A stretch of DNA of 64,000 nt. Source: Capsulimonadaceae bacterium (lineage in GTDB: Bacteria > Armatimonadota > Armatimonadia > Armatimonadales > Capsulimonadaceae). Made by a program: the position numbers and the translations under genes. The notes beneath the pieces were generated by a model. That model saw only the letters and a program-made list of their open reading frames with translations. It was not told the DNA's origin and made no database searches. Location of the stretch: positions 186,001-250,000 of the forward strand of contig JARLGU010000019.1 of NCBI GenBank assembly GCA_031292625.1, given 5' to 3'. Shown here piece after piece: positions 1 to 64,000 of this stretch. Each line of letters starts with the position of its first letter. Within the stretch, counting starts at the first letter, position 1.

Positions 1-181
1 CAGCGCCGAGAAAATCGTCAACCGCCGCAGCTTTGCTGCCGCTCTTCGATCGAACGAGCAACGCGCGCGGCGACGACGTAGGCGCGGCAATACCGAGCGG
101 GTCGTCGACGGAGGCGACCAACAGCGAGGCTCCGATTGCGCCGATAAACCGGCGGCGCGTGAACGGCTTTGTACTGGTCAT
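1..181 (-). CDS. Tat-exported protein, N-terminal part only (runs off the window)
   Basis: Only the first 60 codons lie in the window. Translation from the ATG at 181 begins MTSTKPFTRRRFIGAIGASL, a twin-arginine signal (RRRFIGA followed by a short hydrophobic stretch), so the product is probably folded in the cytoplasm and exported. A GGAG ribosome-binding site sits about 7 nt upstream. The gene follows the SGNH hydrolase gene by 13 nt on the same strand, so the two are probably co-transcribed and the product is likely another secreted enzyme or binding protein of the same carbohydrate-related module. Nothing visible identifies the mature protein. Confidence 0.75.
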   Translation of the reverse strand, partial: MTSTKPFTRRRFIGAIGASLLVASVDDPLGIAAPTSSPRALLVRSKSGSKAAAVDDFLGA

Positions 182-194
182 AACTTACTCCGCC

Positions 195-2126
195 TTACTG
201 GGTAGCGCCAGTCGTGCCGAGACCGAGAATATGAATCTCATGCCCGGTGCTCTGGTCGTCCTTATCCGGAAGGACCTCGATTCGAACATGGTGGACGCCG
301 GCAGGCAAGTCCTTCGCGATAATGTCCGTGGTCAAATATCCACCCCACGTCTGATCAAACCACGCATCGATTACCGTCGCCGGTCCGTTGTCGACCTGCG
401 CCTTAACGCGTCCCATTGCCCCGCGTATCCGCCACGACATCAGAGACACGTTGCGCCCCTCCACATCGCACTCGAACACGCTGCCGGGTTCAGTGGCGAC
501 AAACTGCCCTTTATCGTTGAGCGTCCAGCCGTCGGCCCGCGCCGGTTTGATGTCCTTCGGCTCGTAGAGATGGCAAAACTGGTACGCGTCGGTCGAAAGC
601 GGAGCTGGCAACGGCGCCGCGCCGAGTTTATCCGCTACGCTTAAGTTCGCATCGACGCCATCCAGGAACGACGTGATAAGCTTCGCCGCCAGAGCATGAC
701 CGGCATCGTTTGGATGGACTCCATCTGCCATCAGATCCTCCCACTTGCAGTTGCCACCCTGAATGAGCGGCCAGGCGGCATCGCGGTAGCTGATCATCGG
801 CAAATTGTAAAGCTTACCAAGCGGGACCTCGAAATCCTGCGCGTTCGCGCCGCCCTCATGCATCATGAACATCATGACCACGGCCGGCTGTTGCGGTTGC
901 GAAAGGATCTGCCGTAACAGTCCTTCGTATCCCGGCTGCGAAACTGCCGACATGGCATCATTCACCGCGAACTCGACGACGACGGCGTCAGGGTGCTTGC
1001 TTAGCAGGTCGCGCTGGGCGCGCAGGGCCGCGTAATTGCTCCCGGTCGCCCCGATCCCGGCGTTGACCACCGTCACGTTCGATTTCGGAAACGCCTTCTT
1101 CCACCACGCACCGACCTGCGAGCAGTAATTGAGTTCCCACTTGGATGCTCTGGCGCCAGCCGTAATCGATCCGCCAATCGCGGCGACTGTGATCGGCTGT
1201 CCAGCGCGCGCCTTAGCCATAACACGTTGCAACCGCGACACATCGCCTTTGCTGACGACCGAACGCGTAAAAACGGATGCATCCATAAGGTCTGAAATAT
1301 CCTGTATTGAAGTTGATTTGAGTAGCTGAGGAGCAAGTGGGCCTTTGCTGAGTTTGACCTTGAAGAAGCAAACCCAGGTTTTCGAAAGGTTGACGCCACC
1401 TAGAACTATCGAGAGTTTACCTGCATCGTGAGAGCCCGTATTGAAAACAAGCGTCCACGTCTTAATCGTGTCGGCCCCCAGCGGGGCAGTTCCGTAATCC
1501 CCAGGCGCAACAGATGCCGGAGACAGCACCCTGTCGCCCGCCTTGAGCTGAATGATCGCTTGATTGAGCACGTCCGGCGTCACGACTGTACCAGCTGGAA
1601 ATCCGACATCTACCGTTACAGTGTAGCCTGCATTCGCCTGGACATCGGTATTCAGAGTGTTGATGGCAGTCCAGTCCCCCGTCCCGAAATGCATATTTGC
1701 CGGGTCGCCGTCGGACAATAGATGAGGAGTGCCGCCGAAATGGCTATCTGCAATCAGCTTTATCCCCCAATCGGGTCCGTCCTGCCGCTGCCAGCCGAGC
1801 ATGTCGACAATCCCCTTAGAACTCGACTTGTCATTGCCAGCATACGTTCCGTCGCTAAACTTCATAACCTTTGCATCGTCCGACCAGCCAAAAACAGGCG
1901 ATGCATCGTTTACTCGCGTCAGGCCGATGGAACTCCATGCCCCTGTAATATTGTGGTCGCCTGGCTTAACGAAAGTGTCAAAAGAGGCGTTGGCGATTGG
2001 AATGTCACCGCCAACCGAGCTTGGCGCGGCGCGAACGCTACCCGGTAGAACGGCCGCGATAAACAACACACCACTCGCGAGCAGGAGCGCACAGAGGCGA
2101 TGCGCCCCGTGGTCGATTTGGATCAT
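195..2126 (-). CDS. Secreted SGNH/GDSL-type esterase with N-terminal beta-sandwich region
   Basis: A 643-residue protein with a signal peptide (hydrophobic stretch ending about residue 33, VRA-AP). Residues about 40-260 look like a carbohydrate-binding-type beta-sandwich. The SGNH hydrolase domain follows: block I AIGGSITAG with the nucleophile near Ser320, block II Gly near 357 (NAGIGATG), block III FAVND near 386-390, and block V DGVHP with Asp468 and His471. The family removes acyl groups such as acetyl esters from carbohydrates; the substrate here is unknown. A second beta-rich region lies at about 520-643. A GGAAGG Shine-Dalgarno supports the ATG at 2126. It lies 22 nt downstream of a small lipoprotein gene and 13 nt upstream of a Tat-signal gene, suggesting one transcription unit. 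Confidence 0.85.
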   Translation of the reverse strand: MIQIDHGAHRLCALLLASGVLFIAAVLPGSVRAAPSSVGGDIPIANASFDTFVKPGDHNITGAWSSIGLTRVNDASPVFGWSDDAKVMKFSDGTYAGNDKSSSKGIVDMLGWQRQDGPDWGIKLIADSHFGGTPHLLSDGDPANMHFGTGDWTAINTLNTDVQANAGYTVTVDVGFPAGTVVTPDVLNQAIIQLKAGDRVLSPASVAPGDYGTAPLGADTIKTWTLVFNTGSHDAGKLSIVLGGVNLSKTWVCFFKVKLSKGPLAPQLLKSTSIQDISDLMDASVFTRSVVSKGDVSRLQRVMAKARAGQPITVAAIGGSITAGARASKWELNYCSQVGAWWKKAFPKSNVTVVNAGIGATGSNYAALRAQRDLLSKHPDAVVVEFAVNDAMSAVSQPGYEGLLRQILSQPQQPAVVMMFMMHEGGANAQDFEVPLGKLYNLPMISYRDAAWPLIQGGNCKWEDLMADGVHPNDAGHALAAKLITSFLDGVDANLSVADKLGAAPLPAPLSTDAYQFCHLYEPKDIKPARADGWTLNDKGQFVATEPGSVFECDVEGRNVSLMSWRIRGAMGRVKAQVDNGPATVIDAWFDQTWGGYLTTDIIAKDLPAGVHHVRIEVLPDKDDQSTGHEIHILGLGTTGATQ

Positions 2127-2148
2127 GTTCGAATACCTTCCGAATTGG

Positions 2149-2364
2149 TTAATGGGGAGAAGCAGGCGGCAGCGCTCCGGACTGTCCTGGCAGCACGTTT
2201 GGGTTGCCCTTCACCGTGAAACGAGGCATCGTCTGCGATTTAGCCTCCGGCGATGCAGGGGATTTCGGCCCTTGCGAACAGCCCGCAAACGTGATTGCCG
2301 CCAACATGCAGAATGCAACCAGGAGCGGCATGGCCAATTTACCGGATCTCATTAAGGTTTCCAT
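2149..2364 (-). CDS. Small lipoprotein
   Basis: A 71-residue protein with a hydrophobic N-terminus and lipobox (LAAITFAGC, Cys near 29), followed by a short proline- and serine-rich polar tail with no recognisable domain. It is predicted to be lipid-anchored in the envelope. The start at 2364 lies 2 nt after the stop of the upstream DUF1559 pseudopilin, with GGAG inside that gene's end, so the two are translationally linked. I recognise no family; small lipoproteins are often found downstream of DUF1559 genes, but its role is unknown. Confidence 0.7.
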   Translation of the reverse strand: METLMRSGKLAMPLLVAFCMLAAITFAGCSQGPKSPASPEAKSQTMPRFTVKGNPNVLPGQSGALPPASPH

Positions 2365-2366
2365 GA

Positions 2367-3218
2367 TTATCGATACTCCGGCAGCAAATCGCTCATGTTA
2401 TTGGCGATATAGCTGAGATTGCCCGCTTCCTGCGCGGACGTGTAGGGAGATTGGCAATAAGATGTGTAGTCAGGCTGCGGGGACACTTCGGCGGTCGCTC
2501 CAGCGCACCACCACCCCGCCATCCAACTGTCCGTGGAGGACTGGTACACGTTGATCATTTTCGTCGGTTTCGCATGACAATCGGCGTAGAGAAGATTGAC
2601 GTACCCTTGATGGTCGAACGCAAGGCCCTGCGCAGGCAATGGCGTTTGACCCGATGGATAGCCCGTGGTCGAAGCGCTAAACCGGCTGTAGAGCAGATCC
2701 CATGGTCCCCAGGTCGAGCCTAATGTCCGCGATTCCATGATCAAAACCGTTGAGGCAGGCGCCGGAATGATCGACACATAGCAACTGAACGGCGTGGCGT
2801 ACCCCGTCATGATCATACTATTGCCTGCATAGCTCATTGGCGTGTCGCGGTAATCGAAGTAGCTGTCTGAGTAATTCCACTGATTTAACGGATTCGAGGG
2901 ACACTTATAGACGCTTGTCCCAGTGGCCGCTGACGTATTGTGCCCGCCCGTGCTCTTGACATAAGGATTGATCGCGTCCGTCCAGTCATAGAATCCAATG
3001 GTCCAGTTGCCAAACGTGCCACGCGGAAAGCACTCGTCGTTGTCCGAGAGATACTGCATGACGCCCAGGCCAATCTCCTTTTCGTTGGAAAGACAAGTTG
3101 ACTGGCGAGCCTTCTCCCGGGCGGTTGCAAACACCGGGAAAAGAATCGCGGCAAGTATGGCAATTATAGCTATAACAACTAGAAGCTCGATCAGTGTAAA
3201 CGCTTGCTTGCGGTTCAT
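2367..3218 (-). CDS. DUF1559-type prepilin-like (pseudopilin) protein
   Basis: A 283-residue protein starting [20 protein letters not shown], a class III prepilin signal cut before Phe by prepilin peptidase, followed by the usual helix with [13 protein letters not shown]. The family normally ends with an H-X9-DG motif; here it reads H-X9-DC (HQGYVNLLYADC), a conservative departure. A longer in-frame extension to 3485 was rejected: ATG 3218 has a good AAGGAG 7 nt upstream and sits exactly at the prepilin leader. Such proteins are thought to form secretion pseudopili or surface assemblies. It is followed closely by a lipoprotein and the SGNH esterase. Confidence 0.88.
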   Translation of the reverse strand: MNRKQAFTLIELLVVIAIIAILAAILFPVFATAREKARQSTCLSNEKEIGLGVMQYLSDNDECFPRGTFGNWTIGFYDWTDAINPYVKSTGGHNTSAATGTSVYKCPSNPLNQWNYSDSYFDYRDTPMSYAGNSMIMTGYATPFSCYVSIIPAPASTVLIMESRTLGSTWGPWDLLYSRFSASTTGYPSGQTPLPAQGLAFDHQGYVNLLYADCHAKPTKMINVYQSSTDSWMAGWWCAGATAEVSPQPDYTSYCQSPYTSAQEAGNLSYIANNMSDLLPEYR

Positions 3219-3318
3219 CGGTTTCTCCTTGGTCGCGTCGCATCTCTCATGGGTTCCAAAAGCCTTGCGAGAGAGACGTCTGCCTACTTCCATCAAACAG
3301 CGGGGCGAATAAGGCACT

Positions 3319-4389
3319 CTAAAGTTTCGCTTCCGCGCGCACGACGCCCGTTGATTTTCGCTCAACCAGGTGACTGCGCAGACGCACGTTGGCGGGCGTT
3401 GCCAATCGCGGTACATCCACTCTTGGGCACATCCGCTCGTACAGACGCACAACCGCCTCCCTGCCGAGACCGACGATATCGACATGCACGGATGTCAGCG
3501 GAGGCCAGACATGCTGAGCGAGGTAGACGTCATCGAATCCGACGATGCTGACCTGCCCCGGAACGTCGATTGAGCGGTTGTGGCAAGCTTGCAAAACCCA
3601 GGAAGCGGTCTCGTCGTTGGCGGCAAAGACCGCAGTCGGCGGGGCGATCCCGTCAAACAGGCCGCTTGCTTTTGCCTGGGGGTTTTCATCGGCGCCGATT
3701 GTCAGAACCAACTCCGGATCGAGGCGTAAACCATGCTCAAGAAGGAAGAGTTGGTAGCCCCGATAGCGTTCCCGGAAAGTGACCGCCTCGGACTCCGGGG
3801 TCACATACGCGATGCGTCGATGCCCGAGGGACCAGAGGTGTTCGAGAGCCATATTGGCTCCTCCGATGCCATCAGAGAGCACGCCGTCGTGCTCGCCGGC
3901 AGGATCGATATGATCGACATTTACAATATGCTTAGCGGCTGATGAATAGAAACCGAGAACATGCGGCGGCGCCGCGCCAACGAGAAGCAACCCGCTAAGC
4001 GCCCCGGAACTAATCATGGCGGGCATCTCGTCGGGGGCGGAATACCGGGGAACGACGGCAAACTTCACATCCAGTCCAAGAGCGGTCGCCTGATCCTGCA
4101 CGCCATGCAGAATCTCGCCGTAGAAGGAATGGCTGCTGTAGATGTCGGTGGAGTACTTCGCGAAAAACAAAAAACCGATCGTGGTTACGGCAACCGGTTC
4201 CGCTTCCGTTGCCGCAAGCATCGTTTTGCGACGGGGTCGCCTAGGCTTTGGCGCATACTTCAACTGGTCGGCTATCTGGAGGATCCGATTCGCCGTGTCC
4301 TGACTGAGTTTCTCGGGCGACCGAAATGTCCGGGATACCGTCGCGGCCGACACGCCCGCCCTCTTTGCGATCTCCTCAACAGTGTTCAT
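3319..4389 (-). CDS. LacI/GalR-family transcriptional regulator
   Basis: A 356-residue repressor. Residues 2-50 form the LacI helix-turn-helix and hinge helix (EEIAKRAGVSAATVSR). Residues about 70-340 form the periplasmic-binding-protein-like effector domain, which binds a sugar or derivative. The gene is directly upstream of and codirectional with the pseudopilin, lipoprotein and SGNH cluster, so local control is likely. Its promoter is near consensus (TTGACA, 17 nt, TATGAT) and the -10 box lies only 6 nt before the ATG, so the mRNA should be leaderless; there is no Shine-Dalgarno. Dyads over the -10 and upstream of the -35 suggest autoregulation. Confidence 0.93.
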   Translation of the reverse strand: MNTVEEIAKRAGVSAATVSRTFRSPEKLSQDTANRILQIADQLKYAPKPRRPRRKTMLAATEAEPVAVTTIGFLFFAKYSTDIYSSHSFYGEILHGVQDQATALGLDVKFAVVPRYSAPDEMPAMISSGALSGLLLVGAAPPHVLGFYSSAAKHIVNVDHIDPAGEHDGVLSDGIGGANMALEHLWSLGHRRIAYVTPESEAVTFRERYRGYQLFLLEHGLRLDPELVLTIGADENPQAKASGLFDGIAPPTAVFAANDETASWVLQACHNRSIDVPGQVSIVGFDDVYLAQHVWPPLTSVHVDIVGLGREAVVRLYERMCPRVDVPRLATPANVRLRSHLVERKSTGVVRAEAKL

Positions 4390-4395
4390 GCAATG

Positions 4396-4424
4396 ATCAT
4401 ATCACGACGGGTGGCAGATGTCAA
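4396..4424 (-). promoter_or_regulatory. Sigma-70-type promoter of the LacI gene, predicted leaderless
   Basis: On the minus strand TTGACA (4419-4424), a 17-nt spacer and TATGAT (4396-4401) are followed after 6 nt by the ATG at 4389. The normal start site 6-8 nt after the -10 would fall on or next to the A of the ATG. An 8-bp perfect palindrome, ATGATCAT (4393-4400), covers the -10 box and may be an operator. Confidence 0.85.
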
Positions 4425-4430
4425 GACATT

Positions 4431-4442
4431 AATTGAACAATT
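4431..4442. promoter_or_regulatory. Inverted repeat upstream of the LacI promoter
   Basis: AATTGAACAATT is a dyad with arms AATTG and CAATT around two bases, 6 bp upstream of the -35 box of the LacI promoter and between the divergent-free upstream gene and LacI. It could bind a regulator. The flanking DNA is A+T-rich, so chance is possible. Confidence 0.35.
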
Positions 4443-4521
4443 TAACGACACTTATTTCATTGATTAACGCACAGTACTCACAGCAACGCAACATTGCGAT
4501 AAACTCGCGCCCGCCTCAACG

Positions 4522-6402
4522 CTACAGTCCGGTTCCCGCCTTCCCGGCCGGCTCCGCGCCGCTTGAGGATGGCGCGGAGGCGGATGCGTGCCGCGCGCGG
4601 ACGGTATCGATCAGACCGGCAATCTCGTGCGGAGCCTGCGCGGGTTTGCTGAAGGCTTGTGCCAAGACCGGCCAGAGTTTACTATCGGTTACCTGAGAGA
4701 CGTCGAAGATCATCACGCCCTGCGTGGACGCCGCCGCTGCCTGAAGCGCTTTGGCAAAATTGTCGTTCTTGTTGGAAAACTGCTCTAAGTAAATTCCCGC
4801 ATAAACCCAGGTCTGATCGTCAACCGCCTTATTCGACAACTGCCCCGCGGCTTCCACGGTCGCGCCAACAGAACCGGACGCAGCGCCTTCCGATATGGTC
4901 GCGGTGGGATAATAGCATCCGGTCGTAATCCAATCGAGCAGACTCGCGAACCCCGTCTGACGCCAGTCCGGCGAGTTAAAATCGAAGGCTCCCGCATAAT
5001 CGACGGCGGCCCAGTTCTCGCCGAGATCGCCATACTCGCCGTACCACGAGCCCGCATACACGCTGAGCGTCGCATGAGGACGATAGAACTTGACGATCGC
5101 GCGCGCCTTGGCGAGCCAGTTGCGAATGGTCAGCGCCCGCCAAACACGCCACGCTTGATAGTATGGGCCTTTCACGATATCCTGGTTCGGGAACGCATTG
5201 TAGTGAAAAATATCGTCCGGCCACTTGATTGGGCGGCCAACATATTGCTCGAATTGCTGCATCGAAACCAGACTGAAGTCCGCATTGATTCCCGCAAAAC
5301 GAAGCCGGTCGTCGAAGACGACGCCGTCCACGGCATAGTTTGCGACAACCTCCTGAACGAGATCCAATTCCCGCTGCTGAACTGCGGGGTCGTTGGGATT
5401 GACGAAAAGCGCAACCTTCTGGTTCGAGTCGCCAGCAATCGGGACAAAACGGGGAGCCGTGGCAAACGCGAGATAATCGCCAATGCGCGTCGTAGCGCGC
5501 AGCGAGTCCGCGGATTTCCCCTGGGCCACGAGGATCGCGCCTTGCGAAGGAACGTAGAGCGAAACGCTGGGCAAGACCGCGCCGTCGACCTGCGCCATGA
5601 TTTTCCCGGTCTGATCCGTGATCGTGACGAGAGCCCCGGGCAACGACCGCTTGAGCGCGGCGGCATCCGTGTACACGGCGACGGCATCCGGGTCGGCGGG
5701 AAGCGCGTTCGGGATATCGGCAATCGTAAGCGACGGACTGAACGGCACAGGCGCCTTAACGCTTCTCGTGGCCTCGTAGAGCACGGTTTGCAGAGACGGA
5801 TCGTCGTAACCGGGGCCTTTCCCGAAATACTTATGTCCCTCGCTGAACACCGCAAGGTTCGCGCAAACTTGCAGGCCAGCCGCGTGTCCCTCGCGGACGA
5901 ATACGGCCAGCGGATCAAAATCGCCGGGCAGTCGCGCGCCCTTCCAATCGGCCAATTTCGGTGCAATCTTGCTGGGATATGTCGTGTAGCCAATGACTGG
6001 CTTCACATCCACGACGATCACGTTAAAGCCGGTGTTCTTCGCTTGCACGACGAGGTCGTGGATATCCTGCGCCGAGTTGCATCGCTCCAAGTTCGCAGTG
6101 GCATCCACCCAGAGGATCCGTCCCTGCGCTCCTCTTGTCCGCGCTGTCTCTTGCGCGATTCCCTGTGCGTCTCGATCAGAATCCAGCGGAACGGACGGAA
6201 GATCGGGGAACGGCATTTGGGCCGGCAGGGAAGCCTGCGCGCCGGCGGGAGCAGGAGGCGCGATGACCAGCGGCGGAGGCATTATCAGACCGGCCGGAGG
6301 CATCGTCGCTGCCCCAGGCTTCGGCGGCGGAAAAGAGTTCTGAGCCGCGACAGGCACGGCTGACGCGATAAGCAGGGTGAGAATGGCGGCAGGAAGTTTC
6401 AT
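4522..6402 (-). CDS. Secreted GHL10-type glycoside hydrolase-like protein
   Basis: A 626-residue protein with a signal peptide (cleavage after about residue 20, VAAQ) and a proline-rich linker to about residue 75. A TIM-barrel-like region of the GHL10/DUF187 family follows, starting RILWVDATANLERCNS and containing FNVIVVDVKPVIGY, AAGLQVCANLAVF and VDGVVFDDRLRF. Members are putative glycosidases; the substrate is not established. The ATG at 6402 overlaps the stop of the upstream membrane-protein gene by 4 nt (ATGA), so the two are translationally coupled. No second domain is obvious at the C-terminus. Confidence 0.8.
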   Translation of the reverse strand: MKLPAAILTLLIASAVPVAAQNSFPPPKPGAATMPPAGLIMPPPLVIAPPAPAGAQASLPAQMPFPDLPSVPLDSDRDAQGIAQETARTRGAQGRILWVDATANLERCNSAQDIHDLVVQAKNTGFNVIVVDVKPVIGYTTYPSKIAPKLADWKGARLPGDFDPLAVFVREGHAAGLQVCANLAVFSEGHKYFGKGPGYDDPSLQTVLYEATRSVKAPVPFSPSLTIADIPNALPADPDAVAVYTDAAALKRSLPGALVTITDQTGKIMAQVDGAVLPSVSLYVPSQGAILVAQGKSADSLRATTRIGDYLAFATAPRFVPIAGDSNQKVALFVNPNDPAVQQRELDLVQEVVANYAVDGVVFDDRLRFAGINADFSLVSMQQFEQYVGRPIKWPDDIFHYNAFPNQDIVKGPYYQAWRVWRALTIRNWLAKARAIVKFYRPHATLSVYAGSWYGEYGDLGENWAAVDYAGAFDFNSPDWRQTGFASLLDWITTGCYYPTATISEGAASGSVGATVEAAGQLSNKAVDDQTWVYAGIYLEQFSNKNDNFAKALQAAAASTQGVMIFDVSQVTDSKLWPVLAQAFSKPAQAPHEIAGLIDTVRARHASASAPSSSGAEPAGKAGTGL

Positions 6403-8144
6403 GGGGCGGGTCCTATCGGATTTGGCGCAGCGGCGCTGTCTGGCACGACGGGTTGAGGCAAAAGCCGCCAGACTGGTCCGCGGCTGTGGTTTGCCCAGGC
6501 CTTGCTTCGCATGCCCGGATGGAATAGCGATAAGAGCATCGGTCGCGTAATTCCGTGCTGCCTCATGAGACAGTCTTCGGCGAGACCAGGCTCGTAAAGA
6601 TCGTCGAGCAAGTACACCGTGCCCCCCGCTGCTCGCGCCTGATCCATCCGCGCGTGCAGCGCTTGCGCCATTTCGTCGAAGCGCTCATTGTGGTGCGCCA
6701 TCTCCGTGTGGATGGAGAATACATCGCGCTGGCTGAAGTAAGGAATGTAAACCTCATCGGGCTCGCCGAAGCCAGTTCCCGGCAGGACAATCAGATCCGG
6801 CGCGGCGGTATGGCGGCGCACGTCCTCCGCGAACGCGGTATACGGGTTGCCCTTCGGATCGGCGTGCGGTCCGATGCTGAGAACATAGTTCGAGATGCCG
6901 TACAGTCCAATCCAAACGCCGATCGCCACAAGCCAAAAGCGGCCGGCGCGCTGAGCTCGATAGTGCGACCAGACAATCGCCATGAGAATCGCCCCGCCCA
7001 TAATGGTCGGAACCCGGAAGACGAAATACGACGGCTGCCACACCGTAAAGAATGCCGTGTTAACGAATAGCCACGCAAACATCACCGCAATCGTCCGCCG
7101 GTAGTGCGTTTTGACCAGCAGCGGAAGCGCAATCAGGCTAAGATAGCTCGCAAGCAGCCAGCCGCCGAGAACCGAGACGTACGACCAGAAGCCGAGCGAC
7201 GTCGCGCCATGGGCAATGTAAAACGTACCCTGCTTGCCGGTCGGCTCCGTAAACAAACATTTGCGAATCGCGTAAGCGTCCAGGCGAAGGTTGTGCAGGA
7301 TCCGGAAGTCCCACCACCAGCCGAGAATCGCGTATCTCGCAGCCCAGTTTTTGTAATCGTCGACCGATGTCAGATGCAAATACGAAATCCCGACTGTCAG
7401 GTACGGAATCACGGTCAACGCAAGCCATGTCGCGGTAAACACCGCAAGCAGACGCCATCGCGTGCGGCTCTGCTCGGCTCGAACACCCTGTGGATAGTCC
7501 GCGAGCCAGATTCCGAGCCACGCTACCGGCAGAAACAGGCCAGCGCTCTCATGATATAGCACGGCCAGCGCGGCCACGATGCCGGTGGCAAACGCCCGGC
7601 GCTTCGTCGGGCTCTGCATGGTCACAACGAGCGCATAAAACGCCGCGATCAGCATGACGACCGACATCATATTAACGCGTCCATCGGTCGCGCAAATCCA
7701 GTACCCAAACGACAAGCCGACGCCGACCGCGGACAAAAGCGCGAGCGCGCGGCTTCGCGTGAGCACATTGCGCAATGTCAGATTGAGCAGGCCGATGCCG
7801 ATGCCGCCCAAGATCGCGTTCATCGATTTGAGCACTTCAAGCGGACCGCCGACATACCCCAGCATCCGGCAGAGACGCCACAGGAGCCAACCGGTCAAAT
7901 TGAACAAAAGGTGGTGCGGATGAAACAGCGCCATCCGATCGCCCGTCTGGTCGAACTTCCAGATGGAATATGCATAGGAGACTGAGTCAAACGTGTAATA
8001 TTTCGCTCGGGTGTAAAGAAACAGGATCATAAAGACCACGCAGAGGATTCCCGCGGTCAATGTCCTGTCGAGCGCGAGCGACGCCGAGAGGCGCCGCCAG
8101 TAAGAGGTTCTGGAAGCAGCATTGCTTAATGGAAGAGAAGCCAA
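6399..8144 (-). CDS. Polytopic membrane protein, glycosyltransferase GT-C-like
   Basis: A 581-residue protein with about ten or more hydrophobic segments. Near the N-terminus a loop carries Asp and His residues (YTFDSVSYAYSIWKF, then ALFHPHHLLFN), resembling the first external loop of GT-C lipid-linked-sugar transferases of the GT39/ArnT type, in which an acidic residue is catalytic. Some 130 residues at the C-terminus are soluble. The start is a TTG at 8144 with only a weak AGGA upstream; a slightly different start is possible. It ends in a 4-nt ATGA overlap with the GHL10 gene. Glycosyl transfer is an inference from topology. Confidence 0.65.
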   Translation of the reverse strand: MASLPLSNAASRTSYWRRLSASLALDRTLTAGILCVVFMILFLYTRAKYYTFDSVSYAYSIWKFDQTGDRMALFHPHHLLFNLTGWLLWRLCRMLGYVGGPLEVLKSMNAILGGIGIGLLNLTLRNVLTRSRALALLSAVGVGLSFGYWICATDGRVNMMSVVMLIAAFYALVVTMQSPTKRRAFATGIVAALAVLYHESAGLFLPVAWLGIWLADYPQGVRAEQSRTRWRLLAVFTATWLALTVIPYLTVGISYLHLTSVDDYKNWAARYAILGWWWDFRILHNLRLDAYAIRKCLFTEPTGKQGTFYIAHGATSLGFWSYVSVLGGWLLASYLSLIALPLLVKTHYRRTIAVMFAWLFVNTAFFTVWQPSYFVFRVPTIMGGAILMAIVWSHYRAQRAGRFWLVAIGVWIGLYGISNYVLSIGPHADPKGNPYTAFAEDVRRHTAAPDLIVLPGTGFGEPDEVYIPYFSQRDVFSIHTEMAHHNERFDEMAQALHARMDQARAAGGTVYLLDDLYEPGLAEDCLMRQHGITRPMLLSLFHPGMRSKAWANHSRGPVWRLLPQPVVPDSAAAPNPIGPAP

Positions 8145-8276
8145 GATGAGATCGTTCCTGCTCGTCGATTGCGATAAGATAGTTTACCGCCCCCATGCAA
8201 GGGTGGCGACACAATCGCCAAGCCACATTTGCGCGACGGTTCGGAGCAGCACGTTTTCGCCGCCGAAGCAGGCGCC

Positions 8277-10967
8277 CTACCCTTGCGTCGTTCGAGGCGG
8301 CCGGCCGAGCGAGGAACGCTCTCCATCGTTGCGGCGTTCCGCGAGCGCTTCGAGGAACGCGTTCGCCACTTCGGGATCAAACTGCGTGCCAATATTGGCA
8401 CGCACCTCGGCGCAGGCCTGATCGAGATCCATGCCCTTCCGGTAGGGCCGGTCAGTTGTCATTGCGCTGAATGCGTCCGCGACCGCAAGGATTCGTCCGA
8501 CAATCGGGACCTGGTCGCGACGCAAACCGTCAGGATATCCCTTGCCGTCCCAGCGCTCATGATGGCTGCGAATCGCATCGAGCACCATCTCCATGCCGGG
8601 GATCGCCTTCACGATCAACCACCCGAGATGCGTATGCGTCTTCATGACATCGTATTCGGCCTCGGTAAGACGCCCGGGCTTCGCGATGATTTCAGCAGGA
8701 ATGCCGATCTTGCCGACATCGTGCATCAGCCCGCCGATCCGCAAGACTTTCCGCGTCTCCTCGTCAAGATCAAGCTTCTCGGCGATCCAAATTGCGTATT
8801 CGGTAACATCTTCCGAATGGTTTCGCGTGTAGCTGTCCTTATTGTCGATCGCGGTGACGATCGCGTCTAGCGTGCTGAACGTGTCCTGGTCTCGAAGTTC
8901 GCGATTGCGGCGTCGAAAGCCACTGCTCGATGCGATATTATCCGGCAACGCCTTGGCAGAGAAGAGATTGCGATGGATAATCGCCATCAATTCGTGACGA
9001 TTGTTTGCATCGTCGGGCAGCGACGCGACGCCCATGCTCAGCGATACCGGAATTTGCCAAGGGTCGTCGCCGCTTTGCACGGACAACGTCGCCACGCGAT
9101 TGCGGAGCCCGATGGCGAGTTCGATGGCGCGGGCCGTAGTTGCGCCGGGAATGATAATCAGGAACTCGTCGCTTCCATACCGTCCGACGCACATGCTCGG
9201 ATCCGTGTGCTCAACGAGCACGCCGGCAACCGTACTGAGAAGCGTATCGCCGGCCTGGTGGCCATACGTATTGTTGAAGAGCGTAAAGTTGTTGATGTCC
9301 AGCAGAATAGCCGCCAGCGGTTCGTGAGCCTCGTTGGCATGAGTCACAAGATCCGCAAACTGGTGTTGGAGCGCACAGTGATTGAGAACTCCTGTCACCG
9401 CGTCTCGCTGCACGAGTTCGGCGGCGGCCGCAAGTTTGCAGGCGTAGTCGATCGCCGCGCCGACTTCGACTCCGATACTTTCGATCAAGGACACGGCATC
9501 CGCGTCGAATGGCTCTCCCCACGATGCCGCCCCGATCGCTCCGATAATCTGGCCCTGAGAGACGAGCGGGGCGATCAGCAGGTAGCGGCCCGCGATAGTT
9601 GCTTTTACAGGCTTCCTGGCCGCCAGACCCTCTTGGCTCGCGGCGCTCGAGATCAGAGCGAGGATTTTGGCGTGTCGCTCAAAGCCAGTGTGGAAATAGA
9701 CCTCAAACTCGCCGCCGCCGCCCTGATCCAACCAGATTACCGTCGCATCCGCGAACAGCGCCCGGCGCGTGTTCTCGACAGTCGCCTCGGCCAGCGTCTC
9801 GACTGTCTCGCAATCACCCATTTCCCGCGTAAGCCGTTGAAGCGAGTTGAGCTGGTGGTACCTTCGAGCAACTTCGCTTTCCAGAGCCTGATTGAACTCC
9901 TCCAATCGTGTATTCAGCGCCTCGTTTTCACCGAGCTGAACGGCCAACTCCTGAGTTAAGCTGCAGTTCGCAAAGTACGTTACCATCTGGCGGGCGATCA
10001 CGAGGAGCAAGATCGCGAACCCCATGGCCGCGGTCCCCAGGGAAATCGAGCCGTGCAGCGCATAATCGTGCCAAATCGTAACGAACGATGCGATGGATGC
10101 AAGCACATAGGGTGCGATCGCCCCGCGAAAACGACGCAGAGCGTCGTCGACCGCAATCGGACGATCCGGATGCGGCGCGGGTGAATTGCCGCGCCGCCCG
10201 TGCGCCTTAAGGAACGACGCTGTCATCGCCAGCCAGCCGAAACTCCGCACCGCGTCCGTCCAAAGCCCCGTGTGATAAACGCCATTGACGGAGTATACGG
10301 CGTCCACGGTATCCGCAAGCGAGAACATTGCAAGGCCAAGTGCGAGCAGCATGAAAGAATACCGCATCGCTCGACTCAGGCCGCTCGCGGTAACGAGGAT
10401 CAACGCTCCGAAGAGGATAATCAGGTCTCCGAGTTGCAGACCCACAACCAATAGGCGTCCAATAGGGTCGAAGCTCTCGTGCGACCAGAGGTTCCGAAAA
10501 ATATAGTACCAAGTCAGCGCGCCAACACCGCAAGCGAGCACCGCCGCATCAAGGCACAGTCTTGCCCGGCCGGAAAAGGGAATGCTGCCAAAAAGGAGAA
10601 AGACGCCGGCAATCAGCAGTGGATAAGCCGCACCGTAAAACACGTCCGGCGCGCTTACGACCGGCGGGATCGACCAGGTCGACCACTCTGAATAGGTCCA
10701 GACCATCTCTCCGGCGGCCCAAGACAAAGCGCCTGCCGCAAGCAATAACCAGCCGGCTTTCCTGACGCGCCCGCCATGCCGCGTCGTGACGGCAAGCCAG
10801 ACTCCCACGAGGCCCGCCGTAATCGGAGCAACGAACTCGTAGACGTCGAGCCGGACGTAATACGCCATCCGGTTAGCGCTTGCCGCAAACTGGAAGACCG
10901 CATACCCGACGGCGTAGAACAGAATGAATAGTGAGATTACGCGACTTAAAAAACTTCGGAACCTCAT
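8277..10967 (-). CDS. Membrane GAF-GGDEF-HD-GYP cyclic-di-GMP signalling protein
   Basis: An 896-residue protein. About nine N-terminal membrane segments (to about residue 330) form a sensory region, followed by a coiled coil, a GAF-like domain (about 390-515), a GGDEF domain (about 530-680) and an HD-GYP domain (about 700-875). The diguanylate cyclase signature is GSDEF at 598-602 rather than GG(D/E)EF, so cyclase activity is uncertain. The HD-GYP residues are intact: HDVGKIGIP at 749, HHERWDGKGYP near 802, implying cyclic-di-GMP hydrolysis. No Shine-Dalgarno is seen before the ATG at 10967. Likely role: control of motility, surface or envelope behaviour. Confidence 0.9.
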   Translation of the reverse strand: MRFRSFLSRVISLFILFYAVGYAVFQFAASANRMAYYVRLDVYEFVAPITAGLVGVWLAVTTRHGGRVRKAGWLLLAAGALSWAAGEMVWTYSEWSTWSIPPVVSAPDVFYGAAYPLLIAGVFLLFGSIPFSGRARLCLDAAVLACGVGALTWYYIFRNLWSHESFDPIGRLLVVGLQLGDLIILFGALILVTASGLSRAMRYSFMLLALGLAMFSLADTVDAVYSVNGVYHTGLWTDAVRSFGWLAMTASFLKAHGRRGNSPAPHPDRPIAVDDALRRFRGAIAPYVLASIASFVTIWHDYALHGSISLGTAAMGFAILLLVIARQMVTYFANCSLTQELAVQLGENEALNTRLEEFNQALESEVARRYHQLNSLQRLTREMGDCETVETLAEATVENTRRALFADATVIWLDQGGGGEFEVYFHTGFERHAKILALISSAASQEGLAARKPVKATIAGRYLLIAPLVSQGQIIGAIGAASWGEPFDADAVSLIESIGVEVGAAIDYACKLAAAAELVQRDAVTGVLNHCALQHQFADLVTHANEAHEPLAAILLDINNFTLFNNTYGHQAGDTLLSTVAGVLVEHTDPSMCVGRYGSDEFLIIIPGATTARAIELAIGLRNRVATLSVQSGDDPWQIPVSLSMGVASLPDDANNRHELMAIIHRNLFSAKALPDNIASSSGFRRRNRELRDQDTFSTLDAIVTAIDNKDSYTRNHSEDVTEYAIWIAEKLDLDEETRKVLRIGGLMHDVGKIGIPAEIIAKPGRLTEAEYDVMKTHTHLGWLIVKAIPGMEMVLDAIRSHHERWDGKGYPDGLRRDQVPIVGRILAVADAFSAMTTDRPYRKGMDLDQACAEVRANIGTQFDPEVANAFLEALAERRNDGERSSLGRPPRTTQG

Positions 10968-11343
10968 TCGGTTACTTGCTTATCCCAAATTGCCGGGCCA
11001 TAAACGATGCGTCGGGCGAATTGAGGCGGAAATCGCTTCGAGGCGGCCGGCCTAAAGAGTCGGTCGTTGGCGGGCAATGTTGCGCCACACCAAACCCTGT
11101 TATTTCTAACAGTATGAATTATCCATGATTTCCGCTAAATTTGCAGACTAATATATCCTTAATGTTAGCCAGCCCACGTAATTAATATTCTGGCACGCCC
11201 ATCTGGATCGACGGCGCCCAATTAATGACCGCCATGAAACGATACGTTGATATCGTAATTCGGTTTAGCTTGTTGCCGACGAACATTGTGAACACCTCTC
11301 GTCCGTCCCTGTACGCCAAGAGGCGATGCCGCTTTTGCCTCTC

Positions 11344-11480
11344 ACGCCCCTGGACTCCGTAGCGCCCCCGGCGCGTCCGATCTGGGGCGTTTTAGGGCTT
11401 GAGCCGTATGATGCGAAAGTATCGCGTACGGCTCTTAGCGGGCTGGGAGACGGTAACGTCTCCTGGCTACCCGGTTTCAT
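11344..11480 (+). mobile_element. Group II intron 3' fragment (domain IV stub, domain V, domain VI)
   Basis: Domain V is 11401-11434, exactly 34 nt: stem GAGCCGTA/TACGGCTC, a two-base-type bulge near CG, an inner GATGC/GTATC helix and a GAAA tetraloop. Domain VI is 11439-11473: GGAGACG/CGTCTCC capped by GTAA, a basal CGGG/CCCG helix and an unpaired A at 11469 in the position of the branch-point adenosine. Upstream, ACGCCCC (11344-11350) pairs with GGGGCGT (11384-11390) enclosing two smaller helices, a plausible domain IV stub. No reverse transcriptase ORF and no 5' GUGYG end are found upstream, so this is a truncated or ORF-less remnant. The exact 3' splice boundary is uncertain. Confidence 0.85.
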
Positions 11481-11724
11481 ATCAAAGATTGTCACCGGTA
11501 TTGGCGCGGTTTCCGGCCGTGAACGACCGTCCTGAGATGTCAAGCCCCATCAATGGGACTGCTTGATCACGAAAATGCTGGCCGTCTACCGATTAGGCCC
11601 GTTCACGGGCTTTCTCAACACAGGCCGGCCCTTTCAGGACCGGACTCGCGCCGCTGCTAACAGTTATAGACGCGATCGCCCTGCCGTTTGCAACCTTCAG
11701 TAAGGTCATTCGCCTGCGTTGTGT

Positions 11725-11730
11725 TATACT
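11725..11730 (+). promoter_or_regulatory. -10 box of the secreted-protein gene at 11739
   Basis: TATACT is followed after 8 nt by the GTG at 11739, which would make the transcript leaderless or nearly so. The -35 region is weak. AAGAGG at 11731-11736 is too close to the start to act as a ribosome-binding site. Confidence 0.5.
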
Positions 11731-11738
11731 AAGAGGCT

Positions 11739-13259
11739 GTGACAGCGATCCACGTTAAGAAGCTCCTCATTGCACTGCTGACAATAGCCGTCTTGCTCGA
11801 CCTTTCCGGCGGTAGGGTGCCTGCCGGAACCCCGATGGAGACGCCCCCGGTATTCACGCCGCCCGCGACAGTCGAGGCATGGCGCATTCTGATTGACAAC
11901 TCCGCGCGCGGACCAATCAGCGTCAGCACCGACCACGGAAAGACGTGGGAAATCCTGGGGCGGGTGACTCAGCCCGCCAAGTGCAGCCTGCCGGGATACC
12001 TTGCGGCCGGATATGCCCCAATTGGAACCGTTGCCGCAACAGCGGTCCACGGGATCCGGATCCGCGTCGGCGACACGTCCACCGCGTATCCCGAAATGTT
12101 TAACGTCGTGCCGACAGAGTTTGCACAAACCCCGAACTACTTCGGCGGACACATTAGCGGAGACTCGGGGATCTATACCGACATTCCGGCGGGCACATCG
12201 ATCTTTCGTGAGCTAGCGCCATACGTCGGCAGCGCCGTGTTTCTCAAGGGCGCGTTCTCATCCTGGCAGCAAATCCCCACCGGCTATTCGCCAAGGGATG
12301 GCGACGAGATCCAGATCATCGTCCGGCGCCCCGTGGACCCGCTTCGCGAGGTCGACTTTGAAAACAAACCCGGCGGCGATGTCACGGCGACGTTCGGAAG
12401 CGGAAAGAAGATCGTGGTCACCCATGTCGTGCAACCCGTCTCGGGGGTTGGTCGATTCGATGGCTGTTCGTACTCCGGCGTCGGCGCAATCAACACCAAC
12501 CACACGTGCGTCATTACGATTTCGACGGCGCCGATCACGCAAGCGCGCGAGTTGGAAGGAACCGCCAACGCGGAGAAGCGCGGCGGGTTTCAGATTGTCC
12601 CCGTGTATCACAATAGCCAAACCGAGGAAGCCGGTGCGCCGGAGGTCATGATCCTCGGAACCCCTCACGGGAACGTACCGGTACTCGAAGGCACCCCCCC
12701 GCTCTTCTTCGGATACTTCGACCTGGCATGGGATCCCAACGAGCCCAAACATTCCTGGCGCTGCGAGGTGCGAAAAGCAAACGAAACCGCGTGGGAGCCG
12801 ATGCCGACGATCGTCGGGCTCCAACCGGAAGGCATACGCGCCCTCGGCCTCAACGCGTTCCGGCTTATCCGCGAGTACGGCGACGAAGACGGGCGATGGG
12901 TCCGCCATCGCGTCGCGCTCGGCGTCGCAAATTACAACCACCGGCGCGAACAGCTTGCCAGAGCCGGTCAGAACCTCGTCGCGCGCGGAAACGTCCACTT
13001 TAACGCCGCCGAGGGATTGCCATACATTCCCGTCAATACGATGTTCGTCCAATATTACGTCGATGGCGAACTATTCGGATTTACGAACTCCAAGCCGTAC
13101 GACTGGGATTGGAACACGACCCTCGTTGCGGACGGCGAGCACACAGTCGAGGCAAGACTGGTTGACGGCGGAGGATTCTTGCTCGCGTCCAAGAAGACTG
13201 TCTATTGGGTAGATAATATGCACCAGATCGCGCCGATCCCCGGTCAGCCGGGAAGCTAA
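11739..13259 (+). CDS. Secreted protein of unknown function with C-terminal Ig-like region
   Basis: A 506-residue protein beginning at GTG with an N-terminal signal (KKLLIALLTIAVLLDLSGG). The mature part is beta-rich, with no catalytic motif I recognise. The last ~90 residues (VDGELFGFTNSKPYDWDWNT onward, ending with DGEHTVEARLVDGGG) resemble bacterial Ig-like/fibronectin domains that end secreted glycoside hydrolases. A motif STDHGKTW near residue 63 recalls BNR/sialidase-type Asp boxes but occurs once only. It stands alone between the group II intron remnant and a convergent Nudix gene. Leaderless translation is suggested by the promoter position. Confidence 0.65.
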   Translation: MTAIHVKKLLIALLTIAVLLDLSGGRVPAGTPMETPPVFTPPATVEAWRILIDNSARGPISVSTDHGKTWEILGRVTQPAKCSLPGYLAAGYAPIGTVAATAVHGIRIRVGDTSTAYPEMFNVVPTEFAQTPNYFGGHISGDSGIYTDIPAGTSIFRELAPYVGSAVFLKGAFSSWQQIPTGYSPRDGDEIQIIVRRPVDPLREVDFENKPGGDVTATFGSGKKIVVTHVVQPVSGVGRFDGCSYSGVGAINTNHTCVITISTAPITQARELEGTANAEKRGGFQIVPVYHNSQTEEAGAPEVMILGTPHGNVPVLEGTPPLFFGYFDLAWDPNEPKHSWRCEVRKANETAWEPMPTIVGLQPEGIRALGLNAFRLIREYGDEDGRWVRHRVALGVANYNHRREQLARAGQNLVARGNVHFNAAEGLPYIPVNTMFVQYYVDGELFGFTNSKPYDWDWNTTLVADGEHTVEARLVDGGGFLLASKKTVYWVDNMHQIAPIPGQPGS

Positions 13260-13284
13260 TCCATCGACGCCATACGCTTGCCGA

Positions 13285-13689
13285 TTAGCGCTCCGCATCC
13301 ATCCAGCGCATCAGCGCATCGACAATCGACCGGTTCGCATCGGGGAACGGCACGAGCGGCAGCTCCGCGAGCGTCACCCACCGCACCTCGGAGCTTGCCT
13401 GCGCTTGGGCTTGGCCTGACCGCGCACGACAGATCAGCGGATGCAGGCGAACGGTTCGCTCCGCATATGCGTGCGTTACTGTGGGCAGCGTGCCAACGAC
13501 GGAGACATCCAAGCCCACCTCTTCGAGAGCTTCACGCACCGCGCATGTCTCCGGCGATTCCCCTTGCTCGACTTTGCCTCCCGGAAACTCCCACGCGCCG
13601 GAAAGATGAACGCCCTGCGGACGTCGCGCGATCAAGATCCGCTGATCGTGCGGGTGCAAAATAATGCACAGACCGACATCGACAGTCAT
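13285..13689 (-). CDS. Nudix hydrolase, MutT-like
   Basis: A 134-residue single-domain protein with a complete Nudix box: G near 40, then GE, REALEEVG (FPGGKVEQGE ... REALEEVGL). Size and the preceding LIARRPQGVHLSGAWEFPGG resemble MutT, the 8-oxo-dGTP diphosphatase that cleans the nucleotide pool; other nucleoside-diphosphate-linked substrates cannot be excluded. The gene is convergent with the upstream secreted-protein gene (25-nt gap) and divergent from the LacI gene that begins at 13829. Confidence 0.85.
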   Translation of the reverse strand: MTVDVGLCIILHPHDQRILIARRPQGVHLSGAWEFPGGKVEQGESPETCAVREALEEVGLDVSVVGTLPTVTHAYAERTVRLHPLICRARSGQAQAQASSEVRWVTLAELPLVPFPDANRSIVDALMRWMDAER

Positions 13690-13816
13690 GGCAATCGATC
13701 CCCATTCGAGCCGTCTTCAGCTTCAGGCCGCCGTACGGTCACACAACTTTTCACGAATTTGAATCGTGAACTTCCGCCAAATCGCTCAGCCGGCTTCCTG
13801 GGTTGCATACACGCGG

Positions 13817-13822
13817 TACACT
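13817..13822 (+). promoter_or_regulatory. -10 box of the second LacI gene, predicted leaderless
   Basis: TACACT is followed by 6 nt and the ATG at 13829, the same spacing as at the first LacI gene. No Shine-Dalgarno is present and the -35 is weak. Confidence 0.6.
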
Positions 13823-13828
13823 GATAGC

Positions 13829-14917
13829 ATGGATTCCCCGATAGGCCGCGAGCCGGGTTCTACCGCTCGCACGCGAGCCCCGCATCATCGGCGGCGGGTT
13901 TCGATTGCCGACATCGCCAAGGCGAGCATGGTCTCGTCCGCCGTCGTTTCGTACGTCATCAACGATGGACCCCGGCCAGTCCATCCTGAAACCCGGGCAC
14001 GCGTCCTCAAGGTTATGCGTGAGCTAGGCTATAGACCAAGCGCCGTCGTCTCAGGCTCCTCGGCCGGACGGCGAGACACGATAGGCATCGCGTTTCCGAA
14101 ACCGGATCCGAACGTCGTCGTGCTTCCCTTCTATTCGTCCATCCAGCTGGGCATCGTCGCCGAGGCTTTGCGACGCGGCCAAAACACGCTGATCTATTCC
14201 GGCTGTTTCGATACCGATGTGCACAAGAACCTTCGCATCTACGCCGATGGCCGGTGCGACGGTTTGATCCTTATCGCGCCGCCCTTTAACAGCAAGCTCG
14301 TGCCCGCCCTCAAGGAGCGCGGCATCCCGTTCGTCCAGCTCCTCGATAGCCACGAAGAGCCCGATGCGCCAACGGTCGATGTCGACGACGAACAGGGTGC
14401 GTACGATATGACCCGATACTTGATCGGTCTCGGTCATCGGCGCATCGCCTATTTCGCGGGCGACGAAAACCTTGCCGCAACGCCGCTGCGCCTCAACGGC
14501 TACCGGCAAGCCCTACGGGATTCAGGTCTTGGCGAGAGCGCGGCAATGATCTGGCAAGGCCTCTATAACCCGAAGTCCGGCTACGACCTCGCTCGCCGGG
14601 CAATGGCGATCGAGCCGGAAAGCCGCCCGACCGCGCTGTTTTGTTCAAACGACGACTCCGCGATCGGCGCGCTCGACGCCCTCCGCGAGCATGGAGTAAG
14701 GGTCCCGGAAGACATCACCGTCGTTGGCGCAGATGACATCCCCGAGGCCGCGCATACCGATCCCCCGCTGACAACCGTCCATCAGCCGCTCAAGGAATGG
14801 GGCGGGCGAGCCGTCGGCATGCTGATGGATATTATTAGGGGCGTCGAAAGCGAAAGGCGCGTTCGCCTGCCCCTCAGTATCGTCATCCGCGGATCGTCCG
14901 CCCCCCCGCGCTCATGA
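13829..14917 (+). CDS. LacI/GalR-family transcriptional regulator
   Basis: A 362-residue repressor with about 25 extra N-terminal residues before the HTH (RVSIADIAKASMVSSAVVSY, about residues 26-45) and a ligand-binding domain to the C-terminus (VVGADDIPEAAHTDPPLTTV is typical). The start at 13829 was chosen over an in-frame ATG at 13766 because of the adjacent TACACT box and because the extension lacks family similarity. It converges with the alpha-galactosidase gene, which with rhamnulokinase forms a plausible sugar-utilisation target set; the effector is unknown. Confidence 0.92.
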   Translation: MDSPIGREPGSTARTRAPHHRRRVSIADIAKASMVSSAVVSYVINDGPRPVHPETRARVLKVMRELGYRPSAVVSGSSAGRRDTIGIAFPKPDPNVVVLPFYSSIQLGIVAEALRRGQNTLIYSGCFDTDVHKNLRIYADGRCDGLILIAPPFNSKLVPALKERGIPFVQLLDSHEEPDAPTVDVDDEQGAYDMTRYLIGLGHRRIAYFAGDENLAATPLRLNGYRQALRDSGLGESAAMIWQGLYNPKSGYDLARRAMAIEPESRPTALFCSNDDSAIGALDALREHGVRVPEDITVVGADDIPEAAHTDPPLTTVHQPLKEWGGRAVGMLMDIIRGVESERRVRLPLSIVIRGSSAPPRS

Positions 14918-14922
14918 CCTCG

Positions 14923-14951
14923 TTCCCCCACGCCATATTGGCGAGGGGGAA
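14923..14951. terminator. Bidirectional terminator-like hairpin between LacI and GH27 genes
   Basis: TTCCCCC and GGGGGAA enclose CGCCA and TGGCG around a 3-nt loop with one A/A mismatch. It lies in the 53-nt space between convergent genes, as expected of a shared terminator. No long T-run follows on either strand. Confidence 0.65.
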
Positions 14952-14970
14952 GCATTTCGTTCTACGCACC

Positions 14971-16971
14971 CTACCGCGGTTTCCCGACCTTTAGCAACAC
15001 GATACCATGAGCGGGAACGGAGACCGTATAGCTTCCGGAGATCTCCCCCAAATCCTTGTGCAGCCAGAGGTCGCGTATCGGCTGAGCTCCTTTAAGCTTC
15101 AGCGCGGACAATTGCAGCGTCCCGTCTGTCGCCTCCAGAAGCGGGTTGACCAGGCCAACCGCCCATGTGCCATCAGCCAGAGGACGAGCCCATACCTCGA
15201 CATCGCCATCCATTGCAATCCGGCCCGCCGGCTTTCCGAGAGGATCCTGATTGATATCGAGCGCCTCGTCGTTTGTCAATAGGGCTTTGGTGAAGTCATC
15301 GAGATTGCTCATGTCGCAACCGATCAGAAGCGGCGATGACAGTAAGCACCAGAGGCTCATATGCAACAACTGCTCATTGGGCGAAAGGTGCGACGGATGC
15401 GGGCGTCCCCACCCGACCTGACCGACGACCAGCATATCGGGATCGTTCCAATGTCCCGGTCCCGCGTACGCCTCGTGCCCATTTTGGGATTGGTAGATCT
15501 TGCGCAAGCTAGGCCACGAGTCGTTAATGTCGCCCGTTGTTCGCCAGCAGTTGCCGCCAAGCGATTCGCCCCAGGTCCAGACCTCGCCCATGCCGTACTG
15601 GCAGAAGCTAAAGACGATGTCCCGGCTAGCCTTCGCGAGCGCCTTGCCCATGACGGCGTACGGCTTCTTAAAAACATCTGGCCCGCTTTGGCCTTTCACG
15701 ACATCGCCGTAACTGCACCAGTCGTATTTCAAGTAGTCGAAGCCCCAATCCGCATACGTCTGCGCATCAAGCTCTTCGTGCTGATAGCTGCCCTCGTACC
15801 GCGCGCAAGTCTGCGGCCCTGGCGAGGAATAGATACCAATCTTGAGGCCTTTCTGGTGCACGTAATTGGCCAAGCCCGTCATATCGGGGAACTTCGCGTT
15901 CGACGTCACCCGGCCCTGCGCATCGCGCTGGCCCTCCCACGTGTCGTCGATGTTAACGTATTGGTAGCCGTGCGCTGCAAGGCCGCTGTTCACCATGGCG
16001 TCGGCGGCGGCTTCAACTTTGTCCTGCGTGATTTTGCCCGCCCAAACGTTCCACGAGTTCCAGCCCATGGGAGGCGTTTGCGCGAGCTTGCCCGTCCCCC
16101 CGATAATCCGCAGATTCCGCGTCGCGCTGCCGCGCGCGTTTTTCACGGTAACCTTTACGACGGTTACGCCAGAGCTCTTCAGCCTCCCGCTCAGGATGCC
16201 CGTTTTCGGGTCAAGAACGAGCCCCGCAGGAAGTTTCGTTACGCTATAGGTGAGCGGCGCATCGCCTGTTGCGGGAATGAGAAATAGAAACGGCTTGCCG
16301 GGAGTCGAACCGACCACGCTCGCGCCGTGAATCGCAGGTAGCGGGCTAACAGGCTCAAAGGCCATGCGCGGAGGATCCGCTGGCCCAGGAGCATTTTGCG
16401 GTGAAGGAACCATTTGGGGACGATTCCCCGCATCGGCCGCAAGCGTAAGCAGCGCGCCTGCCCAGTCCGCGTGATCGCTGTCAATGCCATCCCTGCCATC
16501 ATCGACGATCAGCGATAAGCTCTGCACGCCCGTCAGGTCCACGGAGACCGGAACAGGTGCATCGCCTCCTCGCACGACCTGCGTCTCGAACACGTTCTTC
16601 TTGTCCGCAAGCACCTCGAAGGTCACCGATCCGCGCTTGCCAACTTCGTCGTCGACGCCAACGACGGCATCGAAATGCGTCGCAGATCCGTGCAGATCGA
16701 TCCGCATGATGCTGCGCGCGTGCGTTCCGATACCGTGAGCGTAAACAGTCTTGCCAAGCGTCAAGGGATGGTTCTCAACCGACTGGCATTTGCCCGGCTT
16801 GCCCCAATCCTGCTCAATCTTGCTCAAATCGAGCGTATCGAGCCAGATCGAACCAGCAGGCGCGGTTGTCGCGGTCAAGTCCGGCGATGCGCCGGCGAAT
16901 TGGCCGGGCGCTAGCGCCGCAACGAGCGTCAAAGCGAAAAGGAGATATTTCATCATTGTTTTATTATCCAT
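14971..16971 (-). CDS. Secreted GH27 alpha-galactosidase with NPCBM and Ig-like modules
   Basis: A 666-residue modular enzyme: signal peptide to about residue 29, NPCBM carbohydrate-binding domain (about 38-178, with YAHGIGTHARS), putative Ig (He_PIG-like) domain (about 210-292) and GH27 TIM barrel from about 297 (TPPMGWNSWN). The catalytic nucleophile is Asp417 in YLKYDWC and the acid/base is Asp481 in RTTGDIND; GHWNDPDML is also present. A C-terminal beta domain completes it. The family hydrolyses terminal alpha-galactosides (some members alpha-N-acetylgalactosaminides). No clear Shine-Dalgarno precedes 16971; ATGs at 16956 or 16953 would also give a signal peptide. Confidence 0.93.
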   Translation of the reverse strand: MDNKTMMKYLLFALTLVAALAPGQFAGASPDLTATTAPAGSIWLDTLDLSKIEQDWGKPGKCQSVENHPLTLGKTVYAHGIGTHARSIMRIDLHGSATHFDAVVGVDDEVGKRGSVTFEVLADKKNVFETQVVRGGDAPVPVSVDLTGVQSLSLIVDDGRDGIDSDHADWAGALLTLAADAGNRPQMVPSPQNAPGPADPPRMAFEPVSPLPAIHGASVVGSTPGKPFLFLIPATGDAPLTYSVTKLPAGLVLDPKTGILSGRLKSSGVTVVKVTVKNARGSATRNLRIIGGTGKLAQTPPMGWNSWNVWAGKITQDKVEAAADAMVNSGLAAHGYQYVNIDDTWEGQRDAQGRVTSNAKFPDMTGLANYVHQKGLKIGIYSSPGPQTCARYEGSYQHEELDAQTYADWGFDYLKYDWCSYGDVVKGQSGPDVFKKPYAVMGKALAKASRDIVFSFCQYGMGEVWTWGESLGGNCWRTTGDINDSWPSLRKIYQSQNGHEAYAGPGHWNDPDMLVVGQVGWGRPHPSHLSPNEQLLHMSLWCLLSSPLLIGCDMSNLDDFTKALLTNDEALDINQDPLGKPAGRIAMDGDVEVWARPLADGTWAVGLVNPLLEATDGTLQLSALKLKGAQPIRDLWLHKDLGEISGSYTVSVPAHGIVLLKVGKPR

Positions 16972-17034
16972 GGCAGGCAGAGAAGCTTGAAAGCGCTTCC
17001 GCGCCTGGCGATTCGAGGTCGTTCCGCCGGCAAT

Positions 17035-18504
17035 TTACGCACCGGTGCGCGAAAGAAACTCCTGATCGCGCTCAATCCAACGCTGATGCGCGGACGGATT
17101 TGGCAAGAAGGTCTCCGGTTGGAAGGAGTTCCGGCACACGGCGCGAGCCTGATCGTATCCGCTCAGGACGCCGCGCCCGACCATCTGTGCAAGAACATTG
17201 CCCACCGCGGTTGCTTCCGCGGGGCCGGCGACAACGGGAACGCCCGTGGCATCGGCGGCAAGCTGGTTAAGCAGCTTGTTTTGTGTCCCGCCGCCGATGA
17301 TGTGCAGGACGTCGTATTTTTCGCCGAGCACGCTTTCGAGGCCCAACAAGGTTCGCCGATAAGCCAACGCGAGGCTATCCAGAGCGCAGCGAATCAATTC
17401 GCCCGTGCTCTCCGGCGGCGTTTGTCCGGTCTGGGCGCACGCATTGCGGAGTTCGGACGGCATATCGGCGGGCGCAAGGAACCGGCGATCGGCGGCATCG
17501 ACGAGCGGGCCCGCATCGGGCGCGGCGGCGGCGAGGCTTGTCAGTTCGGAATAGGAGAGCTCCTGCCCGGAGCGCGCGAGCGACCGGCGGGATTCCTGGA
17601 CAAGCCAGAGACCCATGATATTTTTTAGCAAGCGCGTCGTGCCAAGCACTCCGATCTCGTTGCTCAAGCCAAGCTTGAACGCCTCGATGCTCAATTCAGG
17701 CTTGCTCCGCTCGACTCCTAGAAGCGACCACGTTCCCGACGAAAGGAAGGCCCACTTCTTTCCAGGCTCGGCCGGCGTCGCCGCAACCGCGCTTGCGGTA
17801 TCGTGCCCCGCCGTTGCGCGCACGACCGTCCCCCCAGCCGTCGTCCCGTAAAGCGTGCCGGGCTCGACGATAGGCTGCAGAAAGTGCGACGGAAGACCGG
17901 CACGCTCGATAAGCGCCCGATTCCACGTGCGAGTCGTCGGGTCGAGCAGCTGAGACGTGCTTGCAATCGTCAGCTCGCTCGTGGCTACCGGTTTGTCCAG
18001 CAGGCCGCTCGCGAGCAGGTCAGGCATGAACAAAAGGCGCGATGCTTGCTCAAGAACCGGCGCATTCCGAACCTGAGCGGCGCGCAATTGATAGAGCGTG
18101 TTAAACGGCAGAAGTTGGATCCCGGTCGCACTCCACAAATCTTCCGCCGGGATGCGAGTCAGCATTTCGTTCATCGCGACAAGATGCGAGTCGTCTCTGT
18201 AACAGACCGGCTCCTCAATGAGGGTTCCGCTTGCGTCAAGCAGACCAAAATCCACGCCCCAGGTGTCGACCGCGACTCCCGAAAGGCGCTGATCGCGCTC
18301 GATGCGAGTGAGGATCGCCTGGATCTGTTTGACGATCTGTCGATAATCCCAGCGCCAGACGCCGTCGGGACCGGGGTCTTTCGAGTCGCGCGTCGTCGGA
18401 AATCGGCCGGCCTCGGTTAACGACAACTTGTTGCCATCAAACTCAGCCGTTACTCCGCGGCCGCTTTCAGCGCCGAGGTCAAATGCTAGATAGACATCGT
18501 TCAT
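17035..18504 (-). CDS. rhaB: Rhamnulokinase (FGGY kinase)
   Basis: A 489-residue FGGY-family kinase. The N-terminus YLAFDLGAESGRG, VDTWGVDFGLLD and the C-terminal ATP-site stretch HIIGGGTQNKLLNQLAAD are characteristic of RhaB, which phosphorylates L-rhamnulose in cytosolic rhamnose catabolism. An AAGGAG lies about 12 nt before the ATG. It is upstream of and codirectional with the alpha-galactosidase (63-nt gap), so the two may form a unit for plant or microbial polysaccharide use. No rhaA or rhaD is in the window, so the pathway is incomplete here. Confidence 0.92.
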   Translation of the reverse strand: MNDVYLAFDLGAESGRGVTAEFDGNKLSLTEAGRFPTTRDSKDPGPDGVWRWDYRQIVKQIQAILTRIERDQRLSGVAVDTWGVDFGLLDASGTLIEEPVCYRDDSHLVAMNEMLTRIPAEDLWSATGIQLLPFNTLYQLRAAQVRNAPVLEQASRLLFMPDLLASGLLDKPVATSELTIASTSQLLDPTTRTWNRALIERAGLPSHFLQPIVEPGTLYGTTAGGTVVRATAGHDTASAVAATPAEPGKKWAFLSSGTWSLLGVERSKPELSIEAFKLGLSNEIGVLGTTRLLKNIMGLWLVQESRRSLARSGQELSYSELTSLAAAAPDAGPLVDAADRRFLAPADMPSELRNACAQTGQTPPESTGELIRCALDSLALAYRRTLLGLESVLGEKYDVLHIIGGGTQNKLLNQLAADATGVPVVAGPAEATAVGNVLAQMVGRGVLSGYDQARAVCRNSFQPETFLPNPSAHQRWIERDQEFLSRTGA

Positions 18505-19197
18505 GAATATGTCTGCTCCTTAATAAGATTGCAAGTTGTGCAAATATACGAACTTTCATTAGCAAATTGAATGCGAACCTACCCATGGCAAGTCCATCCA
18601 GAAAGCCTCTAAAAGCTAAGTAAGAAATCGAAAGGTCTTGTAAGACGGCTCCCCGGCCGCCGTGGCCGTTTTTGAAAAAGGGCCGTCACAGCGCTTTGAC
18701 TGCTTCACGATGTGCGCTGGAATCGGACGATGGCGGCAAAGGGCTGTACGCGTGTCGACGAAGCATCGTAAATCGCCGCCGTGAACGATGCGCGAGCAAA
18801 AAAATGCCCCGGCGGCACGAGCCGTCCTGAATCTTTCTCGCACTACGCCAATTTATTACACGCACTCTAAATGAATGGTTCAATTCCCCTTCAAAACACG
18901 CATACCCTGCGGCAGTGCATCAACCTCTGCGCTGCCGCCAACTTTCCAACCAATCGCGCAATAACGCCAAATTATCCGCGCTCGCGCCAACGCCACGTAA
19001 TGTCTCCATTGGTCGTCCACTACTCAAAAGCTCGACAGAATGATGCTTTCTGTTTGCAGTGCCCTAATCTGGCCAATACCGAATATTAAAGAAAATAGGC
19101 ATATCGAGCGCGAATATGTTCAGCATCCAGATTTTATCATCCAAATCGCAGGCTCTCTGACCTATAATAAACACAGTCAACGAGGGAGACCGTCACA
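18505..19197. other. Intergenic region of 693 bp
   Basis: No gene is supported. Short frames on both strands lack ribosome-binding sites and domain similarity. The left end must contain the rhaB promoter region (minus strand) and the right end holds TATAAT (19163-19168) for the first Cys-rich gene. The middle holds G+C-rich inverted segments but nothing I could assign to a known RNA. Confidence 0.5.
19163..19168 (+). promoter_or_regulatory. -10 box upstream of the Cys-rich gene cluster
   Basis: TATAAT lies 30 nt before the ATG at 19198, with a GAGGGAG ribosome-binding site between them. The -35 is weak. Confidence 0.55.
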
Positions 19198-19602
19198 ATG
19201 CAAGACGAGGGTTTCAAAACCTGCCAGTGTTGCGCGAAGCGCTGGAACTCAAGAGAAGATTTTCTAGCGGACACATCATTCAGAGTGGTCCGCCTTCGCG
19301 CAGATGTCAAGCATCCTTACAATGGACTAATGTTGTTTATCCATCGAACGAAAACATGCGGCGCAACGCTCGCCGTTGCCATCAACCAATTCTTCGACCT
19401 GTATACGGGACCGCGATTTACGGAAAACCGAGCGCTTACCCCTGGCTGTCCACGCCATTGCCTCGACGAATACGATCTTGGCCGCTGCGATGTCCCCTGC
19501 CAATGCGCGCTCGCGCGCGATACGTTCGCGGTCGTTGCGGATCGTCTCCTTGCCGCGCGCGACCAGCAGAAGATCCATGTCGCGGGGTCCAGCAGAGGAT
19601 GA
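19198..19602 (+). CDS. Eight-cysteine protein, copy 1 of a tandem triplet
   Basis: A 134-residue soluble protein, no signal peptide. It shares with the next two genes an N-terminal CxxC (Cys9, Cys12), then FLAD, a TCGAT segment, FFDLYTGP, CPRHC, and a terminal C-x3-C-x-C followed by ALARD. The eight conserved cysteines and intervening pattern suggest metal or Fe-S binding. I recognise no family. A GAGGGAG site and TATAAT box precede it. Its TGA stop overlaps a possible ATG of copy 2 (ATGA at 19599-19602), showing an operon. This copy is the most divergent of the three. Confidence 0.8.
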   Translation: MQDEGFKTCQCCAKRWNSREDFLADTSFRVVRLRADVKHPYNGLMLFIHRTKTCGATLAVAINQFFDLYTGPRFTENRALTPGCPRHCLDEYDLGRCDVPCQCALARDTFAVVADRLLAARDQQKIHVAGSSRG

Positions 19603-19610
19603 TCATTAGT

Positions 19611-20006
19611 ATGCACGATAACGGGTTCAAGACCTGCAGCTTTTGTAAGCGCCAGTGGCAATCGCGCGCCGATTTTCTCGCCGATCCGTCATTACGGGTC
19701 GTTGGCTACCAGGCAGACCTCGAAAGACTAGACGCTGGACTGCTGATCTTCGTTCATCAACTCGAGCCCTGCGGGACATCGATCGCGGTCCCTATTGGCC
19801 GTTTTTTCGATCTTTACACGGGCCCTACGTACTCTGGCAAGCGGGCCGGACTGCCCGAATGCCCCCGCTACTGCCTCGATAGTGAACAACTCAATCGGTG
19901 CGCCGTCCACTGCGAATGCGCCCGGGCTCGTGAGACCATGGGCGTTGTTGTAAACCAGCTTGCCTCCGCGCGCAATAGCGTCGCCTATTGGGCGGCCGAC
20001 ATCTAA
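19611..20006 (+). CDS. Eight-cysteine protein, copy 2 of a tandem triplet
   Basis: A 131-residue paralogue of the flanking genes: MHDNGFKTCSFC, FLADPSLRVVGY, FVHQ with the following CGTS, FFDLYTGP, CPRYC and CAVHCECARARET. ATG 19611 was chosen because it aligns with the starts of copies 1 and 3 and AGAGGA lies about 11 nt upstream; an ATG at 19599 would add four residues. The function is unknown. The regular core FVH...CGT...PIGRFFDLYTGP suggests an enzyme-like or sensory fold with structural metal sites rather than a small zinc ribbon. Confidence 0.8.
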   Translation: MHDNGFKTCSFCKRQWQSRADFLADPSLRVVGYQADLERLDAGLLIFVHQLEPCGTSIAVPIGRFFDLYTGPTYSGKRAGLPECPRYCLDSEQLNRCAVHCECARARETMGVVVNQLASARNSVAYWAADI

Positions 20007-20139
20007 TTCGGCTGCCCTCAGACCGCGATCTCGGGAACTACTCCTAAATAGCAGGCATTCATTTAAATAACAGGGAATGAGCATTGCAGGACAGCCGAAA
20101 TGCTGGAATGATAAACTGTGAAGATGAGGCTTAATCAGT

Positions 20140-20547
20140 ATGCATGAAAATGAGTTCACGAGCTGCGGCAGCTGCGCCCAACGGTGGGCGACTCGCGTCG
20201 ATTTCCTTGCGGACCCGTCCCTGCGCGTCGTCGATTATCGCGCAAATGTTCAGAAACTTGAAAGCGGACTCGTAACGTTCGTGCACCGCACCGAGACCTG
20301 CGGGGCAACCATGGCGATTCCGATCGGCCGGTTCTTCGATCTGTATACCGGGCCAAGGTACACGAAAAACATGTCGCTCACCGATGCTTGCCCGCGGTAT
20401 TGCTTCAACAAGACTGAGTTTCGTTCCTGCAAGAACCAATGCAGCTGCGCGGTTGCCCGCGAAACCACGGCAATCGTCATGTGCTGCCTCGACACGGCCC
20501 GGCGGCGCGCCATCGTCACGGGCGAAGCAGCCATGGGCGAACGTTAA
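20140..20547 (+). CDS. Eight-cysteine protein, copy 3 of a tandem triplet
   Basis: A 135-residue paralogue: MHENEFTSCGSC, FLADPSLRVVDY, FVHRTETCGAT, FFDLYTGPRY, CPRYC and CKNQCSCAVARET. It is closest to copy 2 in the FLADPSLRVV and PIGRFFDLYTGP blocks. A 133-bp spacer separates it from copy 2, with a possible -10 (TAAACT) near 20110, so it could also be transcribed alone. It is convergent with proline dehydrogenase. Confidence 0.8.
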   Translation: MHENEFTSCGSCAQRWATRVDFLADPSLRVVDYRANVQKLESGLVTFVHRTETCGATMAIPIGRFFDLYTGPRYTKNMSLTDACPRYCFNKTEFRSCKNQCSCAVARETTAIVMCCLDTARRRAIVTGEAAMGER

Positions 20548-20592
20548 AGCGCCTCGGGCAGACCGTGCGCACCGTCCAGCCCCGCCTCTAAC

Positions 20593-21498
20593 TCACAGCA
20601 TGCTCGACAGAACCAAGCCAAGCCCGGAGGGGCTCTCTTCCAAACGCGCCATCACGTATGGAAACCAGGCTTGTCCGTAAGGAAGATAGATACGCACCGA
20701 GTATCCAGCCGACGCGAGAGACGATTGCAGATCGGCCCGGACGCCGTTGAACATCTCATAGCCGAATGTTTTCTGCGAAATGTTTCGTTGCTTGGCGTAA
20801 AGCTTCGCGGAGTTGATGAGATCCACATCGTGCGTCGCCAACGAGTGCCCTAATCCGCTCTGGAGCAGCTCGAACATCTGCCGCCGGTACGCCGCCTTAA
20901 TCTCGTCTCGCGTCGTATACGCGACTGCCGGAGATTCTTTGTAGCCGCCCTTGACCAGACGGATTGTCACGCCCGACGCCAACAGGTCGGTTACGTCGCG
21001 GTCCGTCCTTCGGAGGTTGGACTGCAGCGTCACTCCGAGGTTGGGATACTGCTCATGAAGCTCGTTGACGATCGAGAGGGTTTCCTGGACGTATTTCGCC
21101 CCCTCCATCGTTAACATGATCATAATGGAACCTCGCGTCACGGCGTTTTCGAGGAGGCCTACCAAACGCGCGCGCGCTTCCGCGGGATCGGCGACGAGGC
21201 CCAGAGCTGACAGACGAACCGACACCCATGCTTCGGGATAGAAGGTAGAGATCCCCTTAAGGATCTCACTGTACTGATTTACGACTTCGTCCGTCTCGCC
21301 AGCGCTAACGAGGTCATCTGCGAGAAACTCAATACTTGCGGTAAGCTGTTTTTCCTGAAGGTTCTTCACGACCTGAAGCGCCTCGTGAAGTTGCTCGCCG
21401 GCAAGAAACTGACGGGCAAGCCCGCCCTTGACGCCACGGCGAAGGATCATCGACTTAACTTTCGGGTTTTCAGCCAAGAGCACTGCGGTTCGGCTCAT
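20593..21498 (-). CDS. Proline dehydrogenase, monofunctional
   Basis: A 301-residue FAD-dependent TIM-barrel enzyme of the PutA/PRODH family, oxidising proline to pyrroline-5-carboxylate. Landmarks are TASIEFLADDL near residue 55, SVRLSALGL, SIMIMLTMEG, GVTLQSNLRRTDRDV, IRLVKGGYKES, SLATHD and the C-terminal YGQAWFPYVMARLEE. Length fits the stand-alone enzyme rather than bifunctional PutA; no P5C dehydrogenase is nearby. A GAGGAG site about 11 nt upstream supports the ATG at 21498. Confidence 0.92.
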   Translation of the reverse strand: MSRTAVLLAENPKVKSMILRRGVKGGLARQFLAGEQLHEALQVVKNLQEKQLTASIEFLADDLVSAGETDEVVNQYSEILKGISTFYPEAWVSVRLSALGLVADPAEARARLVGLLENAVTRGSIMIMLTMEGAKYVQETLSIVNELHEQYPNLGVTLQSNLRRTDRDVTDLLASGVTIRLVKGGYKESPAVAYTTRDEIKAAYRRQMFELLQSGLGHSLATHDVDLINSAKLYAKQRNISQKTFGYEMFNGVRADLQSSLASAGYSVRIYLPYGQAWFPYVMARLEESPSGLGLVLSSML

Positions 21499-21696
21499 CG
21501 ATGAATTATCTCCTCAATCGGCAATTATTTTGAATACGCCCTACCACGCGAAAGAGCACCTCGCCCGCCCTCGGGCTGCATGACGCCCGGTCCAAACCGA
21601 TTAAAAACGGCAAATGAATAGCGAAATGATGGGAGGGCGAGCGATTAATGGCAGTCCCCGGATCAGGCGCATCAACCTTGCGTTCGTTTAGAGAGC

Positions 21697-21726
21697 TTGA
21701 CTAACGCGAGACGCGCGCACTATAAT
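21697..21726 (+). promoter_or_regulatory. Promoter of the GT2 gene, predicted leaderless
   Basis: TTGACT (21697-21702), an 18-nt spacer and TATAAT (21721-21726) are followed after 8 nt by the ATG at 21735. The transcription start would fall at or 1-2 nt before the start codon; the intervening GCAGGACA is a poor, too-close Shine-Dalgarno. Confidence 0.75.
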
Positions 21727-21734
21727 GCAGGACA

Positions 21735-22472
21735 ATGTTTCTGTCTGTGATTATACCCGCGTTCAACGAGGAAGCACGGCTCCCTATCACGCTCAATGCA
21801 ACGCGGGAGTACCTCCAAGAGCGTTTTCCAGAACAATGCGAGATTCTCGTTGTCGATGATGGCAGTGCGGACGCCACCGCCCACATTACCGCCGAGTTCG
21901 CAAAGCACTACCCGGATGTACCCGTTAGCGTCCTTAGCTATGGCTGCAACCGCGGCAAGGGCTACGCCGTTCGCTACGGCATGCTGCATGCGTCCGGTGA
22001 TTGGCGTCTCTTCTGCGACGCCGACCTGGCGACGCCCATAGAAGAATTCGCCGTTATATTTGATCGCATGAAGGTTGACGGAACGGAGATCGGCATCGGA
22101 TCCCGCCCCTTGAAGCAGTCGAACCTCCTCGTGCACCAACCGTGGTATCGCGAACAACTGGGACGAGGTTTTAACAAGGTCGTCCAGATGCTTGCGGTTC
22201 CTGGGATCCAGGACACCCAATGCGGCTTCAAGATCTTTAGCGCGGCGGCGGCAACCAATGTGTTTCAGCACTGCAAACTCGATAAGTTCGCCTTCGATGC
22301 GGAGGCGCTGCTGATCGCCACTCGTCTGGGGTATCGTATCTCGGAAGTTCCGATACGATGGTCCCACAAGGATGGATCCAAAATCAGCCTGGTGCGCGAC
22401 GGTTCGCGTATGGTCTGCGACCTGCTGCGAATACGAATGCTGCACAAAGGCTTGAAGCGCGTCGTGAAATAG
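21735..22472 (+). CDS. GT2 glycosyltransferase, dolichyl-/polyprenyl-phosphate glucosyltransferase-like
   Basis: A 245-residue GT-A glycosyltransferase: SVIIPAFNEEARL, ILVVDDGSADATA, NRGKGYAVRYGML, FCDADLATP (DxD-type metal site) and DTQCGFKIFSAAAA. This arrangement matches the ALG5/dolichyl-phosphate beta-glucosyltransferase subfamily, which moves a sugar from a nucleotide sugar to a polyprenyl phosphate at the inner membrane for later use by GT-C transferases. It is followed by methyltransferase and phosphoesterase genes on the same strand, 34 nt and then overlapping. No C-terminal membrane segments are evident. Confidence 0.85.
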   Translation: MFLSVIIPAFNEEARLPITLNATREYLQERFPEQCEILVVDDGSADATAHITAEFAKHYPDVPVSVLSYGCNRGKGYAVRYGMLHASGDWRLFCDADLATPIEEFAVIFDRMKVDGTEIGIGSRPLKQSNLLVHQPWYREQLGRGFNKVVQMLAVPGIQDTQCGFKIFSAAAATNVFQHCKLDKFAFDAEALLIATRLGYRISEVPIRWSHKDGSKISLVRDGSRMVCDLLRIRMLHKGLKRVVK

Positions 22473-22506
22473 CGCCAGTTTAGCGCCGCGGAACGCTAGC
22501 AACGAT

Positions 22507-23262
22507 ATGAACATTGAAGAATACGAGCGGATGTACCGGTTCGAGGACCACTATTGGTGGTTCGTGGCGCGGCGCGACCTGATCGCGCAGTTCCTCAAGG
22601 ATCTCGCTCTTCCCGCTGGCATCGACATCCTCGATATTGGATGCGGAACCGGAGCGATGCTCGACAAGCTCGAAGAGTTCGGCAACGTCGTCGGAGCCGA
22701 CTTCTCAACCGAAGCGCTGGCGTTCTGCCGGAAGCGGGGCCAACGCGAAGGGAAGCAATACAGGCTCGTCCGCGCGGATATCCGCTGCCTTCCGTTCGCC
22801 GATAATTCGTTCGATGTGATAACCGCGATGGACATCGTTGAGCACATCGATCATGATGCTCTGGCTGTCTCCGAGATCCGCCGGGTTCTCAAGCCGGGCG
22901 GCTATCTGCTCGCCACCGTTCCTGCATACATGTCCCTGTGGAGCAATCACGACATCGCGCTGCACCACCATCGCAGATACACGGCACGCGGGTTTCGCGA
23001 CGTCGCGCAACGCGCTGGCCTTCGAGTCGCTAAACTCACCTATACCGTGACGTCCCTGCTTCCACTCGTCTGGATCTTTCGCAGGCTCGAACGATTCACG
23101 AAGAGTAAGACGTCGGAGCCCCAGGCGGATGTCGTTCCCCTGCCCGGCCTCGTCAACAAGGTACTGCTGGCATTGATGGAGGCCGAAACTCAGTTCGTTC
23201 GCCGGCGCACGCTTCCGTTTGGCGTTACCGTCGCCGCAATCGCCCGAAAGGACCCGGCATGA
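22507..23262 (+). CDS. Class I SAM-dependent methyltransferase
   Basis: A 251-residue methyltransferase. Motif I is DILDIGCGTGAML (near residues 39-51), an acidic motif II follows (VVGADFSTEAL), and FDVITAMDIVEHI and LKPGGYLLATVPAY are the post-motifs of Ubi/Methyltransf_11-type enzymes. The first residues, MNIEEYERMYRFEDHYWWF, are typical of methyltransferases in polysaccharide and glycolipid clusters. The substrate is unknown; position beside a polyprenyl-phosphate glycosyltransferase suggests a sugar or lipid acceptor. It overlaps the next gene by 4 nt. Confidence 0.88.
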   Translation: MNIEEYERMYRFEDHYWWFVARRDLIAQFLKDLALPAGIDILDIGCGTGAMLDKLEEFGNVVGADFSTEALAFCRKRGQREGKQYRLVRADIRCLPFADNSFDVITAMDIVEHIDHDALAVSEIRRVLKPGGYLLATVPAYMSLWSNHDIALHHHRRYTARGFRDVAQRAGLRVAKLTYTVTSLLPLVWIFRRLERFTKSKTSEPQADVVPLPGLVNKVLLALMEAETQFVRRRTLPFGVTVAAIARKDPA

Positions 23263-24110
23263 GCTGGCCGCTCAAAACGGCGAAAACGCTTGGCGCAATC
23301 GCTGCCGGAGCATTCGTCTACGCGACGGGAATAGAGCCGTACGCGATCGAAATCGTTCGCATGGAGCTCCTTTGCCCGCACCTGCCGCGCTCATTCGACG
23401 GCTTTAGCGTGCTTCAAATCTCCGACTTGCACATGCGGCGCTTCGGTAAGCGCGAACGGAAGATCGCCCGCATCGCGAAATCGCTCACGCCTGACATCAT
23501 TGCGCTTACGGGCGACCTGATCCACACGCCCGCCGGACTACAGCCGTTCCTCAGGATGTGCGAGGATTTCAAGGCCTCCTCGGGCATTTACGCAATCTAC
23601 GGGAACTCGGAGCACAAAAATGGGATCGTCCCAGGCGATCTCGCGCGATCGCTGACGACCCATGGCATCGAAGCGCTGCTCAACCGCTCGGCCACAATCA
23701 AGCGCGGAGCGGGCACGATTTACGTGAGCGGCGTCGACGATCCCGTGACGCATCACGACGACCTGGAAGCGGCTCTGGATGGCATTCCGGCGGAAGACTT
23801 CAAGCTATTGCTCATGCATTCGCCGGACAACATCCCGGAAGCCGTCCATCGCAACGTAGACCTCGTATTGAGCGGGCACACGCACGGCGGACAAATCCGC
23901 CTGCCGATTATCGGACCGCCGCTCACGCGCTCATTTCTAGGACGGCGCCTGAACTCCGGTCACTACAGCGGCAATCGCCTGCGCGGCCTCGTCGGAAAAC
24001 AGCCGGGGCGCACGCAGCTTTACGTCAGCCGCGGCGTCGGAATCAGCGGCCTTGCCCTGCGATTCCTGTGCCGCCCCGAAGTCGCGCTCATCACGCTTCG
24101 CTCCCTTTAG
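23259..24110 (+). CDS. Calcineurin-like metallophosphoesterase, YkuE-type
   Basis: A 283-residue protein with one N-terminal hydrophobic segment and a calcineurin-like phosphoesterase domain: DLHM (SDLHMRR), GDLIH, YGNSEH, LMHSPD and GHTHGG. The usual GN-H-(E/D) motif reads GNSEH. Relatives such as YkuE are cell-wall or membrane-associated Mn/Zn phosphodiesterases. Its ATG overlaps the stop of the methyltransferase gene (ATGA at 23259-23262), so the two are translationally coupled. It converges with the TPR membrane-protein gene across a 14-nt gap. Confidence 0.88.
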   Translation: MSWPLKTAKTLGAIAAGAFVYATGIEPYAIEIVRMELLCPHLPRSFDGFSVLQISDLHMRRFGKRERKIARIAKSLTPDIIALTGDLIHTPAGLQPFLRMCEDFKASSGIYAIYGNSEHKNGIVPGDLARSLTTHGIEALLNRSATIKRGAGTIYVSGVDDPVTHHDDLEAALDGIPAEDFKLLLMHSPDNIPEAVHRNVDLVLSGHTHGGQIRLPIIGPPLTRSFLGRRLNSGHYSGNRLRGLVGKQPGRTQLYVSRGVGISGLALRFLCRPEVALITLRSL

Positions 24111-24124
24111 CGCGCCGGCCTCCC

Positions 24125-25987
24125 TTATCGCGGGTCTTGCAACTTGTCACGCAGCCATGTCAATCCCGGCGCTAACGCAAGAGCGCGCGTATATTCGACT
24201 CGCGCGCCGGAACGGAAGCCAGCCTTTTCGAGCGCGTGACCAAGCTGAATATGACCATTGGGATCGGCAGGTGAGAGACGAACGATCTGGCGCAACTCCG
24301 CAATCTCGAATATCGCCTTGTGGTGCGCCTCGAAAATTGCCGCCATCCCGCGATGTGCATCCATCATATCAGGCTCGATGCTCGCCGCCCGCTCAAATTC
24401 ACGGAGCGCGTCCAAGTCCTTATGTTGTAGAAAAAGCACGTAGCCGAGACGGCAGTGAGGAATCGCGATTCCCGGCTGATCGGCGACGGCAAGACGAATT
24501 GCGTTTACGGCATCGGCAATGTCACCGCGTCTGAGAAAGATAAGTCCCACGTAGGTTTGGGCCATCGCGTTTCGAGGATCGTACCGAAGCGCTTCCGTGA
24601 ACTGCTGGAGGCCATCGTCGAACAATCCGGCATCAACCAATGCCGTTCCCAGGTTCATGTGCATCGACGAGCTTTGAGCATTTACGGCGACCGCGTGCCT
24701 ATATAACATTAGACTATTTCGCCAGACCTTCTGCTGTCCGAATGTCAAGGTCGCAAGCGCTATGAGCAGAACGGCATAGAATGCCCACGCGCGGCGATCA
24801 GCCACGGACAGGATATGCGCGACAATCACGCATACGCCTAGCATGGCGAAGTACACATATCTGTCCGCTACGGTCGAGTGACTCTGGTACGCAAATGGTA
24901 CGATCCCCGATACGGGCAGCAACATTGCGACGAAAATGACGATGCCTAGCCAGACATCCGGAGAGGACATCCGCCTCCGCCACGCAACGGCAACGACGAG
25001 TGCCGGGATCAGCCACTCCACGTATCCCCAGGCGTGTCTCAGCACGAAACCCGGCGTCCGGCCATAGTCGATTGTCAAGTTTGCCGGCCAGATAAGCTTG
25101 CCTAGATAGAACGCAAAGGCGTCGCCCGCAACAAACAGGCGCTGCCAAACACGGGTAACTGCCGAAGGGACGACTAGCTGCGCGGATGTCGTTAGAAGAA
25201 CGCAGACACACACCATCGCAAACCATGGCGCCGTGGATGCGATCACCGGCTGCCACGAACGGCGCGCATGGCAACGATCGAGCGCCAACGCCACGAGCGG
25301 CAACGCGGCGTAGCTGGGCTTTGAAAGCAAAGACAAGGCAAATGCCGCCGTTGCCCCAAGATACCAAGCCCAGGCCCATTTATTCCCCCGATCCTGCAGC
25401 AAATCCACGTGCCTGAGGTAAGCCAGGAGAGCGACCAGCGCGAACATCCCTCCCAATAGACCCCGCATCTCACTGATCCACGCGACGGATTCGACTTGCA
25501 AAGGATGGATCGCGAATAGCAACGCGCCCCCGCAAGCAGCCGGATCGTGCTTAACGATCCGGCGCAACAGTACAAAGACGAGGAGCGCGTTGACGCATGC
25601 CAGGACAATGTTTGCAATGTGAAAGGTGCGAGGGTTCAGCAGGTTCATCGTCCCGTGGTCCGTCATCGCCGGTGCGGAAAGCGGGGCGATTTGGCCGATC
25701 ACCGCAATAAATGTATATGTAACCGGAATATACAGCCCTTCGTACGGAGCGCGCCACAATCTCTGGACATTTGATAAGCTCGGCGACGACACGTAGGGAT
25801 TTGCGGAAACGTGAATAGGATCGTCCCATGTAACGAAATCGTACGATGGAACGTTATGATAAACCGCTATAACCAACGCGATAAGCAACAGAGCAAGCAA
25901 CCACGGACGCGGTCCGGCTTTCGCCTCTTGCATGACGCCGCCGTTCGAGGCGGCGTCCGGAACAGTAATATTAGGGGGAATAGCCAC
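24125..25987 (-). CDS. TMTC-like membrane protein with C-terminal TPR repeats
   Basis: A 620-residue protein with about ten N-terminal membrane segments (about residues 28-410) and at least four TPR units at the C-terminus (about 435-610, for example DALREFERAASIEPDMMDAH). The first external loop, SYDFVTWDDP, has the paired acidic residues of GT-C protein O-mannosyltransferase-like TMTC proteins. A role in glycosylating exported proteins is an inference. The start is GTG with AAAGGAG 5 nt upstream; a possible promoter (TTGATG, 16 nt, TAATAT at 26014-26041) lies behind it. It is divergent from the type IV pilin genes. Confidence 0.78.
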   Translation of the reverse strand: MAIPPNITVPDAASNGGVMQEAKAGPRPWLLALLLIALVIAVYHNVPSYDFVTWDDPIHVSANPYVSSPSLSNVQRLWRAPYEGLYIPVTYTFIAVIGQIAPLSAPAMTDHGTMNLLNPRTFHIANIVLACVNALLVFVLLRRIVKHDPAACGGALLFAIHPLQVESVAWISEMRGLLGGMFALVALLAYLRHVDLLQDRGNKWAWAWYLGATAAFALSLLSKPSYAALPLVALALDRCHARRSWQPVIASTAPWFAMVCVCVLLTTSAQLVVPSAVTRVWQRLFVAGDAFAFYLGKLIWPANLTIDYGRTPGFVLRHAWGYVEWLIPALVVAVAWRRRMSSPDVWLGIVIFVAMLLPVSGIVPFAYQSHSTVADRYVYFAMLGVCVIVAHILSVADRRAWAFYAVLLIALATLTFGQQKVWRNSLMLYRHAVAVNAQSSSMHMNLGTALVDAGLFDDGLQQFTEALRYDPRNAMAQTYVGLIFLRRGDIADAVNAIRLAVADQPGIAIPHCRLGYVLFLQHKDLDALREFERAASIEPDMMDAHRGMAAIFEAHHKAIFEIAELRQIVRLSPADPNGHIQLGHALEKAGFRSGARVEYTRALALAPGLTWLRDKLQDPR

Positions 25988-26387
25988 ATGCGCTCCTTTG
26001 AGAATATCAGTTTATATTATTCCATGCTCGCATTGCATCAAGATTCAACGGCTCGTCCGACGCACTCGCCGTAGCCAACGCAGGCGTGTACGGCATCCTG
26101 TACAGATGGCGCAATACACGTGTCAGCTCAACGTGGTTACCGGCGAATGCTGGCATGAGCTGTCTTCAAAGACAGACCAGAACCGCGCAATTCCACAATC
26201 TTGGAAGCAATCGAGCATCTTATCAGAGAAGCAAAGGACGCCCAAATGGCCGAAAACCGGCATTTATACCAGCTGTAGTATCTAAAGATTATATACGTGA
26301 GGTCCGATACTATTCTCAGTGCACGTTGCCTCGGAGCAAGGCACGAGCGACCAACCCGAAGCTCAAATACAAGGAGTAGACAAGCAA
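25988..26387. other. Divergent intergenic region of 400 bp
   Basis: It separates the TMTC-like gene (minus) from the first pilin (plus). The left end has a probable minus-strand promoter, TTGATG/TAATAT at 26014-26041. The right end has the pilin ribosome-binding site AAGGAG at 26371-26376 and A+T-rich candidates for a -10 near 26285-26320. No ORF with domain similarity was found. Confidence 0.5.
26014..26041 (-). promoter_or_regulatory. Possible promoter of the TMTC-like gene
   Basis: Minus-strand TTGATG (26036-26041), 16-nt spacer, TAATAT (26014-26019), 26 nt upstream of the GTG start, leaving room for the AAAGGAG ribosome-binding site. Confidence 0.5.
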
Positions 26388-26780
26388 ATGAACGGACTTC
26401 GCAGTGCTCTTCGCCGCAAGGCAGCAGGATTTACGCTCGTTGAGATTATGATTGTCGTGCTGATTATCGGCATTCTTCTCGCGATCGCCATTCCCAACTT
26501 TGTAACCGCCCGAAACTCGGCGCGCGCCAAAGGCTGCGTCGGCAACTTGAAGCAAATCGACAGCGCAAAACAGCAGTACATCATGGACACCAAGCAGAAC
26601 TCGACGTTCGCGTTTAGCGCCGCCTCGGCGTACAGCGGAACGACGGCAAATGAACTGGTTCCCAACTATATCCGCAGCTTCCCGACTTGCCCGGCTGGCG
26701 GCACGTATGCGGTGAACTCCGGCACGTCGAACCCGACCTGCACCTATTCGGATGCGACCTACCCGCATAGCCTGACGTAA
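26388..26780 (+). CDS. Type IV pilin / prepilin-like protein, copy 1
   Basis: A 130-residue prepilin with a class III leader, RRKAAGFTLVEIMIVVLIIG, cut before Phe at about residue 15, and the invariant Glu5 of the mature protein. The mature head is short, with the sequence CVGNLKQIDSAKQQY and a C-terminal CPAGGTY ... TCTY disulfide-type loop, as in short major pilins of Planctomycetota and Verrucomicrobiota. The start at 26388 is supported by AAGGAG 11 nt upstream; the ORF extends upstream to 26319 but without a leader. It is followed by a second pilin and a strong hairpin. It is probably a surface pilus or competence component. Confidence 0.9.
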   Translation: MNGLRSALRRKAAGFTLVEIMIVVLIIGILLAIAIPNFVTARNSARAKGCVGNLKQIDSAKQQYIMDTKQNSTFAFSAASAYSGTTANELVPNYIRSFPTCPAGGTYAVNSGTSNPTCTYSDATYPHSLT

Positions 26781-26810
26781 GCAACAGCGTTATCGCAATA
26801 TCGATCGTCA

Positions 26811-26841
26811 CAAGCCCCTGCGCACTACCAGCAGGGGCTTG
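26811..26841 (+). terminator. Strong hairpin between the two pilin genes
   Basis: CAAGCCCCTGC and GCAGGGGCTTG form a perfect 11-bp stem around a 9-nt loop, 30 nt after the first pilin's stop. No T-run follows, so it may act as a partial terminator or as an RNA-stability element raising the first pilin's mRNA level. Confidence 0.6.
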
Positions 26842-26892
26842 CGGCATAAAGAACCGTCCTCGCAAAGCCATAATCCAATCAGGAGCGATTCT

Positions 26893-27297
26893 ATGCAAAC
26901 TACTCATGGCGCAGCCAACTCCAAAGCAAGCAGATCGCAAGGACGCGGAGCGTTTACGCTCGTGGAAATCATGATTGTCGTCATGATCATCGGCATCCTT
27001 CTCGCGATCGCGATCCCCACATTTCTCACGGCGCGCAGCTCTTCGCGCGCGAAAACATGCGTCGACAATTTGAAACAAATCGACACCGCTAAACAGCAAT
27101 ATGTAATGGACAAGAAGCAGTCCTCGACATACGCCTTTTCCGGATCGTACAGCGGAACGACGTCGAACGAACTCGTCCCCAACTACATGCAAAGCTTCCC
27201 GGTCTGTCCGGCCAGCGGCACATACACGGTCGGAGCCGCGGGCGTCATTCCCACCTGCAATTACGTCGACACGTCTTATCCTCACTCGTTGACCTAG
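26893..27297 (+). CDS. Type IV pilin / prepilin-like protein, copy 2
   Basis: A 134-residue paralogue of the preceding pilin, with leader GAFTLVEIMIVVMIIGILL, CVDNLKQIDTAKQQY, SGTTSNELVPNYM, a CPASGTY ... TCNY loop and the same terminal YPHSLT. The leader is longer (about 20 residues). AGGAG lies 8 nt before ATG 26893. It is 112 bp behind copy 1 and converges with the membrane-protein gene at 27392. The close similarity marks a local duplication, and both copies keep all pilin landmarks. Confidence 0.9.
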   Translation: MQTTHGAANSKASRSQGRGAFTLVEIMIVVMIIGILLAIAIPTFLTARSSSRAKTCVDNLKQIDTAKQQYVMDKKQSSTYAFSGSYSGTTSNELVPNYMQSFPVCPASGTYTVGAAGVIPTCNYVDTSYPHSLT

Positions 27298-27321
27298 ACG
27301 TTCGACGAGTACACGCTAAGC

Positions 27322-27355
27322 CGCCCCTTTCGCGCGATAATTCGTGAGAGGGGCG
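27322..27355. terminator. Bidirectional terminator-like hairpin
   Basis: CGCCCCT and AGGGGCG enclose a partly paired 20-nt loop in the 94-nt gap between the convergent pilin and membrane-protein genes. Confidence 0.5.
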
Positions 27356-27391
27356 CGATCTCTCGAGCGCAAGCCCTTGCAACGTCATGCG

Positions 27392-28765
27392 TTAACGATG
27401 TCCGTAATAGGCCTGCGCCGCGCCCAGCTGCCATGCGACCGCTTCCGTGCCATCGTCGCCGGGGTTTACGATAATATGGTCGATCGGCCCCCCTTGCCGG
27501 ATGCGGCGGTCGAATCGATCCCAATTGGTTGCGAATTGGGACATCGCGCGAGGACGAGCCATGTTCGCGCCGACCGATGGACCGGCGAACGCCAGCGCCA
27601 CAATCGCGCCGGATGCAAGCATCAAGACGACGGCCTTTGACCATTTTCTCGCATACTCCCCCACGTAGAGTCCGACGATCGCCGCCATAACCGCCAGCGC
27701 GAAATCCGCGATAATCATGGACCGGCTTGGCGCGGGACGTCCCGTGCCGTAGCGGCACACGAAGAACGGCGCCCACATCGCGAATTGGCCGCACACAAGC
27801 CCTGCTAGCGTCACCCTGCTGGAGATCGCAACGGAGGATGGCAACGTGCTGGCCAGCATCACAAGCGCTCCTAACGCAATCAACGCCCACCCGGAACCGC
27901 TCCAGTGAAGGATGTCCGTGTAGGTCCTTGCCGGATGAGCGAGCGTGGCGGCATTCGATAAGAACAGCTGCATATCGAACAAGCCGTGAAGAGCGGCATC
28001 GAAGAGGCTGGGATGAACGCCAGCGGCTCCGTGCCGGACGTGGTTTCCCGGCGCGAATGCAACGAGAGCGATGCTCAAGGCGCAGCTGATCAACACAGGC
28101 ACGGCGGGTCGTACGCGAATTGAGCCAGCCGCGAGCGCGCAAAGTACGATCACTGGCGTGATGAGCGCGCCAGGCTCCGTCGTCCCCGCAATCGCAATCG
28201 GCAGCAAACAGCACGCGATCATGCCCGTAGGCGTGGCGAGACGAAGCAGAAAGCACGCGAATGCCGATAGTCCAAGCACGGTTCCCATGTAACAGGAAAG
28301 TCCGGTGACCCAGTAGGCGCTCTCGAAAACGTTTGGCGAGATCAGGAGGGTGACTGCCGGCACTCCGGTCGCCAACAATAGGGACATGAGCACGCCAAAT
28401 CGCGCCCGCGCCGCCGCGAAGCAACATGCGATCCATGTAAGCAGGATGAGCGCCGGATACCATCCGGGACGTCCGTCGCGCGTGAGGGAGCAAACCGTGA
28501 GTGAGAGGAGACCGGCGAAATAACGGCCGGTCCAGTGGCAATAGCCCCAGAAGGCGCCTACGATAGGGCCGCGCCGGCGCGCTCCGACCGCAAGAATAAA
28601 GTCGTCCGCGACGAAACGGCTATAGCAGGCTGCAAGAATGTTCGCCGCAAGCAGCGCCGCGAAGAACAGAACGGCAAGCAAGATCAGCCAATCGACTGGC
28701 TGCCACGCCCTTGGAGCGGACGAAGAGGAACTGTCGTCTGGAGCAATGGAGTGCGCCGTGGTCAT
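27392..28765 (-). CDS. Polytopic membrane protein, DUF6056-like
   Basis: A protein of about 457 residues with ten or so membrane segments and a short soluble N-terminus rich in Ser. The first loop, CYSRFVADDFILAVGA, and the following HWTGRYFAGLLS resemble DUF6056/GT-C-type membrane proteins of polysaccharide clusters, in which paired Asp residues and an Arg after the second segment are conserved. ATG 28765 was chosen (GGAG 11 nt upstream) over a TTG at 28774. It lies between pilin and GT4 genes. Glycosyl transfer is plausible but not demonstrated by any catalytic motif. Confidence 0.65.
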   Translation of the reverse strand: MTTAHSIAPDDSSSSSAPRAWQPVDWLILLAVLFFAALLAANILAACYSRFVADDFILAVGARRRGPIVGAFWGYCHWTGRYFAGLLSLTVCSLTRDGRPGWYPALILLTWIACCFAAARARFGVLMSLLLATGVPAVTLLISPNVFESAYWVTGLSCYMGTVLGLSAFACFLLRLATPTGMIACCLLPIAIAGTTEPGALITPVIVLCALAAGSIRVRPAVPVLISCALSIALVAFAPGNHVRHGAAGVHPSLFDAALHGLFDMQLFLSNAATLAHPARTYTDILHWSGSGWALIALGALVMLASTLPSSVAISSRVTLAGLVCGQFAMWAPFFVCRYGTGRPAPSRSMIIADFALAVMAAIVGLYVGEYARKWSKAVVLMLASGAIVALAFAGPSVGANMARPRAMSQFATNWDRFDRRIRQGGPIDHIIVNPGDDGTEAVAWQLGAAQAYYGHR

Positions 28766-28960
28766 TGCTTGCAATCACTCCTGATAGAGGGCCCGCGTGC
28801 GTCGCCAGTTCCGCCCACTCAAGCGAGCAGCTGAATGGCGGCACTCATTCCATACGCGCCGGGACGAGGTTGACGCGTCGTGAATGCAGGTATTCGCAAC
28901 GCACTTTCATACGTTGCGAACACCCGCGATGAAACTCTTCGGCGTCTGAGCGGCGAACCG

Positions 28961-30244
28961 CTAAACGTCCTCATCAACCTCAATGCCAACTGGCCACGGG
29001 TTGAAATCCGACACGAGATACTCTTCCCAGACGCGCGCGTAAGTCTCCGCGGTCTGCTGCGCGATCCGATGCCAGTTGAAGACGTTCTGTACCCGCTCGA
29101 ACGCGGTATTGGCCTTCTGGCGCGCCCTGATCGGGTGAAGCAGCACGTCCAGAATGCCATCTGCCAGAGAGTTGGCATTTCCTGTATAAGTCGTCGTTCC
29201 CGTAACTTCGTGCTCGACCACCTCGGGAAGACCGCCCGTATCCGATACGACAACCGGCACGCGCGCGGCCATTGCTTCGAGTGCCACGATGCCAAAGGGC
29301 TCGTACAGCGACGGGAAGCACGCGACATCGGCGACCTGGTAGATCTTCAGCAGGTCATCGTCGGGCACGAAGCCGGCAAAGTAGACGGCCTTATCGATGC
29401 CAAGCGATTGCGCCAGCCGGACCAGGTGATCGCGGTTGCCGCCGCCGCAAATGAGCAGCTTGGAATCGTTGTAGAACCAGCGAATCTTGGGAAGCGCCTG
29501 AATGAGAACTTCGACGCCCTTCTCACGGACTAACCGTCCGACGAAGAAGATGATCTTCTCGTTGGGCGCCGCATACCGCGAGCGAAACTCTGCCCTCTCA
29601 TGTTCAGAAAGCTCGTTGGCGAACTTGGATGGATCGACGCCGTTGACGATGACATCCATTTTGTCCCATGGCGTGCCAAGCGCCCGCTGGCACTCGCGGC
29701 GCATATAGTCCGTGCAGACGATTACGCGCCATGCGGCCGCTTGCAGCTCCCATTCGACGTGGTTGATATAGGCCTGGCCCGGCGAGTGGATGCCATTATT
29801 GCGTCCGTGTTCGGTAGCATGAATGGTCGCAATCAACGGCAGACGATATTTGTGCTTGAGACCATTCGCCGCATAATGCGCCAGCCAATCGTGAGCATGG
29901 ATGACCACCGGTTCGCGTTCATCTTCTTCGCCCGCCGCCAGCGGCGCAACATTGTCGCCCGCGAGAGGGACAAGTTCGCTTAGCAGACGGTCTGCCCGCG
30001 CGTACATCGCGTCGTTTAGAAGCTGAACCCAGTGAATGAAGTCGTGTGCGCCGGAAGCGACCGTCACGCGAGAGATCTCGACGCCGTTTTCGACCTCTTC
30101 GGCCGGCGCGCCGGGATGCTCGCAGGTAATGACGTTTACCTTTACGCCCTGCGCAACAAGCGCGTTGGCGAGGTCAAAGACGTGACGAGCGATCCCGCCG
30201 ACAATCTTGGGAGGATACTCCCACGTAAGCATAATAACGCGCAT
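28961..30244 (-). CDS. GT4 glycosyltransferase, glycogen synthase-like
   Basis: A 427-residue GT-B enzyme. The N-terminus MRVIMLTWEYPPKIVGGIA (KxGG-like donor loop), HAHDWLAHYA, and the C-terminal donor site FVGRLVREKGVEVLIQAL and PSLYEPFGIVALEAMA (EX7E) are typical of GT4 enzymes close to actinobacterial GlgA/GlgM and other NDP-glucose-dependent synthases. It acts in the cytosol; the likely product is an alpha-glucan or glycoside. AAGGAG 5 nt upstream supports the ATG. It follows purD by 65 nt on the same strand. Confidence 0.85.
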   Translation of the reverse strand: MRVIMLTWEYPPKIVGGIARHVFDLANALVAQGVKVNVITCEHPGAPAEEVENGVEISRVTVASGAHDFIHWVQLLNDAMYARADRLLSELVPLAGDNVAPLAAGEEDEREPVVIHAHDWLAHYAANGLKHKYRLPLIATIHATEHGRNNGIHSPGQAYINHVEWELQAAAWRVIVCTDYMRRECQRALGTPWDKMDVIVNGVDPSKFANELSEHERAEFRSRYAAPNEKIIFFVGRLVREKGVEVLIQALPKIRWFYNDSKLLICGGGNRDHLVRLAQSLGIDKAVYFAGFVPDDDLLKIYQVADVACFPSLYEPFGIVALEAMAARVPVVVSDTGGLPEVVEHEVTGTTTYTGNANSLADGILDVLLHPIRARQKANTAFERVQNVFNWHRIAQQTAETYARVWEEYLVSDFNPWPVGIEVDEDV

Positions 30245-30309
30245 GGCTGCTCCTTGTACGGAAAGCGAACCGGCTAGCGGGCTGCCTTCCTAAGTGAAGA
30301 TAGTTATGC

Positions 30310-31611
30310 TCAGGCCATGGCCTGATGACCGATATCCGTCCGATAGTGGGCGCCCTCGAAGTGCACCGCCCGAACCGCCGCATAGGCTCGCGCGCGCGCC
30401 TGGTTGAAGTCAGAGCCGACGCCTGTCACCGACAGGACGCGGCCGCCTCCGGTTACAATGGAGCCGCTGGCGTCACGCTCGGTTCCACTGTGAAAAATCA
30501 CGACGTCCGAAAGCTCCTGCACCTGCTCAAGGCCGTCGATAACCTTCCCTTTCTCATAAGATCCCGGGTAGCCGCCTGACGCCATAACGACCGTAACGGC
30601 CGTTCCGTCGCGCCATCGCAGTTCGATGTCGCGCAACGTGGCATCGGCCACGGCAACCATGATGTCCATTAGATCCGTATCGAGGAGCGGCAAAACGACT
30701 TCCGTCTCCGGATCGCCGAACCGGCAGTTAAACTCGAGCACCTTGATATTGCCGTCGGGCTCGACCATCAGGCCCGCGTAGAGGACTCCCTTATATGGAA
30801 TGCCGGTGCTCTTAATCGCAGCGACCGCCGGCTTGAGGACGATCTCCAGCGCACGGTCAACCATCTCCTGCGTAAAGAACGGCGTTGGCGCGTAAGCCCC
30901 CATTCCGCCCGTGTTCGGCCCCTCGTCGCCATCGCGCGCCCGCTTGTGATCCTGTGCCGGCAGCATCGGGAGGACGGTCACGCCGTCGGTAAATGCCATC
31001 AGCGAGACTTCGCGGCCAACGAGACCTTCTTCGAGAACGACGCGCGAACCGGAATCCCCAAACTCCCGGTCAATCAGGATGCGCCGCAACGCGCTCTCGA
31101 CCTCATCCAGCGTATCGCAAACCATCACGCCCTTGCCAGCCGCCTCGCCCTCCGCTTTCACGACGAGCTTCTTGCCGGGATGGACCGCAAAATACTCCCG
31201 CGCGTAGGTCATCGATTCGCCCAAGTCGGACTGCACCACGAAGTCCGCGGTCGGGATGCCGCACTTACGCATCAATTCCTTGGCGTAGACCTTACTTCCT
31301 TCTAACTGCGAGGGTTCGCGCGCGGGACCAAAGATCCGTAGCCCTTTTGCCTCGAACGCATCGACGATCCCCGCGATCAGAGGCGTTTCCGGTCCAACCA
31401 CCGTAAGGGCAACGTTGTTCTCTTGCGCAAACTTCGTCAGCCCATCGAAATCGGTAACCGAAATTGGCACGCTCTCCGCGTTTCTCACGGACGCAATGCC
31501 AGGATTGCCTGGAGCGCAAAAGAGACGTCCGATTTGGGGGGACTGGGCGAGCTTCCACACCAATGTGTGCTCACGCCCTCCGCCGCCGATTACAAGTACA
31601 TTCATCATCAT
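30310..31611 (-). CDS. purD: Phosphoribosylamine-glycine ligase
   Basis: A 433-residue ATP-grasp enzyme of purine synthesis, joining 5-phosphoribosylamine and glycine to give GAR. Landmarks are NVLVIGGGGREHTLVWKL, APGNPGIA, VGPETPL, KAEGEAAGKGVMV and NTGGMGAYAP. Three consecutive ATG codons (31611, 31608, 31605) could start it; the homologous N-terminus begins at the last (MNVLVIGGG). It follows dnaB by 84 nt on the same strand. Confidence 0.96.
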   Translation of the reverse strand: MMMNVLVIGGGGREHTLVWKLAQSPQIGRLFCAPGNPGIASVRNAESVPISVTDFDGLTKFAQENNVALTVVGPETPLIAGIVDAFEAKGLRIFGPAREPSQLEGSKVYAKELMRKCGIPTADFVVQSDLGESMTYAREYFAVHPGKKLVVKAEGEAAGKGVMVCDTLDEVESALRRILIDREFGDSGSRVVLEEGLVGREVSLMAFTDGVTVLPMLPAQDHKRARDGDEGPNTGGMGAYAPTPFFTQEMVDRALEIVLKPAVAAIKSTGIPYKGVLYAGLMVEPDGNIKVLEFNCRFGDPETEVVLPLLDTDLMDIMVAVADATLRDIELRWRDGTAVTVVMASGGYPGSYEKGKVIDGLEQVQELSDVVIFHSGTERDASGSIVTGGGRVLSVTGVGSDFNQARARAYAAVRAVHFEGAHYRTDIGHQAMA

Positions 31612-31695
31612 ATCGTTTCATCCCATCCCCGAGCGAGCGATTCCCGGCGCCCATCAGCGCGTGCCGCGGCGCCGCTCGCGGCGGTCGCTTCAGCG

Positions 31696-33144
31696 CTACT
31701 CGCCGCTGTCATCGTGCTGCAGCTCCACATCGACAAATTTGGCGTAATCCGGCATAAACCCGATTTTTACCGTTCCCGTAGGACCGTTTCGGTGCTTTCC
31801 GATAATAAGCTCGGTCTCCTCGATCGTTTCAGATTCCGGTTTCTCAAAAAACTCGCCGGCGTCGCGGGCTTCCTTCTGCTTATAGTACGCATCCCGGTAG
31901 AGGAAGCAAACCAGGTCGGCCTCGGCTTCGATCGATCCCGATTCACGGAGGTCCGAGAGCATCGGCCGCTTGTTGTCTCTGGTCTCCACGGCTCTCGACA
32001 ACTGCGAAAGCGCGATGACGGGCACCTGCATTTCGCGAGCGAGCGACTTCAGTCCGCGCGCGATCTCGCCGATTTCCTGGACCCTGTTCTCGGTCTTGCG
32101 GTGAGACCGCATGAGTTGGAGGTAATCCACGATGATCAGCGACAAGCCGTGTTCCGCGGCAAGGCGGCGGCATTTGGCCCGCATCGTCAGCGAACTGGTC
32201 TCGGTTGCGTCGTCGATATAGATCGGCGCGTCGTACATCTTGTCGACCGATTCGGCTAGGGACGCCCATTCCGCGTCGTTGAGATGTCCTGTTCGAACAC
32301 GATGGCTGCTTACGAGCGCTTCCGAGCACAGCATACGCAGAGCGAGCTGTTCCTTGGACATTTCCAGTGAAAAGATCGCGACTGTTTTCTTTTCCCTAAG
32401 TGCAACATGCTGGGCGATCGTCAAACAGAGCGACGTTTTGCCCATTGAAGGTCGCGCCGCAACGATGATCATGTCTGCCTTTTGCAGACCGGCTGTCCAC
32501 ATGTTGAGTTGCTTGAAACCGGTTGGCAGGCCGGACACCTCCGCCTTGAGCTGTCCGAGCTCCTCGGCGCGGTCATAGACAGTCACCAATAATGGCGAGA
32601 GCGGCGAGAAGTACTGATCCATCCGCCGTCGCGCCACGTTGAAGACCAGCCTTTCGGACTGGTCGATCAGGTCACTGACTTCTTGATCGGGCTCCGGACT
32701 GCGCGCCATGCCGACGATCTGCATCGCCGCGTCGATCAGCTTGCGCAGCATTGCCTTCTCTTCGACGATCTTGGCGTAGTGCTCTACATGTGCAGCCGAC
32801 GGCACCGCGTCGAACAGCGCGGTCAGGTAGCCAATGCCGCCGACCGCCGCTAGCTTATCGCGGGTACGCAGCTCATTTTGGAGCGTAATGAGGTCGACCG
32901 GCTGGTTGCGCGCGTTGATAGCGAGGATCGCCTCGAACAGAACTTGATGCGTTTCCCTGTAGAAATCCTCAGGCGTCAGCGTTTCGCCTGCTTTTTCAAC
33001 CGCCGCCGTCTCAAGGAGCATCGCTCCAAGGACCGACTGCTCGGCCTCGACATTATGAGGGGGCAGGTATCGCGCTAATACCTCGGAAGACTGCTCTTCG
33101 TTCCCGGAAACGCGGCCGGATAACGTTTCGTTTTGATCGGCCAT
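31696..33144 (-). CDS. dnaB: Replicative DNA helicase
   Basis: A 482-residue RecA-fold hexameric helicase. An N-terminal domain (about 27-130, beginning LPPHNVEAEQSVLGAML) binds primase and the C-terminal ATPase has Walker A ARPSMGKTSL (near residue 210), Walker B LIIVDYLQLM and RTGHLNDAEW. No intein is present. The order rplI-dnaB is conserved in many bacteria; here rplI lies 92 nt upstream. No good ribosome-binding site is visible before ATG 33144. Confidence 0.97.
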   Translation of the reverse strand: MADQNETLSGRVSGNEEQSSEVLARYLPPHNVEAEQSVLGAMLLETAAVEKAGETLTPEDFYRETHQVLFEAILAINARNQPVDLITLQNELRTRDKLAAVGGIGYLTALFDAVPSAAHVEHYAKIVEEKAMLRKLIDAAMQIVGMARSPEPDQEVSDLIDQSERLVFNVARRRMDQYFSPLSPLLVTVYDRAEELGQLKAEVSGLPTGFKQLNMWTAGLQKADMIIVAARPSMGKTSLCLTIAQHVALREKKTVAIFSLEMSKEQLALRMLCSEALVSSHRVRTGHLNDAEWASLAESVDKMYDAPIYIDDATETSSLTMRAKCRRLAAEHGLSLIIVDYLQLMRSHRKTENRVQEIGEIARGLKSLAREMQVPVIALSQLSRAVETRDNKRPMLSDLRESGSIEAEADLVCFLYRDAYYKQKEARDAGEFFEKPESETIEETELIIGKHRNGPTGTVKIGFMPDYAKFVDVELQHDDSGE

Positions 33145-33236
33145 CTCAGCCTATTGCCTGTGGAATGTCCATGGGCGCGCCCAAGTCGTAAGCGCGCCGC
33201 GTCTGGACGGATGAGTCTGCGGTATCCGCAGGCGAA

Positions 33237-33680
33237 CTATGCCGCGACTACGGTAACCTTGACATCGACGGTGACATCCCGGTGCAGCTTAACGGGGATT
33301 TGATATTCGCCGAGTTGCTTAATGGGGTCAAGGAGACTGATCTTGCGCTTGTCGAGCTTGACGCCAAGATCCTTGCCGATGGCATCCGCAATGTCCTGAG
33401 CCGTCACGCGGCCGTAGAGCTTGCCTTCGCCGCTGCGGGCATGGATGTTGACGACCTTGCCTTCGAGAGCCGCCTGATCCTTCTGGGCCTGCGTCAAGAT
33501 TTTCTCGCTCCGGCGCTCTTCAAGCGCGTTCTTCGCAAGCAGGTTCTTTAAGGCGCCGCCCTGTGCCTCCACTGCAAGTTTGCGCGGATACAGATAGTTT
33601 CGCGCATAGCCGTCACTCACCGTAATGACATCGCCCTGCTTACCAGTGTTCTGGATGTCCTGCAAAAGTATAACCTTCAT
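33237..33680 (-). CDS. rplI: 50S ribosomal protein L9
   Basis: A 147-residue protein, the normal length, with MKVILLQDIQNTGKQGDVIT, VSDGYARNYLYPRKLA and a C-terminal domain. It binds 23S rRNA at the L1 side of the 50S subunit. Start ATG 33680 gives the canonical N-terminus and has GGAG 11 nt upstream; an in-frame GTG at 33692 would overlap that site. A TATAAT box lies on the minus strand at 33737-33742, about 57 nt upstream of the start. Confidence 0.97.
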   Translation of the reverse strand: MKVILLQDIQNTGKQGDVITVSDGYARNYLYPRKLAVEAQGGALKNLLAKNALEERRSEKILTQAQKDQAALEGKVVNIHARSGEGKLYGRVTAQDIADAIGKDLGVKLDKRKISLLDPIKQLGEYQIPVKLHRDVTVDVKVTVVAA

Positions 33681-33736
33681 TGAATCGTTCACTCCTCGCT
33701 GTATTCTTGCTAGCTCAGTCCCAATGCCCCGGCGCC

Positions 33737-33742
33737 ATTATA
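33737..33742 (-). promoter_or_regulatory. -10 box upstream of rplI
   Basis: Minus-strand TATAAT, 56 nt before the rplI ATG and after the mlaD stop, so rplI-dnaB-purD can be transcribed independently of the mla genes. The -35 is poor. Confidence 0.45.
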
Positions 33743-33791
33743 GGCGGTCCGATGCTAGCGCCTGTCTTAGAGCCTCGCGGAAGCCGCCGCC

Positions 33792-35261
33792 TCATTTGCT
33801 GAGCTCAAACCCAGCCGCGAAGCCTGGCGATTTTGGGATGTTTTCCATTCCGAGCCAGAGAGCCGTTCCTTGACCAAGCTGGATACGCTGCCGCAGGTCG
33901 AGCTTGAGATCGTTCGGATCGTAGAGATCCGCCGTAAGCACGTCCGTACCGTATAACTTGTAATCCAACCCAATGGCGACCTTGCTGTCGTAAACGCCCG
34001 CCCGCATTGAAGCCCGATCATTATACCGCTGACCTACCTGGAAGTTCAAATGGTTATCGCCGGTTAAATCGCGAACTCCCGCCCGAATATAGTTTTGCGT
34101 GCCATAAGGCGCACTCAGATCGAAATCCGTACGGAACTGATTCGCACGGAAATTCTCCCAAAATACGAGCTGAGACGAGAATTGGTTCTGGTGGCTCGTA
34201 TGTCCGCCCGAGAGTTCGTTGAGCCGGGTGATCAACTCGTTCGTATGCCCGGACGCGGCGGCGACGTTCTTCACGGTCGTACGCAAGTCGGCCTGCACGG
34301 TCTTATCGCCCGTAATCGCGCGAACATCTTCCTCAATGGCATTGAGTTTTTCGGTAGCCGTTTTTAAGTTAGCCAGCGTTTCCGTTAAATTCTGCAGCGC
34401 CTTGCCTTGATCGAGCGTTTCGGACGTCTGCGATAGAAGACGGTTGGCGTGCGTAACCAGTTGATTGATCTGCGACGATGCCGCATCCATATTCGTTATC
34501 ATCGCATCGATCTTCGCCCGGTTATGGTGCGTGATGCCGCTCATATCCTGCGTCGTCGAACTGACGTTTCTCAGCGATGTCTGCAAAATGGCGTTGTCAG
34601 CATGCAGCATCACTCCCATGTCGGTCGCAAGCTTTTTCGCCTGGAACGACGCCTCGTTGATGTTCTCAAACGTCCCGGTCATACCGCCCCTAAGCGCCGG
34701 ATCGCCTAGAAAGGAATTCGCGCTCTTAGCGGTAACCGTCAATTGATCGAGAAGCTTGTTGGTCTTGCCTGTCGTCACCTTGAGCTCATCGATAAGCCCG
34801 CCAGCCTGCTGCATCAAGACCGTAGCGTGATCCTGCAGCTCCGCGAAGCTAGCGCCCGCCGTACCAGGGATCGTCGATCCCGCGGAATAATAAGTTGCCC
34901 GGCGCGAAGCGGGCGCGATCCGCGACGGTACGAACTCGACGGTCGCGGTGCTGCCAAGCAAGCTCGAAACGATCGAAACACCCGCGTCCGTCGGGATCCT
35001 GACGCCCCTGTCGATCCGCGCGCGGACCAACGCCTGACCGTCGCCGGACAACTGGACGTCTTCCACGTGACCGATGAGAACTCCCGAGAATTCGACGTCG
35101 GAACCCGAGCGCACCCCCTGGGCATTCCGGAAATTAATCGTGACAAGGTATGACGCGCTGCCGATCTCCGCGTGCTTAAAGAAGACATAGCCGCCTATAA
35201 ACATAGCGGCGCCAATTAGGACAAGGATGCCGACTTGTAGTGCGGAGCGAGCTGTGTTCAT
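33792..35261 (-). CDS. mlaD: MCE-family lipid transport protein with C-terminal barrel-like domain (MlaD-like)
   Basis: A 489-residue protein: one N-terminal membrane anchor (about residues 8-29), an MCE domain (about 38-115; FRNAQGVRSGSDVEFSGVLI), a long alpha-helical region (about 155-355) rich in Asn/Thr heptads, and about 125 C-terminal residues of alternating beta-strands separated by short turns (NYIRAGVRD, LNFQVGQRYND, AIGLDYKLYG, LKLDLRQRIQLG, ALWLGMENI, FAAGFEL). E. coli MlaD has only the anchor and MCE domain at about 183 residues. The layout matches the trans-envelope MlaD described in Veillonella parvula, where the C-terminus is an outer-membrane barrel. AAGGA precedes the ATG. 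Confidence 0.88.
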   Translation of the reverse strand: MNTARSALQVGILVLIGAAMFIGGYVFFKHAEIGSASYLVTINFRNAQGVRSGSDVEFSGVLIGHVEDVQLSGDGQALVRARIDRGVRIPTDAGVSIVSSLLGSTATVEFVPSRIAPASRRATYYSAGSTIPGTAGASFAELQDHATVLMQQAGGLIDELKVTTGKTNKLLDQLTVTAKSANSFLGDPALRGGMTGTFENINEASFQAKKLATDMGVMLHADNAILQTSLRNVSSTTQDMSGITHHNRAKIDAMITNMDAASSQINQLVTHANRLLSQTSETLDQGKALQNLTETLANLKTATEKLNAIEEDVRAITGDKTVQADLRTTVKNVAAASGHTNELITRLNELSGGHTSHQNQFSSQLVFWENFRANQFRTDFDLSAPYGTQNYIRAGVRDLTGDNHLNFQVGQRYNDRASMRAGVYDSKVAIGLDYKLYGTDVLTADLYDPNDLKLDLRQRIQLGQGTALWLGMENIPKSPGFAAGFELSK

Positions 35262-35310
35262 ATTCGGTATTCCTTACCCCATCGACCCAGCGCTTGACAA
35301 GGGGATAGCT

Positions 35311-36105
35311 TCAACGGGTCGCCACCTCAATCGGACCAGTCGTCCGCCCTTCGATAAACTGCCTGACCGTCGGATCGGTGCTATTCCGGATCTCGTCGAC
35401 CGTGCCAAAAGCTCTCAACTGGCCCTCGTGCAACATCGCCACGTGATCGCTCATGCGAAAAACACTCTGGACGTTGTGCGAGACCACGATACTCGTAACC
35501 CCAACCTGATCGCGCGTGCGCATGATCTGCTCGTCGATCACCGACACGACGATCGGGTCTAATCCGCTTGTCGGCTCGTCGTAAAGCAGGATCGTCGGCT
35601 CCATTGCCAGCGCCCGAGCGAGGCCGACCCGTTTCGCCATGCCGCCGGACAGCTCGGCGGGATACATGTTCTCCGTTCCGGAAACCGCCGCAAGCGCAAG
35701 CTTCTCGGTGACAATCCTGCGGATCTCCTTCTCCGGCAACCGCTTGCGCCGGCGAAGGCCAAACGCGACATTCTCGAAAACGGTCAACGAGTCAAACAAG
35801 GCCGCGTATTGGAAGACCATTCCCATCGACTCGCGCACCTCGTTCAATTCCCGTTCGCGCAATCCGACAATGGGTTTGCCGCAAATCGTAATCTGTCCCG
35901 AAGTCGGTGTCGTTAACCCGCCCAAACAGTGAAGGAGCGTCGTCTTGCCGCAACCGGACATGCCCATCACGGAAAGGATCGCGCCTTTCTCCACGGACAG
36001 CGTTACGCCCTTCAGAATCTCCTTGCCGGGAACTCTGTATCTTACATCATCCACGACGATCGCGGGTCGATCGCCGCCCTGGACGTCCGAGGCCGTAGTC
36101 GACAA
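35311..36105 (-). CDS. mlaF: ABC transporter ATPase of the MCE/Mla lipid transporter
   Basis: A 264-residue ABC ATPase: Walker A GMSGCGKTTLL, Q-loop VFQYAALF, signature LSGGMAKRVGLARA, Walker B TILLYDEPTSGLDP and the H-loop SHNVQSV. The sequence GGMAKR in place of GGQ is typical of MlaF/Ttg2A. It drives lipid movement together with MlaE and MlaD. The start is TTG 36105 (with GAGAGG upstream); it lies between mlaE (24 nt) and mlaD (49 nt), on the same strand. Confidence 0.93.
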   Translation of the reverse strand: MSTTASDVQGGDRPAIVVDDVRYRVPGKEILKGVTLSVEKGAILSVMGMSGCGKTTLLHCLGGLTTPTSGQITICGKPIVGLRERELNEVRESMGMVFQYAALFDSLTVFENVAFGLRRRKRLPEKEIRRIVTEKLALAAVSGTENMYPAELSGGMAKRVGLARALAMEPTILLYDEPTSGLDPIVVSVIDEQIMRTRDQVGVTSIVVSHNVQSVFRMSDHVAMLHEGQLRAFGTVDEIRNSTDPTVRQFIEGRTTGPIEVATR

Positions 36106-36129
36106 CTAGCCCACCCTCTCGATCGCCGG

Positions 36130-36951
36130 TCAGGCAATCCTTCCGCCAAACATGACGTACGCCAAAAAGAAGTTGGCGATGTAAACAAGCACAATCGAGA
36201 TCACGACCGCGTTGGTCGTCGCACGCCCCACCCCAGTCGCGCCGCCTTTCGTCGACAGCCCCTCATGGCAACCGATCAGCGCGACGATCAGACCAAAGAC
36301 GATCGTCTTGACCATCCCCATGTAGAAGTCACGAGGCTCCGTGAAGGAACGGATCGAGTCCGGAAATGTCGACGACGGTACGCCCTGCCATACTGCGATC
36401 AGATAGCCGCCGAGCAGTCCGGCGCAATCCGCGACAAGACAGAGAATGGGCAGCATGACCAGACAAGCGAGTACACGCGGAACCACAAGATACTGAATAG
36501 GGCTCACGGCAAGAGAGCGCAGAGCGTCGATCTGCTCGGTCACCTTCATGGTCCCGATTTCCGCCGCGATCGCGCTTCCCGCCCTGGCCGCGACAACGAC
36601 GCCCACGAGCACCGGCGCGAGTTCCCGGCTCAGCGAGAGCGCGACAACCGCGCCAGTCAAACTTGCCGCGCCATACTGTATTAGAAAGTTGGAAAAGTAG
36701 AGCGCGATTACGGCAGCCGACGTAAATGTCGTAAGAGCCGCAATCGGCACCGAACGGACGCCGATCACCGCCATCTGCTGGATCAGATCCGCCGGATCGA
36801 TAGCTCCCTGGCACACAAACCGTGCGGCGCGCGCTACGAGGATCGATACCTCGCCCAGGTAGACTAGCGCGTCAGCCAGGACGTTGCGAACCAGTATGAT
36901 CGGCGTGAGCGCCATGCGCGCAACGGCGCCGTTAGGTTGAGTAGCTGTCAT
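36130..36951 (-). CDS. mlaE: Permease of the MCE/Mla lipid transporter
   Basis: A 273-residue inner-membrane permease of the MlaE/YrbE family with about five or six membrane segments. Family landmarks are GVRSVPIAALTTFTSA, LIQYGAASLTGAVVALSLSRELAPVLVGVVVAARAG in pieces, IGTMKVTEQIDALRSL and LPILCLVADCAGLLGGY. MlaE forms the membrane core of the ABC complex with MlaF and the MCE protein. It is first of the three mla genes and 155 nt downstream of the outer-membrane protein gene on the same strand. Start ATG 36951 is preceded only by a distant CGGAG. Confidence 0.94.
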   Translation of the reverse strand: MTATQPNGAVARMALTPIILVRNVLADALVYLGEVSILVARAARFVCQGAIDPADLIQQMAVIGVRSVPIAALTTFTSAAVIALYFSNFLIQYGAASLTGAVVALSLSRELAPVLVGVVVAARAGSAIAAEIGTMKVTEQIDALRSLAVSPIQYLVVPRVLACLVMLPILCLVADCAGLLGGYLIAVWQGVPSSTFPDSIRSFTEPRDFYMGMVKTIVFGLIVALIGCHEGLSTKGGATGVGRATTNAVVISIVLVYIANFFLAYVMFGGRIA

Positions 36952-37106
36952 AAAGTACTAGCGCTCCGCGGGTGCAGGTAGTATACCCGCTCACCGATGT
37001 TGAGCGTCAACAGGATCGAGGCGTGCTCAGAGGGTTCGTGATTTGAGGGGATCGGGCAAGACGCCGCACGCGGCGCTTAACCGCGCCAATTCGCGGGCGG
37101 GAGGAA

Positions 37107-38597
37107 CTAGAACTTTACGCCGACTGCGGCAGTCGTGGTTTCATCCGCGTTCGAGGTGCTCGTGTCGGCCCCCTGAACATTTATGGTGCTGCTCAAGGAA
37201 ACGGAGACCTGTCCGGTGATATCGTGCGTCAACGCGAGCGTGTAGACCCGCACCCGATCCGCGAAGCCAAAGTACGTCTTGTCCTGGTACTTGCCGGTTA
37301 AGCGAGTGAACGGCGTCAGCTTCAAGTCGCCGCTCACCCCAAAGCTTGCGTCCGGATTATCCACGGAATCGGCCGCGCGCGTATCCACCGTATAATTCGT
37401 GGTAATCGCGAAGCATCCGAACGTTGTCGTGACGCCGACGCCTTTCCGGAACAGCGCGTGCGGGCACCCCGAGTCGTCCGGATTGGCGCAGTACGAGCCC
37501 GTCAACTTCAGCGGTCTGGCAATCTTAACGCTCGCCTCCGTTCCGACCGTCGTCAGATCGGAGGTGGCCGTGGTCGCGGTCGAGTCGTGCAGCCTAACAT
37601 CTCCGCTTACGGATAAATAGGGAGTGGGATCGGTATTCACGGTCAGGCTCTGCACCGTGTTGACCGTGTCCGCGTTTGTACGCTGCGTCATCGCCGCGAT
37701 AATCTTGGCGTCAGGTCCCGGCTTGAGGGTCGCGGAAAGCGCATCCGAGTACGAACTCGACGCATCCGTCGTCGATGTGGACGTCGACGCTTCGATCGCC
37801 AGTGGAGCGATCGGCGTCACCTTCGCGTCAATCGACGCCACATCCGTCCCTTTCTGGGGATCCAGAATGTTGTCGTTGCGGCTGTAGTTGCTGGTAATGC
37901 TGATGAACTGAACCGGATGCACGCCAAGCGAAAACTTGCTGACGAGGCTGTCCGGATGACGGTCCGTGCCGCAGTACGTCGACTGAGCGCTGAAGTCGTG
38001 GGTCTTCGTCTTGTCCGAGTAGCCAAGCGTGTCGGTGAGATTTACCGTCTGCGGCGCTCCTGACGTAACGTTCGCCGGATTATAGCTGGCGGTGGACGCC
38101 AGCGTAAGCCCTTTCGAACTCTTCCAGGAACCGTCGAGGGCCAGGCTCATGGGAGATTTATGCCCCCCGGTCACACCAGCGTAGCCAAGCTTCGCATTGA
38201 TCGCGCCGTCTCGCATTCCAAACAGACGCACGCTATAGGGGGAATTCAAAGCTGGCTGCCGCGTTTTGACGCCTGTCTTTTCGTACTTGTAGCGTATAAC
38301 CACCGTCTTATAGTCGGGTAGCGCGTTCTTAAACGTGATCGTTCCCTGCGACGCGTCCGCCGAGTATTCAAGCAGCGAGGAAAGCAACTCGCCGTTCACG
38401 GTGACAGTCGCCGAGGACGCGACGATCGGATACTTCGTCACGGAGTAGCTCGTCTGCTGGTTCGCGGTCACGAACGTCTCCTGCATCCACGTCTGTCCAG
38501 CGCGCGCCGCCGGGCACTGAGTAGCGATCATCGCAACAGCGCCAACCAAGATCAGGAAGTTTGCCGAAAATGGGAAGGTGAGTCCAAGGCGTCTCAT
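37107..38597 (-). CDS. Predicted outer-membrane beta-barrel protein
   Basis: A protein of about 496 residues with a signal peptide (PFSANFLILVGAVAMIATQC, then ARA-GQ). After an N-terminal Ig-like domain (about 35-110) come many amphipathic strands rich in Thr, Ser and Asp with alternating hydrophobic residues. The last residues, AVGVKF, end in Phe, the recognition feature of BamA-inserted barrels. ATG 38597 was preferred over an upstream in-frame ATG at 38702, because it begins the signal peptide. It sits next to mlaEFD and an HtrA protease. The specific family is unknown. Confidence 0.7.
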   Translation of the reverse strand: MRRLGLTFPFSANFLILVGAVAMIATQCPAARAGQTWMQETFVTANQQTSYSVTKYPIVASSATVTVNGELLSSLLEYSADASQGTITFKNALPDYKTVVIRYKYEKTGVKTRQPALNSPYSVRLFGMRDGAINAKLGYAGVTGGHKSPMSLALDGSWKSSKGLTLASTASYNPANVTSGAPQTVNLTDTLGYSDKTKTHDFSAQSTYCGTDRHPDSLVSKFSLGVHPVQFISITSNYSRNDNILDPQKGTDVASIDAKVTPIAPLAIEASTSTSTTDASSSYSDALSATLKPGPDAKIIAAMTQRTNADTVNTVQSLTVNTDPTPYLSVSGDVRLHDSTATTATSDLTTVGTEASVKIARPLKLTGSYCANPDDSGCPHALFRKGVGVTTTFGCFAITTNYTVDTRAADSVDNPDASFGVSGDLKLTPFTRLTGKYQDKTYFGFADRVRVYTLALTHDITGQVSVSLSSTINVQGADTSTSNADETTTAAVGVKF

Positions 38598-38731
38598 ATC
38601 TGCAGTGTTAGAAAAGCGATCGAACGGATTGTTGCGGATATTTTTGTCGGCCACGGATATTTTTACGAAATGTCGGGCGTGCCGAAAAAGGCCGGCCTCC
38701 AAATTGAAGGCCGGCCCGCCATTCGCGGCGA

Positions 38732-39979
38732 TTACGGCATTTGATCGTTCTGGTCGTCGTTGCCGCTTCCGTCGCCGAACTGTGCCGGCATCTCGGCAAC
38801 TTTCACGGAGACGAACTTCGTGTCGCCCTTGCGATCGACGCGAAGAACTAGCCGGTCGCCCACTTTCAGCTTGGCGATGACCTGCTGCAGCGAGTTTGTA
38901 TCGGTCAACTGCTGCGCATTGGCGTCGAGGATTACGTCGTACGGATGCAATCCAGCCGCTTCGGCCGGGCTTCCGGAGTAGACGTTCGTCACCACCACGC
39001 CGTGATCCCCGTCGATCGTGATTCCGAGCTGCGCCCGGTCATCCTTGGCAACTGCCTTGAGCGGGACATAGCCGATCCCGATATACGGGCGGATGACCTT
39101 ACCGTTCTTGATCAGCTGATACGCGATATCCTTGGCGGTGTTGATCGGGATCGCAAGGCCAATTCCGACATACGAACCGGTCGGCGACACGATCGCTTCG
39201 TTGATGCCGACGACTCGGCCTTCCATGTCGGCCAGCGCTCCGCCCGAGTTGCCGGGGTTGATTGCGGCATCGGTCTGGATGATGTCGTTCGATATGGCGG
39301 ACGGGCCGGTGACCTCGCTGTTGCGGTGCCCCAGCGCGCTGATGATGCCGAACGTAACGGTGGTGCCGATATTCAGCGGGTTGCCTGCGGCGATTACCAT
39401 ATCGCCGACCTCAAGCGCCTTCGAATCCGCGAACTGCGCGGGGCGCAGCTTTTCTTCCGGGGCATCGATCTTCACGACCGCGATATCGGTCGTCTGGTCA
39501 GCGCCAACGACCTTGGCCCGGTAAGCCTTCCCATCGCTGAGCAGGATCTTGACCGTCGCGGCGTTCTTGACCACATGATGGTTGGTCAGAATATATCCAT
39601 CGTCACTGATGATCACGCCCGACCCGACCCCTTTGGTCCGCTGCGTGCGGCCGCCCTGGTCGCCGAACGGAGTCTGATCGCCAAAGAATCGCCGGAAAAA
39701 CGGATCGCCGGAAAACGGACTTTGGACGGCAATCGGCTTCGACTCGACATCGATCGTGACGATCGACGGTTCGATTGTCGCGGCGGCTTTCGTGATGATG
39801 GTTTCGTTGCCGACGCGGTCATGCACCGGCGCCGGAGCCTCCAACCTCGTCAATACGAGGTTCTTGCTTTCCGGTCCACTCAGACTAAACGGCGCCGCGC
39901 CATGCGACAAATTGACCGCCAGTGCGCAGAGCGCAAAGCCAATGACAAAGGTGATCGTATATGAAGTTAGTTTTCGCAT
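38732..39979 (-). CDS. Periplasmic serine protease, HtrA/DegP family
   Basis: A 415-residue S1C protease: N-terminal signal or anchor segment (about residues 6-27), trypsin-like domain with the triad His135 (LTNHHVV), Asp165 (TTDIAVVKI) and Ser245 (INPGNSGGALA), then one PDZ domain (about 290-390). It degrades or refolds damaged envelope proteins. A single PDZ domain resembles DegS or Gram-positive HtrA rather than DegP (two PDZ). GGGGA lies just upstream of the ATG. The location beside OMP and mla genes suggests envelope quality control. Confidence 0.93.
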   Translation of the reverse strand: MRKLTSYTITFVIGFALCALAVNLSHGAAPFSLSGPESKNLVLTRLEAPAPVHDRVGNETIITKAAATIEPSIVTIDVESKPIAVQSPFSGDPFFRRFFGDQTPFGDQGGRTQRTKGVGSGVIISDDGYILTNHHVVKNAATVKILLSDGKAYRAKVVGADQTTDIAVVKIDAPEEKLRPAQFADSKALEVGDMVIAAGNPLNIGTTVTFGIISALGHRNSEVTGPSAISNDIIQTDAAINPGNSGGALADMEGRVVGINEAIVSPTGSYVGIGLAIPINTAKDIAYQLIKNGKVIRPYIGIGYVPLKAVAKDDRAQLGITIDGDHGVVVTNVYSGSPAEAAGLHPYDVILDANAQQLTDTNSLQQVIAKLKVGDRLVLRVDRKGDTKFVSVKVAEMPAQFGDGSGNDDQNDQMP

Positions 39980-40014
39980 AGTCGTTCCCCACGCGTCCGG
40001 AAGCTATGCCGGAC

Positions 40015-40482
40015 TTATTTGATTTTTCTCAGCAAATCGATCATCTCAAGGGTGCTAAGGGCTGCGTCGCTTCCTTTATTGCCCGATTTGGCTCCTGCGC
40101 GATCGACCGCCTGTTCCAGCGTGTCGGTCGTGAGGACCCCAAATGCGATCGGCACCGATGTCGCCAGCGAAACGTTCGCTATTCCTGACGCCATTGGTCC
40201 TGCGACATAGTCGAAGTGAGCCGTCGATCCCCTGATGACCGCGCCGAGGCAAACGATGCCCTGATAGCGTCCGGTCTTCGCGAGCTCCTGTGCGGCAAGC
40301 GGAATTTCGTATGCGCCAGGCACTTTGACGACGGTAAGATTGCCGTCCGGAATGCCGTGGCGAACGAGCGCATCCACCGCGCCGTCCAAGAGCCCCTTGC
40401 CAACCACTTCGTTAAAGCGGCTAACCACAATCGCGATGCGGATGTCCGCTGCCCCGAGAAGATGACCTTCGAGAGTTTGCAT
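40015..40482 (-). CDS. ribH: 6,7-dimethyl-8-ribityllumazine synthase
   Basis: A 155-residue protein, normal length for RibH, the penultimate riboflavin enzyme, which forms icosahedral or pentameric shells. Conserved stretches are VVSRFNE near residue 20, VKVPGAYEIPLAAQ, CLGAVIRGSTAHFDYV and VPIAFGVLTTDTLEQA (Arg/His active-site region). Start ATG 40482 gives the family N-terminus (MQTLEGHLLG); an extension to 40512 was not accepted. No Shine-Dalgarno is visible; a TATAAG lies 9 nt before the ATG, another possible leaderless start. Confidence 0.93.
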   Translation of the reverse strand: MQTLEGHLLGAADIRIAIVVSRFNEVVGKGLLDGAVDALVRHGIPDGNLTVVKVPGAYEIPLAAQELAKTGRYQGIVCLGAVIRGSTAHFDYVAGPMASGIANVSLATSVPIAFGVLTTDTLEQAVDRAGAKSGNKGSDAALSTLEMIDLLRKIK

Positions 40483-40661
40483 ATGCAGTGTCTTATACGC
40501 CAAACCGATCAAAAAGGTTTGCGTCCTTTACCAGAAATGACGTGAAAATTAACCGGCTAACATTTGTTTGCCAGCTCGCCGCGATTATACCAGATCGTAG
40601 AAAAGCTGAATTCCGTCCGAGAGCGGCAGGATTCACCGGGGCGATTGTCTGACACACTGGT

Positions 40662-43600
40662 ATGATTGGAATATCCGCCAGACAGCGTTGTCACTCGCAA
40701 ATCCGCCGCTTCGCCGGAACGTCCTCTCGCGTTTCCGCAATCGCTCGCTTCCTGCCTACGGTCTGGAAGCGGATATTCGTTGTCGCAGCTGCGATGGCGC
40801 TCTGCGGATTTGCAGCCGCCGCGGTGCGAGCCGATGCCGGATTACCGCCGGAAGGCGACTTGACCCTTCAACCCAGAGACGGTCTCGGCTTCGACATCGT
40901 GAGGCGCGGCCAGGTGATTGCTCCGATTCGCTTGTCGTCGAACGGCCTCATTACGGCAGCCCAGACGCATCGAGAGGGAGCCGCCCTTGTCTTTACCGGG
41001 CTCAAGTGCAGCGATCCTGCCGCGGCGAGCTTCGCGGCCACGGACTTTGTCCGCGTAGAGCCCGCGACCAACACAGCCGGATCGCCAGCGAGCGCGCACG
41101 AATGGACGATCCGCTTCAAGCTCACGCTCGACGCGTTCGACCGCGCGAAGTGGCAGGCGGATTGCCCAAACGCGCCCTTCCATTTCCTCACGTGCAGCCT
41201 GCCGAGCGCAACGGTCTGGAATCAGCGCGGCTGGCTCAACGCGACGCCACTCGACGACCCGTTCCCCCTCCTGGGCGACGTGCACGCCGGCTCGCCCGAA
41301 ATCAGCTCTCTCTGGGACCGCAACTGGAGCTACATCTGTCCATTCGGCGGATCGCCTATTCCAATGCTCGGCCTCTGGAACCCGCGAGGCAAACTTTATG
41401 TCGGCTACGATTTTCAGGACGCCCGCGCGCACGATCAGTCCGACCGGTACATCGCGGGAGCCTATTGCTGGACGCAGGGCGATGCGAAGAGTTTCATCAC
41501 GCTCGCTACGCCGTTTGGCGGTCTCCGCTACGGCCAACTGCTTTTCCCGCAGGCAGGTGACGTCGTACAATCGCACTTCAACCTGATCGTCGACACCGAT
41601 CTGCCGGACACGGCGGATCCGAACGAGCGCTTTCAAAGCCGTCTCTTCGCCCGCTATGCGAGCAGTCTCGCTCCCGCACCGTCTGAAAACGACCTGACCT
41701 GGATCCCTGGGTCTGTTCGTCTTGCCGACTTTCCAAAAGCGCCGGGGCTCGGCCTGTTCGGAAAGGAAGGCGAAACACACTACACCGAGGCGAATTCCAC
41801 CATGCTGACAGGCTGGCGGGGCCACGAAGAGATGCCGGTGGAAGCGGCCCTGCACAGCGGCGACCAAATCGCGATTCAAAAGGCTCGCCAGCAAGTCGAC
41901 GAGTTGCTCACAACCTACGCGCGGCACACAATAATTGACGGAGAAGACTGCCTCTTCTGGCCGCAACCGTTGACCGGTTCGTGGAAGCCCGACTTCGGCG
42001 GCGAGGCGGTCAAGACAATCCACGAAACGCCCGGATGGTACGGCGCGCGAGTAATCGTCGAGCTTTACCGCTACGACCGTGCGAACGGGGTTCCGGACCC
42101 TCGATACTTGGCAGCGATCGATTCGATTTACAACTGGACCAAACACTTCGTCTGGACTCGGAACGAATTCGCGGACGTTCCCTCGTCGCCGTTCGCGATC
42201 GGCGACACGCTTTCGACGGCTTTCCTGATCGATTACTACTACACATTCAAGGACGATCCCTTGCGTTCAGCCAGGGCGGCGCGGGCGCTCGAACTGGCCG
42301 ATAACATCATCTGGCGCTATTCCCCGGTATGGGCAATGGATTCCGACCGGTACGACGATGCCATCGACGGCTCGTTCCTCCTTGAGCCCAATAGCGGCCG
42401 CGACTGGGCGGGACTGGCCTGCTCGAACGAAGTGGCGTGGTGTATCGACTCGATGACCCAGGTGTACGTCAACACCGGCGATCCGCGTCTGCGCTACTAC
42501 CTGCGCGGGACGTTGCAAAGATGGCCGCAGCTTTACCGGCCGCAATATCACCCATCGCTCGCTCAGTACGACCACAAGTCGACCACCGAAGGGTTTGGCC
42601 TATTCGACGGCGCCGGTCCTGGCCGGGGCGGGCGCTACGCCTACGGAGCCGCGGACGGCTTTCCGCAGGAGTATCCAGTCGGCGCATCCAAAATGCGCGT
42701 CGTTGCCGGCGCCCGCGCGGCGATCACCTTTTGCAAGGATGGGCTGAAAGCCGATATCGCCGATTACCGTACCGACGGTCGCGGGCACTGTTCCTTCCGC
42801 ATAATCGCTCAAACGTCCGAACCGTTCGACATAACGTTCTCTTATCCAGAAGTTGACATTTCGGCAACTACCGTATCCGTGAACAGCGCGGGCCACGACA
42901 AACCGTTGCCAGAATCTGAAATCCGCCGTCCCGCGTCCGCGCCGAGCTCGTTATACTTGAACGGTTTGCGCGCCGGCGACATCGTGACCATCGGCCCGTT
43001 AGCGAAAGGCATTCCGGTCGAGCCGCTGACCACGATTGCCGGTTCTCGCCCCGACGCGCTCTCGGAGGTTGCCCAGAGCGCCGGGTTTAGGGCGATTTCG
43101 CTTCCGGGCGACACGGAGCTGACCAGGAACTGGGACGACCTGAGCTCGTTTGCGGGTCTGATCGAAGGCGAGCGGTGGGCATACGGTATCCCGTATGTTC
43201 AGACGGATCGTGCGACGAGCAAGCCCGTGCGCCTTAGCGCCGCTGGCGCCAGCGGCCTGTTCATCGTCTACTCCGCAAACGACGTCTCCGTACAAGCGCC
43301 GCTTGCCCTTCTCTCAAACGGCAAGCGACTTGCGCTCTCGGGGCATCCGATCCGTGCCTGGCAAGGATGGCCGCCGATCTTCCATCGGTCGATATTGCTC
43401 GACCACGTCACGCTGGCACGCGGAGACACGTTAGCGGAGATCGATCCCAACGGAACGCTTCTGATGGCCGCAACGGCTCTCACTGCGAGCGATGCGGCGA
43501 CAGAGGCAATCGTGGAGCATCTGAAAGCGCCGGGGGAGGCTTACCGGAAGGAAGCCGCTGGAGAAGCGGCAATGCGCGAGCGGGCAAAGCGGTTCGCGGC

Positions 43601-44324
43601 CGTTCGCCAGGGGAGCATAGCGATCATCCCCGATGACGCAGCCGGCGCAGCCTCGGCGTTCCTCCACCGCACGGGCCTCTATGACAAAAGCGTCCCCCTG
43701 ACGTGCACGCAACTAATCGATCCCGCGAAGTTCAGCGCGGCGCGATTTCCTCTCGCTGTCGCTCTTGGGGAGGAAGAATACATTCGTACCGTCAGGACAC
43801 AAGGAGATGCGCGAGAAGCGCTCATCCGCTATCTGCACGAAGGCGGAACGCTCTTAGTCCTGGCAAGCGGCCCGTACCCGCTCTATTATGCTGTAGATAT
43901 GCAACCTGGCGGCAAGAAGACGCAGCAAGCGGCGCCCCTCCTGAGAGAACTCGGCATGCCGATTGGCAACGCCTATGAAACGCCCCCTCCCGGTCTGCTG
44001 GTTAAGCGCGCCGATAGCGGGAATATTCTCGAAAACATCCCCGCCGAGATGCCTTACCCCGAAGGCGACGCGCGGCTTCGTTCGATCGACCGGGAAAAAC
44101 TCCCGCCGAACGCGCAATACGAGCCGCTCCTCTCGGTGAGCGATGCGAACGGCCGCAACTACGGGGACGCCGCTTGCCGAATGCAGTTCACGTCCGGCCC
44201 CGCGAGCGGCGGCGCGGTCGTCTATATGTGGTCAACCCTGAGCGCATCCGCAAATGGCGACGTAATCCTCGGCGATATCATCGCGTATGCGCTCAAGCAG
44301 ACGAAGCTGCTCGCCGCAAGGTAG
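40662..44324 (+). CDS. Large secreted protein, putative (alpha/alpha)-toroid enzyme
   Basis: A 1,220-residue protein with a signal segment (VWKRIFVVAAAMALCGFAAA) after a long N-terminal extension, so the true start may be further in than 40662. A beta-rich region (about 60-340) is followed by a helical region (about 370-700; DSIYNWTKHFVWTRNEF, AFLIDYYYTFKDDP, ARALELADNIIWRY) like (alpha/alpha)6 glycosidases, then beta domains and a C-terminal Rossmann-like segment (RQGSIAIIPDDAAGAA, EGGTLLVLASG) recalling glutamine-amidotransferase/ThuA-type folds. I cannot assign a family. Exported enzyme acting on polysaccharide is the most likely role. Confidence 0.65.
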   Translation: MIGISARQRCHSQIRRFAGTSSRVSAIARFLPTVWKRIFVVAAAMALCGFAAAAVRADAGLPPEGDLTLQPRDGLGFDIVRRGQVIAPIRLSSNGLITAAQTHREGAALVFTGLKCSDPAAASFAATDFVRVEPATNTAGSPASAHEWTIRFKLTLDAFDRAKWQADCPNAPFHFLTCSLPSATVWNQRGWLNATPLDDPFPLLGDVHAGSPEISSLWDRNWSYICPFGGSPIPMLGLWNPRGKLYVGYDFQDARAHDQSDRYIAGAYCWTQGDAKSFITLATPFGGLRYGQLLFPQAGDVVQSHFNLIVDTDLPDTADPNERFQSRLFARYASSLAPAPSENDLTWIPGSVRLADFPKAPGLGLFGKEGETHYTEANSTMLTGWRGHEEMPVEAALHSGDQIAIQKARQQVDELLTTYARHTIIDGEDCLFWPQPLTGSWKPDFGGEAVKTIHETPGWYGARVIVELYRYDRANGVPDPRYLAAIDSIYNWTKHFVWTRNEFADVPSSPFAIGDTLSTAFLIDYYYTFKDDPLRSARAARALELADNIIWRYSPVWAMDSDRYDDAIDGSFLLEPNSGRDWAGLACSNEVAWCIDSMTQVYVNTGDPRLRYYLRGTLQRWPQLYRPQYHPSLAQYDHKSTTEGFGLFDGAGPGRGGRYAYGAADGFPQEYPVGASKMRVVAGARAAITFCKDGLKADIADYRTDGRGHCSFRIIAQTSEPFDITFSYPEVDISATTVSVNSAGHDKPLPESEIRRPASAPSSLYLNGLRAGDIVTIGPLAKGIPVEPLTTIAGSRPDALSEVAQSAGFRAISLPGDTELTRNWDDLSSFAGLIEGERWAYGIPYVQTDRATSKPVRLSAAGASGLFIVYSANDVSVQAPLALLSNGKRLALSGHPIRAWQGWPPIFHRSILLDHVTLARGDTLAEIDPNGTLLMAATALTASDAATEAIVEHLKAPGEAYRKEAAGEAAMRERAKRFAAVRQGSIAIIPDDAAGAASAFLHRTGLYDKSVPLTCTQLIDPAKFSAARFPLAVALGEEEYIRTVRTQGDAREALIRYLHEGGTLLVLASGPYPLYYAVDMQPGGKKTQQAAPLLRELGMPIGNAYETPPPGLLVKRADSGNILENIPAEMPYPEGDARLRSIDREKLPPNAQYEPLLSVSDANGRNYGDAACRMQFTSGPASGGAVVYMWSTLSASANGDVILGDIIAYALKQTKLLAAR

Positions 44325-44335
44325 GACGCAACGGC

Positions 44336-44671
44336 TCATCGCGGTCCGGCACGCGGCAAATACTGCTGAAGCAGCCAGACATCCTTGGCGTCGTTGCCTG
44401 TATCGATCACTAGATCCGGGCTCCAACGCTCATCCTGATGACACGATGGCGCGACGAGGACGAAGTCATGCGTCGCGCCAATGTGTTTCCCCCGCGTACC
44501 GATCACCGCAGGCACATTGTTATAGTCCCCTGCCCCATACAGGAATAGCACCAGCGGCCAGTGCTTCGCAGCCCCGCAATTATTGTTAACGTCAGCGTAA
44601 CTCCTGCTATTCGTAGATGGGACAGGCGCGACTGGGGTGATTGCCCACCGAAATTGGCGGCATCGATGCAT
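44336..44671 (-). pseudogene. Relic of an alpha/beta-hydrolase (esterase/peptidase-like) gene
   Basis: The minus-strand frame of about 111 codons contains WPLVLFLYGAGDYNN and FVLVAPSCHQDERW, which match the first third of predicted peptidases/carboxylesterases of the PHB-depolymerase-like group (PLVLFLHGAGE ... VAPQC). The oxyanion His of LHGAG is replaced by Tyr. The nucleophile elbow and the remaining domain are absent, and the upstream part has no similarity. A truncated relic is the best reading, converging with the preceding gene after 11 nt. Confidence 0.45.
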
Positions 44672-44891
44672 TTTTGCACACCAGGGCGCAAATCTAAAGT
44701 TAACTGGGCGTGAGCGGCATCTCCGCGGATTTCGCCCGGCAAAACGAACGCCCGATATCGATTGATGAAACGATCATTCTTTTTCGCAAAATCGGTCCCA
44801 TGCCGGGAACCATGTGGCACAATAGTTTGGTTCGTAACCGTAGCGCCGGCGGCATTTTCCGTGCTGCCCGATCGCAAAGGAGAAAAACATC

Positions 44892-46925
44892 GTGAACCAC
44901 GCGCTTGCCGAGAGCCCAGGCTCAGAGCAGGCCAGAAAGCTGAAGGCGCGGCGCCGGACTGGCGGCCAAACCTTCACGCGGAACCGCAAGGATAACGATA
45001 TCATCGCTCGTCAACGGGCTTTGATGCGTGATCAGTACGAGCGTAACCCCGCGGCAGAGCGTCTTGCGATGCTGCGTTTTCTGGCCTTCCTCAAACCGTC
45101 CGCCCTCTATTTCGTCATCGCCTCGCTTTGCGGCGTTACGATTTACCTCGTACCGCAGGTCATCCCTTCGGCGTTCGGCTACTCGGTCGACACACTCGTC
45201 GCCGCGTCCAAAGGAGCCGTCGCCGGACACGCAAAAGCAAACTTGCTCTACCACCTGTTCGATTGGTATCTTCGTCACGTCACCCCGGCTGGGACATCGC
45301 CTCTTCACAAGACCTACTGCCTTTTCGGCTCGATTTTTGGCATACTGCCGATTTGGGCGGTCATGGTCTATTGCCGGATCTACTACTCTGGCATCGGCGG
45401 GCAGCGTGTGATCTTCACGCTGCGCAATAAGCTGTACGAGCATATCCAGTCATTGCCGCTCTCGTATTTCCATCGCCATCGGTCGGGCAGCATTGTGTCG
45501 CGTCTGATGAGCGATGTCGGGCTCGCGCAGAACTTCATCGGGAACGCGTGCACGAACCTCTGGATGGACTCGATCTCGATCATTCTGCTCGGATCGTTTC
45601 TGTTCACCGTGGACGCGCACCTGGCCGGAATCGCGATGCTCATCCTCCCGCTCTGGATCGCCAGCGTCCGATTCTTCGGCCAGCGTATCCGAAGCGCGTC
45701 GCACGCCGTGCAAGAGGGGTTGTCGGAGTTGTCGGGACAGGTGCAGGAGAAAGTCGGCGGCGTGACGGTCGTCCAAGCGTTCGCCCGCGAGCGTCATGAA
45801 ATGCGTACGTTCCACCGCATCCACGCGGCGCTGTTTCACCGGCAACTGGACGCGGTTCGCATGTCGGCGTTCAACGGCTCGGTCTCGTCCATGCTGACCA
45901 CTATAGGACCAATCGTGGTCATGCTCTGCGGTCTGTGCGAAGTCTTCGCCGGCCGGCTTTCCGTTGGAACCCTGCTGATGTTCTGGGCGATGTTGGGCGC
46001 ATTTTACGGCCCGTTGCAACGCTTGACCGACCTCGCGGCCGTGATCGCGAACGCCAGCGCCGCAATCGAGCGGATATTCCAGGTGTTCGATGTCGTCCCC
46101 GAGATCGCGGACAGTCCGGATGCCGAACCGCTGCCTGATAGAATAGAGGGGCGCGTCACCTTCAAGAATGTTTCGTTCGGCTACGACGACTCGCCGGTTC
46201 TTCGCCACATCAATCTGGACATTGCGCCCGGCGAGGTCATGGCGTTCGTCGGCCAGTCCGGCGCGGGCAAGAGCACCCTCGTTCAGCTCGTGCCGCGCTT
46301 TTTCGATGTTACGGAAGGCCGTATCGAGGTCGACGGGCACGATGTGCGGGATGCCACCCTTAAATCGCTGCGCAACAATATCGGCATGGTCTTGCAGGAC
46401 ACGATCCTCTTCACGGGAACGATCCGCGAGAACATCCTGTACGGCCGCCCCGGAGCGACCGACGAAGAGGTCATCGAAGCCGCCAAAATGGGCAATGCGC
46501 ATGACTTCATCATGGAGCAACCCGACGGATACGAGACGGAGATCGGCGAGCGGGGCGCAAAGCTGTCCGGCGGACAAAAACAGCGTCTCGCGATTACGCG
46601 CGCGTTCCTGCGAGACCCGCGCATTCTCATTCTGGACGAAGCGACATCGGCGCTCGACAGCGAGTCCGAGAACCTGATTCAGTCGGCGCTCAGTCGATTG
46701 ATGGTTGGGCGTACGACGTTAATCATTGCGCACCGCCTCAGCACAATCATGCACGCTGACCGGATCGTGGCGATGAAGGACGGCTGTATTGTGGAAGTCG
46801 GCAAGCACCAGGATCTCCTGAAGAACCTGAGCGTTTATTACCACCTCTATAAAGCGCAGTTCGAGCACGCGCTTTCGTTCACGCAGACGCCGATGGAACC
46901 GGAAATCGAGACCGTTAGGCGATAA
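44892..46925 (+). CDS. ABC exporter, fused permease and ATPase (MsbA-like)
   Basis: A 677-residue half-transporter. About six membrane helices (about 55-360; ABC_membrane type 1 with EKVGGVTVVQAFARE) precede an ATPase domain: Walker A GQSGAGKSTLVQLVP, signature LSGGQKQRLA, Walker B ILILDEATSAL and H-loop AHRLST. It would work as a homodimer to flip lipids, peptides or drugs. The first ~50 residues are basic and poorly conserved. GTG 44892 has AAAGGAG 9 nt upstream. The substrate cannot be told from sequence. Confidence 0.93.
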   Translation: MNHALAESPGSEQARKLKARRRTGGQTFTRNRKDNDIIARQRALMRDQYERNPAAERLAMLRFLAFLKPSALYFVIASLCGVTIYLVPQVIPSAFGYSVDTLVAASKGAVAGHAKANLLYHLFDWYLRHVTPAGTSPLHKTYCLFGSIFGILPIWAVMVYCRIYYSGIGGQRVIFTLRNKLYEHIQSLPLSYFHRHRSGSIVSRLMSDVGLAQNFIGNACTNLWMDSISIILLGSFLFTVDAHLAGIAMLILPLWIASVRFFGQRIRSASHAVQEGLSELSGQVQEKVGGVTVVQAFARERHEMRTFHRIHAALFHRQLDAVRMSAFNGSVSSMLTTIGPIVVMLCGLCEVFAGRLSVGTLLMFWAMLGAFYGPLQRLTDLAAVIANASAAIERIFQVFDVVPEIADSPDAEPLPDRIEGRVTFKNVSFGYDDSPVLRHINLDIAPGEVMAFVGQSGAGKSTLVQLVPRFFDVTEGRIEVDGHDVRDATLKSLRNNIGMVLQDTILFTGTIRENILYGRPGATDEEVIEAAKMGNAHDFIMEQPDGYETEIGERGAKLSGGQKQRLAITRAFLRDPRILILDEATSALDSESENLIQSALSRLMVGRTTLIIAHRLSTIMHADRIVAMKDGCIVEVGKHQDLLKNLSVYYHLYKAQFEHALSFTQTPMEPEIETVRR

Positions 46926-46932
46926 GGGCGAC

Positions 46933-46967
46933 AAGCGCCGGTGACCTCACGGATGTCACCGGCGCTT
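46933..46967. terminator. Bidirectional terminator-like hairpin overlapping a stop codon
   Basis: A perfect 13-bp stem, AAGCGCCGGTGAC with GTCACCGGCGCTT around a 9-nt loop, lies between the convergent ABC-exporter and lipoprotein genes; its right arm overlaps the lipoprotein's TGA (46956-46958). Confidence 0.7.
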
Positions 46968-47711
46968 ATTCGCGGGAGTCGCAGTGATGACGGGAGTGAC
47001 GGCTGTTATGTCCAAAGCCAGCGTCTTGCCCGACGGAATTTCGCTTAACGAGTTAGTAAACGGAGGAGTGGCCGATTTGAACGCGCCTACCACATTCTCG
47101 TAGCTTGTCCCGTTGTTGTATACGGCGAACAGGTTCCCGGATGCGTCCTCGATCGCACTAAACCATATCGCCGAGCCGCCAGTTGGCGTGAGATTTCCCG
47201 TCACCGATTCGTCCGGAGCCTCGCCCATGGTTAGCTCCGCGGTTCCAGATGTCCCGCCTAGTACATAAGTGCCCGTTAGGAGATTCGGACTGACAGCGAC
47301 AGGATTCGACACTGCGTCAAGCCCGTGGATGAGACCGAATGAAAAGGTCCCCCGCGATCCATCGCCCTCCACGTAATTGAGCGTCCAATAGGAACCACTC
47401 GTGGAAACAGTCCCCACGATTGTGTCATTGGCGGAATCCGTAACGGAAAGCGTATTGCCAGCCAATGTTCCGGTGTACGTATCTAAAGTGGTCGCCGTAA
47501 GCCTCTTGTCGAATTCCACGGATCCGTTCGTCTGGACGGTCATATACGCCATCGATCCGGCAGACGCGCCGGTCGTCTTAACGTACGCCCCGGCGTAGTA
47601 CCCAGTAACGGTGGGCGCAGTCCGTACGCCTCCTGCGTCCCCGCCGCCGCAACCGGCAACCGCCAAAGCCGCGCCAAGCGCGGCAACACCCGTAATGATC
47701 CTCTGTATCAA
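46956..47711 (-). CDS. Lipoprotein of unknown function
   Basis: A protein of about 251 residues: lipobox LAVAGC near residue 20 followed by a Gly/Asp linker, then a beta-rich domain with repeated NxT/GT strands (GYYAGAYVKTTGASAG, TGTLAGNTLSVTDSAND). It is anchored in the envelope. The start is a TTG at 47711 with GAGGAG 9 nt upstream; the ORF extends to 47780 but only this start gives a clean leader (IQRIITGVAALGAAL). No family is recognised; it could be a surface or periplasmic adhesin-like or binding protein. Confidence 0.7.
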   Translation of the reverse strand: MIQRIITGVAALGAALAVAGCGGGDAGGVRTAPTVTGYYAGAYVKTTGASAGSMAYMTVQTNGSVEFDKRLTATTLDTYTGTLAGNTLSVTDSANDTIVGTVSTSGSYWTLNYVEGDGSRGTFSFGLIHGLDAVSNPVAVSPNLLTGTYVLGGTSGTAELTMGEAPDESVTGNLTPTGGSAIWFSAIEDASGNLFAVYNNGTSYENVVGAFKSATPPFTNSLSEIPSGKTLALDITAVTPVITATPANKRR

Positions 47712-47951
47712 TTGGAAAATCTCCTCTACGTTCTCTCGCACGGCATACGCCTGGCCGAGGGAGCCGAAACATCTTATCACAGTCTCAAATGGAGTCCGTA
47801 AAACATCTCATTTTCAAAGACTATTGTAGACTTTTGAAATATGATGCGCACCACTAGAATATCCTTCAGTTTCATGAAAAATTCATCGATGGGCGAACGA
47901 ATATTCAGCGCGGCGGGTCGAACAGAGGCAGAGAAGCGTTGGAATTCACGA

Positions 47952-47977
47952 AGGCCGGGAAATCGTCAACCCGGCCT
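47952..47977 (-). terminator. Hairpin downstream of the GGDEF-EAL gene
   Basis: AGGCCGGG and CCCGGCCT form a perfect 8-bp stem around a 10-nt loop, about 31 nt past the stop at 48009. No T-run follows on the minus strand. Confidence 0.45.
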
Positions 47978-48008
47978 CGCAACCGCGCGCCCGTCGCTCA
48001 TCAAGGCG

Positions 48009-50375
48009 TCACGCAATACGAAGCGACGGCGGCCGCTGCAGTTCATGGCGGGCCGCGAGGAAGCGTGCGATTTCCGGTCCCGACGCGGGCTTTGCGAAGA
48101 GGAATCCTTGACCGTAATGGCACCCCAGATCGCGAAGGATGTCATTCTGGAGGCTGGTTTCGATTCCCTCGCTCGTGACGTCCAGGCGCATCGCATGCGC
48201 GAGGGCGATGATCGCCTTAACGATCGCGTCATCCTCGTCGCTCGCTCCTAGCCGGCCGACAAACGACTTGTCGATCTTGAGGATGTCAATCGGAAAGCTT
48301 TTCAGATACGCCATCGACGAGTAGCCCGTCCCGAAATCATCGATCGCGAGTTGGACGCCAACATCCTTAAGGCGGTTGAGCTTTGCGCAGGTATGTTCCT
48401 CGTCGGAGAAAGTCACGTTTTCGGTGATTTCGATCACCAGGGACGCGGGGTCTAGTTTATGCAAATCGATCAGGTCGCGCACCCTCTCGACAAGTTCGGG
48501 TTCTTCGAAGTGGCGTGGAGAGAGGTTGACGCTCATGCTCATCGAGCGCGCAAAATCGTATGTGTCGCGCCACTCGGCAAGTTGCCGGCATGCTTCGCTG
48601 ATGACGTGATACCCAAGCGGGACGATGGCTCCGGTCTCCTCGGCCATTGGAATGAACTTGGACGGCGGAAGCACTCCGCGCGTCGGGTGGTTCCAGCGTA
48701 TCAGGGCCTCAACGCCGACGACATCTCCGACTGCAAGCCCAATGATAGGCTGGTAATACACGCATATTTCGCCGCGCTCAACCGAAGTCCTGAGCTCCGC
48801 CTCCATTTCGAGGCGCTCAGCGGCCTTCGTGTTCATGCTGCGATGGAATACGGAATAGCGTCCCTTCCCGCTTGTCTTCGCGGCGTACATCGCGGTGTCG
48901 GCATCCCGCAGCAGGAACTGCGCTATATCGTCGCCTCGTTCGCTAAGAGCGATGCCGATGCTCGCCGATGTGAAGCAGGGCTGGCCCTCGATGATGATCG
49001 GATCTTCGAGCACCTTGACGATCGACTGAGCAGTCTGTTGCGCCGCATCGCCCGCCGCATTTTCGACCAATATGGTAAACTCATCGCCGCCGAGACGGGC
49101 GAGCGTGTCGTCCGGTCGAAGGCTGGAGCGCAATCGCTTCGCCACTTCCAAAAGCATCGCATCGCCGGCCTGATGGCCGAGGCTGTCGTTCACAACCTTA
49201 AAGTTGTCCAGATCGATAAACACGACCGCAACGGAATCTTCGCAATTGGCGGCCCTCGATAATGCGAGGCTCAGCCTGTCAAGAAACAGTGCCCTGTTGG
49301 GCAGGCCGGTCAACGCATCGTGAAAAGCGTGGTGGGTCAGTTGCTCCTCGAACTGCTTGCGCTCGGTAATATCGCGCAGCGTGGCAATAATGCCGCCGAC
49401 CTCGGGAAGGGCAAGCTGATTGATTAAAATGATCTCGACCGTTCGATAACTGCGATCCATGTGCATCAGACGCAGCTCACTGGAAACCTTTGATGCCATA
49501 TCGCTCGCGGCCTGATCCACGATGTTGCGCGCATGTTCGACATCTTCGTGGTGCACAACGTTGTAGAGGCGCGTATTCACGAGCGACGACGACGCGATAC
49601 CCAGTACGCGGTTCGTGGCCGGACTCACATAACGCATCGCGCCGGAGCGATCGAGGATCGCGATAATATCCGTGGCATTCTCCACAAGAGCGTGAAACCG
49701 CGCTTCGTTGTGGCGCAGAATTCTCCGCTCGGCCGCGAGGGCGAATGCTTCCTGATACCGCTTCTCGATCGCACGGAAAAGGTTCACGATCACCAGCAGA
49801 ATGGTAAATATACAGCCGATCGCCGCGGACCGCGCCTCCCAGTCCGCGAAGGTTGCGGCTTCCTCGTGCTGGGCGATCGCAGCCGCACAAACGGCCTCGA
49901 CCCCGTCGCTGGCTGCTTCGATGCGCGTCTCTATCGCACGCAACGCCGCGGGCGAACGTCCCCGCTTCGCCGCGGCCAACAGCGCATCGGTCTCTCTGCG
50001 CATGGTGGTGTAACCATGTTCGATGCTTGCAATCGACTCGGCGCTCGCACCAAGTTTTGGCAGTAGGATAAGTTGCTGAGCGATGCCTTCCTTGCAGATG
50101 GCGTAACGCGCCTTGGCAGCCGGCGAGACCAATCGGCTCGCTCGCACCTCGGATGCAACGGAACGCATGGCAAAGGCAAGTGATTCGACGCGCTGGATAC
50201 AAAGTTGCGCTCGGCGGTGAGCGGCAATCGATTGGGAAATGGCAATGAACGTCGAACTGCCGGCAATCAGGATAACCACGGCCGCTGCGGCAAGCAGGAG
50301 CACGGGGGCATGACGATAAGCTCCCAGTGCTTCGGCGTCTGCAGTTTCGGATTGGGGCCGCGGCGTCTTCATCAT
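48009..50375 (-). CDS. Membrane PAS-GGDEF-EAL cyclic-di-GMP signalling protein
   Basis: About 788 residues: two membrane helices flank an extracytoplasmic helical sensor (about residues 25-190), then a PAS domain (about 225-340; FHALVENATDIIAILDRSG), a GGDEF domain with intact ARLGGDEFTIL and an EAL domain with EALIRWNHP, DDFGTGYSSMAYL and IDKSFVG. Both enzymatic signatures are intact, so synthesis, hydrolysis or both are possible. ATG 50375 was preferred to an upstream in-frame ATG at 50501 because it precedes the first helix more closely; ribosome-binding is weak at both. Confidence 0.93.
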   Translation of the reverse strand: MMKTPRPQSETADAEALGAYRHAPVLLLAAAAVVILIAGSSTFIAISQSIAAHRRAQLCIQRVESLAFAMRSVASEVRASRLVSPAAKARYAICKEGIAQQLILLPKLGASAESIASIEHGYTTMRRETDALLAAAKRGRSPAALRAIETRIEAASDGVEAVCAAAIAQHEEAATFADWEARSAAIGCIFTILLVIVNLFRAIEKRYQEAFALAAERRILRHNEARFHALVENATDIIAILDRSGAMRYVSPATNRVLGIASSSLVNTRLYNVVHHEDVEHARNIVDQAASDMASKVSSELRLMHMDRSYRTVEIILINQLALPEVGGIIATLRDITERKQFEEQLTHHAFHDALTGLPNRALFLDRLSLALSRAANCEDSVAVVFIDLDNFKVVNDSLGHQAGDAMLLEVAKRLRSSLRPDDTLARLGGDEFTILVENAAGDAAQQTAQSIVKVLEDPIIIEGQPCFTSASIGIALSERGDDIAQFLLRDADTAMYAAKTSGKGRYSVFHRSMNTKAAERLEMEAELRTSVERGEICVYYQPIIGLAVGDVVGVEALIRWNHPTRGVLPPSKFIPMAEETGAIVPLGYHVISEACRQLAEWRDTYDFARSMSMSVNLSPRHFEEPELVERVRDLIDLHKLDPASLVIEITENVTFSDEEHTCAKLNRLKDVGVQLAIDDFGTGYSSMAYLKSFPIDILKIDKSFVGRLGASDEDDAIVKAIIALAHAMRLDVTSEGIETSLQNDILRDLGCHYGQGFLFAKPASGPEIARFLAARHELQRPPSLRIA

Positions 50376-50618
50376 GTTGCGATCTCTGCGCGAGCCGAAT
50401 ACTGGCTCATTAGCGATTATCGGCGCAATCTCGTCGAAAGCCAAGACCTTCGGACGCTCTAGCAGAAGAAATTCATTCCGGATAGCAGGGATTTCCCACA
50501 AAATAACTTAGAGCTTTGCTGCTATATGCACTTCTCTACATCGCAAGCCCGCAGCCAGGTCTCCGCGCACGCCAACGAGCACGGCATTGGCCGAACATGC
50601 GCCTCACCGACCTCCGGG

Positions 50619-50624
50619 TATAAT
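50619..50624 (+). promoter_or_regulatory. -10 box upstream of prfB
   Basis: TATAAT, 31 nt before the TTG start, ahead of the AAGGAAGGAT ribosome-binding site. The -35 is weak. Confidence 0.55.
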
Positions 50625-50655
50625 CATGTGGATCTAAGGAAGGATAACACGACAC

Positions 50656-51792
50656 TTGCTGGACGACGTCGTACGCGATATCGAGACGCTTCAAACTCGC
50701 TTCATTGAGCTCTGCTCGCACCTTAACCTCGAACGTCAAGGCGTGCTCATCGATGGACTAGAATCGGAGGCTGGTCAAGCCGGCTTTTGGGACGACCCCG
50801 CGGCGGCGCAAGAAAAAATGCAGCGGCTCAATCAGCTGAAGGATGCCGTTTCTCCCTGGAAGAAAATGGCCGAGCGTCTGGAGGATCTTAGAACGCTCAT
50901 CGAGCTAGCCGGCGCCGAGGACGATCCGTCGGCGTATGAGGAGGAAGTGCGCGCCGAAGAGCAATCGATTACCAGCATCCTCGACCGCCTGGAGATCGAA
51001 ACGTTGCTCTCTGGGCCGCATGACGACTCGAACTGCTACCTCGAAATTAACGCGGGCGCGGGCGGAGACGAGGCCAATGACTGGGCGAGCATGCTCAGGC
51101 GGATGTATCTGCGCTGGGCGGAGCGTCGCGGACTCAAGGCGGAGTTGCTCGACGAGGTCGAAGGGGATGTCGCGGGAATCAAGAGTTCGACGATCCTCAT
51201 TTCCGGTCGCAACGCGTATGGCCTCATGCAAGGTGAACGCGGCGTCCATAGACTTGTTCGCTTATCGCCGTTCAATGCCAACAATAAGCGCCAAACGTCG
51301 TTCGCGGGCGTGGACGTTCTTCCTGAAGTCGCTGAAATCGAAAACGTCGACATCGATGAGAAGGATCTGCGCATCGACTACTACCGCTCTTCCGGCGCTG
51401 GCGGCCAACATGTCAACAAGACATCGTCCGCCGTGCGCATCACGCACATACCCACCAACATCGTCGTGGCCGTGCAAAACGAGCGAAGCCAGCATCAGAA
51501 CCGCGACGTGGCGATGAAGATTCTCACGTCCCGCTTGCTTGAACTCACACGCCAGGAGAACAAGGCCAGCATCAATGAGCTGCGCGGAGAATCGCGCCGC
51601 ATTGAGTTCGGCTCGCAGATCCGCAATTATGTCTTTCAACCCTACACGCTTGTCAAGGATCTGCGCACCGATCACGAAACCGGCGACATTATTCGCGTCA
51701 TGGACGGCGAGATCGACGACTTCATTGACGCCTTCCTTCGATGGAACAGAGGCCGTATTGCGGAAGCGGAGGCGGAAGCCGCGGCGAGGTAA
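50656..51792 (+). CDS. prfB: Peptide chain release factor 2
   Basis: A 378-residue class I release factor recognising UGA/UAA: stop-codon motif SPF at 204-206 (RLSPFNANNKRQTSF) and GGQ at 249-251 (SSGAGGQHVNKT). The reading frame is continuous from a TTG start through FWDDP, so the programmed frameshift that autoregulates prfB in many bacteria is absent. AAGGAAGGAT lies about 10 nt upstream and a TATAAT box at 50619-50624. It begins a codirectional series with two membrane proteins, hemB and mrp. Confidence 0.96.
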   Translation: MLDDVVRDIETLQTRFIELCSHLNLERQGVLIDGLESEAGQAGFWDDPAAAQEKMQRLNQLKDAVSPWKKMAERLEDLRTLIELAGAEDDPSAYEEEVRAEEQSITSILDRLEIETLLSGPHDDSNCYLEINAGAGGDEANDWASMLRRMYLRWAERRGLKAELLDEVEGDVAGIKSSTILISGRNAYGLMQGERGVHRLVRLSPFNANNKRQTSFAGVDVLPEVAEIENVDIDEKDLRIDYYRSSGAGGQHVNKTSSAVRITHIPTNIVVAVQNERSQHQNRDVAMKILTSRLLELTRQENKASINELRGESRRIEFGSQIRNYVFQPYTLVKDLRTDHETGDIIRVMDGEIDDFIDAFLRWNRGRIAEAEAEAAAR

Positions 51793-51797
51793 CACAA

Positions 51798-52364
51798 TTG
51801 GCGTCGTCAACGAAGACAAGTCAAGACGGTTTCACGAACACATCGCGGCTCCTTTGGGGCATCGCGACGACATCGTCAACGATCCACGCGCTGATGCACG
51901 CCCTGTGGCTTGGCGGCGTGATTGCGATCGGGGCCCTGGTCGCACCCGCTGTCGCGCATATCCTCCAAGAGCCGCCGCCGCGTCTCGACCCGGAGCTTCT
52001 GAAAGTGACGCTCACGGCTGGCGTCATTGGCCAGGCCCTTCGGCACTTTCAGTTTGTTTGCGTCGTCGCAGGCGTTCTGATGCTTGCCGCCGACCTCGTT
52101 GACGTCGCCCTTACAGATGGGGCTAGACGCAAACTGATCACCTTCGTACGCGGCGCAGTGGATGTAGCGCTTCTTGTTTCCGCCCTGTATCTTGGCGCGG
52201 TTCTTACGCCAAGGATGGATATTTTTCTTGGACAGCGCAATATGGGACTGTTTGACGAACTCCATCGACAATATGAGAACATCGTAATCTACTTCCAAAC
52301 GCCTCTCTTGATCGTGAGCCCTCTCTTGACCGCGATGAGGGACGCGCGTCCGCGAGGGAAATAA
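51798..52364 (+). CDS. DUF4149 (TMEM205-like) membrane protein
   Basis: An 188-residue protein with four membrane helices; HALMHALWLGGVIAIGALVA near residue 30 and the C-terminal HRQYENIVIYFQTPL fit DUF4149. The family's function is unknown. The start is TTG 51798, five nt after the prfB stop, with GAGG just upstream; a longer frame back to 51741 would overlap prfB. It is followed after 4 nt by another membrane gene and then hemB. Confidence 0.8.
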   Translation: MASSTKTSQDGFTNTSRLLWGIATTSSTIHALMHALWLGGVIAIGALVAPAVAHILQEPPPRLDPELLKVTLTAGVIGQALRHFQFVCVVAGVLMLAADLVDVALTDGARRKLITFVRGAVDVALLVSALYLGAVLTPRMDIFLGQRNMGLFDELHRQYENIVIYFQTPLLIVSPLLTAMRDARPRGK

Positions 52365-52368
52365 TCGC

Positions 52369-52878
52369 ATGGTCAACACAACCTTTAATCCACCTCATGC
52401 GTCAGAAAACGCCAACAGCAACATGATGCGGATCCTATGTTGGTTCACATTCATCGTCGTGCTCTTACTGGAAGCGTATCTCATTCTTGCCGTCATCCCC
52501 CATGGCATCCGGGAAGTGCACCGCCATCCTCTTGGCGAGCTGCTTCGCAAGGATTTTATCAACCACGCGGAGAGCATCTCGACGATTGGCATCGTGTGCG
52601 CCCTCGGCGCCGTGTTGTCAATGGCGGCGTTCGCATTCCTGGCCAACCAGGCAAAGGCTGGGCGGACGGGCCTAATCCTGGCCGCGGTCGTCGGTCTGCT
52701 AGGCGTTTGGCAGCTCAATGTCGCGAGCGCCATACAAGATGTGCTCAAGCTTGAACAGCCTACCGGTAAAATGGCCGTCGCGGCGTTAGCGGATCTGAAA
52801 CTTCCGGCGCTTTGCATCGACGCCGCCATCTTTCTCTTCGCGCTATATCTCGGCGCACGCAAGAAGGAAAGTCAATGA
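52369..52878 (+). CDS. Small polytopic membrane protein of unknown function
   Basis: A 169-residue protein with four predicted membrane helices (for example [16 protein letters not shown] and [15 protein letters not shown]). No motif or family is evident. It follows the DUF4149 gene by 4 nt (GAGGGAA site), and its stop overlaps the hemB start by ATGA, so it belongs to the prfB-hemB operon. A partner role in the membrane for DUF4149 is a guess. Confidence 0.72.
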
Positions 52879-53858
52879 CCCACTCACATTCTTTACCGCC
52901 CTACCGATCGAGACGCCTCCGGGCAACTCCCGCCATTCGTTCAATGGTGCGCGAAACAGGGCTTGGCGTTTCGGATCTCATCTATCCGCTTTTCGCCGTT
53001 CCGGGCAACAACGTAGATTTACCGATTCCCTCAATGCCCGGCGTTCGCCACCTCTCGGTTGACCGGCTCGTCGAGGAGTGCCGTATTGTCGCCGGTCTCG
53101 GGGTGCCCGCCGTACTCCTGTTTGGCTTGCCGGAGACGAAGGATGAGCTTGGAAGCGGCGCGTATTCCGATACCGGGATCGTCCAACAGGCGGTCCGCGC
53201 GATCAAGAGCGCGCTCCCCGAACTACTTGTCGTCACGGATGTCTGCCTCTGCGAATACACCTCGCACGGTCACTGCGGGATGATCGTCGGCGAGACCGTC
53301 AACAACGACGTCACCCTGCCCCTCCTCGCGCGAACCGCGGTCAGCCATGCCAAAGCGGGTGCGGATATCGTCGCCCCGTCCGACATGATGGACCTGCGTA
53401 TCGGCGCAATCCGGCAGGCCCTCGACGATGCGGCATTTGCCGAAACGCCAATTCTTTCCTACGCCGCGAAGTATGCATCGGCCTTTTACGGTCCCTTCCG
53501 CGAAGCCGCCCAAAGCGCACCCGCGTTTGGCGACCGTCGCGCCTACCAAATGGACCCGGCGAACGTGCGGGAGGCCCTCAAGGAAGTGCGACAGGATATT
53601 GCGGAAGGCGCGGATATGGTCATGGTGAAGCCGGCATTGGCTTACATGGACGTCATCCGCGCGGTGCGGGAGATTACCGATCTCCCGGTCGCGACGTATA
53701 ACGTCAGCGGCGAGTACGCGATGATCAAGGCCGCCGTGGCAAATGGATGGCTCGACGAGCGCGCGGTCGTTCTGGAAATGCTCACCGGCTTCAAGCGCGC
53801 TGGAGCCGACCTGATTATCACCTACCACGCCGTCGATGTCGCAAGATGGATAGGGTGA
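52875..53858 (+). CDS. hemB: Delta-aminolevulinic acid dehydratase (porphobilinogen synthase)
   Basis: A 327-residue enzyme condensing two aminolevulinate molecules to porphobilinogen. The Cys-rich metal site [12 protein letters not shown] indicates a zinc-dependent type. The two active-site lysines are in [15 protein letters not shown] and [11 protein letters not shown]. Start ATG 52875 overlaps the previous stop by ATGA, implying translational coupling; an in-frame extension to 52812 lacks similarity. Its neighbours link heme synthesis to mrp iron-sulfur assembly. Confidence 0.96.
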
Positions 53859-53914
53859 TGCCCGGCCACTCGCGCGCCCGGACTGGAGGGGACGCTAGAT
53901 CTGCCTCCAAACGG

Positions 53915-53920
53915 TATAAT
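53915..53920 (+). promoter_or_regulatory. -10 box upstream of mrp
   Basis: TATAAT lies 21 nt before the ATG at 53942, with AAGGAACAGG between. It allows transcription of mrp apart from the prfB-hemB series. No clear -35. Confidence 0.5.
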
Positions 53921-53941
53921 GCTTGTAAGGAACAGGTAACA

Positions 53942-55024
53942 ATGACAATTACTAACGAGCAGGTCGTCGAAGCTCTTCGCACGGTAAACGACCCCGACCT
54001 GCACAAGGATCTCGTCTCGTTGCGCATGATCAAGGATGTTGTCGTAGACGGCAGCAACGTCGCGTTCAGCGTGGAACTGACCACGCCCGCATGTCCGCTC
54101 AAGGCAAAGATCGAAGGGGATTGCCGCAGGGCGGTTTCGGCCATCCCCGGCGTCGGCGAGATATCGATCAATATGACATCCAACGTCCGCGCGACGGACC
54201 GCCGCGGAATCGAGCAGGCTCCGCTGCCCGGTGTCCGCAATATCGTCGCAGTCGCCAGCGGCAAAGGCGGCGTCGGCAAGTCAACCGTGTCCGCGAACCT
54301 CGCGTGCGCGCTTGCTCAAACGGGAGCGCGGGTCGGCCTGATGGACGCCGATATATACGGTCCCAGCATCCCGATCATCATGGGCGTCGAAGACGCCGAA
54401 GTCGGCATCGACCAGATCAAGCAGCAGATCATTCCGGTCGAGCGTTACGGGGTCAAAATCGTATCGATGGGATTCTTGCAACACGCCACCGCCGCGGTCA
54501 TCTGGCGCGGCCCAATGGTCTCGAAAGCGGTGCAGCAGTTTCTGCGCGACGTACAGTGGGGCGAGATTGACTACCTCATCGTGGACCTGCCGCCTGGCAC
54601 CGGCGACGCGCAACTCACGCTCGCGCAAGCGATTCCGCTGACGGGCGCGGTGATTGTCATGACTCCGCAAGATGTGGCAGCGTCGGTCGCGGTCAAGGCG
54701 ATCGCGATGTTCCGGCGGTTGGATGTTCCGATCCTTGGCATCGTCGAAAACATGTCTTATTTCCAGTGTCCAACTTGCAACACGCGCCACGACATATTCT
54801 CGCACGGCGGCGGCCACGACGCGGCGGACGCCCTGAACGTTCCGTTCCTGGGCGAGATTCCGCTCGACGCGCAAATCCGCGCCGAGGCCGACGAAGGGAC
54901 GCCGACGGTCGTGATCTCCCCAGACTCGCCGCAAGCGCTCGCCTTCCGCGATGTCGCCGAGGGCGTGGCTCAGCAGGTCAGCATTGCGGTGCGCAAAGCG
55001 CCAATTCCGCTGGCCATGGCGTAG
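53942..55024 (+). CDS. mrp: Iron-sulfur cluster carrier protein, Mrp/ApbC family
   Basis: A 360-residue P-loop ATPase. An N-terminal DUF59/MIP18 domain (about 1-85) precedes the deviant Walker A GKGGVGKSTVSANLACAL (near residue 108), MDADIYGPSIPIIMG, IDYLIVDLPPGTGDAQL and a C-terminal CPTC near residue 278 that would bridge a [4Fe-4S] cluster between two subunits. The family binds and passes Fe-S clusters to targets. ATG 53942 gives the family N-terminus. Confidence 0.95.
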   Translation: MTITNEQVVEALRTVNDPDLHKDLVSLRMIKDVVVDGSNVAFSVELTTPACPLKAKIEGDCRRAVSAIPGVGEISINMTSNVRATDRRGIEQAPLPGVRNIVAVASGKGGVGKSTVSANLACALAQTGARVGLMDADIYGPSIPIIMGVEDAEVGIDQIKQQIIPVERYGVKIVSMGFLQHATAAVIWRGPMVSKAVQQFLRDVQWGEIDYLIVDLPPGTGDAQLTLAQAIPLTGAVIVMTPQDVAASVAVKAIAMFRRLDVPILGIVENMSYFQCPTCNTRHDIFSHGGGHDAADALNVPFLGEIPLDAQIRAEADEGTPTVVISPDSPQALAFRDVAEGVAQQVSIAVRKAPIPLAMA

Positions 55025-55084
55025 GGAAAGCCGCGCAGGCTCCAGCGCAACCGATGTGCGAGCCTAAGCGGACGGAGTTGTAGA

Positions 55085-55128
55085 ACCGCGCCTTTCGCGT
55101 GCATCAAGTCGACGCGCGAAGGCGCGGT
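55085..55128 (+). terminator. Hairpin downstream of mrp
   Basis: ACCGCGCCTTTCGCG pairs with CGCGAAGGCGCGGT with a single bulged base, 60 nt after the mrp stop. There is no T-run. The -10 of the next gene follows directly. Confidence 0.55.
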
Positions 55129-55136
55129 CTCGCGAG

Positions 55137-55142
55137 TATACT
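55137..55142 (+). promoter_or_regulatory. -10 box of the MraY/WecA-type gene, predicted leaderless
   Basis: TATACT is followed by 6 nt (AACCCC) and the ATG at 55149, and no Shine-Dalgarno is present. Same geometry as at both LacI genes. Confidence 0.6.
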
Positions 55143-55148
55143 AACCCC

Positions 55149-55982
55149 ATGCTTGGTCTTTACGCCGCTATCGGCGCAATCGTGGCAGGGGCTGGACTGA
55201 CGGCGCTCGCCATCCGCCTCGCGCCGGGACGCTTTCTCCGCCGAAACTTCCAGGGACGCACCATACCGAATGCCTGCGGGCTTGCCTTCGTCCTCGCCGC
55301 AAGCGGGTACTCGGCCGCGTTTGCGACCATGGTCCCTCTACACCGAACACAGGCGCTGCTGTTCCTGGTGGTCGCAGCCGGATTCGGCGCGCTGGGTCTC
55401 ATCGACGACTTGTACGGGGATCGCACGGCGGGCGGTCTCGGCGGGCACTTTCGCGCGCTTCGTTCGGGCAAGGTGACGACGGGAGCGGTTAAGGCCGTTG
55501 GCGGCGTTGCGCTTGCTCTCGTGTGCGGATGGTGGGCGGATCGATCGGTTGCGCAGGCCATTCTGGCCGCTGTTCTCATAGCAGGCGCCGCCAACAGCCT
55601 CAATCTGGTCGACCTACGTCCAGGACGCTGTCTCGCGCTGTTCTTCGTTGGCAGCTTGCCGGTGGCCGCTTGCGCCCCGTGGGCAGCGCCTTCGCATGCG
55701 TGGCAGTCGTTCTCGCCGTCCAGCTTCACCGTCCTCTGCGCCATTCTTCTTTACATTGGCGAGCGGCGCGCAAAGTTCATGTTGGGCGACACGGGCGCAA
55801 ATAGTTTCGGCGCTGTGCTCGGGCTCGGATTTGCGATCTTTCTGCCCGCGCCCGCACAGATCGTCATCGCGGCGCTCATCCTGGTCTTGCACGCATGGAC
55901 CGAGCGTCACTCGATCTCGCGCACGATCGAGGCGAGCAGTATTTTACGCCGCATCGATGCCAAGCTCGGCGTCCGCCAGTAG
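55149..55982 (+). CDS. Polyprenyl-phosphate sugar-1-phosphate transferase, MraY/WecA superfamily
   Basis: A 277-residue membrane protein with about eight to nine helices. Motifs of the family are LGLIDDLYGDR (Asp pair), ANSLNLVDLRPGR and KFMLGDTGANSFG. These bind Mg2+ and the polyprenyl phosphate. The motif order is complete but the protein is shorter than MraY or WecA (320-360 residues); it resembles the compact members of Actinobacteria and related phyla. It would start a lipid-linked glycan in the inner membrane. Its last 39 nt overlap the 3' end of the convergent NlpC/P60 gene. Confidence 0.82.
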   Translation: MLGLYAAIGAIVAGAGLTALAIRLAPGRFLRRNFQGRTIPNACGLAFVLAASGYSAAFATMVPLHRTQALLFLVVAAGFGALGLIDDLYGDRTAGGLGGHFRALRSGKVTTGAVKAVGGVALALVCGWWADRSVAQAILAAVLIAGAANSLNLVDLRPGRCLALFFVGSLPVAACAPWAAPSHAWQSFSPSSFTVLCAILLYIGERRAKFMLGDTGANSFGAVLGLGFAIFLPAPAQIVIAALILVLHAWTERHSISRTIEASSILRRIDAKLGVRQ

Positions 55983-56861
55983 CCTTCGCGCGCCTAGGTA
56001 GATTTGCATATAGTCAGGGTCGGCGCACGGCGAGGTTAGCACCCCCCTCCCGCTCCCCGCCGAGTGAATAAACGTGCCGTCTCCCATCGCCATGCCGACA
56101 TGCGTTACGCGCGTTGAGCCGCTTCCCTTGCTGCCGAAGAAAAGAAGGTCGCCAGGAGCGAATCCTGTTTGATCGAGGCCGTTGTCGCCATAGAGCTCCT
56201 CGAAGCGGCGATCCCCGATCTGCGATGAGGCGTCCCGTAGAAGCAAAACGCCGTTGAGACGGTAGACGAGTTGCGTGAAGCCCGAACAATCGATGCCAAA
56301 TGGCGTCGTTCCGCCCCAGAGGTATGGCGTCCCAATGAGCTGTCCCGCGGTTTCGATCAGGCGCTCCCGGATGGCGTCTCCGACAAGGGAGCGCTGAGCG
56401 AAGGTAAGCTCCGAGATTGGCATCGACTCGCGGAGCGGCGACGGGATGTCGAAGGTGATGCTCAGATTAGCGGCGTGGGTATAGGCGATTGAGCCGCCGA
56501 CAAGCCGCAACGCAACGTATCCGCCCTGGTCATGCTCACGGCCAAGAATGACGTGCGCCCCGGCGGTAAGCTTCGTAACGAGCGTGGCATCGTGGCGAGG
56601 AGAGGTTACGATGTTGGCGAACAAAGGAGCGATCGTCGTGACGAGATAGTCGCCGGCGTCCTCGAAAGGGGCCAGCCAGCGGGTGAATGCCCAACCCTGA
56701 TAACGGTCGTCAGTGCGAATGAGGGTAAATTCATCGCGTTCCGCAAGTGCCTCGACTTGAGCGCCGTATATGGCCTGGCTGACCATTTCAGACGCCGAAT
56801 CGGCATTCCGGAATATGGCGACAACAGTATGTGCGATCGTGTGGGTCGGACGAAGCGTCAT
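55944..56861 (-). CDS. NlpC/P60 cysteine peptidase with SH3-like N-terminal domains
   Basis: A 305-residue cell-wall peptidase: two SH3-type regions (about 10-70 and 80-135) and a C-terminal NlpC/P60 domain with the catalytic Cys192 (GIDCSGFTQLVY) and His254 (RVTHVGMAMG); the third polar residue is probably His266 (FIHSAG). It resembles YkfC, which cleaves gamma-D-Glu-diamino-acid bonds in peptidoglycan fragments. No signal peptide is evident, as in cytosolic YkfC. It overlaps the convergent transferase gene tail-to-tail by 39 nt. Confidence 0.9.
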   Translation of the reverse strand: MTLRPTHTIAHTVVAIFRNADSASEMVSQAIYGAQVEALAERDEFTLIRTDDRYQGWAFTRWLAPFEDAGDYLVTTIAPLFANIVTSPRHDATLVTKLTAGAHVILGREHDQGGYVALRLVGGSIAYTHAANLSITFDIPSPLRESMPISELTFAQRSLVGDAIRERLIETAGQLIGTPYLWGGTTPFGIDCSGFTQLVYRLNGVLLLRDASSQIGDRRFEELYGDNGLDQTGFAPGDLLFFGSKGSGSTRVTHVGMAMGDGTFIHSAGSGRGVLTSPCADPDYMQIYLGARRLLADAELGIDAA

Positions 56862-56903
56862 AGCGGTTCACTACTGCAAGGGCAAAAGGCCCGTTTAGAC
56901 CGG

Positions 56904-57803
56904 CTAGAGGACGTATGTAATCTCAGTTTTTTCGCCAAGTTGGATCCGGTCGCCATCCTTGAGTTGGATCGGCTTATTGGCGCTTAGCGGCTTATCGTTG
57001 AGTTTCGTCCCGTTCGTGCTGCCGGTGTCTTCGATGTAGTCTCCATCCGCACGATGAATCACGCGCGCGTGGTTGCGCGACACGGCATCGTCCCACTCGA
57101 TCGCGACATCCGGAAAGACGTCGATTCTCGGATCCGGCCGTCCAATCGTTACTTCAGCCTTGGTGACTTCATACGATGCGCTAAACTGGCCGAGGCGAAC
57201 GACTAGCTTGCCAGATGCCGAGGGAGTAGCCAGGCTCGGGGCGACCGGGGCCGGTTCAATTTCCACGGCAGAGGGTTCGGGAAGGGTTTCCGGCAGCGCG
57301 GGCACAACGCCCGCAAAATCGGGGGCAGCGCTCTCGGGCTGCGGGGCTGACGGCTGGTAAGGAGCGAACGCGTCAAGGTCCCACTCATCGGATGCTCCGC
57401 CGGGGGCGTCTTTATGGTTCTCTTCGTCGCCATCATCGCGAACAGACTGCAGTAGGCTCACCGCATCGTCCGCACTGGTCAGGGCGGTGGCAAGAAAATC
57501 ATCCGAGTGTTCGCCGGTGTCCGTGTCTTCATGCGGCTTCGCCGCACTCTCCGCATCGGCGCCTTCCTGTTCAGGTTCGCCGCCAATGGACGGGATCAAT
57601 CCGGGAAGGAAGTCGTCATCGTTCAGGAGCATCACGGTACGATCCTGGTTGCCAAACTCAGCGTCGTACTCATTTGCTACGGGTTCAAATGCGCCCGGCT
57701 TATGCTCAAATTCGTCCTGCGAATCGGCTTCGTCACGCGGCTTGAGGCCCTTTGTTTTGGGCTCATCCTCTTCTGACTTCGTTCGCTTGAGTTTCCAGGC
57801 CAT
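56904..57803 (-). CDS. FHA-domain protein
   Basis: A 299-residue soluble protein. Residues about 1-195 are acidic and low-complexity (Glu, Asp, Ala, Pro); residues about 212-299 form an FHA domain: VTIGRPDP, SRNHARVI and DTGSTNGTKLND, all phosphothreonine-recognition landmarks. It would bind Thr-phosphorylated partners, but no Ser/Thr kinase is in this window. AAGGAG lies 11 nt before ATG 57803. It has its own good promoter at 57871-57899 and a 67-nt mRNA leader; the NlpC/P60 gene follows after 42 nt. Confidence 0.88.
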   Translation of the reverse strand: MAWKLKRTKSEEDEPKTKGLKPRDEADSQDEFEHKPGAFEPVANEYDAEFGNQDRTVMLLNDDDFLPGLIPSIGGEPEQEGADAESAAKPHEDTDTGEHSDDFLATALTSADDAVSLLQSVRDDGDEENHKDAPGGASDEWDLDAFAPYQPSAPQPESAAPDFAGVVPALPETLPEPSAVEIEPAPVAPSLATPSASGKLVVRLGQFSASYEVTKAEVTIGRPDPRIDVFPDVAIEWDDAVSRNHARVIHRADGDYIEDTGSTNGTKLNDKPLSANKPIQLKDGDRIQLGEKTEITYVL

Positions 57804-57870
57804 TGTGTCCGGGACTCCTTATGCCAGTGCTCACCGCAACACCTACGGCGCTACCGGGACTTACGCGATC

Positions 57871-57899
57871 ATAATATCACACGGGAGTAGGCGTGTCAA
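57871..57899 (-). promoter_or_regulatory. Sigma-70-type promoter of the FHA gene
   Basis: Minus-strand TTGACA (57894-57899), 17-nt spacer, TATTAT (57871-57876). Confidence 0.82.
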
Positions 57900-58156
57900 C
57901 ATTCGGCGCCGGAGGGGACGGCGTCACTGATCAAGCCTGGCCGTAGGCGAGCTGGATGCGGTGCGCGGCTCAATACCCTTAATTGCGCGCCAGCATAAAT
58001 GCAGCATTGCCAACTACTATTATGACCTATTGCGCACGTAATATGAACGAACTCTCCTTCAATATTATTTACATGAAAAGTTTTTAGCAGGCAATCTATA
58101 AAATACACAAATGAATCGGGCAACCGGCCGACACTGCCCCCCAGTTGCGTTCAATC

Positions 58157-58185
58157 TTGCGAATCGCCAGCGTCGAAGCTATAAT
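58157..58185 (+). promoter_or_regulatory. Sigma-70-type promoter of the NHL-repeat gene
   Basis: TTGCGA (58157-58162), 17-nt spacer, TATAAT (58180-58185), 25 nt before ATG 58211. Confidence 0.75.
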
Positions 58186-58210
58186 AAGAGTGGAAGAAGC
58201 TTTTCTACGC

Positions 58211-59407
58211 ATGAAGTCCAATCGATTTGACTATCTTGAGCTCGGCGACCAGACTGAGCAACCATTGCTCAACCAGGAGCAAGAAGACGCGCCGGTAAAC
58301 CTGACGATCCCTAGCTCCCCCACGGGTGACGCCAATCAGGCGTCGCAGCGCGCAAGGGCGGACATCGCCATTCCGGGCATCACTCCCGTACGCCGGAAGG
58401 ATCCCCCGCGCCTTGCCGAAGTTCGCGTCGACGAAACCGGCGAGCGCTTCTTGCCGCCCGATCCGGCATCGCCCAAACCCTGGGCGGTCGGCGTGACGAA
58501 GAAACTCAAACCCGTTGAGGTATTCGGTTCGCGCGGAGACAAAGCGGGCGAGTTCAATTTCCCCACCGGCCTTGCCGTAGATAAGACCGGCATTGTCTGG
58601 GTCGCCGACTCCTACAACCATCGGCTCCAAAGAATCACGCCCGATGGCGGAGTCGCAAGCGTCGGCACCCGCGGGCTTGGCCGCGGACAGTTCATGATGC
58701 CAATGGACGTCGCCGTCGACGATCAGCGCGCATTCTACGTTGTTGAGCAAGGCGGTCACCGGGTACAGAAGTTTTCGTCCGAGGGCGTCCTTGAACTCGT
58801 CATCGGCCGCTCCGGATCGAGACCGGGTGAAATGCGCAGTCCGATGGGTATTACCGTTAACGAAATCACAGGCGAAATCCTGGTGGCGGACACCGGCAAT
58901 AGCCGCGTGCAGCGGTTCGATAGAAACGGACAGTTCGCCGGCATTTTCGGAGAGGGCGAACTCGCTGGTCCAACGGCCGTATCCAATCCGCAGGCGATTG
59001 CATCGGATGCCGATGGCCGCGTGTATGTCGCCGACACGATGGCGCGCCGCGTCCTGCAATTCGACCCGCTGGGACGACTGCTCGGGTATTACGGCGGTCC
59101 GATCGGGCCTGGCCAACGAGTTGGATCGACTTCCATCGATCTCAACGAAGCACGTTCGCTGGCCTGTACGGAATCGGGCACCCTGTTTATCGGCGATGTC
59201 CATCGGGGCGCCGGTCGCATAACCGCCATCGCGACGGACACTGGCAATGTAGATGCCGCCGTTGGCAGCGTGGGCAAGACTCTTGGATTGCTTTCGCGTC
59301 CTGGCGGTCTGGCCGTTACTCCGGAAGTATTCAGCGGGTCGGATGTGCGCGACGTTTACCTTTCCGACACAATGAACCATCGGATTATTCGATTTGCCTG
59401 GCGTTAG
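58211..59407 (+). CDS. NHL-repeat beta-propeller protein
   Basis: A protein of about 398 residues with an N-terminal unstructured region (about 1-110) and five or six NHL-type repeats (for example GEFNFPTGLAVDKTGIVWVA, then DSYNHRLQ; GITVNEITGEILVADTGNSR) forming a beta-propeller. Such proteins are binding scaffolds; no enzyme motif is present. There is no signal peptide. ATG 58211 was chosen because the promoter lies 25 nt upstream; an in-frame GTG at 58190 would sit only 4 nt from the -10. It is followed by DUF2203 and queG on the same strand. Confidence 0.85.
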   Translation: MKSNRFDYLELGDQTEQPLLNQEQEDAPVNLTIPSSPTGDANQASQRARADIAIPGITPVRRKDPPRLAEVRVDETGERFLPPDPASPKPWAVGVTKKLKPVEVFGSRGDKAGEFNFPTGLAVDKTGIVWVADSYNHRLQRITPDGGVASVGTRGLGRGQFMMPMDVAVDDQRAFYVVEQGGHRVQKFSSEGVLELVIGRSGSRPGEMRSPMGITVNEITGEILVADTGNSRVQRFDRNGQFAGIFGEGELAGPTAVSNPQAIASDADGRVYVADTMARRVLQFDPLGRLLGYYGGPIGPGQRVGSTSIDLNEARSLACTESGTLFIGDVHRGAGRITAIATDTGNVDAAVGSVGKTLGLLSRPGGLAVTPEVFSGSDVRDVYLSDTMNHRIIRFAWR

Positions 59408-59429
59408 GAACGCCCCCTTAATCTCGGCC

Positions 59430-59816
59430 ATGCACAAACAACACTTCACGATCGGCGAAGCGCAAGCTCTCGTCTCCGAAATAAAGCTGCGCTTTCATAA
59501 GATCCATGCTCTTCTCGCTGAGATCGAGAAGGAGATGCTGAAAACCGGCGCGCATATGCGGATTAACCGCGGCAACGGCAAAGGACCGTCCGTACAGGCA
59601 ACAACGCCAAAGGCAGACGAGGTTCACGCCGAAATCGCCGAGATCGTCAAGCTGGGCATTGTCATAAAGGACCTCAAAAAGGGCCTTGTCGATTTCCCGC
59701 ACTATCTAGACGGCGACACAAATCATGAAGTGTATCTTTGCTTTCTAGTGTCCGAAGACGCTGTTCGGTTCTGGCACGAAATCGACGCGGGCTTCTCGGG
59801 ACGCACGCCCCTGTGA
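59430..59816 (+). CDS. DUF2203 family protein
   Basis: A 128-residue cytosolic protein. The N-terminus HFTIGEAQALVSEI, an alpha-helical centre and the C-terminal VYLCFLVSEDAVRFWHEIDAGF and FSGRTPL match DUF2203, whose function is not known. It starts 22 nt after the NHL gene and its stop overlaps the queG GTG start (GTGA at 59813-59816), so the two are translationally coupled. Confidence 0.88.
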   Translation: MHKQHFTIGEAQALVSEIKLRFHKIHALLAEIEKEMLKTGAHMRINRGNGKGPSVQATTPKADEVHAEIAEIVKLGIVIKDLKKGLVDFPHYLDGDTNHEVYLCFLVSEDAVRFWHEIDAGFSGRTPL

Positions 59817-60892
59817 CGAGCCACGCCGCCCCTGAACCAGCCATCGCCGCGGCTTTCGTCAAGGACGCCGCCAGCCGGCTCGGATTTGCCAGATGCGGCA
59901 TTACTTCCGTCGATCCGCCGCCGCACCATGACGCATATCGCCGATGGATCGAGCAAGGGTTCGAGGGCGAGATGAACTACCTGCAACGGCAAGAACCTGC
60001 GCGTGCGCTTCCGGCCAGCGTATTGGCAGGCGCACGCTCCGTCGTCGCCGTCGCGCTCAACTACCACCTGCCCGAAGCCCCCCTTTTCTCGGACGATCCA
60101 CGCACGCCCCGGGGCATCGTTGCTCGTTATGCGCGCTACGACGACTATCACACGCTTATGTGGGAGCGGCTAAACGCGCTTCTCGCCGCGATCGCCAAGC
60201 AATTCACCGGCGTAACCGGCAAAGCATTTTGCGATACCGGTCCAGTTACCGAACGCGACCTGGCGATGCGCGCGGGAATCGGTTGGATCGGCAAGCACAC
60301 GAACCTGATTGAACGGCGGATGGGGAACTTCTTCTTCTTGGGAGCCATCCTCGTCGACCTGGCGCTCGACGTCGATCCGCCGGAATCGACGCACTGCGGC
60401 ACGTGTTCGCGTTGTATGCCGGCCTGCCCGACCGGAGCAATTATCGCCCCATACCAACTGGACGCCCGGCGGTGTGTTTCGTACTTGACGATTGAGCTCA
60501 AGGGCAGCATCCCCGTGGAGCTGCGACCGTTGATTGGCAACCGGATCTACGGTTGCGATGATTGTTTGGCCGTCTGTCCATGGAACCGGTTTGCAAAAGC
60601 GGCGTCCGATCCAGGGCTCCGGGCGCGCACGGACGTCGATGCCCCGGAGCTCATTCCGCTGCTTAGCCTGGACGACGACCGGTTCCGCGACCGTTTTCGC
60701 AACAGCCCGATCCGGCGCACAAAGCGGCGCGGCTTCCTGCGCAACGTTTGCGTCGCCCTCGGCAACATTGCGGACGCCGCCGCCCTACCCGCTCTCGCTC
60801 GGGTTGCGGAAAGCGATGGCGAGCCGCTGGTCCGCGAGCACGCCGCGTGGGCGATCGAGCGGATCGAAGGCGCACAAAGGAAACGTACGTGA
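59813..60892 (+). CDS. queG: Epoxyqueuosine reductase
   Basis: A 359-residue cobalamin-dependent enzyme reducing epoxyqueuosine to queuosine in tRNA. The two ferredoxin-like [4Fe-4S] motifs are CGTCSRCMPACPTGA and CDDCLAVCPWNRFA, with a HEAT-like helical C-terminus. Conserved RYARYDDYHTLMWERL and CDTGPVTERDLA are typical. GTG 59813 was chosen because of the overlap with DUF2203 and because it gives the family length; upstream in-frame ATG 59738 lies inside that gene. No other queuosine genes are in the window. Confidence 0.94.
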   Translation: MTSHAAPEPAIAAAFVKDAASRLGFARCGITSVDPPPHHDAYRRWIEQGFEGEMNYLQRQEPARALPASVLAGARSVVAVALNYHLPEAPLFSDDPRTPRGIVARYARYDDYHTLMWERLNALLAAIAKQFTGVTGKAFCDTGPVTERDLAMRAGIGWIGKHTNLIERRMGNFFFLGAILVDLALDVDPPESTHCGTCSRCMPACPTGAIIAPYQLDARRCVSYLTIELKGSIPVELRPLIGNRIYGCDDCLAVCPWNRFAKAASDPGLRARTDVDAPELIPLLSLDDDRFRDRFRNSPIRRTKRRGFLRNVCVALGNIADAAALPALARVAESDGEPLVREHAAWAIERIEGAQRKRT

Positions 60893-61917
60893 TGATCGAG
60901 TCTTTACGCCGCCTAGCGGCGGGAACCATACCCTATACCCGCGAGTCGCTTGCCGCCCATTTTGGATTGCCGTCGATCCTCTTTACTCAACGCGGACCGT
61001 CGGGACCGATCTTCTTTCATCAAGCCGGCGCAATCATTCCGCTTGCCTATCGCCTTAGAGGAACCGTCTTCTGGCCGCGCAACCGGCGCATCATTCCCGG
61101 CGTGCCGCAAACCCTCGTCAGTTCCGACCGCACTGGAGAACCAGAAGCCGCGCGAAACGACCGGGCGATCATCGAAGCGCTCTCATACAGCGAGGCGGTC
61201 ATCGAAACGCGCGAGCCGGGAATCGCCGTGCGTCTCTACGAGCATGGCGGACGCCACTATTTTGCAACCCATACGACGCACGACGCACACGACCCGCTGC
61301 TGGGAGCCGGCATCGAAAACGTGCGCGGCCTGGGGCTCGACATCGCTGGACAGGCGCGACGGCTTTGCGACCAAATCTCCCCACGGGCGTATAAACTGGC
61401 GTCACTGGGCTATGTCCTGGTGTTCGTCTTGCTCCTGCCCGAACGCGATACGTTTCCGCCGGCCGACCGACCCGATCTTATTTTGGTGGACGTCATCGAC
61501 CCGGACTACGAATTTGTCGACCGGCTGGAAAAAGAGCGGATTTGCGCGGACTACGGTTTGCATCTCGTCGCTCAGCATGGCCGGATCGGCGCTGTTGCTA
61601 CGCCTGGCGAGTACTTCAGCCGTTTGCGCGCGCTCGAGCTCGCCTCCGCTCGCGATGACGACGCTCCCGGGTTTATCGTCAAGGCTGCCGCGGCGGACGG
61701 ACAGTCTCTGCGCGTCTGTGCCGAACCGCCAGAAGCCCGGACGTGGGCTCAGCAGTTCGACATCGGCGACCTGAAGGCGGCACACGAAACGATCCGAGAA
61801 GACTTCGCCGGAACCATCCTGCCCCCCGAACTGCTCGAAGAGCTGATGCTTGACTACCTCTGCAGCAGACGCCGTACGGTGCGCTGGCAGGTCGCCGGCT
61901 TTATCGCCTCGCTATGA
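60892..61917 (+). CDS. RNA-ligase-fold protein lacking the catalytic residues
   Basis: A 341-residue protein whose ATG shares one base with the queG stop. Segments align in order with the T4 Rnl-like nucleotidyltransferase fold: RLRGTVFWPRNRRIIPG (the RG-x-(I/V)F region before motif I), then motif I at 105-110 reading ETREPG where EKxDGS is usual, RHYFATHTT (cf. GEWHVATRG), LVFVLLLPERDTF (cf. FELIxPENRIV) and PGFIVKAAAADGQSLRV (cf. EGFVVR ... KVK). The catalytic lysine is replaced by Thr106 and other catalytic acids are missing. It is probably a pseudoenzyme or a very divergent nucleotidyltransferase; the alignment is by eye. Confidence 0.5.
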   Translation: MIESLRRLAAGTIPYTRESLAAHFGLPSILFTQRGPSGPIFFHQAGAIIPLAYRLRGTVFWPRNRRIIPGVPQTLVSSDRTGEPEAARNDRAIIEALSYSEAVIETREPGIAVRLYEHGGRHYFATHTTHDAHDPLLGAGIENVRGLGLDIAGQARRLCDQISPRAYKLASLGYVLVFVLLLPERDTFPPADRPDLILVDVIDPDYEFVDRLEKERICADYGLHLVAQHGRIGAVATPGEYFSRLRALELASARDDDAPGFIVKAAAADGQSLRVCAEPPEARTWAQQFDIGDLKAAHETIREDFAGTILPPELLEELMLDYLCSRRRTVRWQVAGFIASL

Positions 61918-61974
61918 CCGCCAACAGGCGAAAACTTTCAAGGTACTGGGACTCCGGCAGGCCATAATTTTCGC

Positions 61975-62003
61975 TTGACAACATGCCGGGCGAGGTGTAT
62001 ACT
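61975..62003 (+). promoter_or_regulatory. Consensus sigma-70 promoter of the second pseudopilin operon
   Basis: TTGACA (61975-61980), 17-nt spacer, TATACT (61998-62003). Transcription would start near 62010, leaving a leader of about 94 nt before ATG 62104. Confidence 0.88.
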
Positions 62004-62013
62004 TTGAATGTGA

Positions 62014-62025
62014 TTAGACGACTAA
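62014..62025 (+). promoter_or_regulatory. Candidate LacI-type operator
   Basis: TTAG-A-CG-A-CTAA is an even dyad with the central CG typical of LacI-family operators and only one non-matching pair. It lies about +5 to +16 from the predicted start site of the preceding promoter, a classic repressor position. Confidence 0.45.
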
Positions 62026-62103
62026 CCTATGTCAAGCAAGCAGACGATCACGCCTGCTCTTGACCGGTATCGCGAACGCCGAGCCTCGGATAAGGAGGGC
62101 AAA

Positions 62104-62946
62104 ATGGCCAGAAGCACCAACGACCGTTCCAAGGCTTTTACTCTGATTGAGCTCTTGATAGTTATCGCAATCATTGCGATATTAGCCGCAATACTATTCC
62201 CCGTATTTGCCACCGCTCGCGAAAAGGCGCGGCAAACCCAGTGCGCGAGTAACTTGAAGCAGATTGGTCTGGCGCTCACGCAGTACACGCAAGATTACGA
62301 CGAGACAATCATCCAGGGCGGATACAGCGGGTCGTACTACTCCTACCGCTGGTTCCAGATCCTCGATCCCTATATCGGCCAGAAGAGCGCAGGGAACACG
62401 GCCGCCAACGGCAACCCCGTGTTTCGCTGTCCGGACGATCCCACATTGGCGGACTGGAGCGGCAGTCAGTTTTACATTGGCTATGCCCTGAACGTCAACG
62501 TCACCGGCTACAATGCCCCCGGCAAGCTCCTCTCACAAATTCCGCGCCCCGCCAACACATCGTTCGTGGTGGAAACGGCGCAATGCAATTCCACGTTGCA
62601 GGGCAGCGCTGACAATCTTAATCCCGCGAATTGGACGAACTACGTCCAGACCGCGGCGAACGGCAACCGCTCGGGGAGCGATTGGGAATGGTTTCCGCCA
62701 GGCGGCTGGAACGGAGGCAACTGCAACTACGCGGCCGTCGCGACCTCAAACGCATGCTACACCAACAACACATGTGATTCGTGGCGTCGTCCCATGGCGC
62801 GCCATAGCGGCGGATTGAATGTCGAATATGTGGACGGACACGTCAAATGGATGCAGATCCAGGCGTTCTTAGGCCCAATGACGACAACAAGCGGAGTTTG
62901 CGGGTGGCCGTTCGGCGATCCCAACAACTCCTGGCAGAACCAATAA
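62104..62946 (+). CDS. DUF1559-type prepilin-like (pseudopilin) protein
   Basis: A 280-residue protein: prepilin leader ending [20 protein letters not shown], the [16 protein letters not shown] core and the full H-X9-DG motif ([13 protein letters not shown]). It strongly resembles the one at 2367-3218 over the first 45 residues. AAGGAGG lies 7 nt before ATG 62104; a longer in-frame start at 62029 was rejected. A consensus promoter with a possible operator precedes it. The next gene, 72 nt downstream, codes a secreted protein. Confidence 0.9.
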
Positions 62947-63018
62947 CGAACGACGACAGCCACGAGGCGGACGCGAATAACGTCTGCGCTTGACGGCACA
63001 GCGCGTTAAGGATAGACC

Positions 63019-64000
63019 ATGCGAATTAGCTTTACCAACGTGACGACACTCGCGATATCGGTGTTGCTTATGGGAATTTCAATCTCTTTCGCGAAGGCCG
63101 CGGACGGATACCAGTCGATCGCGCCGATCGACTTCGATCACTCCGGCTGGGCTCCAAGCGCGCAGCCTGCCTACGGACCTGCTCTCAGCGGCGCCACGCA
63201 GATTGCGTTAGCCTGGCAAGTCGATGCGGCGCCGGTTCTTGACTCGCCGGCAATCGCATCGAATCTACATGATTTGGCGGCGATTAGGTTCTGGCTGTGG
63301 ATCGACCGCCCGCGCGCCTGGTCTCTGACCGTCCTGCTGCTCGGCTCGCCTGGCGGCTACTATTACGAGAAGGTACCGCTCGATTTCACGGGGTGGAAGC
63401 AGATCGTTCTCAAGCCGTCCACGTTCAGCGAAATGCGAAAACCGGATCCGATCACGTGCACGGGGATCGGCTTCCGCGCCCAGGGATACGGTCAGCCTCC
63501 CATCGGGCCCAACACGATATTCTGGTTAGCCGGCTTCGAAGCTTTGCCTCGACCGGGAACGACGCTGATTCCTCCCGGCAGTCCGGCCAACCTGGATGCA
63601 TGGCAAGGGCTCGCAAAGAGCGGCAATCCGCTCATTGAGCTGATCAATGAGAAATTCAAACAACCGATACCCGACTTCGTTCCTCCGGAAACGGTAACGT
63701 CAGGTTGGAAAATGCGCGGCGTCTCGCAGGATATCGCCCCCATTGCGTATGCGGCTGGCGATCCCGCATCTCCCTACCGCGGACGAGCGGATCTGGTGCA
63801 ACACGTCATCAACGGCATCGATTGGCTCGTCAAGAACGAAAGGCCCGACGGGACATGGTGGAGTCCCGGCAGATATAAAGAAGGCGATCCGAACGTTAAT
63901 CGCTTCACCCTCGGTCCGCTGCTTGACAGCGTCCTATGGCTTCAGCAGGTGCCCGGTCAGAGCGCGATTGGCAAACGATGGGCAACCGCCCTCAAACAGG
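63019..64000 (+). CDS. Secreted protein, putative carbohydrate-active enzyme, N-terminal part only
   Basis: The first 327 codons are in the window. A signal peptide (VTTLAISVLLMGISISFAKA-AD) precedes a beta-sandwich region (about 30-180; FDHSGWAPSAQ ... FWLWIDRPRAWSLTVLLL) like carbohydrate-binding modules. A helical repeat region then begins (about 265-327; DLVQHVINGIDWLVKNERPD, then GTWWSPGRY), which suggests an (alpha/alpha)-toroid lyase or hydrolase. AAGGAT lies about 7 nt before ATG 63019. It is codirectional with the pseudopilin, and the C-terminus is beyond the window. Confidence 0.72.
   Translation, partial: MRISFTNVTTLAISVLLMGISISFAKAADGYQSIAPIDFDHSGWAPSAQPAYGPALSGATQIALAWQVDAAPVLDSPAIASNLHDLAAIRFWLWIDRPRAWSLTVLLLGSPGGYYYEKVPLDFTGWKQIVLKPSTFSEMRKPDPITCTGIGFRAQGYGQPPIGPNTIFWLAGFEALPRPGTTLIPPGSPANLDAWQGLAKSGNPLIELINEKFKQPIPDFVPPETVTSGWKMRGVSQDIAPIAYAAGDPASPYRGRADLVQHVINGIDWLVKNERPDGTWWSPGRYKEGDPNVNRFTLGPLLDSVLWLQQVPGQSAIGKRWATALKQ

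What the first reader, a model, noticed from the sequence alone, without database searches (positions are those of the whole stretch)
11344..11480. Group II intron remnant: domains V and VI without the rest
The 34-nt domain V, the 35-nt domain VI with a bulged A and GNRA loops are plainly visible. No intron-encoded protein or 5' end exists within the 770-bp gap. Either the intron lost its 5' half, or it is a compact ORF-less form whose domain I lies in the A+T-rich stretch upstream. The promoter and a secreted-protein gene begin about 245 bp downstream.
Basis: seen in the sequence. Interest (0 to 1): 0.58.

Follow-up and report, generated by a model that had tools for sequence, protein, structure and literature searches.

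The report
Decayed group II intron inside transposon
The stretch is the last piece of a dead self-splicing mobile intron that had jumped into the end of a small, many-copied transposon; other scraps of the same intron sit at the same spot in two more places of this genome, so it is mostly ordinary genome debris with an unusual landing site.

Summary
In detail: domains V and VI of a group II intron lie at 11401-11475 (RF00029, 47.5 bits, above Rfam's cut-off), with GAAA and GUAA loops and a bulged A. It is a 5'-truncated remnant, not a compact ORF-less intron: homology to relatives starts near 11378 and no D1-D4 model matches in the gap. At 11476, immediately after the intron's last base, begins a 225-bp MITE-like repeat with 17-bp terminal inverted repeats (TIRs); 44 core copies were found in this genome. 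The window copy lacks exactly its first 17 bp, the outer TIR. Two more scraps of the same intron type sit at the same point: the 5' part (D1, 115.5 bits) directly behind a TIR on contig C33, and about 35 nt of DVI at the opposite end of a MITE on contig C21. So an intron inserted into MITE ends (GCATCTA^T), and all copies seen have decayed. No full-length copy was found. The 'promoter 245 bp downstream' is mostly the MITE. Truncated introns inside mobile elements are common; the MITE-TIR site, used at both ends, is the only mildly new point. Trans-splicing of the two halves is unlikely.

The parts
11378..11400 (+). Probable 3' strand of intron domain IV and the joint to domain V; weak similarity, clear only from about 11392
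   Evidence: Profile of 95 relatives aligns from 11378; relatives share ..GGCTTGAGCC..
11401..11434 (+). Domain V, 34 nt, GAAA loop at 11415-11418, AGC near its start
   Evidence: RF00029 47.5 bits; fold z -4.8
11435..11475 (+). Domain VI and intron 3' end (..CTACCCGGT^), GUAA loop 11453-11456, unpaired candidate branch A at 11469; ends in GU where relatives end in AC or AU
   Evidence: the last 24 nt recur without mismatch on contig C21
11476..11683 (+). MITE-like repeat, consensus positions 18-225; lacks only the outer 17-bp TIR on the intron side
   Evidence: 96.2% to the consensus typed from the copies; 44 core copies in the genome, 0 for the reversed control
11667..11683 (-). Remaining terminal inverted repeat of the MITE (1 mismatch in the 16-base pattern)
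   Evidence: (C46:197667-197682)
11684..11693 (.). Presumed right-hand target-site duplication CCGTTTGCAA; no left-hand partner found
   Evidence: Other copies have flanking repeats of about 10 bp; best match of duplication plus TIR upstream 14 of 27, shuffle mean of maxima 14.2

Best explanation
A mobile group II intron, of the kind whose D1 matches Rfam RF02012, inserted into terminal inverted repeats of a MITE family by reverse splicing at CAGGGCGATCGCATCTA^T. In the window it entered between consensus positions 17 and 18 of one MITE. Later a deletion removed the left flank with the target duplication, the outer TIR, domains I to III, most of IV and any intron protein. That left D4's 3' strand, DV, DVI and the rest of the MITE. 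The remnant can neither splice nor move by itself. Shown: DV/DVI, the exact MITE junction, the missing TIR, two other scraps at the same MITE position. Inferred: insertion by retrohoming, the deletion as the cause of truncation, loss of function.
For: RF00029 match. Profile of relatives stops at 11378. MITE of 44 core copies starts on the base after the intron's end and lacks just 17 bp. C33 has TIR, then the intron 5' end and D1 (RF02012, 115.5 bits; profile 54.7 bits). C21 has a MITE broken off 17 bp before its other end and joined to the intron 3' end, 24 of 24 bases identical. No TIR beside the window's remnant on its 5' side.
Against: No full-length intron of this type and no related IEP was found in the genome, so the source is unseen. 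C33 differs from GUGCG at the first two bases. The 3' end is GU, not AY. EBS1, which would prove targeting, lies in the lost part; a candidate EBS2 on C33 (7 bp, reached by 1.4% of shuffled TIRs) is not at the column used by relatives, so inconclusive. The genome is a draft and the junctions were not checked on reads.
Confidence: 0.8

Rival explanations
1. Incomplete reverse transcription during insertion made a 5'-truncated copy from the start; no later deletion of an entire intron.
For: Two of three scraps (window, C21) keep an exact 3' end and lack the 5' part. Incomplete reverse transcription was proposed for 5'-fragmented introns in PMC7923331 (passages read).
Against: A plain truncated insertion should keep the TIR and duplication on the 5' side; they are not found in the window, and no TIR with up to 2 mismatches is listed beside the C21 scrap on that side. 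C33 lost its 3' side, which this cannot explain.
Confidence: 0.15
2. Compact ORF-less group II intron with its domain I in the 430-bp stretch upstream.
For: Relatives with deleted ORFs exist in the phylum (L008, L014, L022), and the gap is about 430 bp.
Against: No D1-D4 model at E<=10 in 10400-12000; profile of 28 relatives' 5' parts gives no significant match in the window (best E 3.3); the MITE TIR that must flank the 5' end is absent.
Confidence: 0.02
3. Two halves of one split intron (C33 5' part, window 3' part) that splice in trans.
For: The halves are complementary in domains and both border the same MITE position.
Against: The flanking 10 bp differ (cgcatgatgg on C33, CCGTTTGCAA in the window), so they come from different MITE insertions unless flanks were exchanged; EBS1, D2, D3 and an IEP are missing from both; neither half lies in a gene; both intron ends deviate from consensus. 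A review says that no bacterial trans-splicing intron had been reported (PMC4424553, passage).
Confidence: 0.01
4. Circularly permuted group II intron, with D5-D6 upstream of D1-D4.
For: D5-D6 stand alone at the front; such introns exist in bacteria (PMC8637638, passages).
Against: No D1-D4 match downstream: none at gathering threshold in the 64-kb window, none at E<=5 in window 9899-12975 (L001); the downstream sequence is a MITE.
Confidence: 0.01

Closest known systems
Mobile group II introns with RF02012-type D1
   Same: DV/DVI sequence type, 3' end position, 5' end sequence of the C33 scrap
   Different: Relatives keep D1 to D6, many with an IEP of about 570-640 aa; here the intron survives only as scraps; the window copy ends in GU
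5'-fragmented introns H.ha.F1 and H.ha.F2 (PMC7923331, passages read)
   Same: Only the 3' end (DV, DVI) is left, at a repeated recombination-related site
   Different: Those lie in an integron-like array and keep part of the IEP ORF; here the site is a MITE TIR and no ORF part is recognisable
Group II introns at a fixed position in IS elements, e.g. c-Ha.de.I1 in ISPlu15-like IS, RmInt1 in ISRm2011-2 (PMC3522654, PMC4496777, passages read)
   Same: Homing to a repeated mobile element; fragments without full-length counterpart
   Different: Host element here is a non-coding MITE, and the site is its TIR, used at both ends
Group I intron/MITE association in Candidatus Thiomargarita nelsonii (PMC4853749, passages read)
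   Same: A ribozyme intron associated with a MITE
   Different: Group I, not group II

Membership tests
Group II intron (as origin of the remnant) | Domain V of about 34 nt with AGC and GNRA loop | tested here: met
   RF00029 above cut-off; fold
Group II intron (as origin of the remnant) | Domain VI with bulged A 7-8 nt from the 3' end | tested here: met
   A at 11469
Group II intron (as origin of the remnant) | 3' end AY | tested here: not met
   Ends in GU on C46 and C21
Group II intron (as origin of the remnant) | Domains I-IV in the same element | tested here: not met
   a D1 piece is on C33 instead
Group II intron (as origin of the remnant) | 5' end GUGYG | tested here: not met
   Absent in the window; on C33 it reads UCGCG where relatives have GUGCG
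Group II intron (as origin of the remnant) | Self-splicing activity | not testable with these tools
   Needs an assay
ORF-less functional group II intron | Complete D1-D6 without ORF | tested here: not met
Circularly permuted group II intron | D1-D4 downstream of D5-D6 | tested here: not met
MITE (the host repeat) | Short, non-coding, TIRs, many copies | tested here: met
   225 bp, 17-bp TIRs, 44 core copies
MITE (the host repeat) | Target-site duplication | tested here: met
   About 10 bp in many of the copies shown, not all
MITE (the host repeat) | Related autonomous transposon with the same TIRs | not tested
   No transposase was sought
Trans-splicing group II intron | All domains present in separate transcripts, exons in genes | tested here: not met
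   EBS1 region, D2, D3 not found; no gene exons

The most novel reading that the evidence does not exclude
A group II intron lineage specialised on the terminal inverted repeats of a MITE: because the TIR is present at both ends of every copy, one target sequence opened dozens of harmless homing sites, and the intron used both ends before all copies seen were broken.
Probability: 0.5. Interest if true: 0.35.

Novelty: new member of a known kind. Interest (0 to 1): 0.22.

Why it matters
It shows where such an orphan DV/DVI comes from: the empty copies of its host repeat fix the intron's end to the base and reveal other scraps of it. A MITE TIR as homing site would be a cheap, reusable safe haven for an intron. 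The copies also bear on how group II introns die: the RmInt1 paper (PMC4496777, passages) describes fragmentation with loss of the 3' terminus, while two of the three scraps here kept only the 3' end.

Tried and rejected
Phages: no match; plasmids: only the DV region, in 3 records. tblastn of relatives' ORFs against 10901-11480 and C33: nothing better than E 0.025. Codons of an IEP end upstream of DV, which I suspected from one relative, did not hold up. EBS2/IBS2 pairing on C33: inconclusive. For calibration, an EBS1-like pairing with the own exon was found in 14 of 29 relatives against 113 of 810 swapped pairs; EBS2-like in 6 of 29 against 86 of 810. An RNA-family match to a snoRNA upstream (18.9 bits, cut-off 46) was dropped as chance. 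Of the 90 TIR hits, 32 had neither a core nor a partner; 24 of these were read and only C33:82661 runs into an intron; 8 were not read. Papers: passages read in PMC3522654, PMC4424553, PMC7923331, PMC8637638, PMC4853749, PMC4496777, PMC6053426, PMC6542083 and PMC9769881; all others seen in listings only. Six searches showed no group II intron in a MITE TIR in the titles, abstract starts and passages that I read; the library lacks most subscription journals.

Full report
Observation. A scan of the window with all Rfam families gives one match at gathering threshold: RF00029 Intron_gpII at 11399-11475, + strand, 47.5 bits. DV (11401-11434) and DVI (11435-11475) each fold better than 200 of 200 dinucleotide shuffles. 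The A at 11469 is unpaired and lies 7 nt from the intron end. Relatives in the phylum share the stretch GGCTTGAGCCG or nearly so and end in CTACTCGAC, TTACCCGAC or TTACCCAAT, which puts the end of this intron at 11475.

How much intron is left. A profile of about 240 nt around DV/DVI from 95 relatives aligns with 11378-11480 at 57.0 bits and not further upstream. No D1-D4 family matches 10400-12000 at E<=10, and blastn of 10968-11398 against relatives gives one hit of 18 nt. ORF 8277-10967 on the minus strand is a GAF-GGDEF-HD protein that starts at 10967. In three relatives (L008, L014, L022) the D1 match starts about 0.7 to 0.95 kb upstream of DV, which here would fall inside that gene. So the window holds a 5'-truncated remnant of about 85-100 nt.

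The insertion site. A DNA search of the window's genome with the gap sequence found five further copies of the part from about 11477 on, at 90-94% identity; no other of the 101 genomes searched matched in that part. A core pattern found 44 copies with up to 3 mismatches, none for the reversed control. Alignments show an element of 225 bp with 17-bp terminal inverted repeats (CAGGGCGATCGCATCTA) and, in many copies, identical flanks of about 10 bp; I call it a MITE without having looked for its transposase. The window copy covers consensus positions 18-225 (11476-11683, 96.2%). It begins on the base after the intron's end and lacks just the outer TIR. The TIR with its duplication is not upstream: the best match is 14 of 27, while the mean maximum of 300 shuffles is 14.2, and a genome-wide TIR search with up to 2 mismatches lists only 11667-11682 near the remnant.

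Other scraps. RF02012 (group-II-D1D4-7) has one match in the genome, C33:82449-82600, minus strand, 115.5 bits. Just 5' of it is a perfect TIR, then TCGCGACACGATGTCGCG, which aligns with the 5' end GTGCGACACGAAGTCGC of L008 and L022 except for the first two bases and one further base. A profile from 28 relatives matches C33 from model position 3, 54.7 bits, E 1.2e-16 among the five stretches searched, and ends within D1. No DV or RT was detected there; a DUF4886 gene begins about 315 bp behind the TIR. On C21 a MITE (consensus positions 1-208) is broken off exactly 17 bp before its other end, and the sequence joined there is the last part of DVI, 24 of 24 bases identical to the window over GGTAACGTCTCCTGGCTACCCGGT. 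That pattern, with up to 3 mismatches, occurs twice in the genome, on C21 and C46, and not at all in the control. All three scraps therefore touch a MITE at the same place, the inner edge of a TIR, and both ends of the MITE have been used. (C33 keeps only the TIR, so which MITE end it was cannot be told.) All 44 core copies were in the loci given to (58 loci in all); among the rows printed only the window and C21 end in the intron. Some copies differ slightly at the site (for instance L081 and L273), which I did not interpret.

Are the halves one broken intron? The 10 bp next to the C33 TIR (cgcatgatgg) and next to the window MITE (CCGTTTGCAA) do not agree, so they come from different MITE insertions, unless recombination between MITEs has exchanged flanks. 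Together they still lack the EBS1 region, D2, D3 and an IEP. In the genome, RVT_1 is found only on C34 and C12, and GIIM only on C12. C34 carries an intron with a different D1-D4 type (RF02005). I therefore give trans-splicing about 1%.

Mechanism. Best reading: an intron RNA with its protein reverse-spliced into MITE TIRs, and the copies then decayed by deletions. The protein may have been encoded by copies now lost or not assembled (the genome is a draft of 65 contigs, 96.4% complete). The identical non-canonical GU end on C46 and C21, at opposite MITE ends, suggests that the change was already in the source copy; this is inference. Deletion rather than incomplete reverse transcription is favoured because the target side is gone as well. 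I could not show targeting by base pairing: the EBS1 region is lost, and the EBS2 candidate on C33 is inconclusive.

Comparison. [quoted passage not shown] Introns at fixed positions in IS elements, and fragments without a full-length counterpart in the same genome, are described in PMC3522654 (passages). [quoted passage not shown] A group I intron/MITE association is described in PMC4853749 (passages). So this is a new member of a known kind; a MITE TIR as homing site is the only point I did not meet in six searches.

Noticed in passing
G000 contig C12:139279-139979 (L002, L004): A second 5'-truncated group II intron of another type: a 202-aa ORF with part of RVT_1 and GIIM, followed by DV/DVI (43.4 bits).
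   Followed up: partly
G000 contig C34, L003:734-2652: An apparently complete group II intron (RF02005 D1-D4, 164.4 bits; 420-aa RT ORF) whose DV/DVI, visible by eye after the ORF, is not caught by RF00029.
   Followed up: partly
   Followed up: no
C41 MITE, L081 (C41:50022-50247): A MITE copy reading CATCTATCGCGATATC instead of CATCTATTCATATC at the intron site; its TCGCGA equals the first six bases of the C33 intron piece. Chance or an excision scar.
   Followed up: no
   Followed up: no

Follow-up and report, generated by a model that had tools for sequence, protein, structure and literature searches.

A Veillonella-type mlaEFD locus in an Armatimonadota genome, encoding a long MlaD with a predicted C-terminal barrel

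An mlaEFD locus without MlaA or MlaC

We analysed a window of 64,000 nucleotides, the whole stretch of DNA presented above, from an Armatimonadota genome of 5.77 Mb (65 contigs, 96% complete). At its centre lie three mla genes, two conserved neighbours outside the proposed machine and, upstream, a gene for a putative outer-membrane protein:

36130..36951, minus strand: mlaE, ABC permease, 273 residues (PF02405, E 2.2e-77; TIGR00056, 240 bits, above cut-off)
35311..36105, minus strand: mlaF, ABC ATPase, 264 residues (ABC_tran, E 2.9e-32)
33792..35261, minus strand: mlaD, long form, 489 residues (MlaD/MCE, PF02470, E 1.5e-12, residues 37-111)
33237..33692, minus strand: rplI, ribosomal protein L9 (Pfam)
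31696..33144, minus strand: dnaB (Pfam)
37107-38702, minus strand: putative outer-membrane protein, 531 residues; start resembling a signal peptide, many short stretches that look like strands, terminal F

The three mla genes are separated by 24 and 49 bases, and rplI, then dnaB, then purD follow downstream of mlaD. The open reading frames match exactly the MlaEFD locus at 33792-36951 and the 489-residue MCE protein that a first-pass annotation had read from the DNA, and Pfam agrees with both assignments. Profile searches of the whole genome identified this MlaE as its single MlaE and the long MlaD as its single MCE protein (PF02470). The top NCBIfam match of MlaF is NF008809 (MlaF), at a score under that model's equivalog cut-off, and MlaD reaches 55.9 bits against the E. 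coli-type MlaD equivalog TIGR04430, below the curated cut-off of 135. MlaD was matched in 58 of 61 genomes searched. Elsewhere in the window, a putative secreted protein of 1220 residues (40662-44324, plus strand) has no Pfam or NCBIfam match.

The first-pass annotation saw no mlaA, mlaB or mlaC beside these genes. For mlaB this holds at the locus, where none was seen, while for mlaA and mlaC the absence extends to the whole host genome: profile searches that recovered the positive controls in E. coli and Caulobacter found neither MlaA nor MlaC, and hence no such pair at a distance from the locus. The same genome carries genes for LpxC, an Omp85 protein and TamB less than 8 kb from one another on contig 62, which marks the host as a lipopolysaccharide-type diderm. 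In V. parvula, Mla has TamB as its counterpart.

Predicted architecture of MlaD

AlphaFold2, run on full-length MlaD with a 36-sequence alignment, returned all four parts that had been proposed from the sequence, in the proposed order of anchor, MCE domain, helical stalk of about 200 residues and C-terminal strands:

35169..35258, minus strand: inner-membrane anchor helix, MlaD residues 2-31 (AlphaFold2 helix)
34866..35150, minus strand: MCE domain, residues 38-132 (pLDDT mostly 93-97)
34212..34847, minus strand: helical stalk, presumed tunnel wall, residues 139-350 (AlphaFold2 helices, mostly pLDDT 37-77)
33798..34178, minus strand: ten-stranded beta-barrel domain, presumed to lie in the outer membrane, residues 362-488 (pLDDT 94-98)

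By Foldseek, the MCE domain resembles the E. coli MlaD core 5uw8, with a TM-score of up to 0.85 by target. The stalk was predicted with low confidence, as is that of V. parvula MlaD. In each of its four helical stretches the hydrophobic moment is highest at 100-105 degrees, and the 212 residues of the stalk would measure about 32 nm if straight, a length sufficient to span the periplasm.

The C-terminal domain was modelled as a confident ten-stranded barrel rather than as helices, and all ten strands reappeared when it was folded by itself (mean pLDDT 95.3, pTM 0.85). Hydrophobicity alternates along these strands with a score of 3.55, compared with 1.68 +/- 0.39 for shuffled sequences, and 0 of 20,000 shuffles reached the observed value; strand limits in this test come from the AlphaFold2 model, so the result supports the barrel without being independent of the model. 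The nine strand residues that are invariant or nearly so (R377, D379, G395, Q408, R420, G422, G431, G471 and G484) all fall on the polar face, an arrangement that suits a barrel whose polar interior is conserved and whose lipid-facing exterior varies. When every strand position is averaged, the two faces differ in variability only as a trend (p 0.08 in Armatimonadota; 0.39 with Negativicutes added). Outer-membrane barrels typically end in an aromatic residue. The 'membrane-protein-like tail' described on first pass lacks it, its end reading ...GFELSK.

Foldseek matches to the domain include a designed 10-strand transmembrane barrel (8uzl), invasin, intimin, KdgM, porins and OmpA, with modest scores throughout (best E 6.7e-4). 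The list also contains soluble barrels that bind lipids or pigments (CpeS lyase, Ycf58 and Rv2717c; 4tq2, 3bdr and 2fr2, E 0.003-0.017). These matches, together with the lack of a terminal aromatic residue in most chains, would suit a soluble, calycin-like lipid-binding barrel sitting atop the tunnel and passing lipid on, either into the outer membrane or to a separate partner there, such that MlaD crosses the periplasm without inserting into the outer membrane. We consider this arrangement unlikely: many of the other top matches are transmembrane barrels, every strongly conserved strand residue lies on the polar face with the hydrophobic face being the more variable, and in V. parvula MlaD, which has 419 residues, about 150 of them in the helical region, and a barrel of ten strands, the homologous domain was recovered in outer-membrane fractions (PMC10665443). 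By analogy with that protein, we infer a barrel inserted in the outer membrane at the end of a hexameric tunnel.

Homology to the MlaD barrels of Negativicutes

The first-pass annotation had likened the protein to Veillonella MlaD, and profile comparison upheld the likeness. When a profile was made from the C-terminal domains of Armatimonadota alone, it matched 18 Negativicutes MlaDs at E-values of 9e-14 to 7e-26, values that refer to a small search set. Veillonellaceae were represented by two of these matches in place of V. parvula's own sequence, namely an uncultured member (L064, 4e-18) and Colibacter massiliensis, now Megasphaera coli (L079, 3e-14). In a profile-profile comparison, the Armatimonadota and Negativicutes barrel domains aligned over 122 columns with a probability of 99.8 and an E-value of 1.3e-27. 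At the level of sequence, the two groups of barrels are homologous over their full length.

The distant MlaDs were drawn from loci found through an MlaE search. In the same locus set, the barrel profile matched none of 24 other MCE frames, for instance from Acidobacteria and Omnitrophota, a few of which are cut by contig ends. Some of these frames, from Elusimicrobia and Deltaproteobacteria (L089, L109 and L114), end in a motif resembling that of divergent MlaDs with a barrel, and the profile may have overlooked them. It matched L059, L071, L077, L099, L106, L115 and L119 more weakly; these come from a Cyanobacteria-labelled genome, from Margulisiibacteriota/WOR-1, from Deferribacteraceae and from Deltaproteobacteria, and in some of them a long insert separates strands.

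Conservation across Armatimonadota

The barrel domain is present in 239 of 251 Armatimonadota genomes and in 176 of the 179 better ones. MlaA was found in none of the 251, and MlaC in none above the cut-off, with one weak partial match. Most of 20 Armatimonadota neighbourhoods preserve the gene order mlaE-mlaF-mlaD-rplI-dnaB-purD, and this recurrence is a sign of vertical inheritance. We considered a functional tie between the mla genes and rplI-dnaB-purD, and took the arrangement as linkage to housekeeping genes, useful only as such a sign.

The C-terminal end of the barrel

Negativicutes and Armatimonadota barrels differ at their last residue. Whereas 15 of 16 Negativicutes MlaD barrels end in F, just one of 28 Armatimonadota MlaDs (loci L003-L031; 33792-33812 in the window) ends in an aromatic residue and 22 end in R or K, commonly within the pattern G-[VIL]-x-[WYFL]-x-[RK]. 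In the host genome, F is the last residue of an Omp85 protein, a patatin-Omp85 protein, TamB and the window's 531-residue protein; the altered end is therefore peculiar to MlaD rather than general in the genome. One tentative reading, which we hold to be improbable, is that the barrel in Armatimonadota no longer follows the standard signal for outer-membrane assembly, R or K standing at the terminus and an aromatic or large hydrophobic residue at the third position from the end. Such a barrel might insert differently, for example held and threaded by its own inner-membrane-anchored stalk, or might sit partly in the membrane. The near-constant lack of the terminal aromatic residue is possibly a new detail.

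A proposed transenvelope lipid transporter

We observed the genes, their domain order and their conservation across the phylum, along with the predicted barrel, its homology to Negativicutes and the absence of MlaA and MlaC. The last three lend model- and sequence-based support to the self-contained, envelope-spanning bridge that the first-pass annotation envisaged. The locus very probably encodes a minimal Veillonella-type MlaEFD lipid transporter that has been inherited vertically. Its inner-membrane ABC engine would consist of MlaE and MlaF. By analogy with E. coli and Veillonella, six MlaD chains would be seated on this engine by their anchors and MCE ring; the helices would build a hydrophobic tunnel across the periplasm, and the ten-stranded C-terminal barrels would lie in the outer membrane. 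Phospholipids could then travel along one continuous protein, with no MlaC shuttle and no MlaA. By the same analogy, the transporter would serve in the upkeep of outer-membrane asymmetry, probably by retrieving phospholipids inwards.

The closest described system is that of V. parvula (PMC10665443), which shares the mlaEFD-only gene set, the domain order, the ten-stranded C-terminal barrel and the lack of MlaA and MlaC. It differs from the present locus in MlaD length (419 residues, compared with 489 here), in the stalk (about 150 compared with about 210 residues), in the last residue of the barrel (F in Negativicutes, R or K in Armatimonadota) and in the genes that follow mla (tolC-tamB there, rplI-dnaB-purD here). 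E. coli MlaFEDB shares MlaE, MlaF and an anchored MCE domain with the locus, but its MlaD is a 183-residue protein with a short helical end and no barrel, and works with MlaC and MlaA, both missing here. Other MCE proteins, PqiB, LetB (YebT) and mycobacterial Mce1, form a tunnel through the periplasm. PqiB and LetB carry several MCE domains per chain and Mce1 is a heterohexamer; in none of them does a barrel end each chain.

MlaD is also similar to mycobacterial Mce chains, in sequence as well as structure, as might be expected of an MCE importer that, like Mce1 or Mce4, takes up nutrients or lipids of another kind instead of keeping up asymmetry. We judge such a role very unlikely in a genome with a single MlaEFD set and lipopolysaccharide synthesis (LpxC), and for a system homologous to that of V. 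parvula, where mutants have disrupted lipid asymmetry. Least probable of all is that the long MlaD acts with a separate outer-membrane protein such as the 531-residue putative barrel, whose gene lies 155 bases upstream of mlaE on the same strand and whose product has a signal-peptide-like start, a terminal F and no Pfam, NCBIfam or plasmid match; we dropped this candidate because a recognisable homologue appears in 0 of 20 relatives' mla neighbourhoods, while mlaE-F-D-rplI-dnaB-purD persists.

The preferred reading, a Veillonella-type transporter, makes the locus a well-supported further case of a barrel-bearing MlaD, the general claim having been made in 2023. The first-pass annotation implied that the design would be newly extended to another diderm lineage; Grasekamp et al. 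had already reported barrel-bearing MlaD across diderm Terrabacteria and called the design common (PMC10665443), which takes away that novelty. The main text of their paper does not name Armatimonadota (PMC10665443), and a search for literature linking Armatimonadota or Armatimonadetes with MlaD returned nothing relevant. What the phylum adds is a three-gene transenvelope design that is near-universal in one more deep diderm lineage lacking MlaA and MlaC. This pattern agrees with the idea that the six-part system of E. coli arose later, as an elaboration within Proteobacteria. It opens no new question, and it supplies a large and diverse set of barrel-bearing MlaDs for structural work.

Variant loci

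Two of the exceptions to the common form are genomes of one family (G054 and G143; loci L141 and L143). There, the MlaD frame runs to 507-519 residues and a proline-rich, unstructured-looking tail replaces the barrel. An Armatimonadota family with a barrel-less MlaD is possibly a new detail as well. At L052/L139 (G059), mlaD and purD are split into several frames, perhaps through sequencing errors. A further arrangement was seen at L051/L138 (G007, from the same order), where two adjacent MCE genes follow mlaEF, one encoding 135 residues (anchor and MCE domain only) and the other a full-length protein of 571 residues; these two proteins might form a mixed ring.
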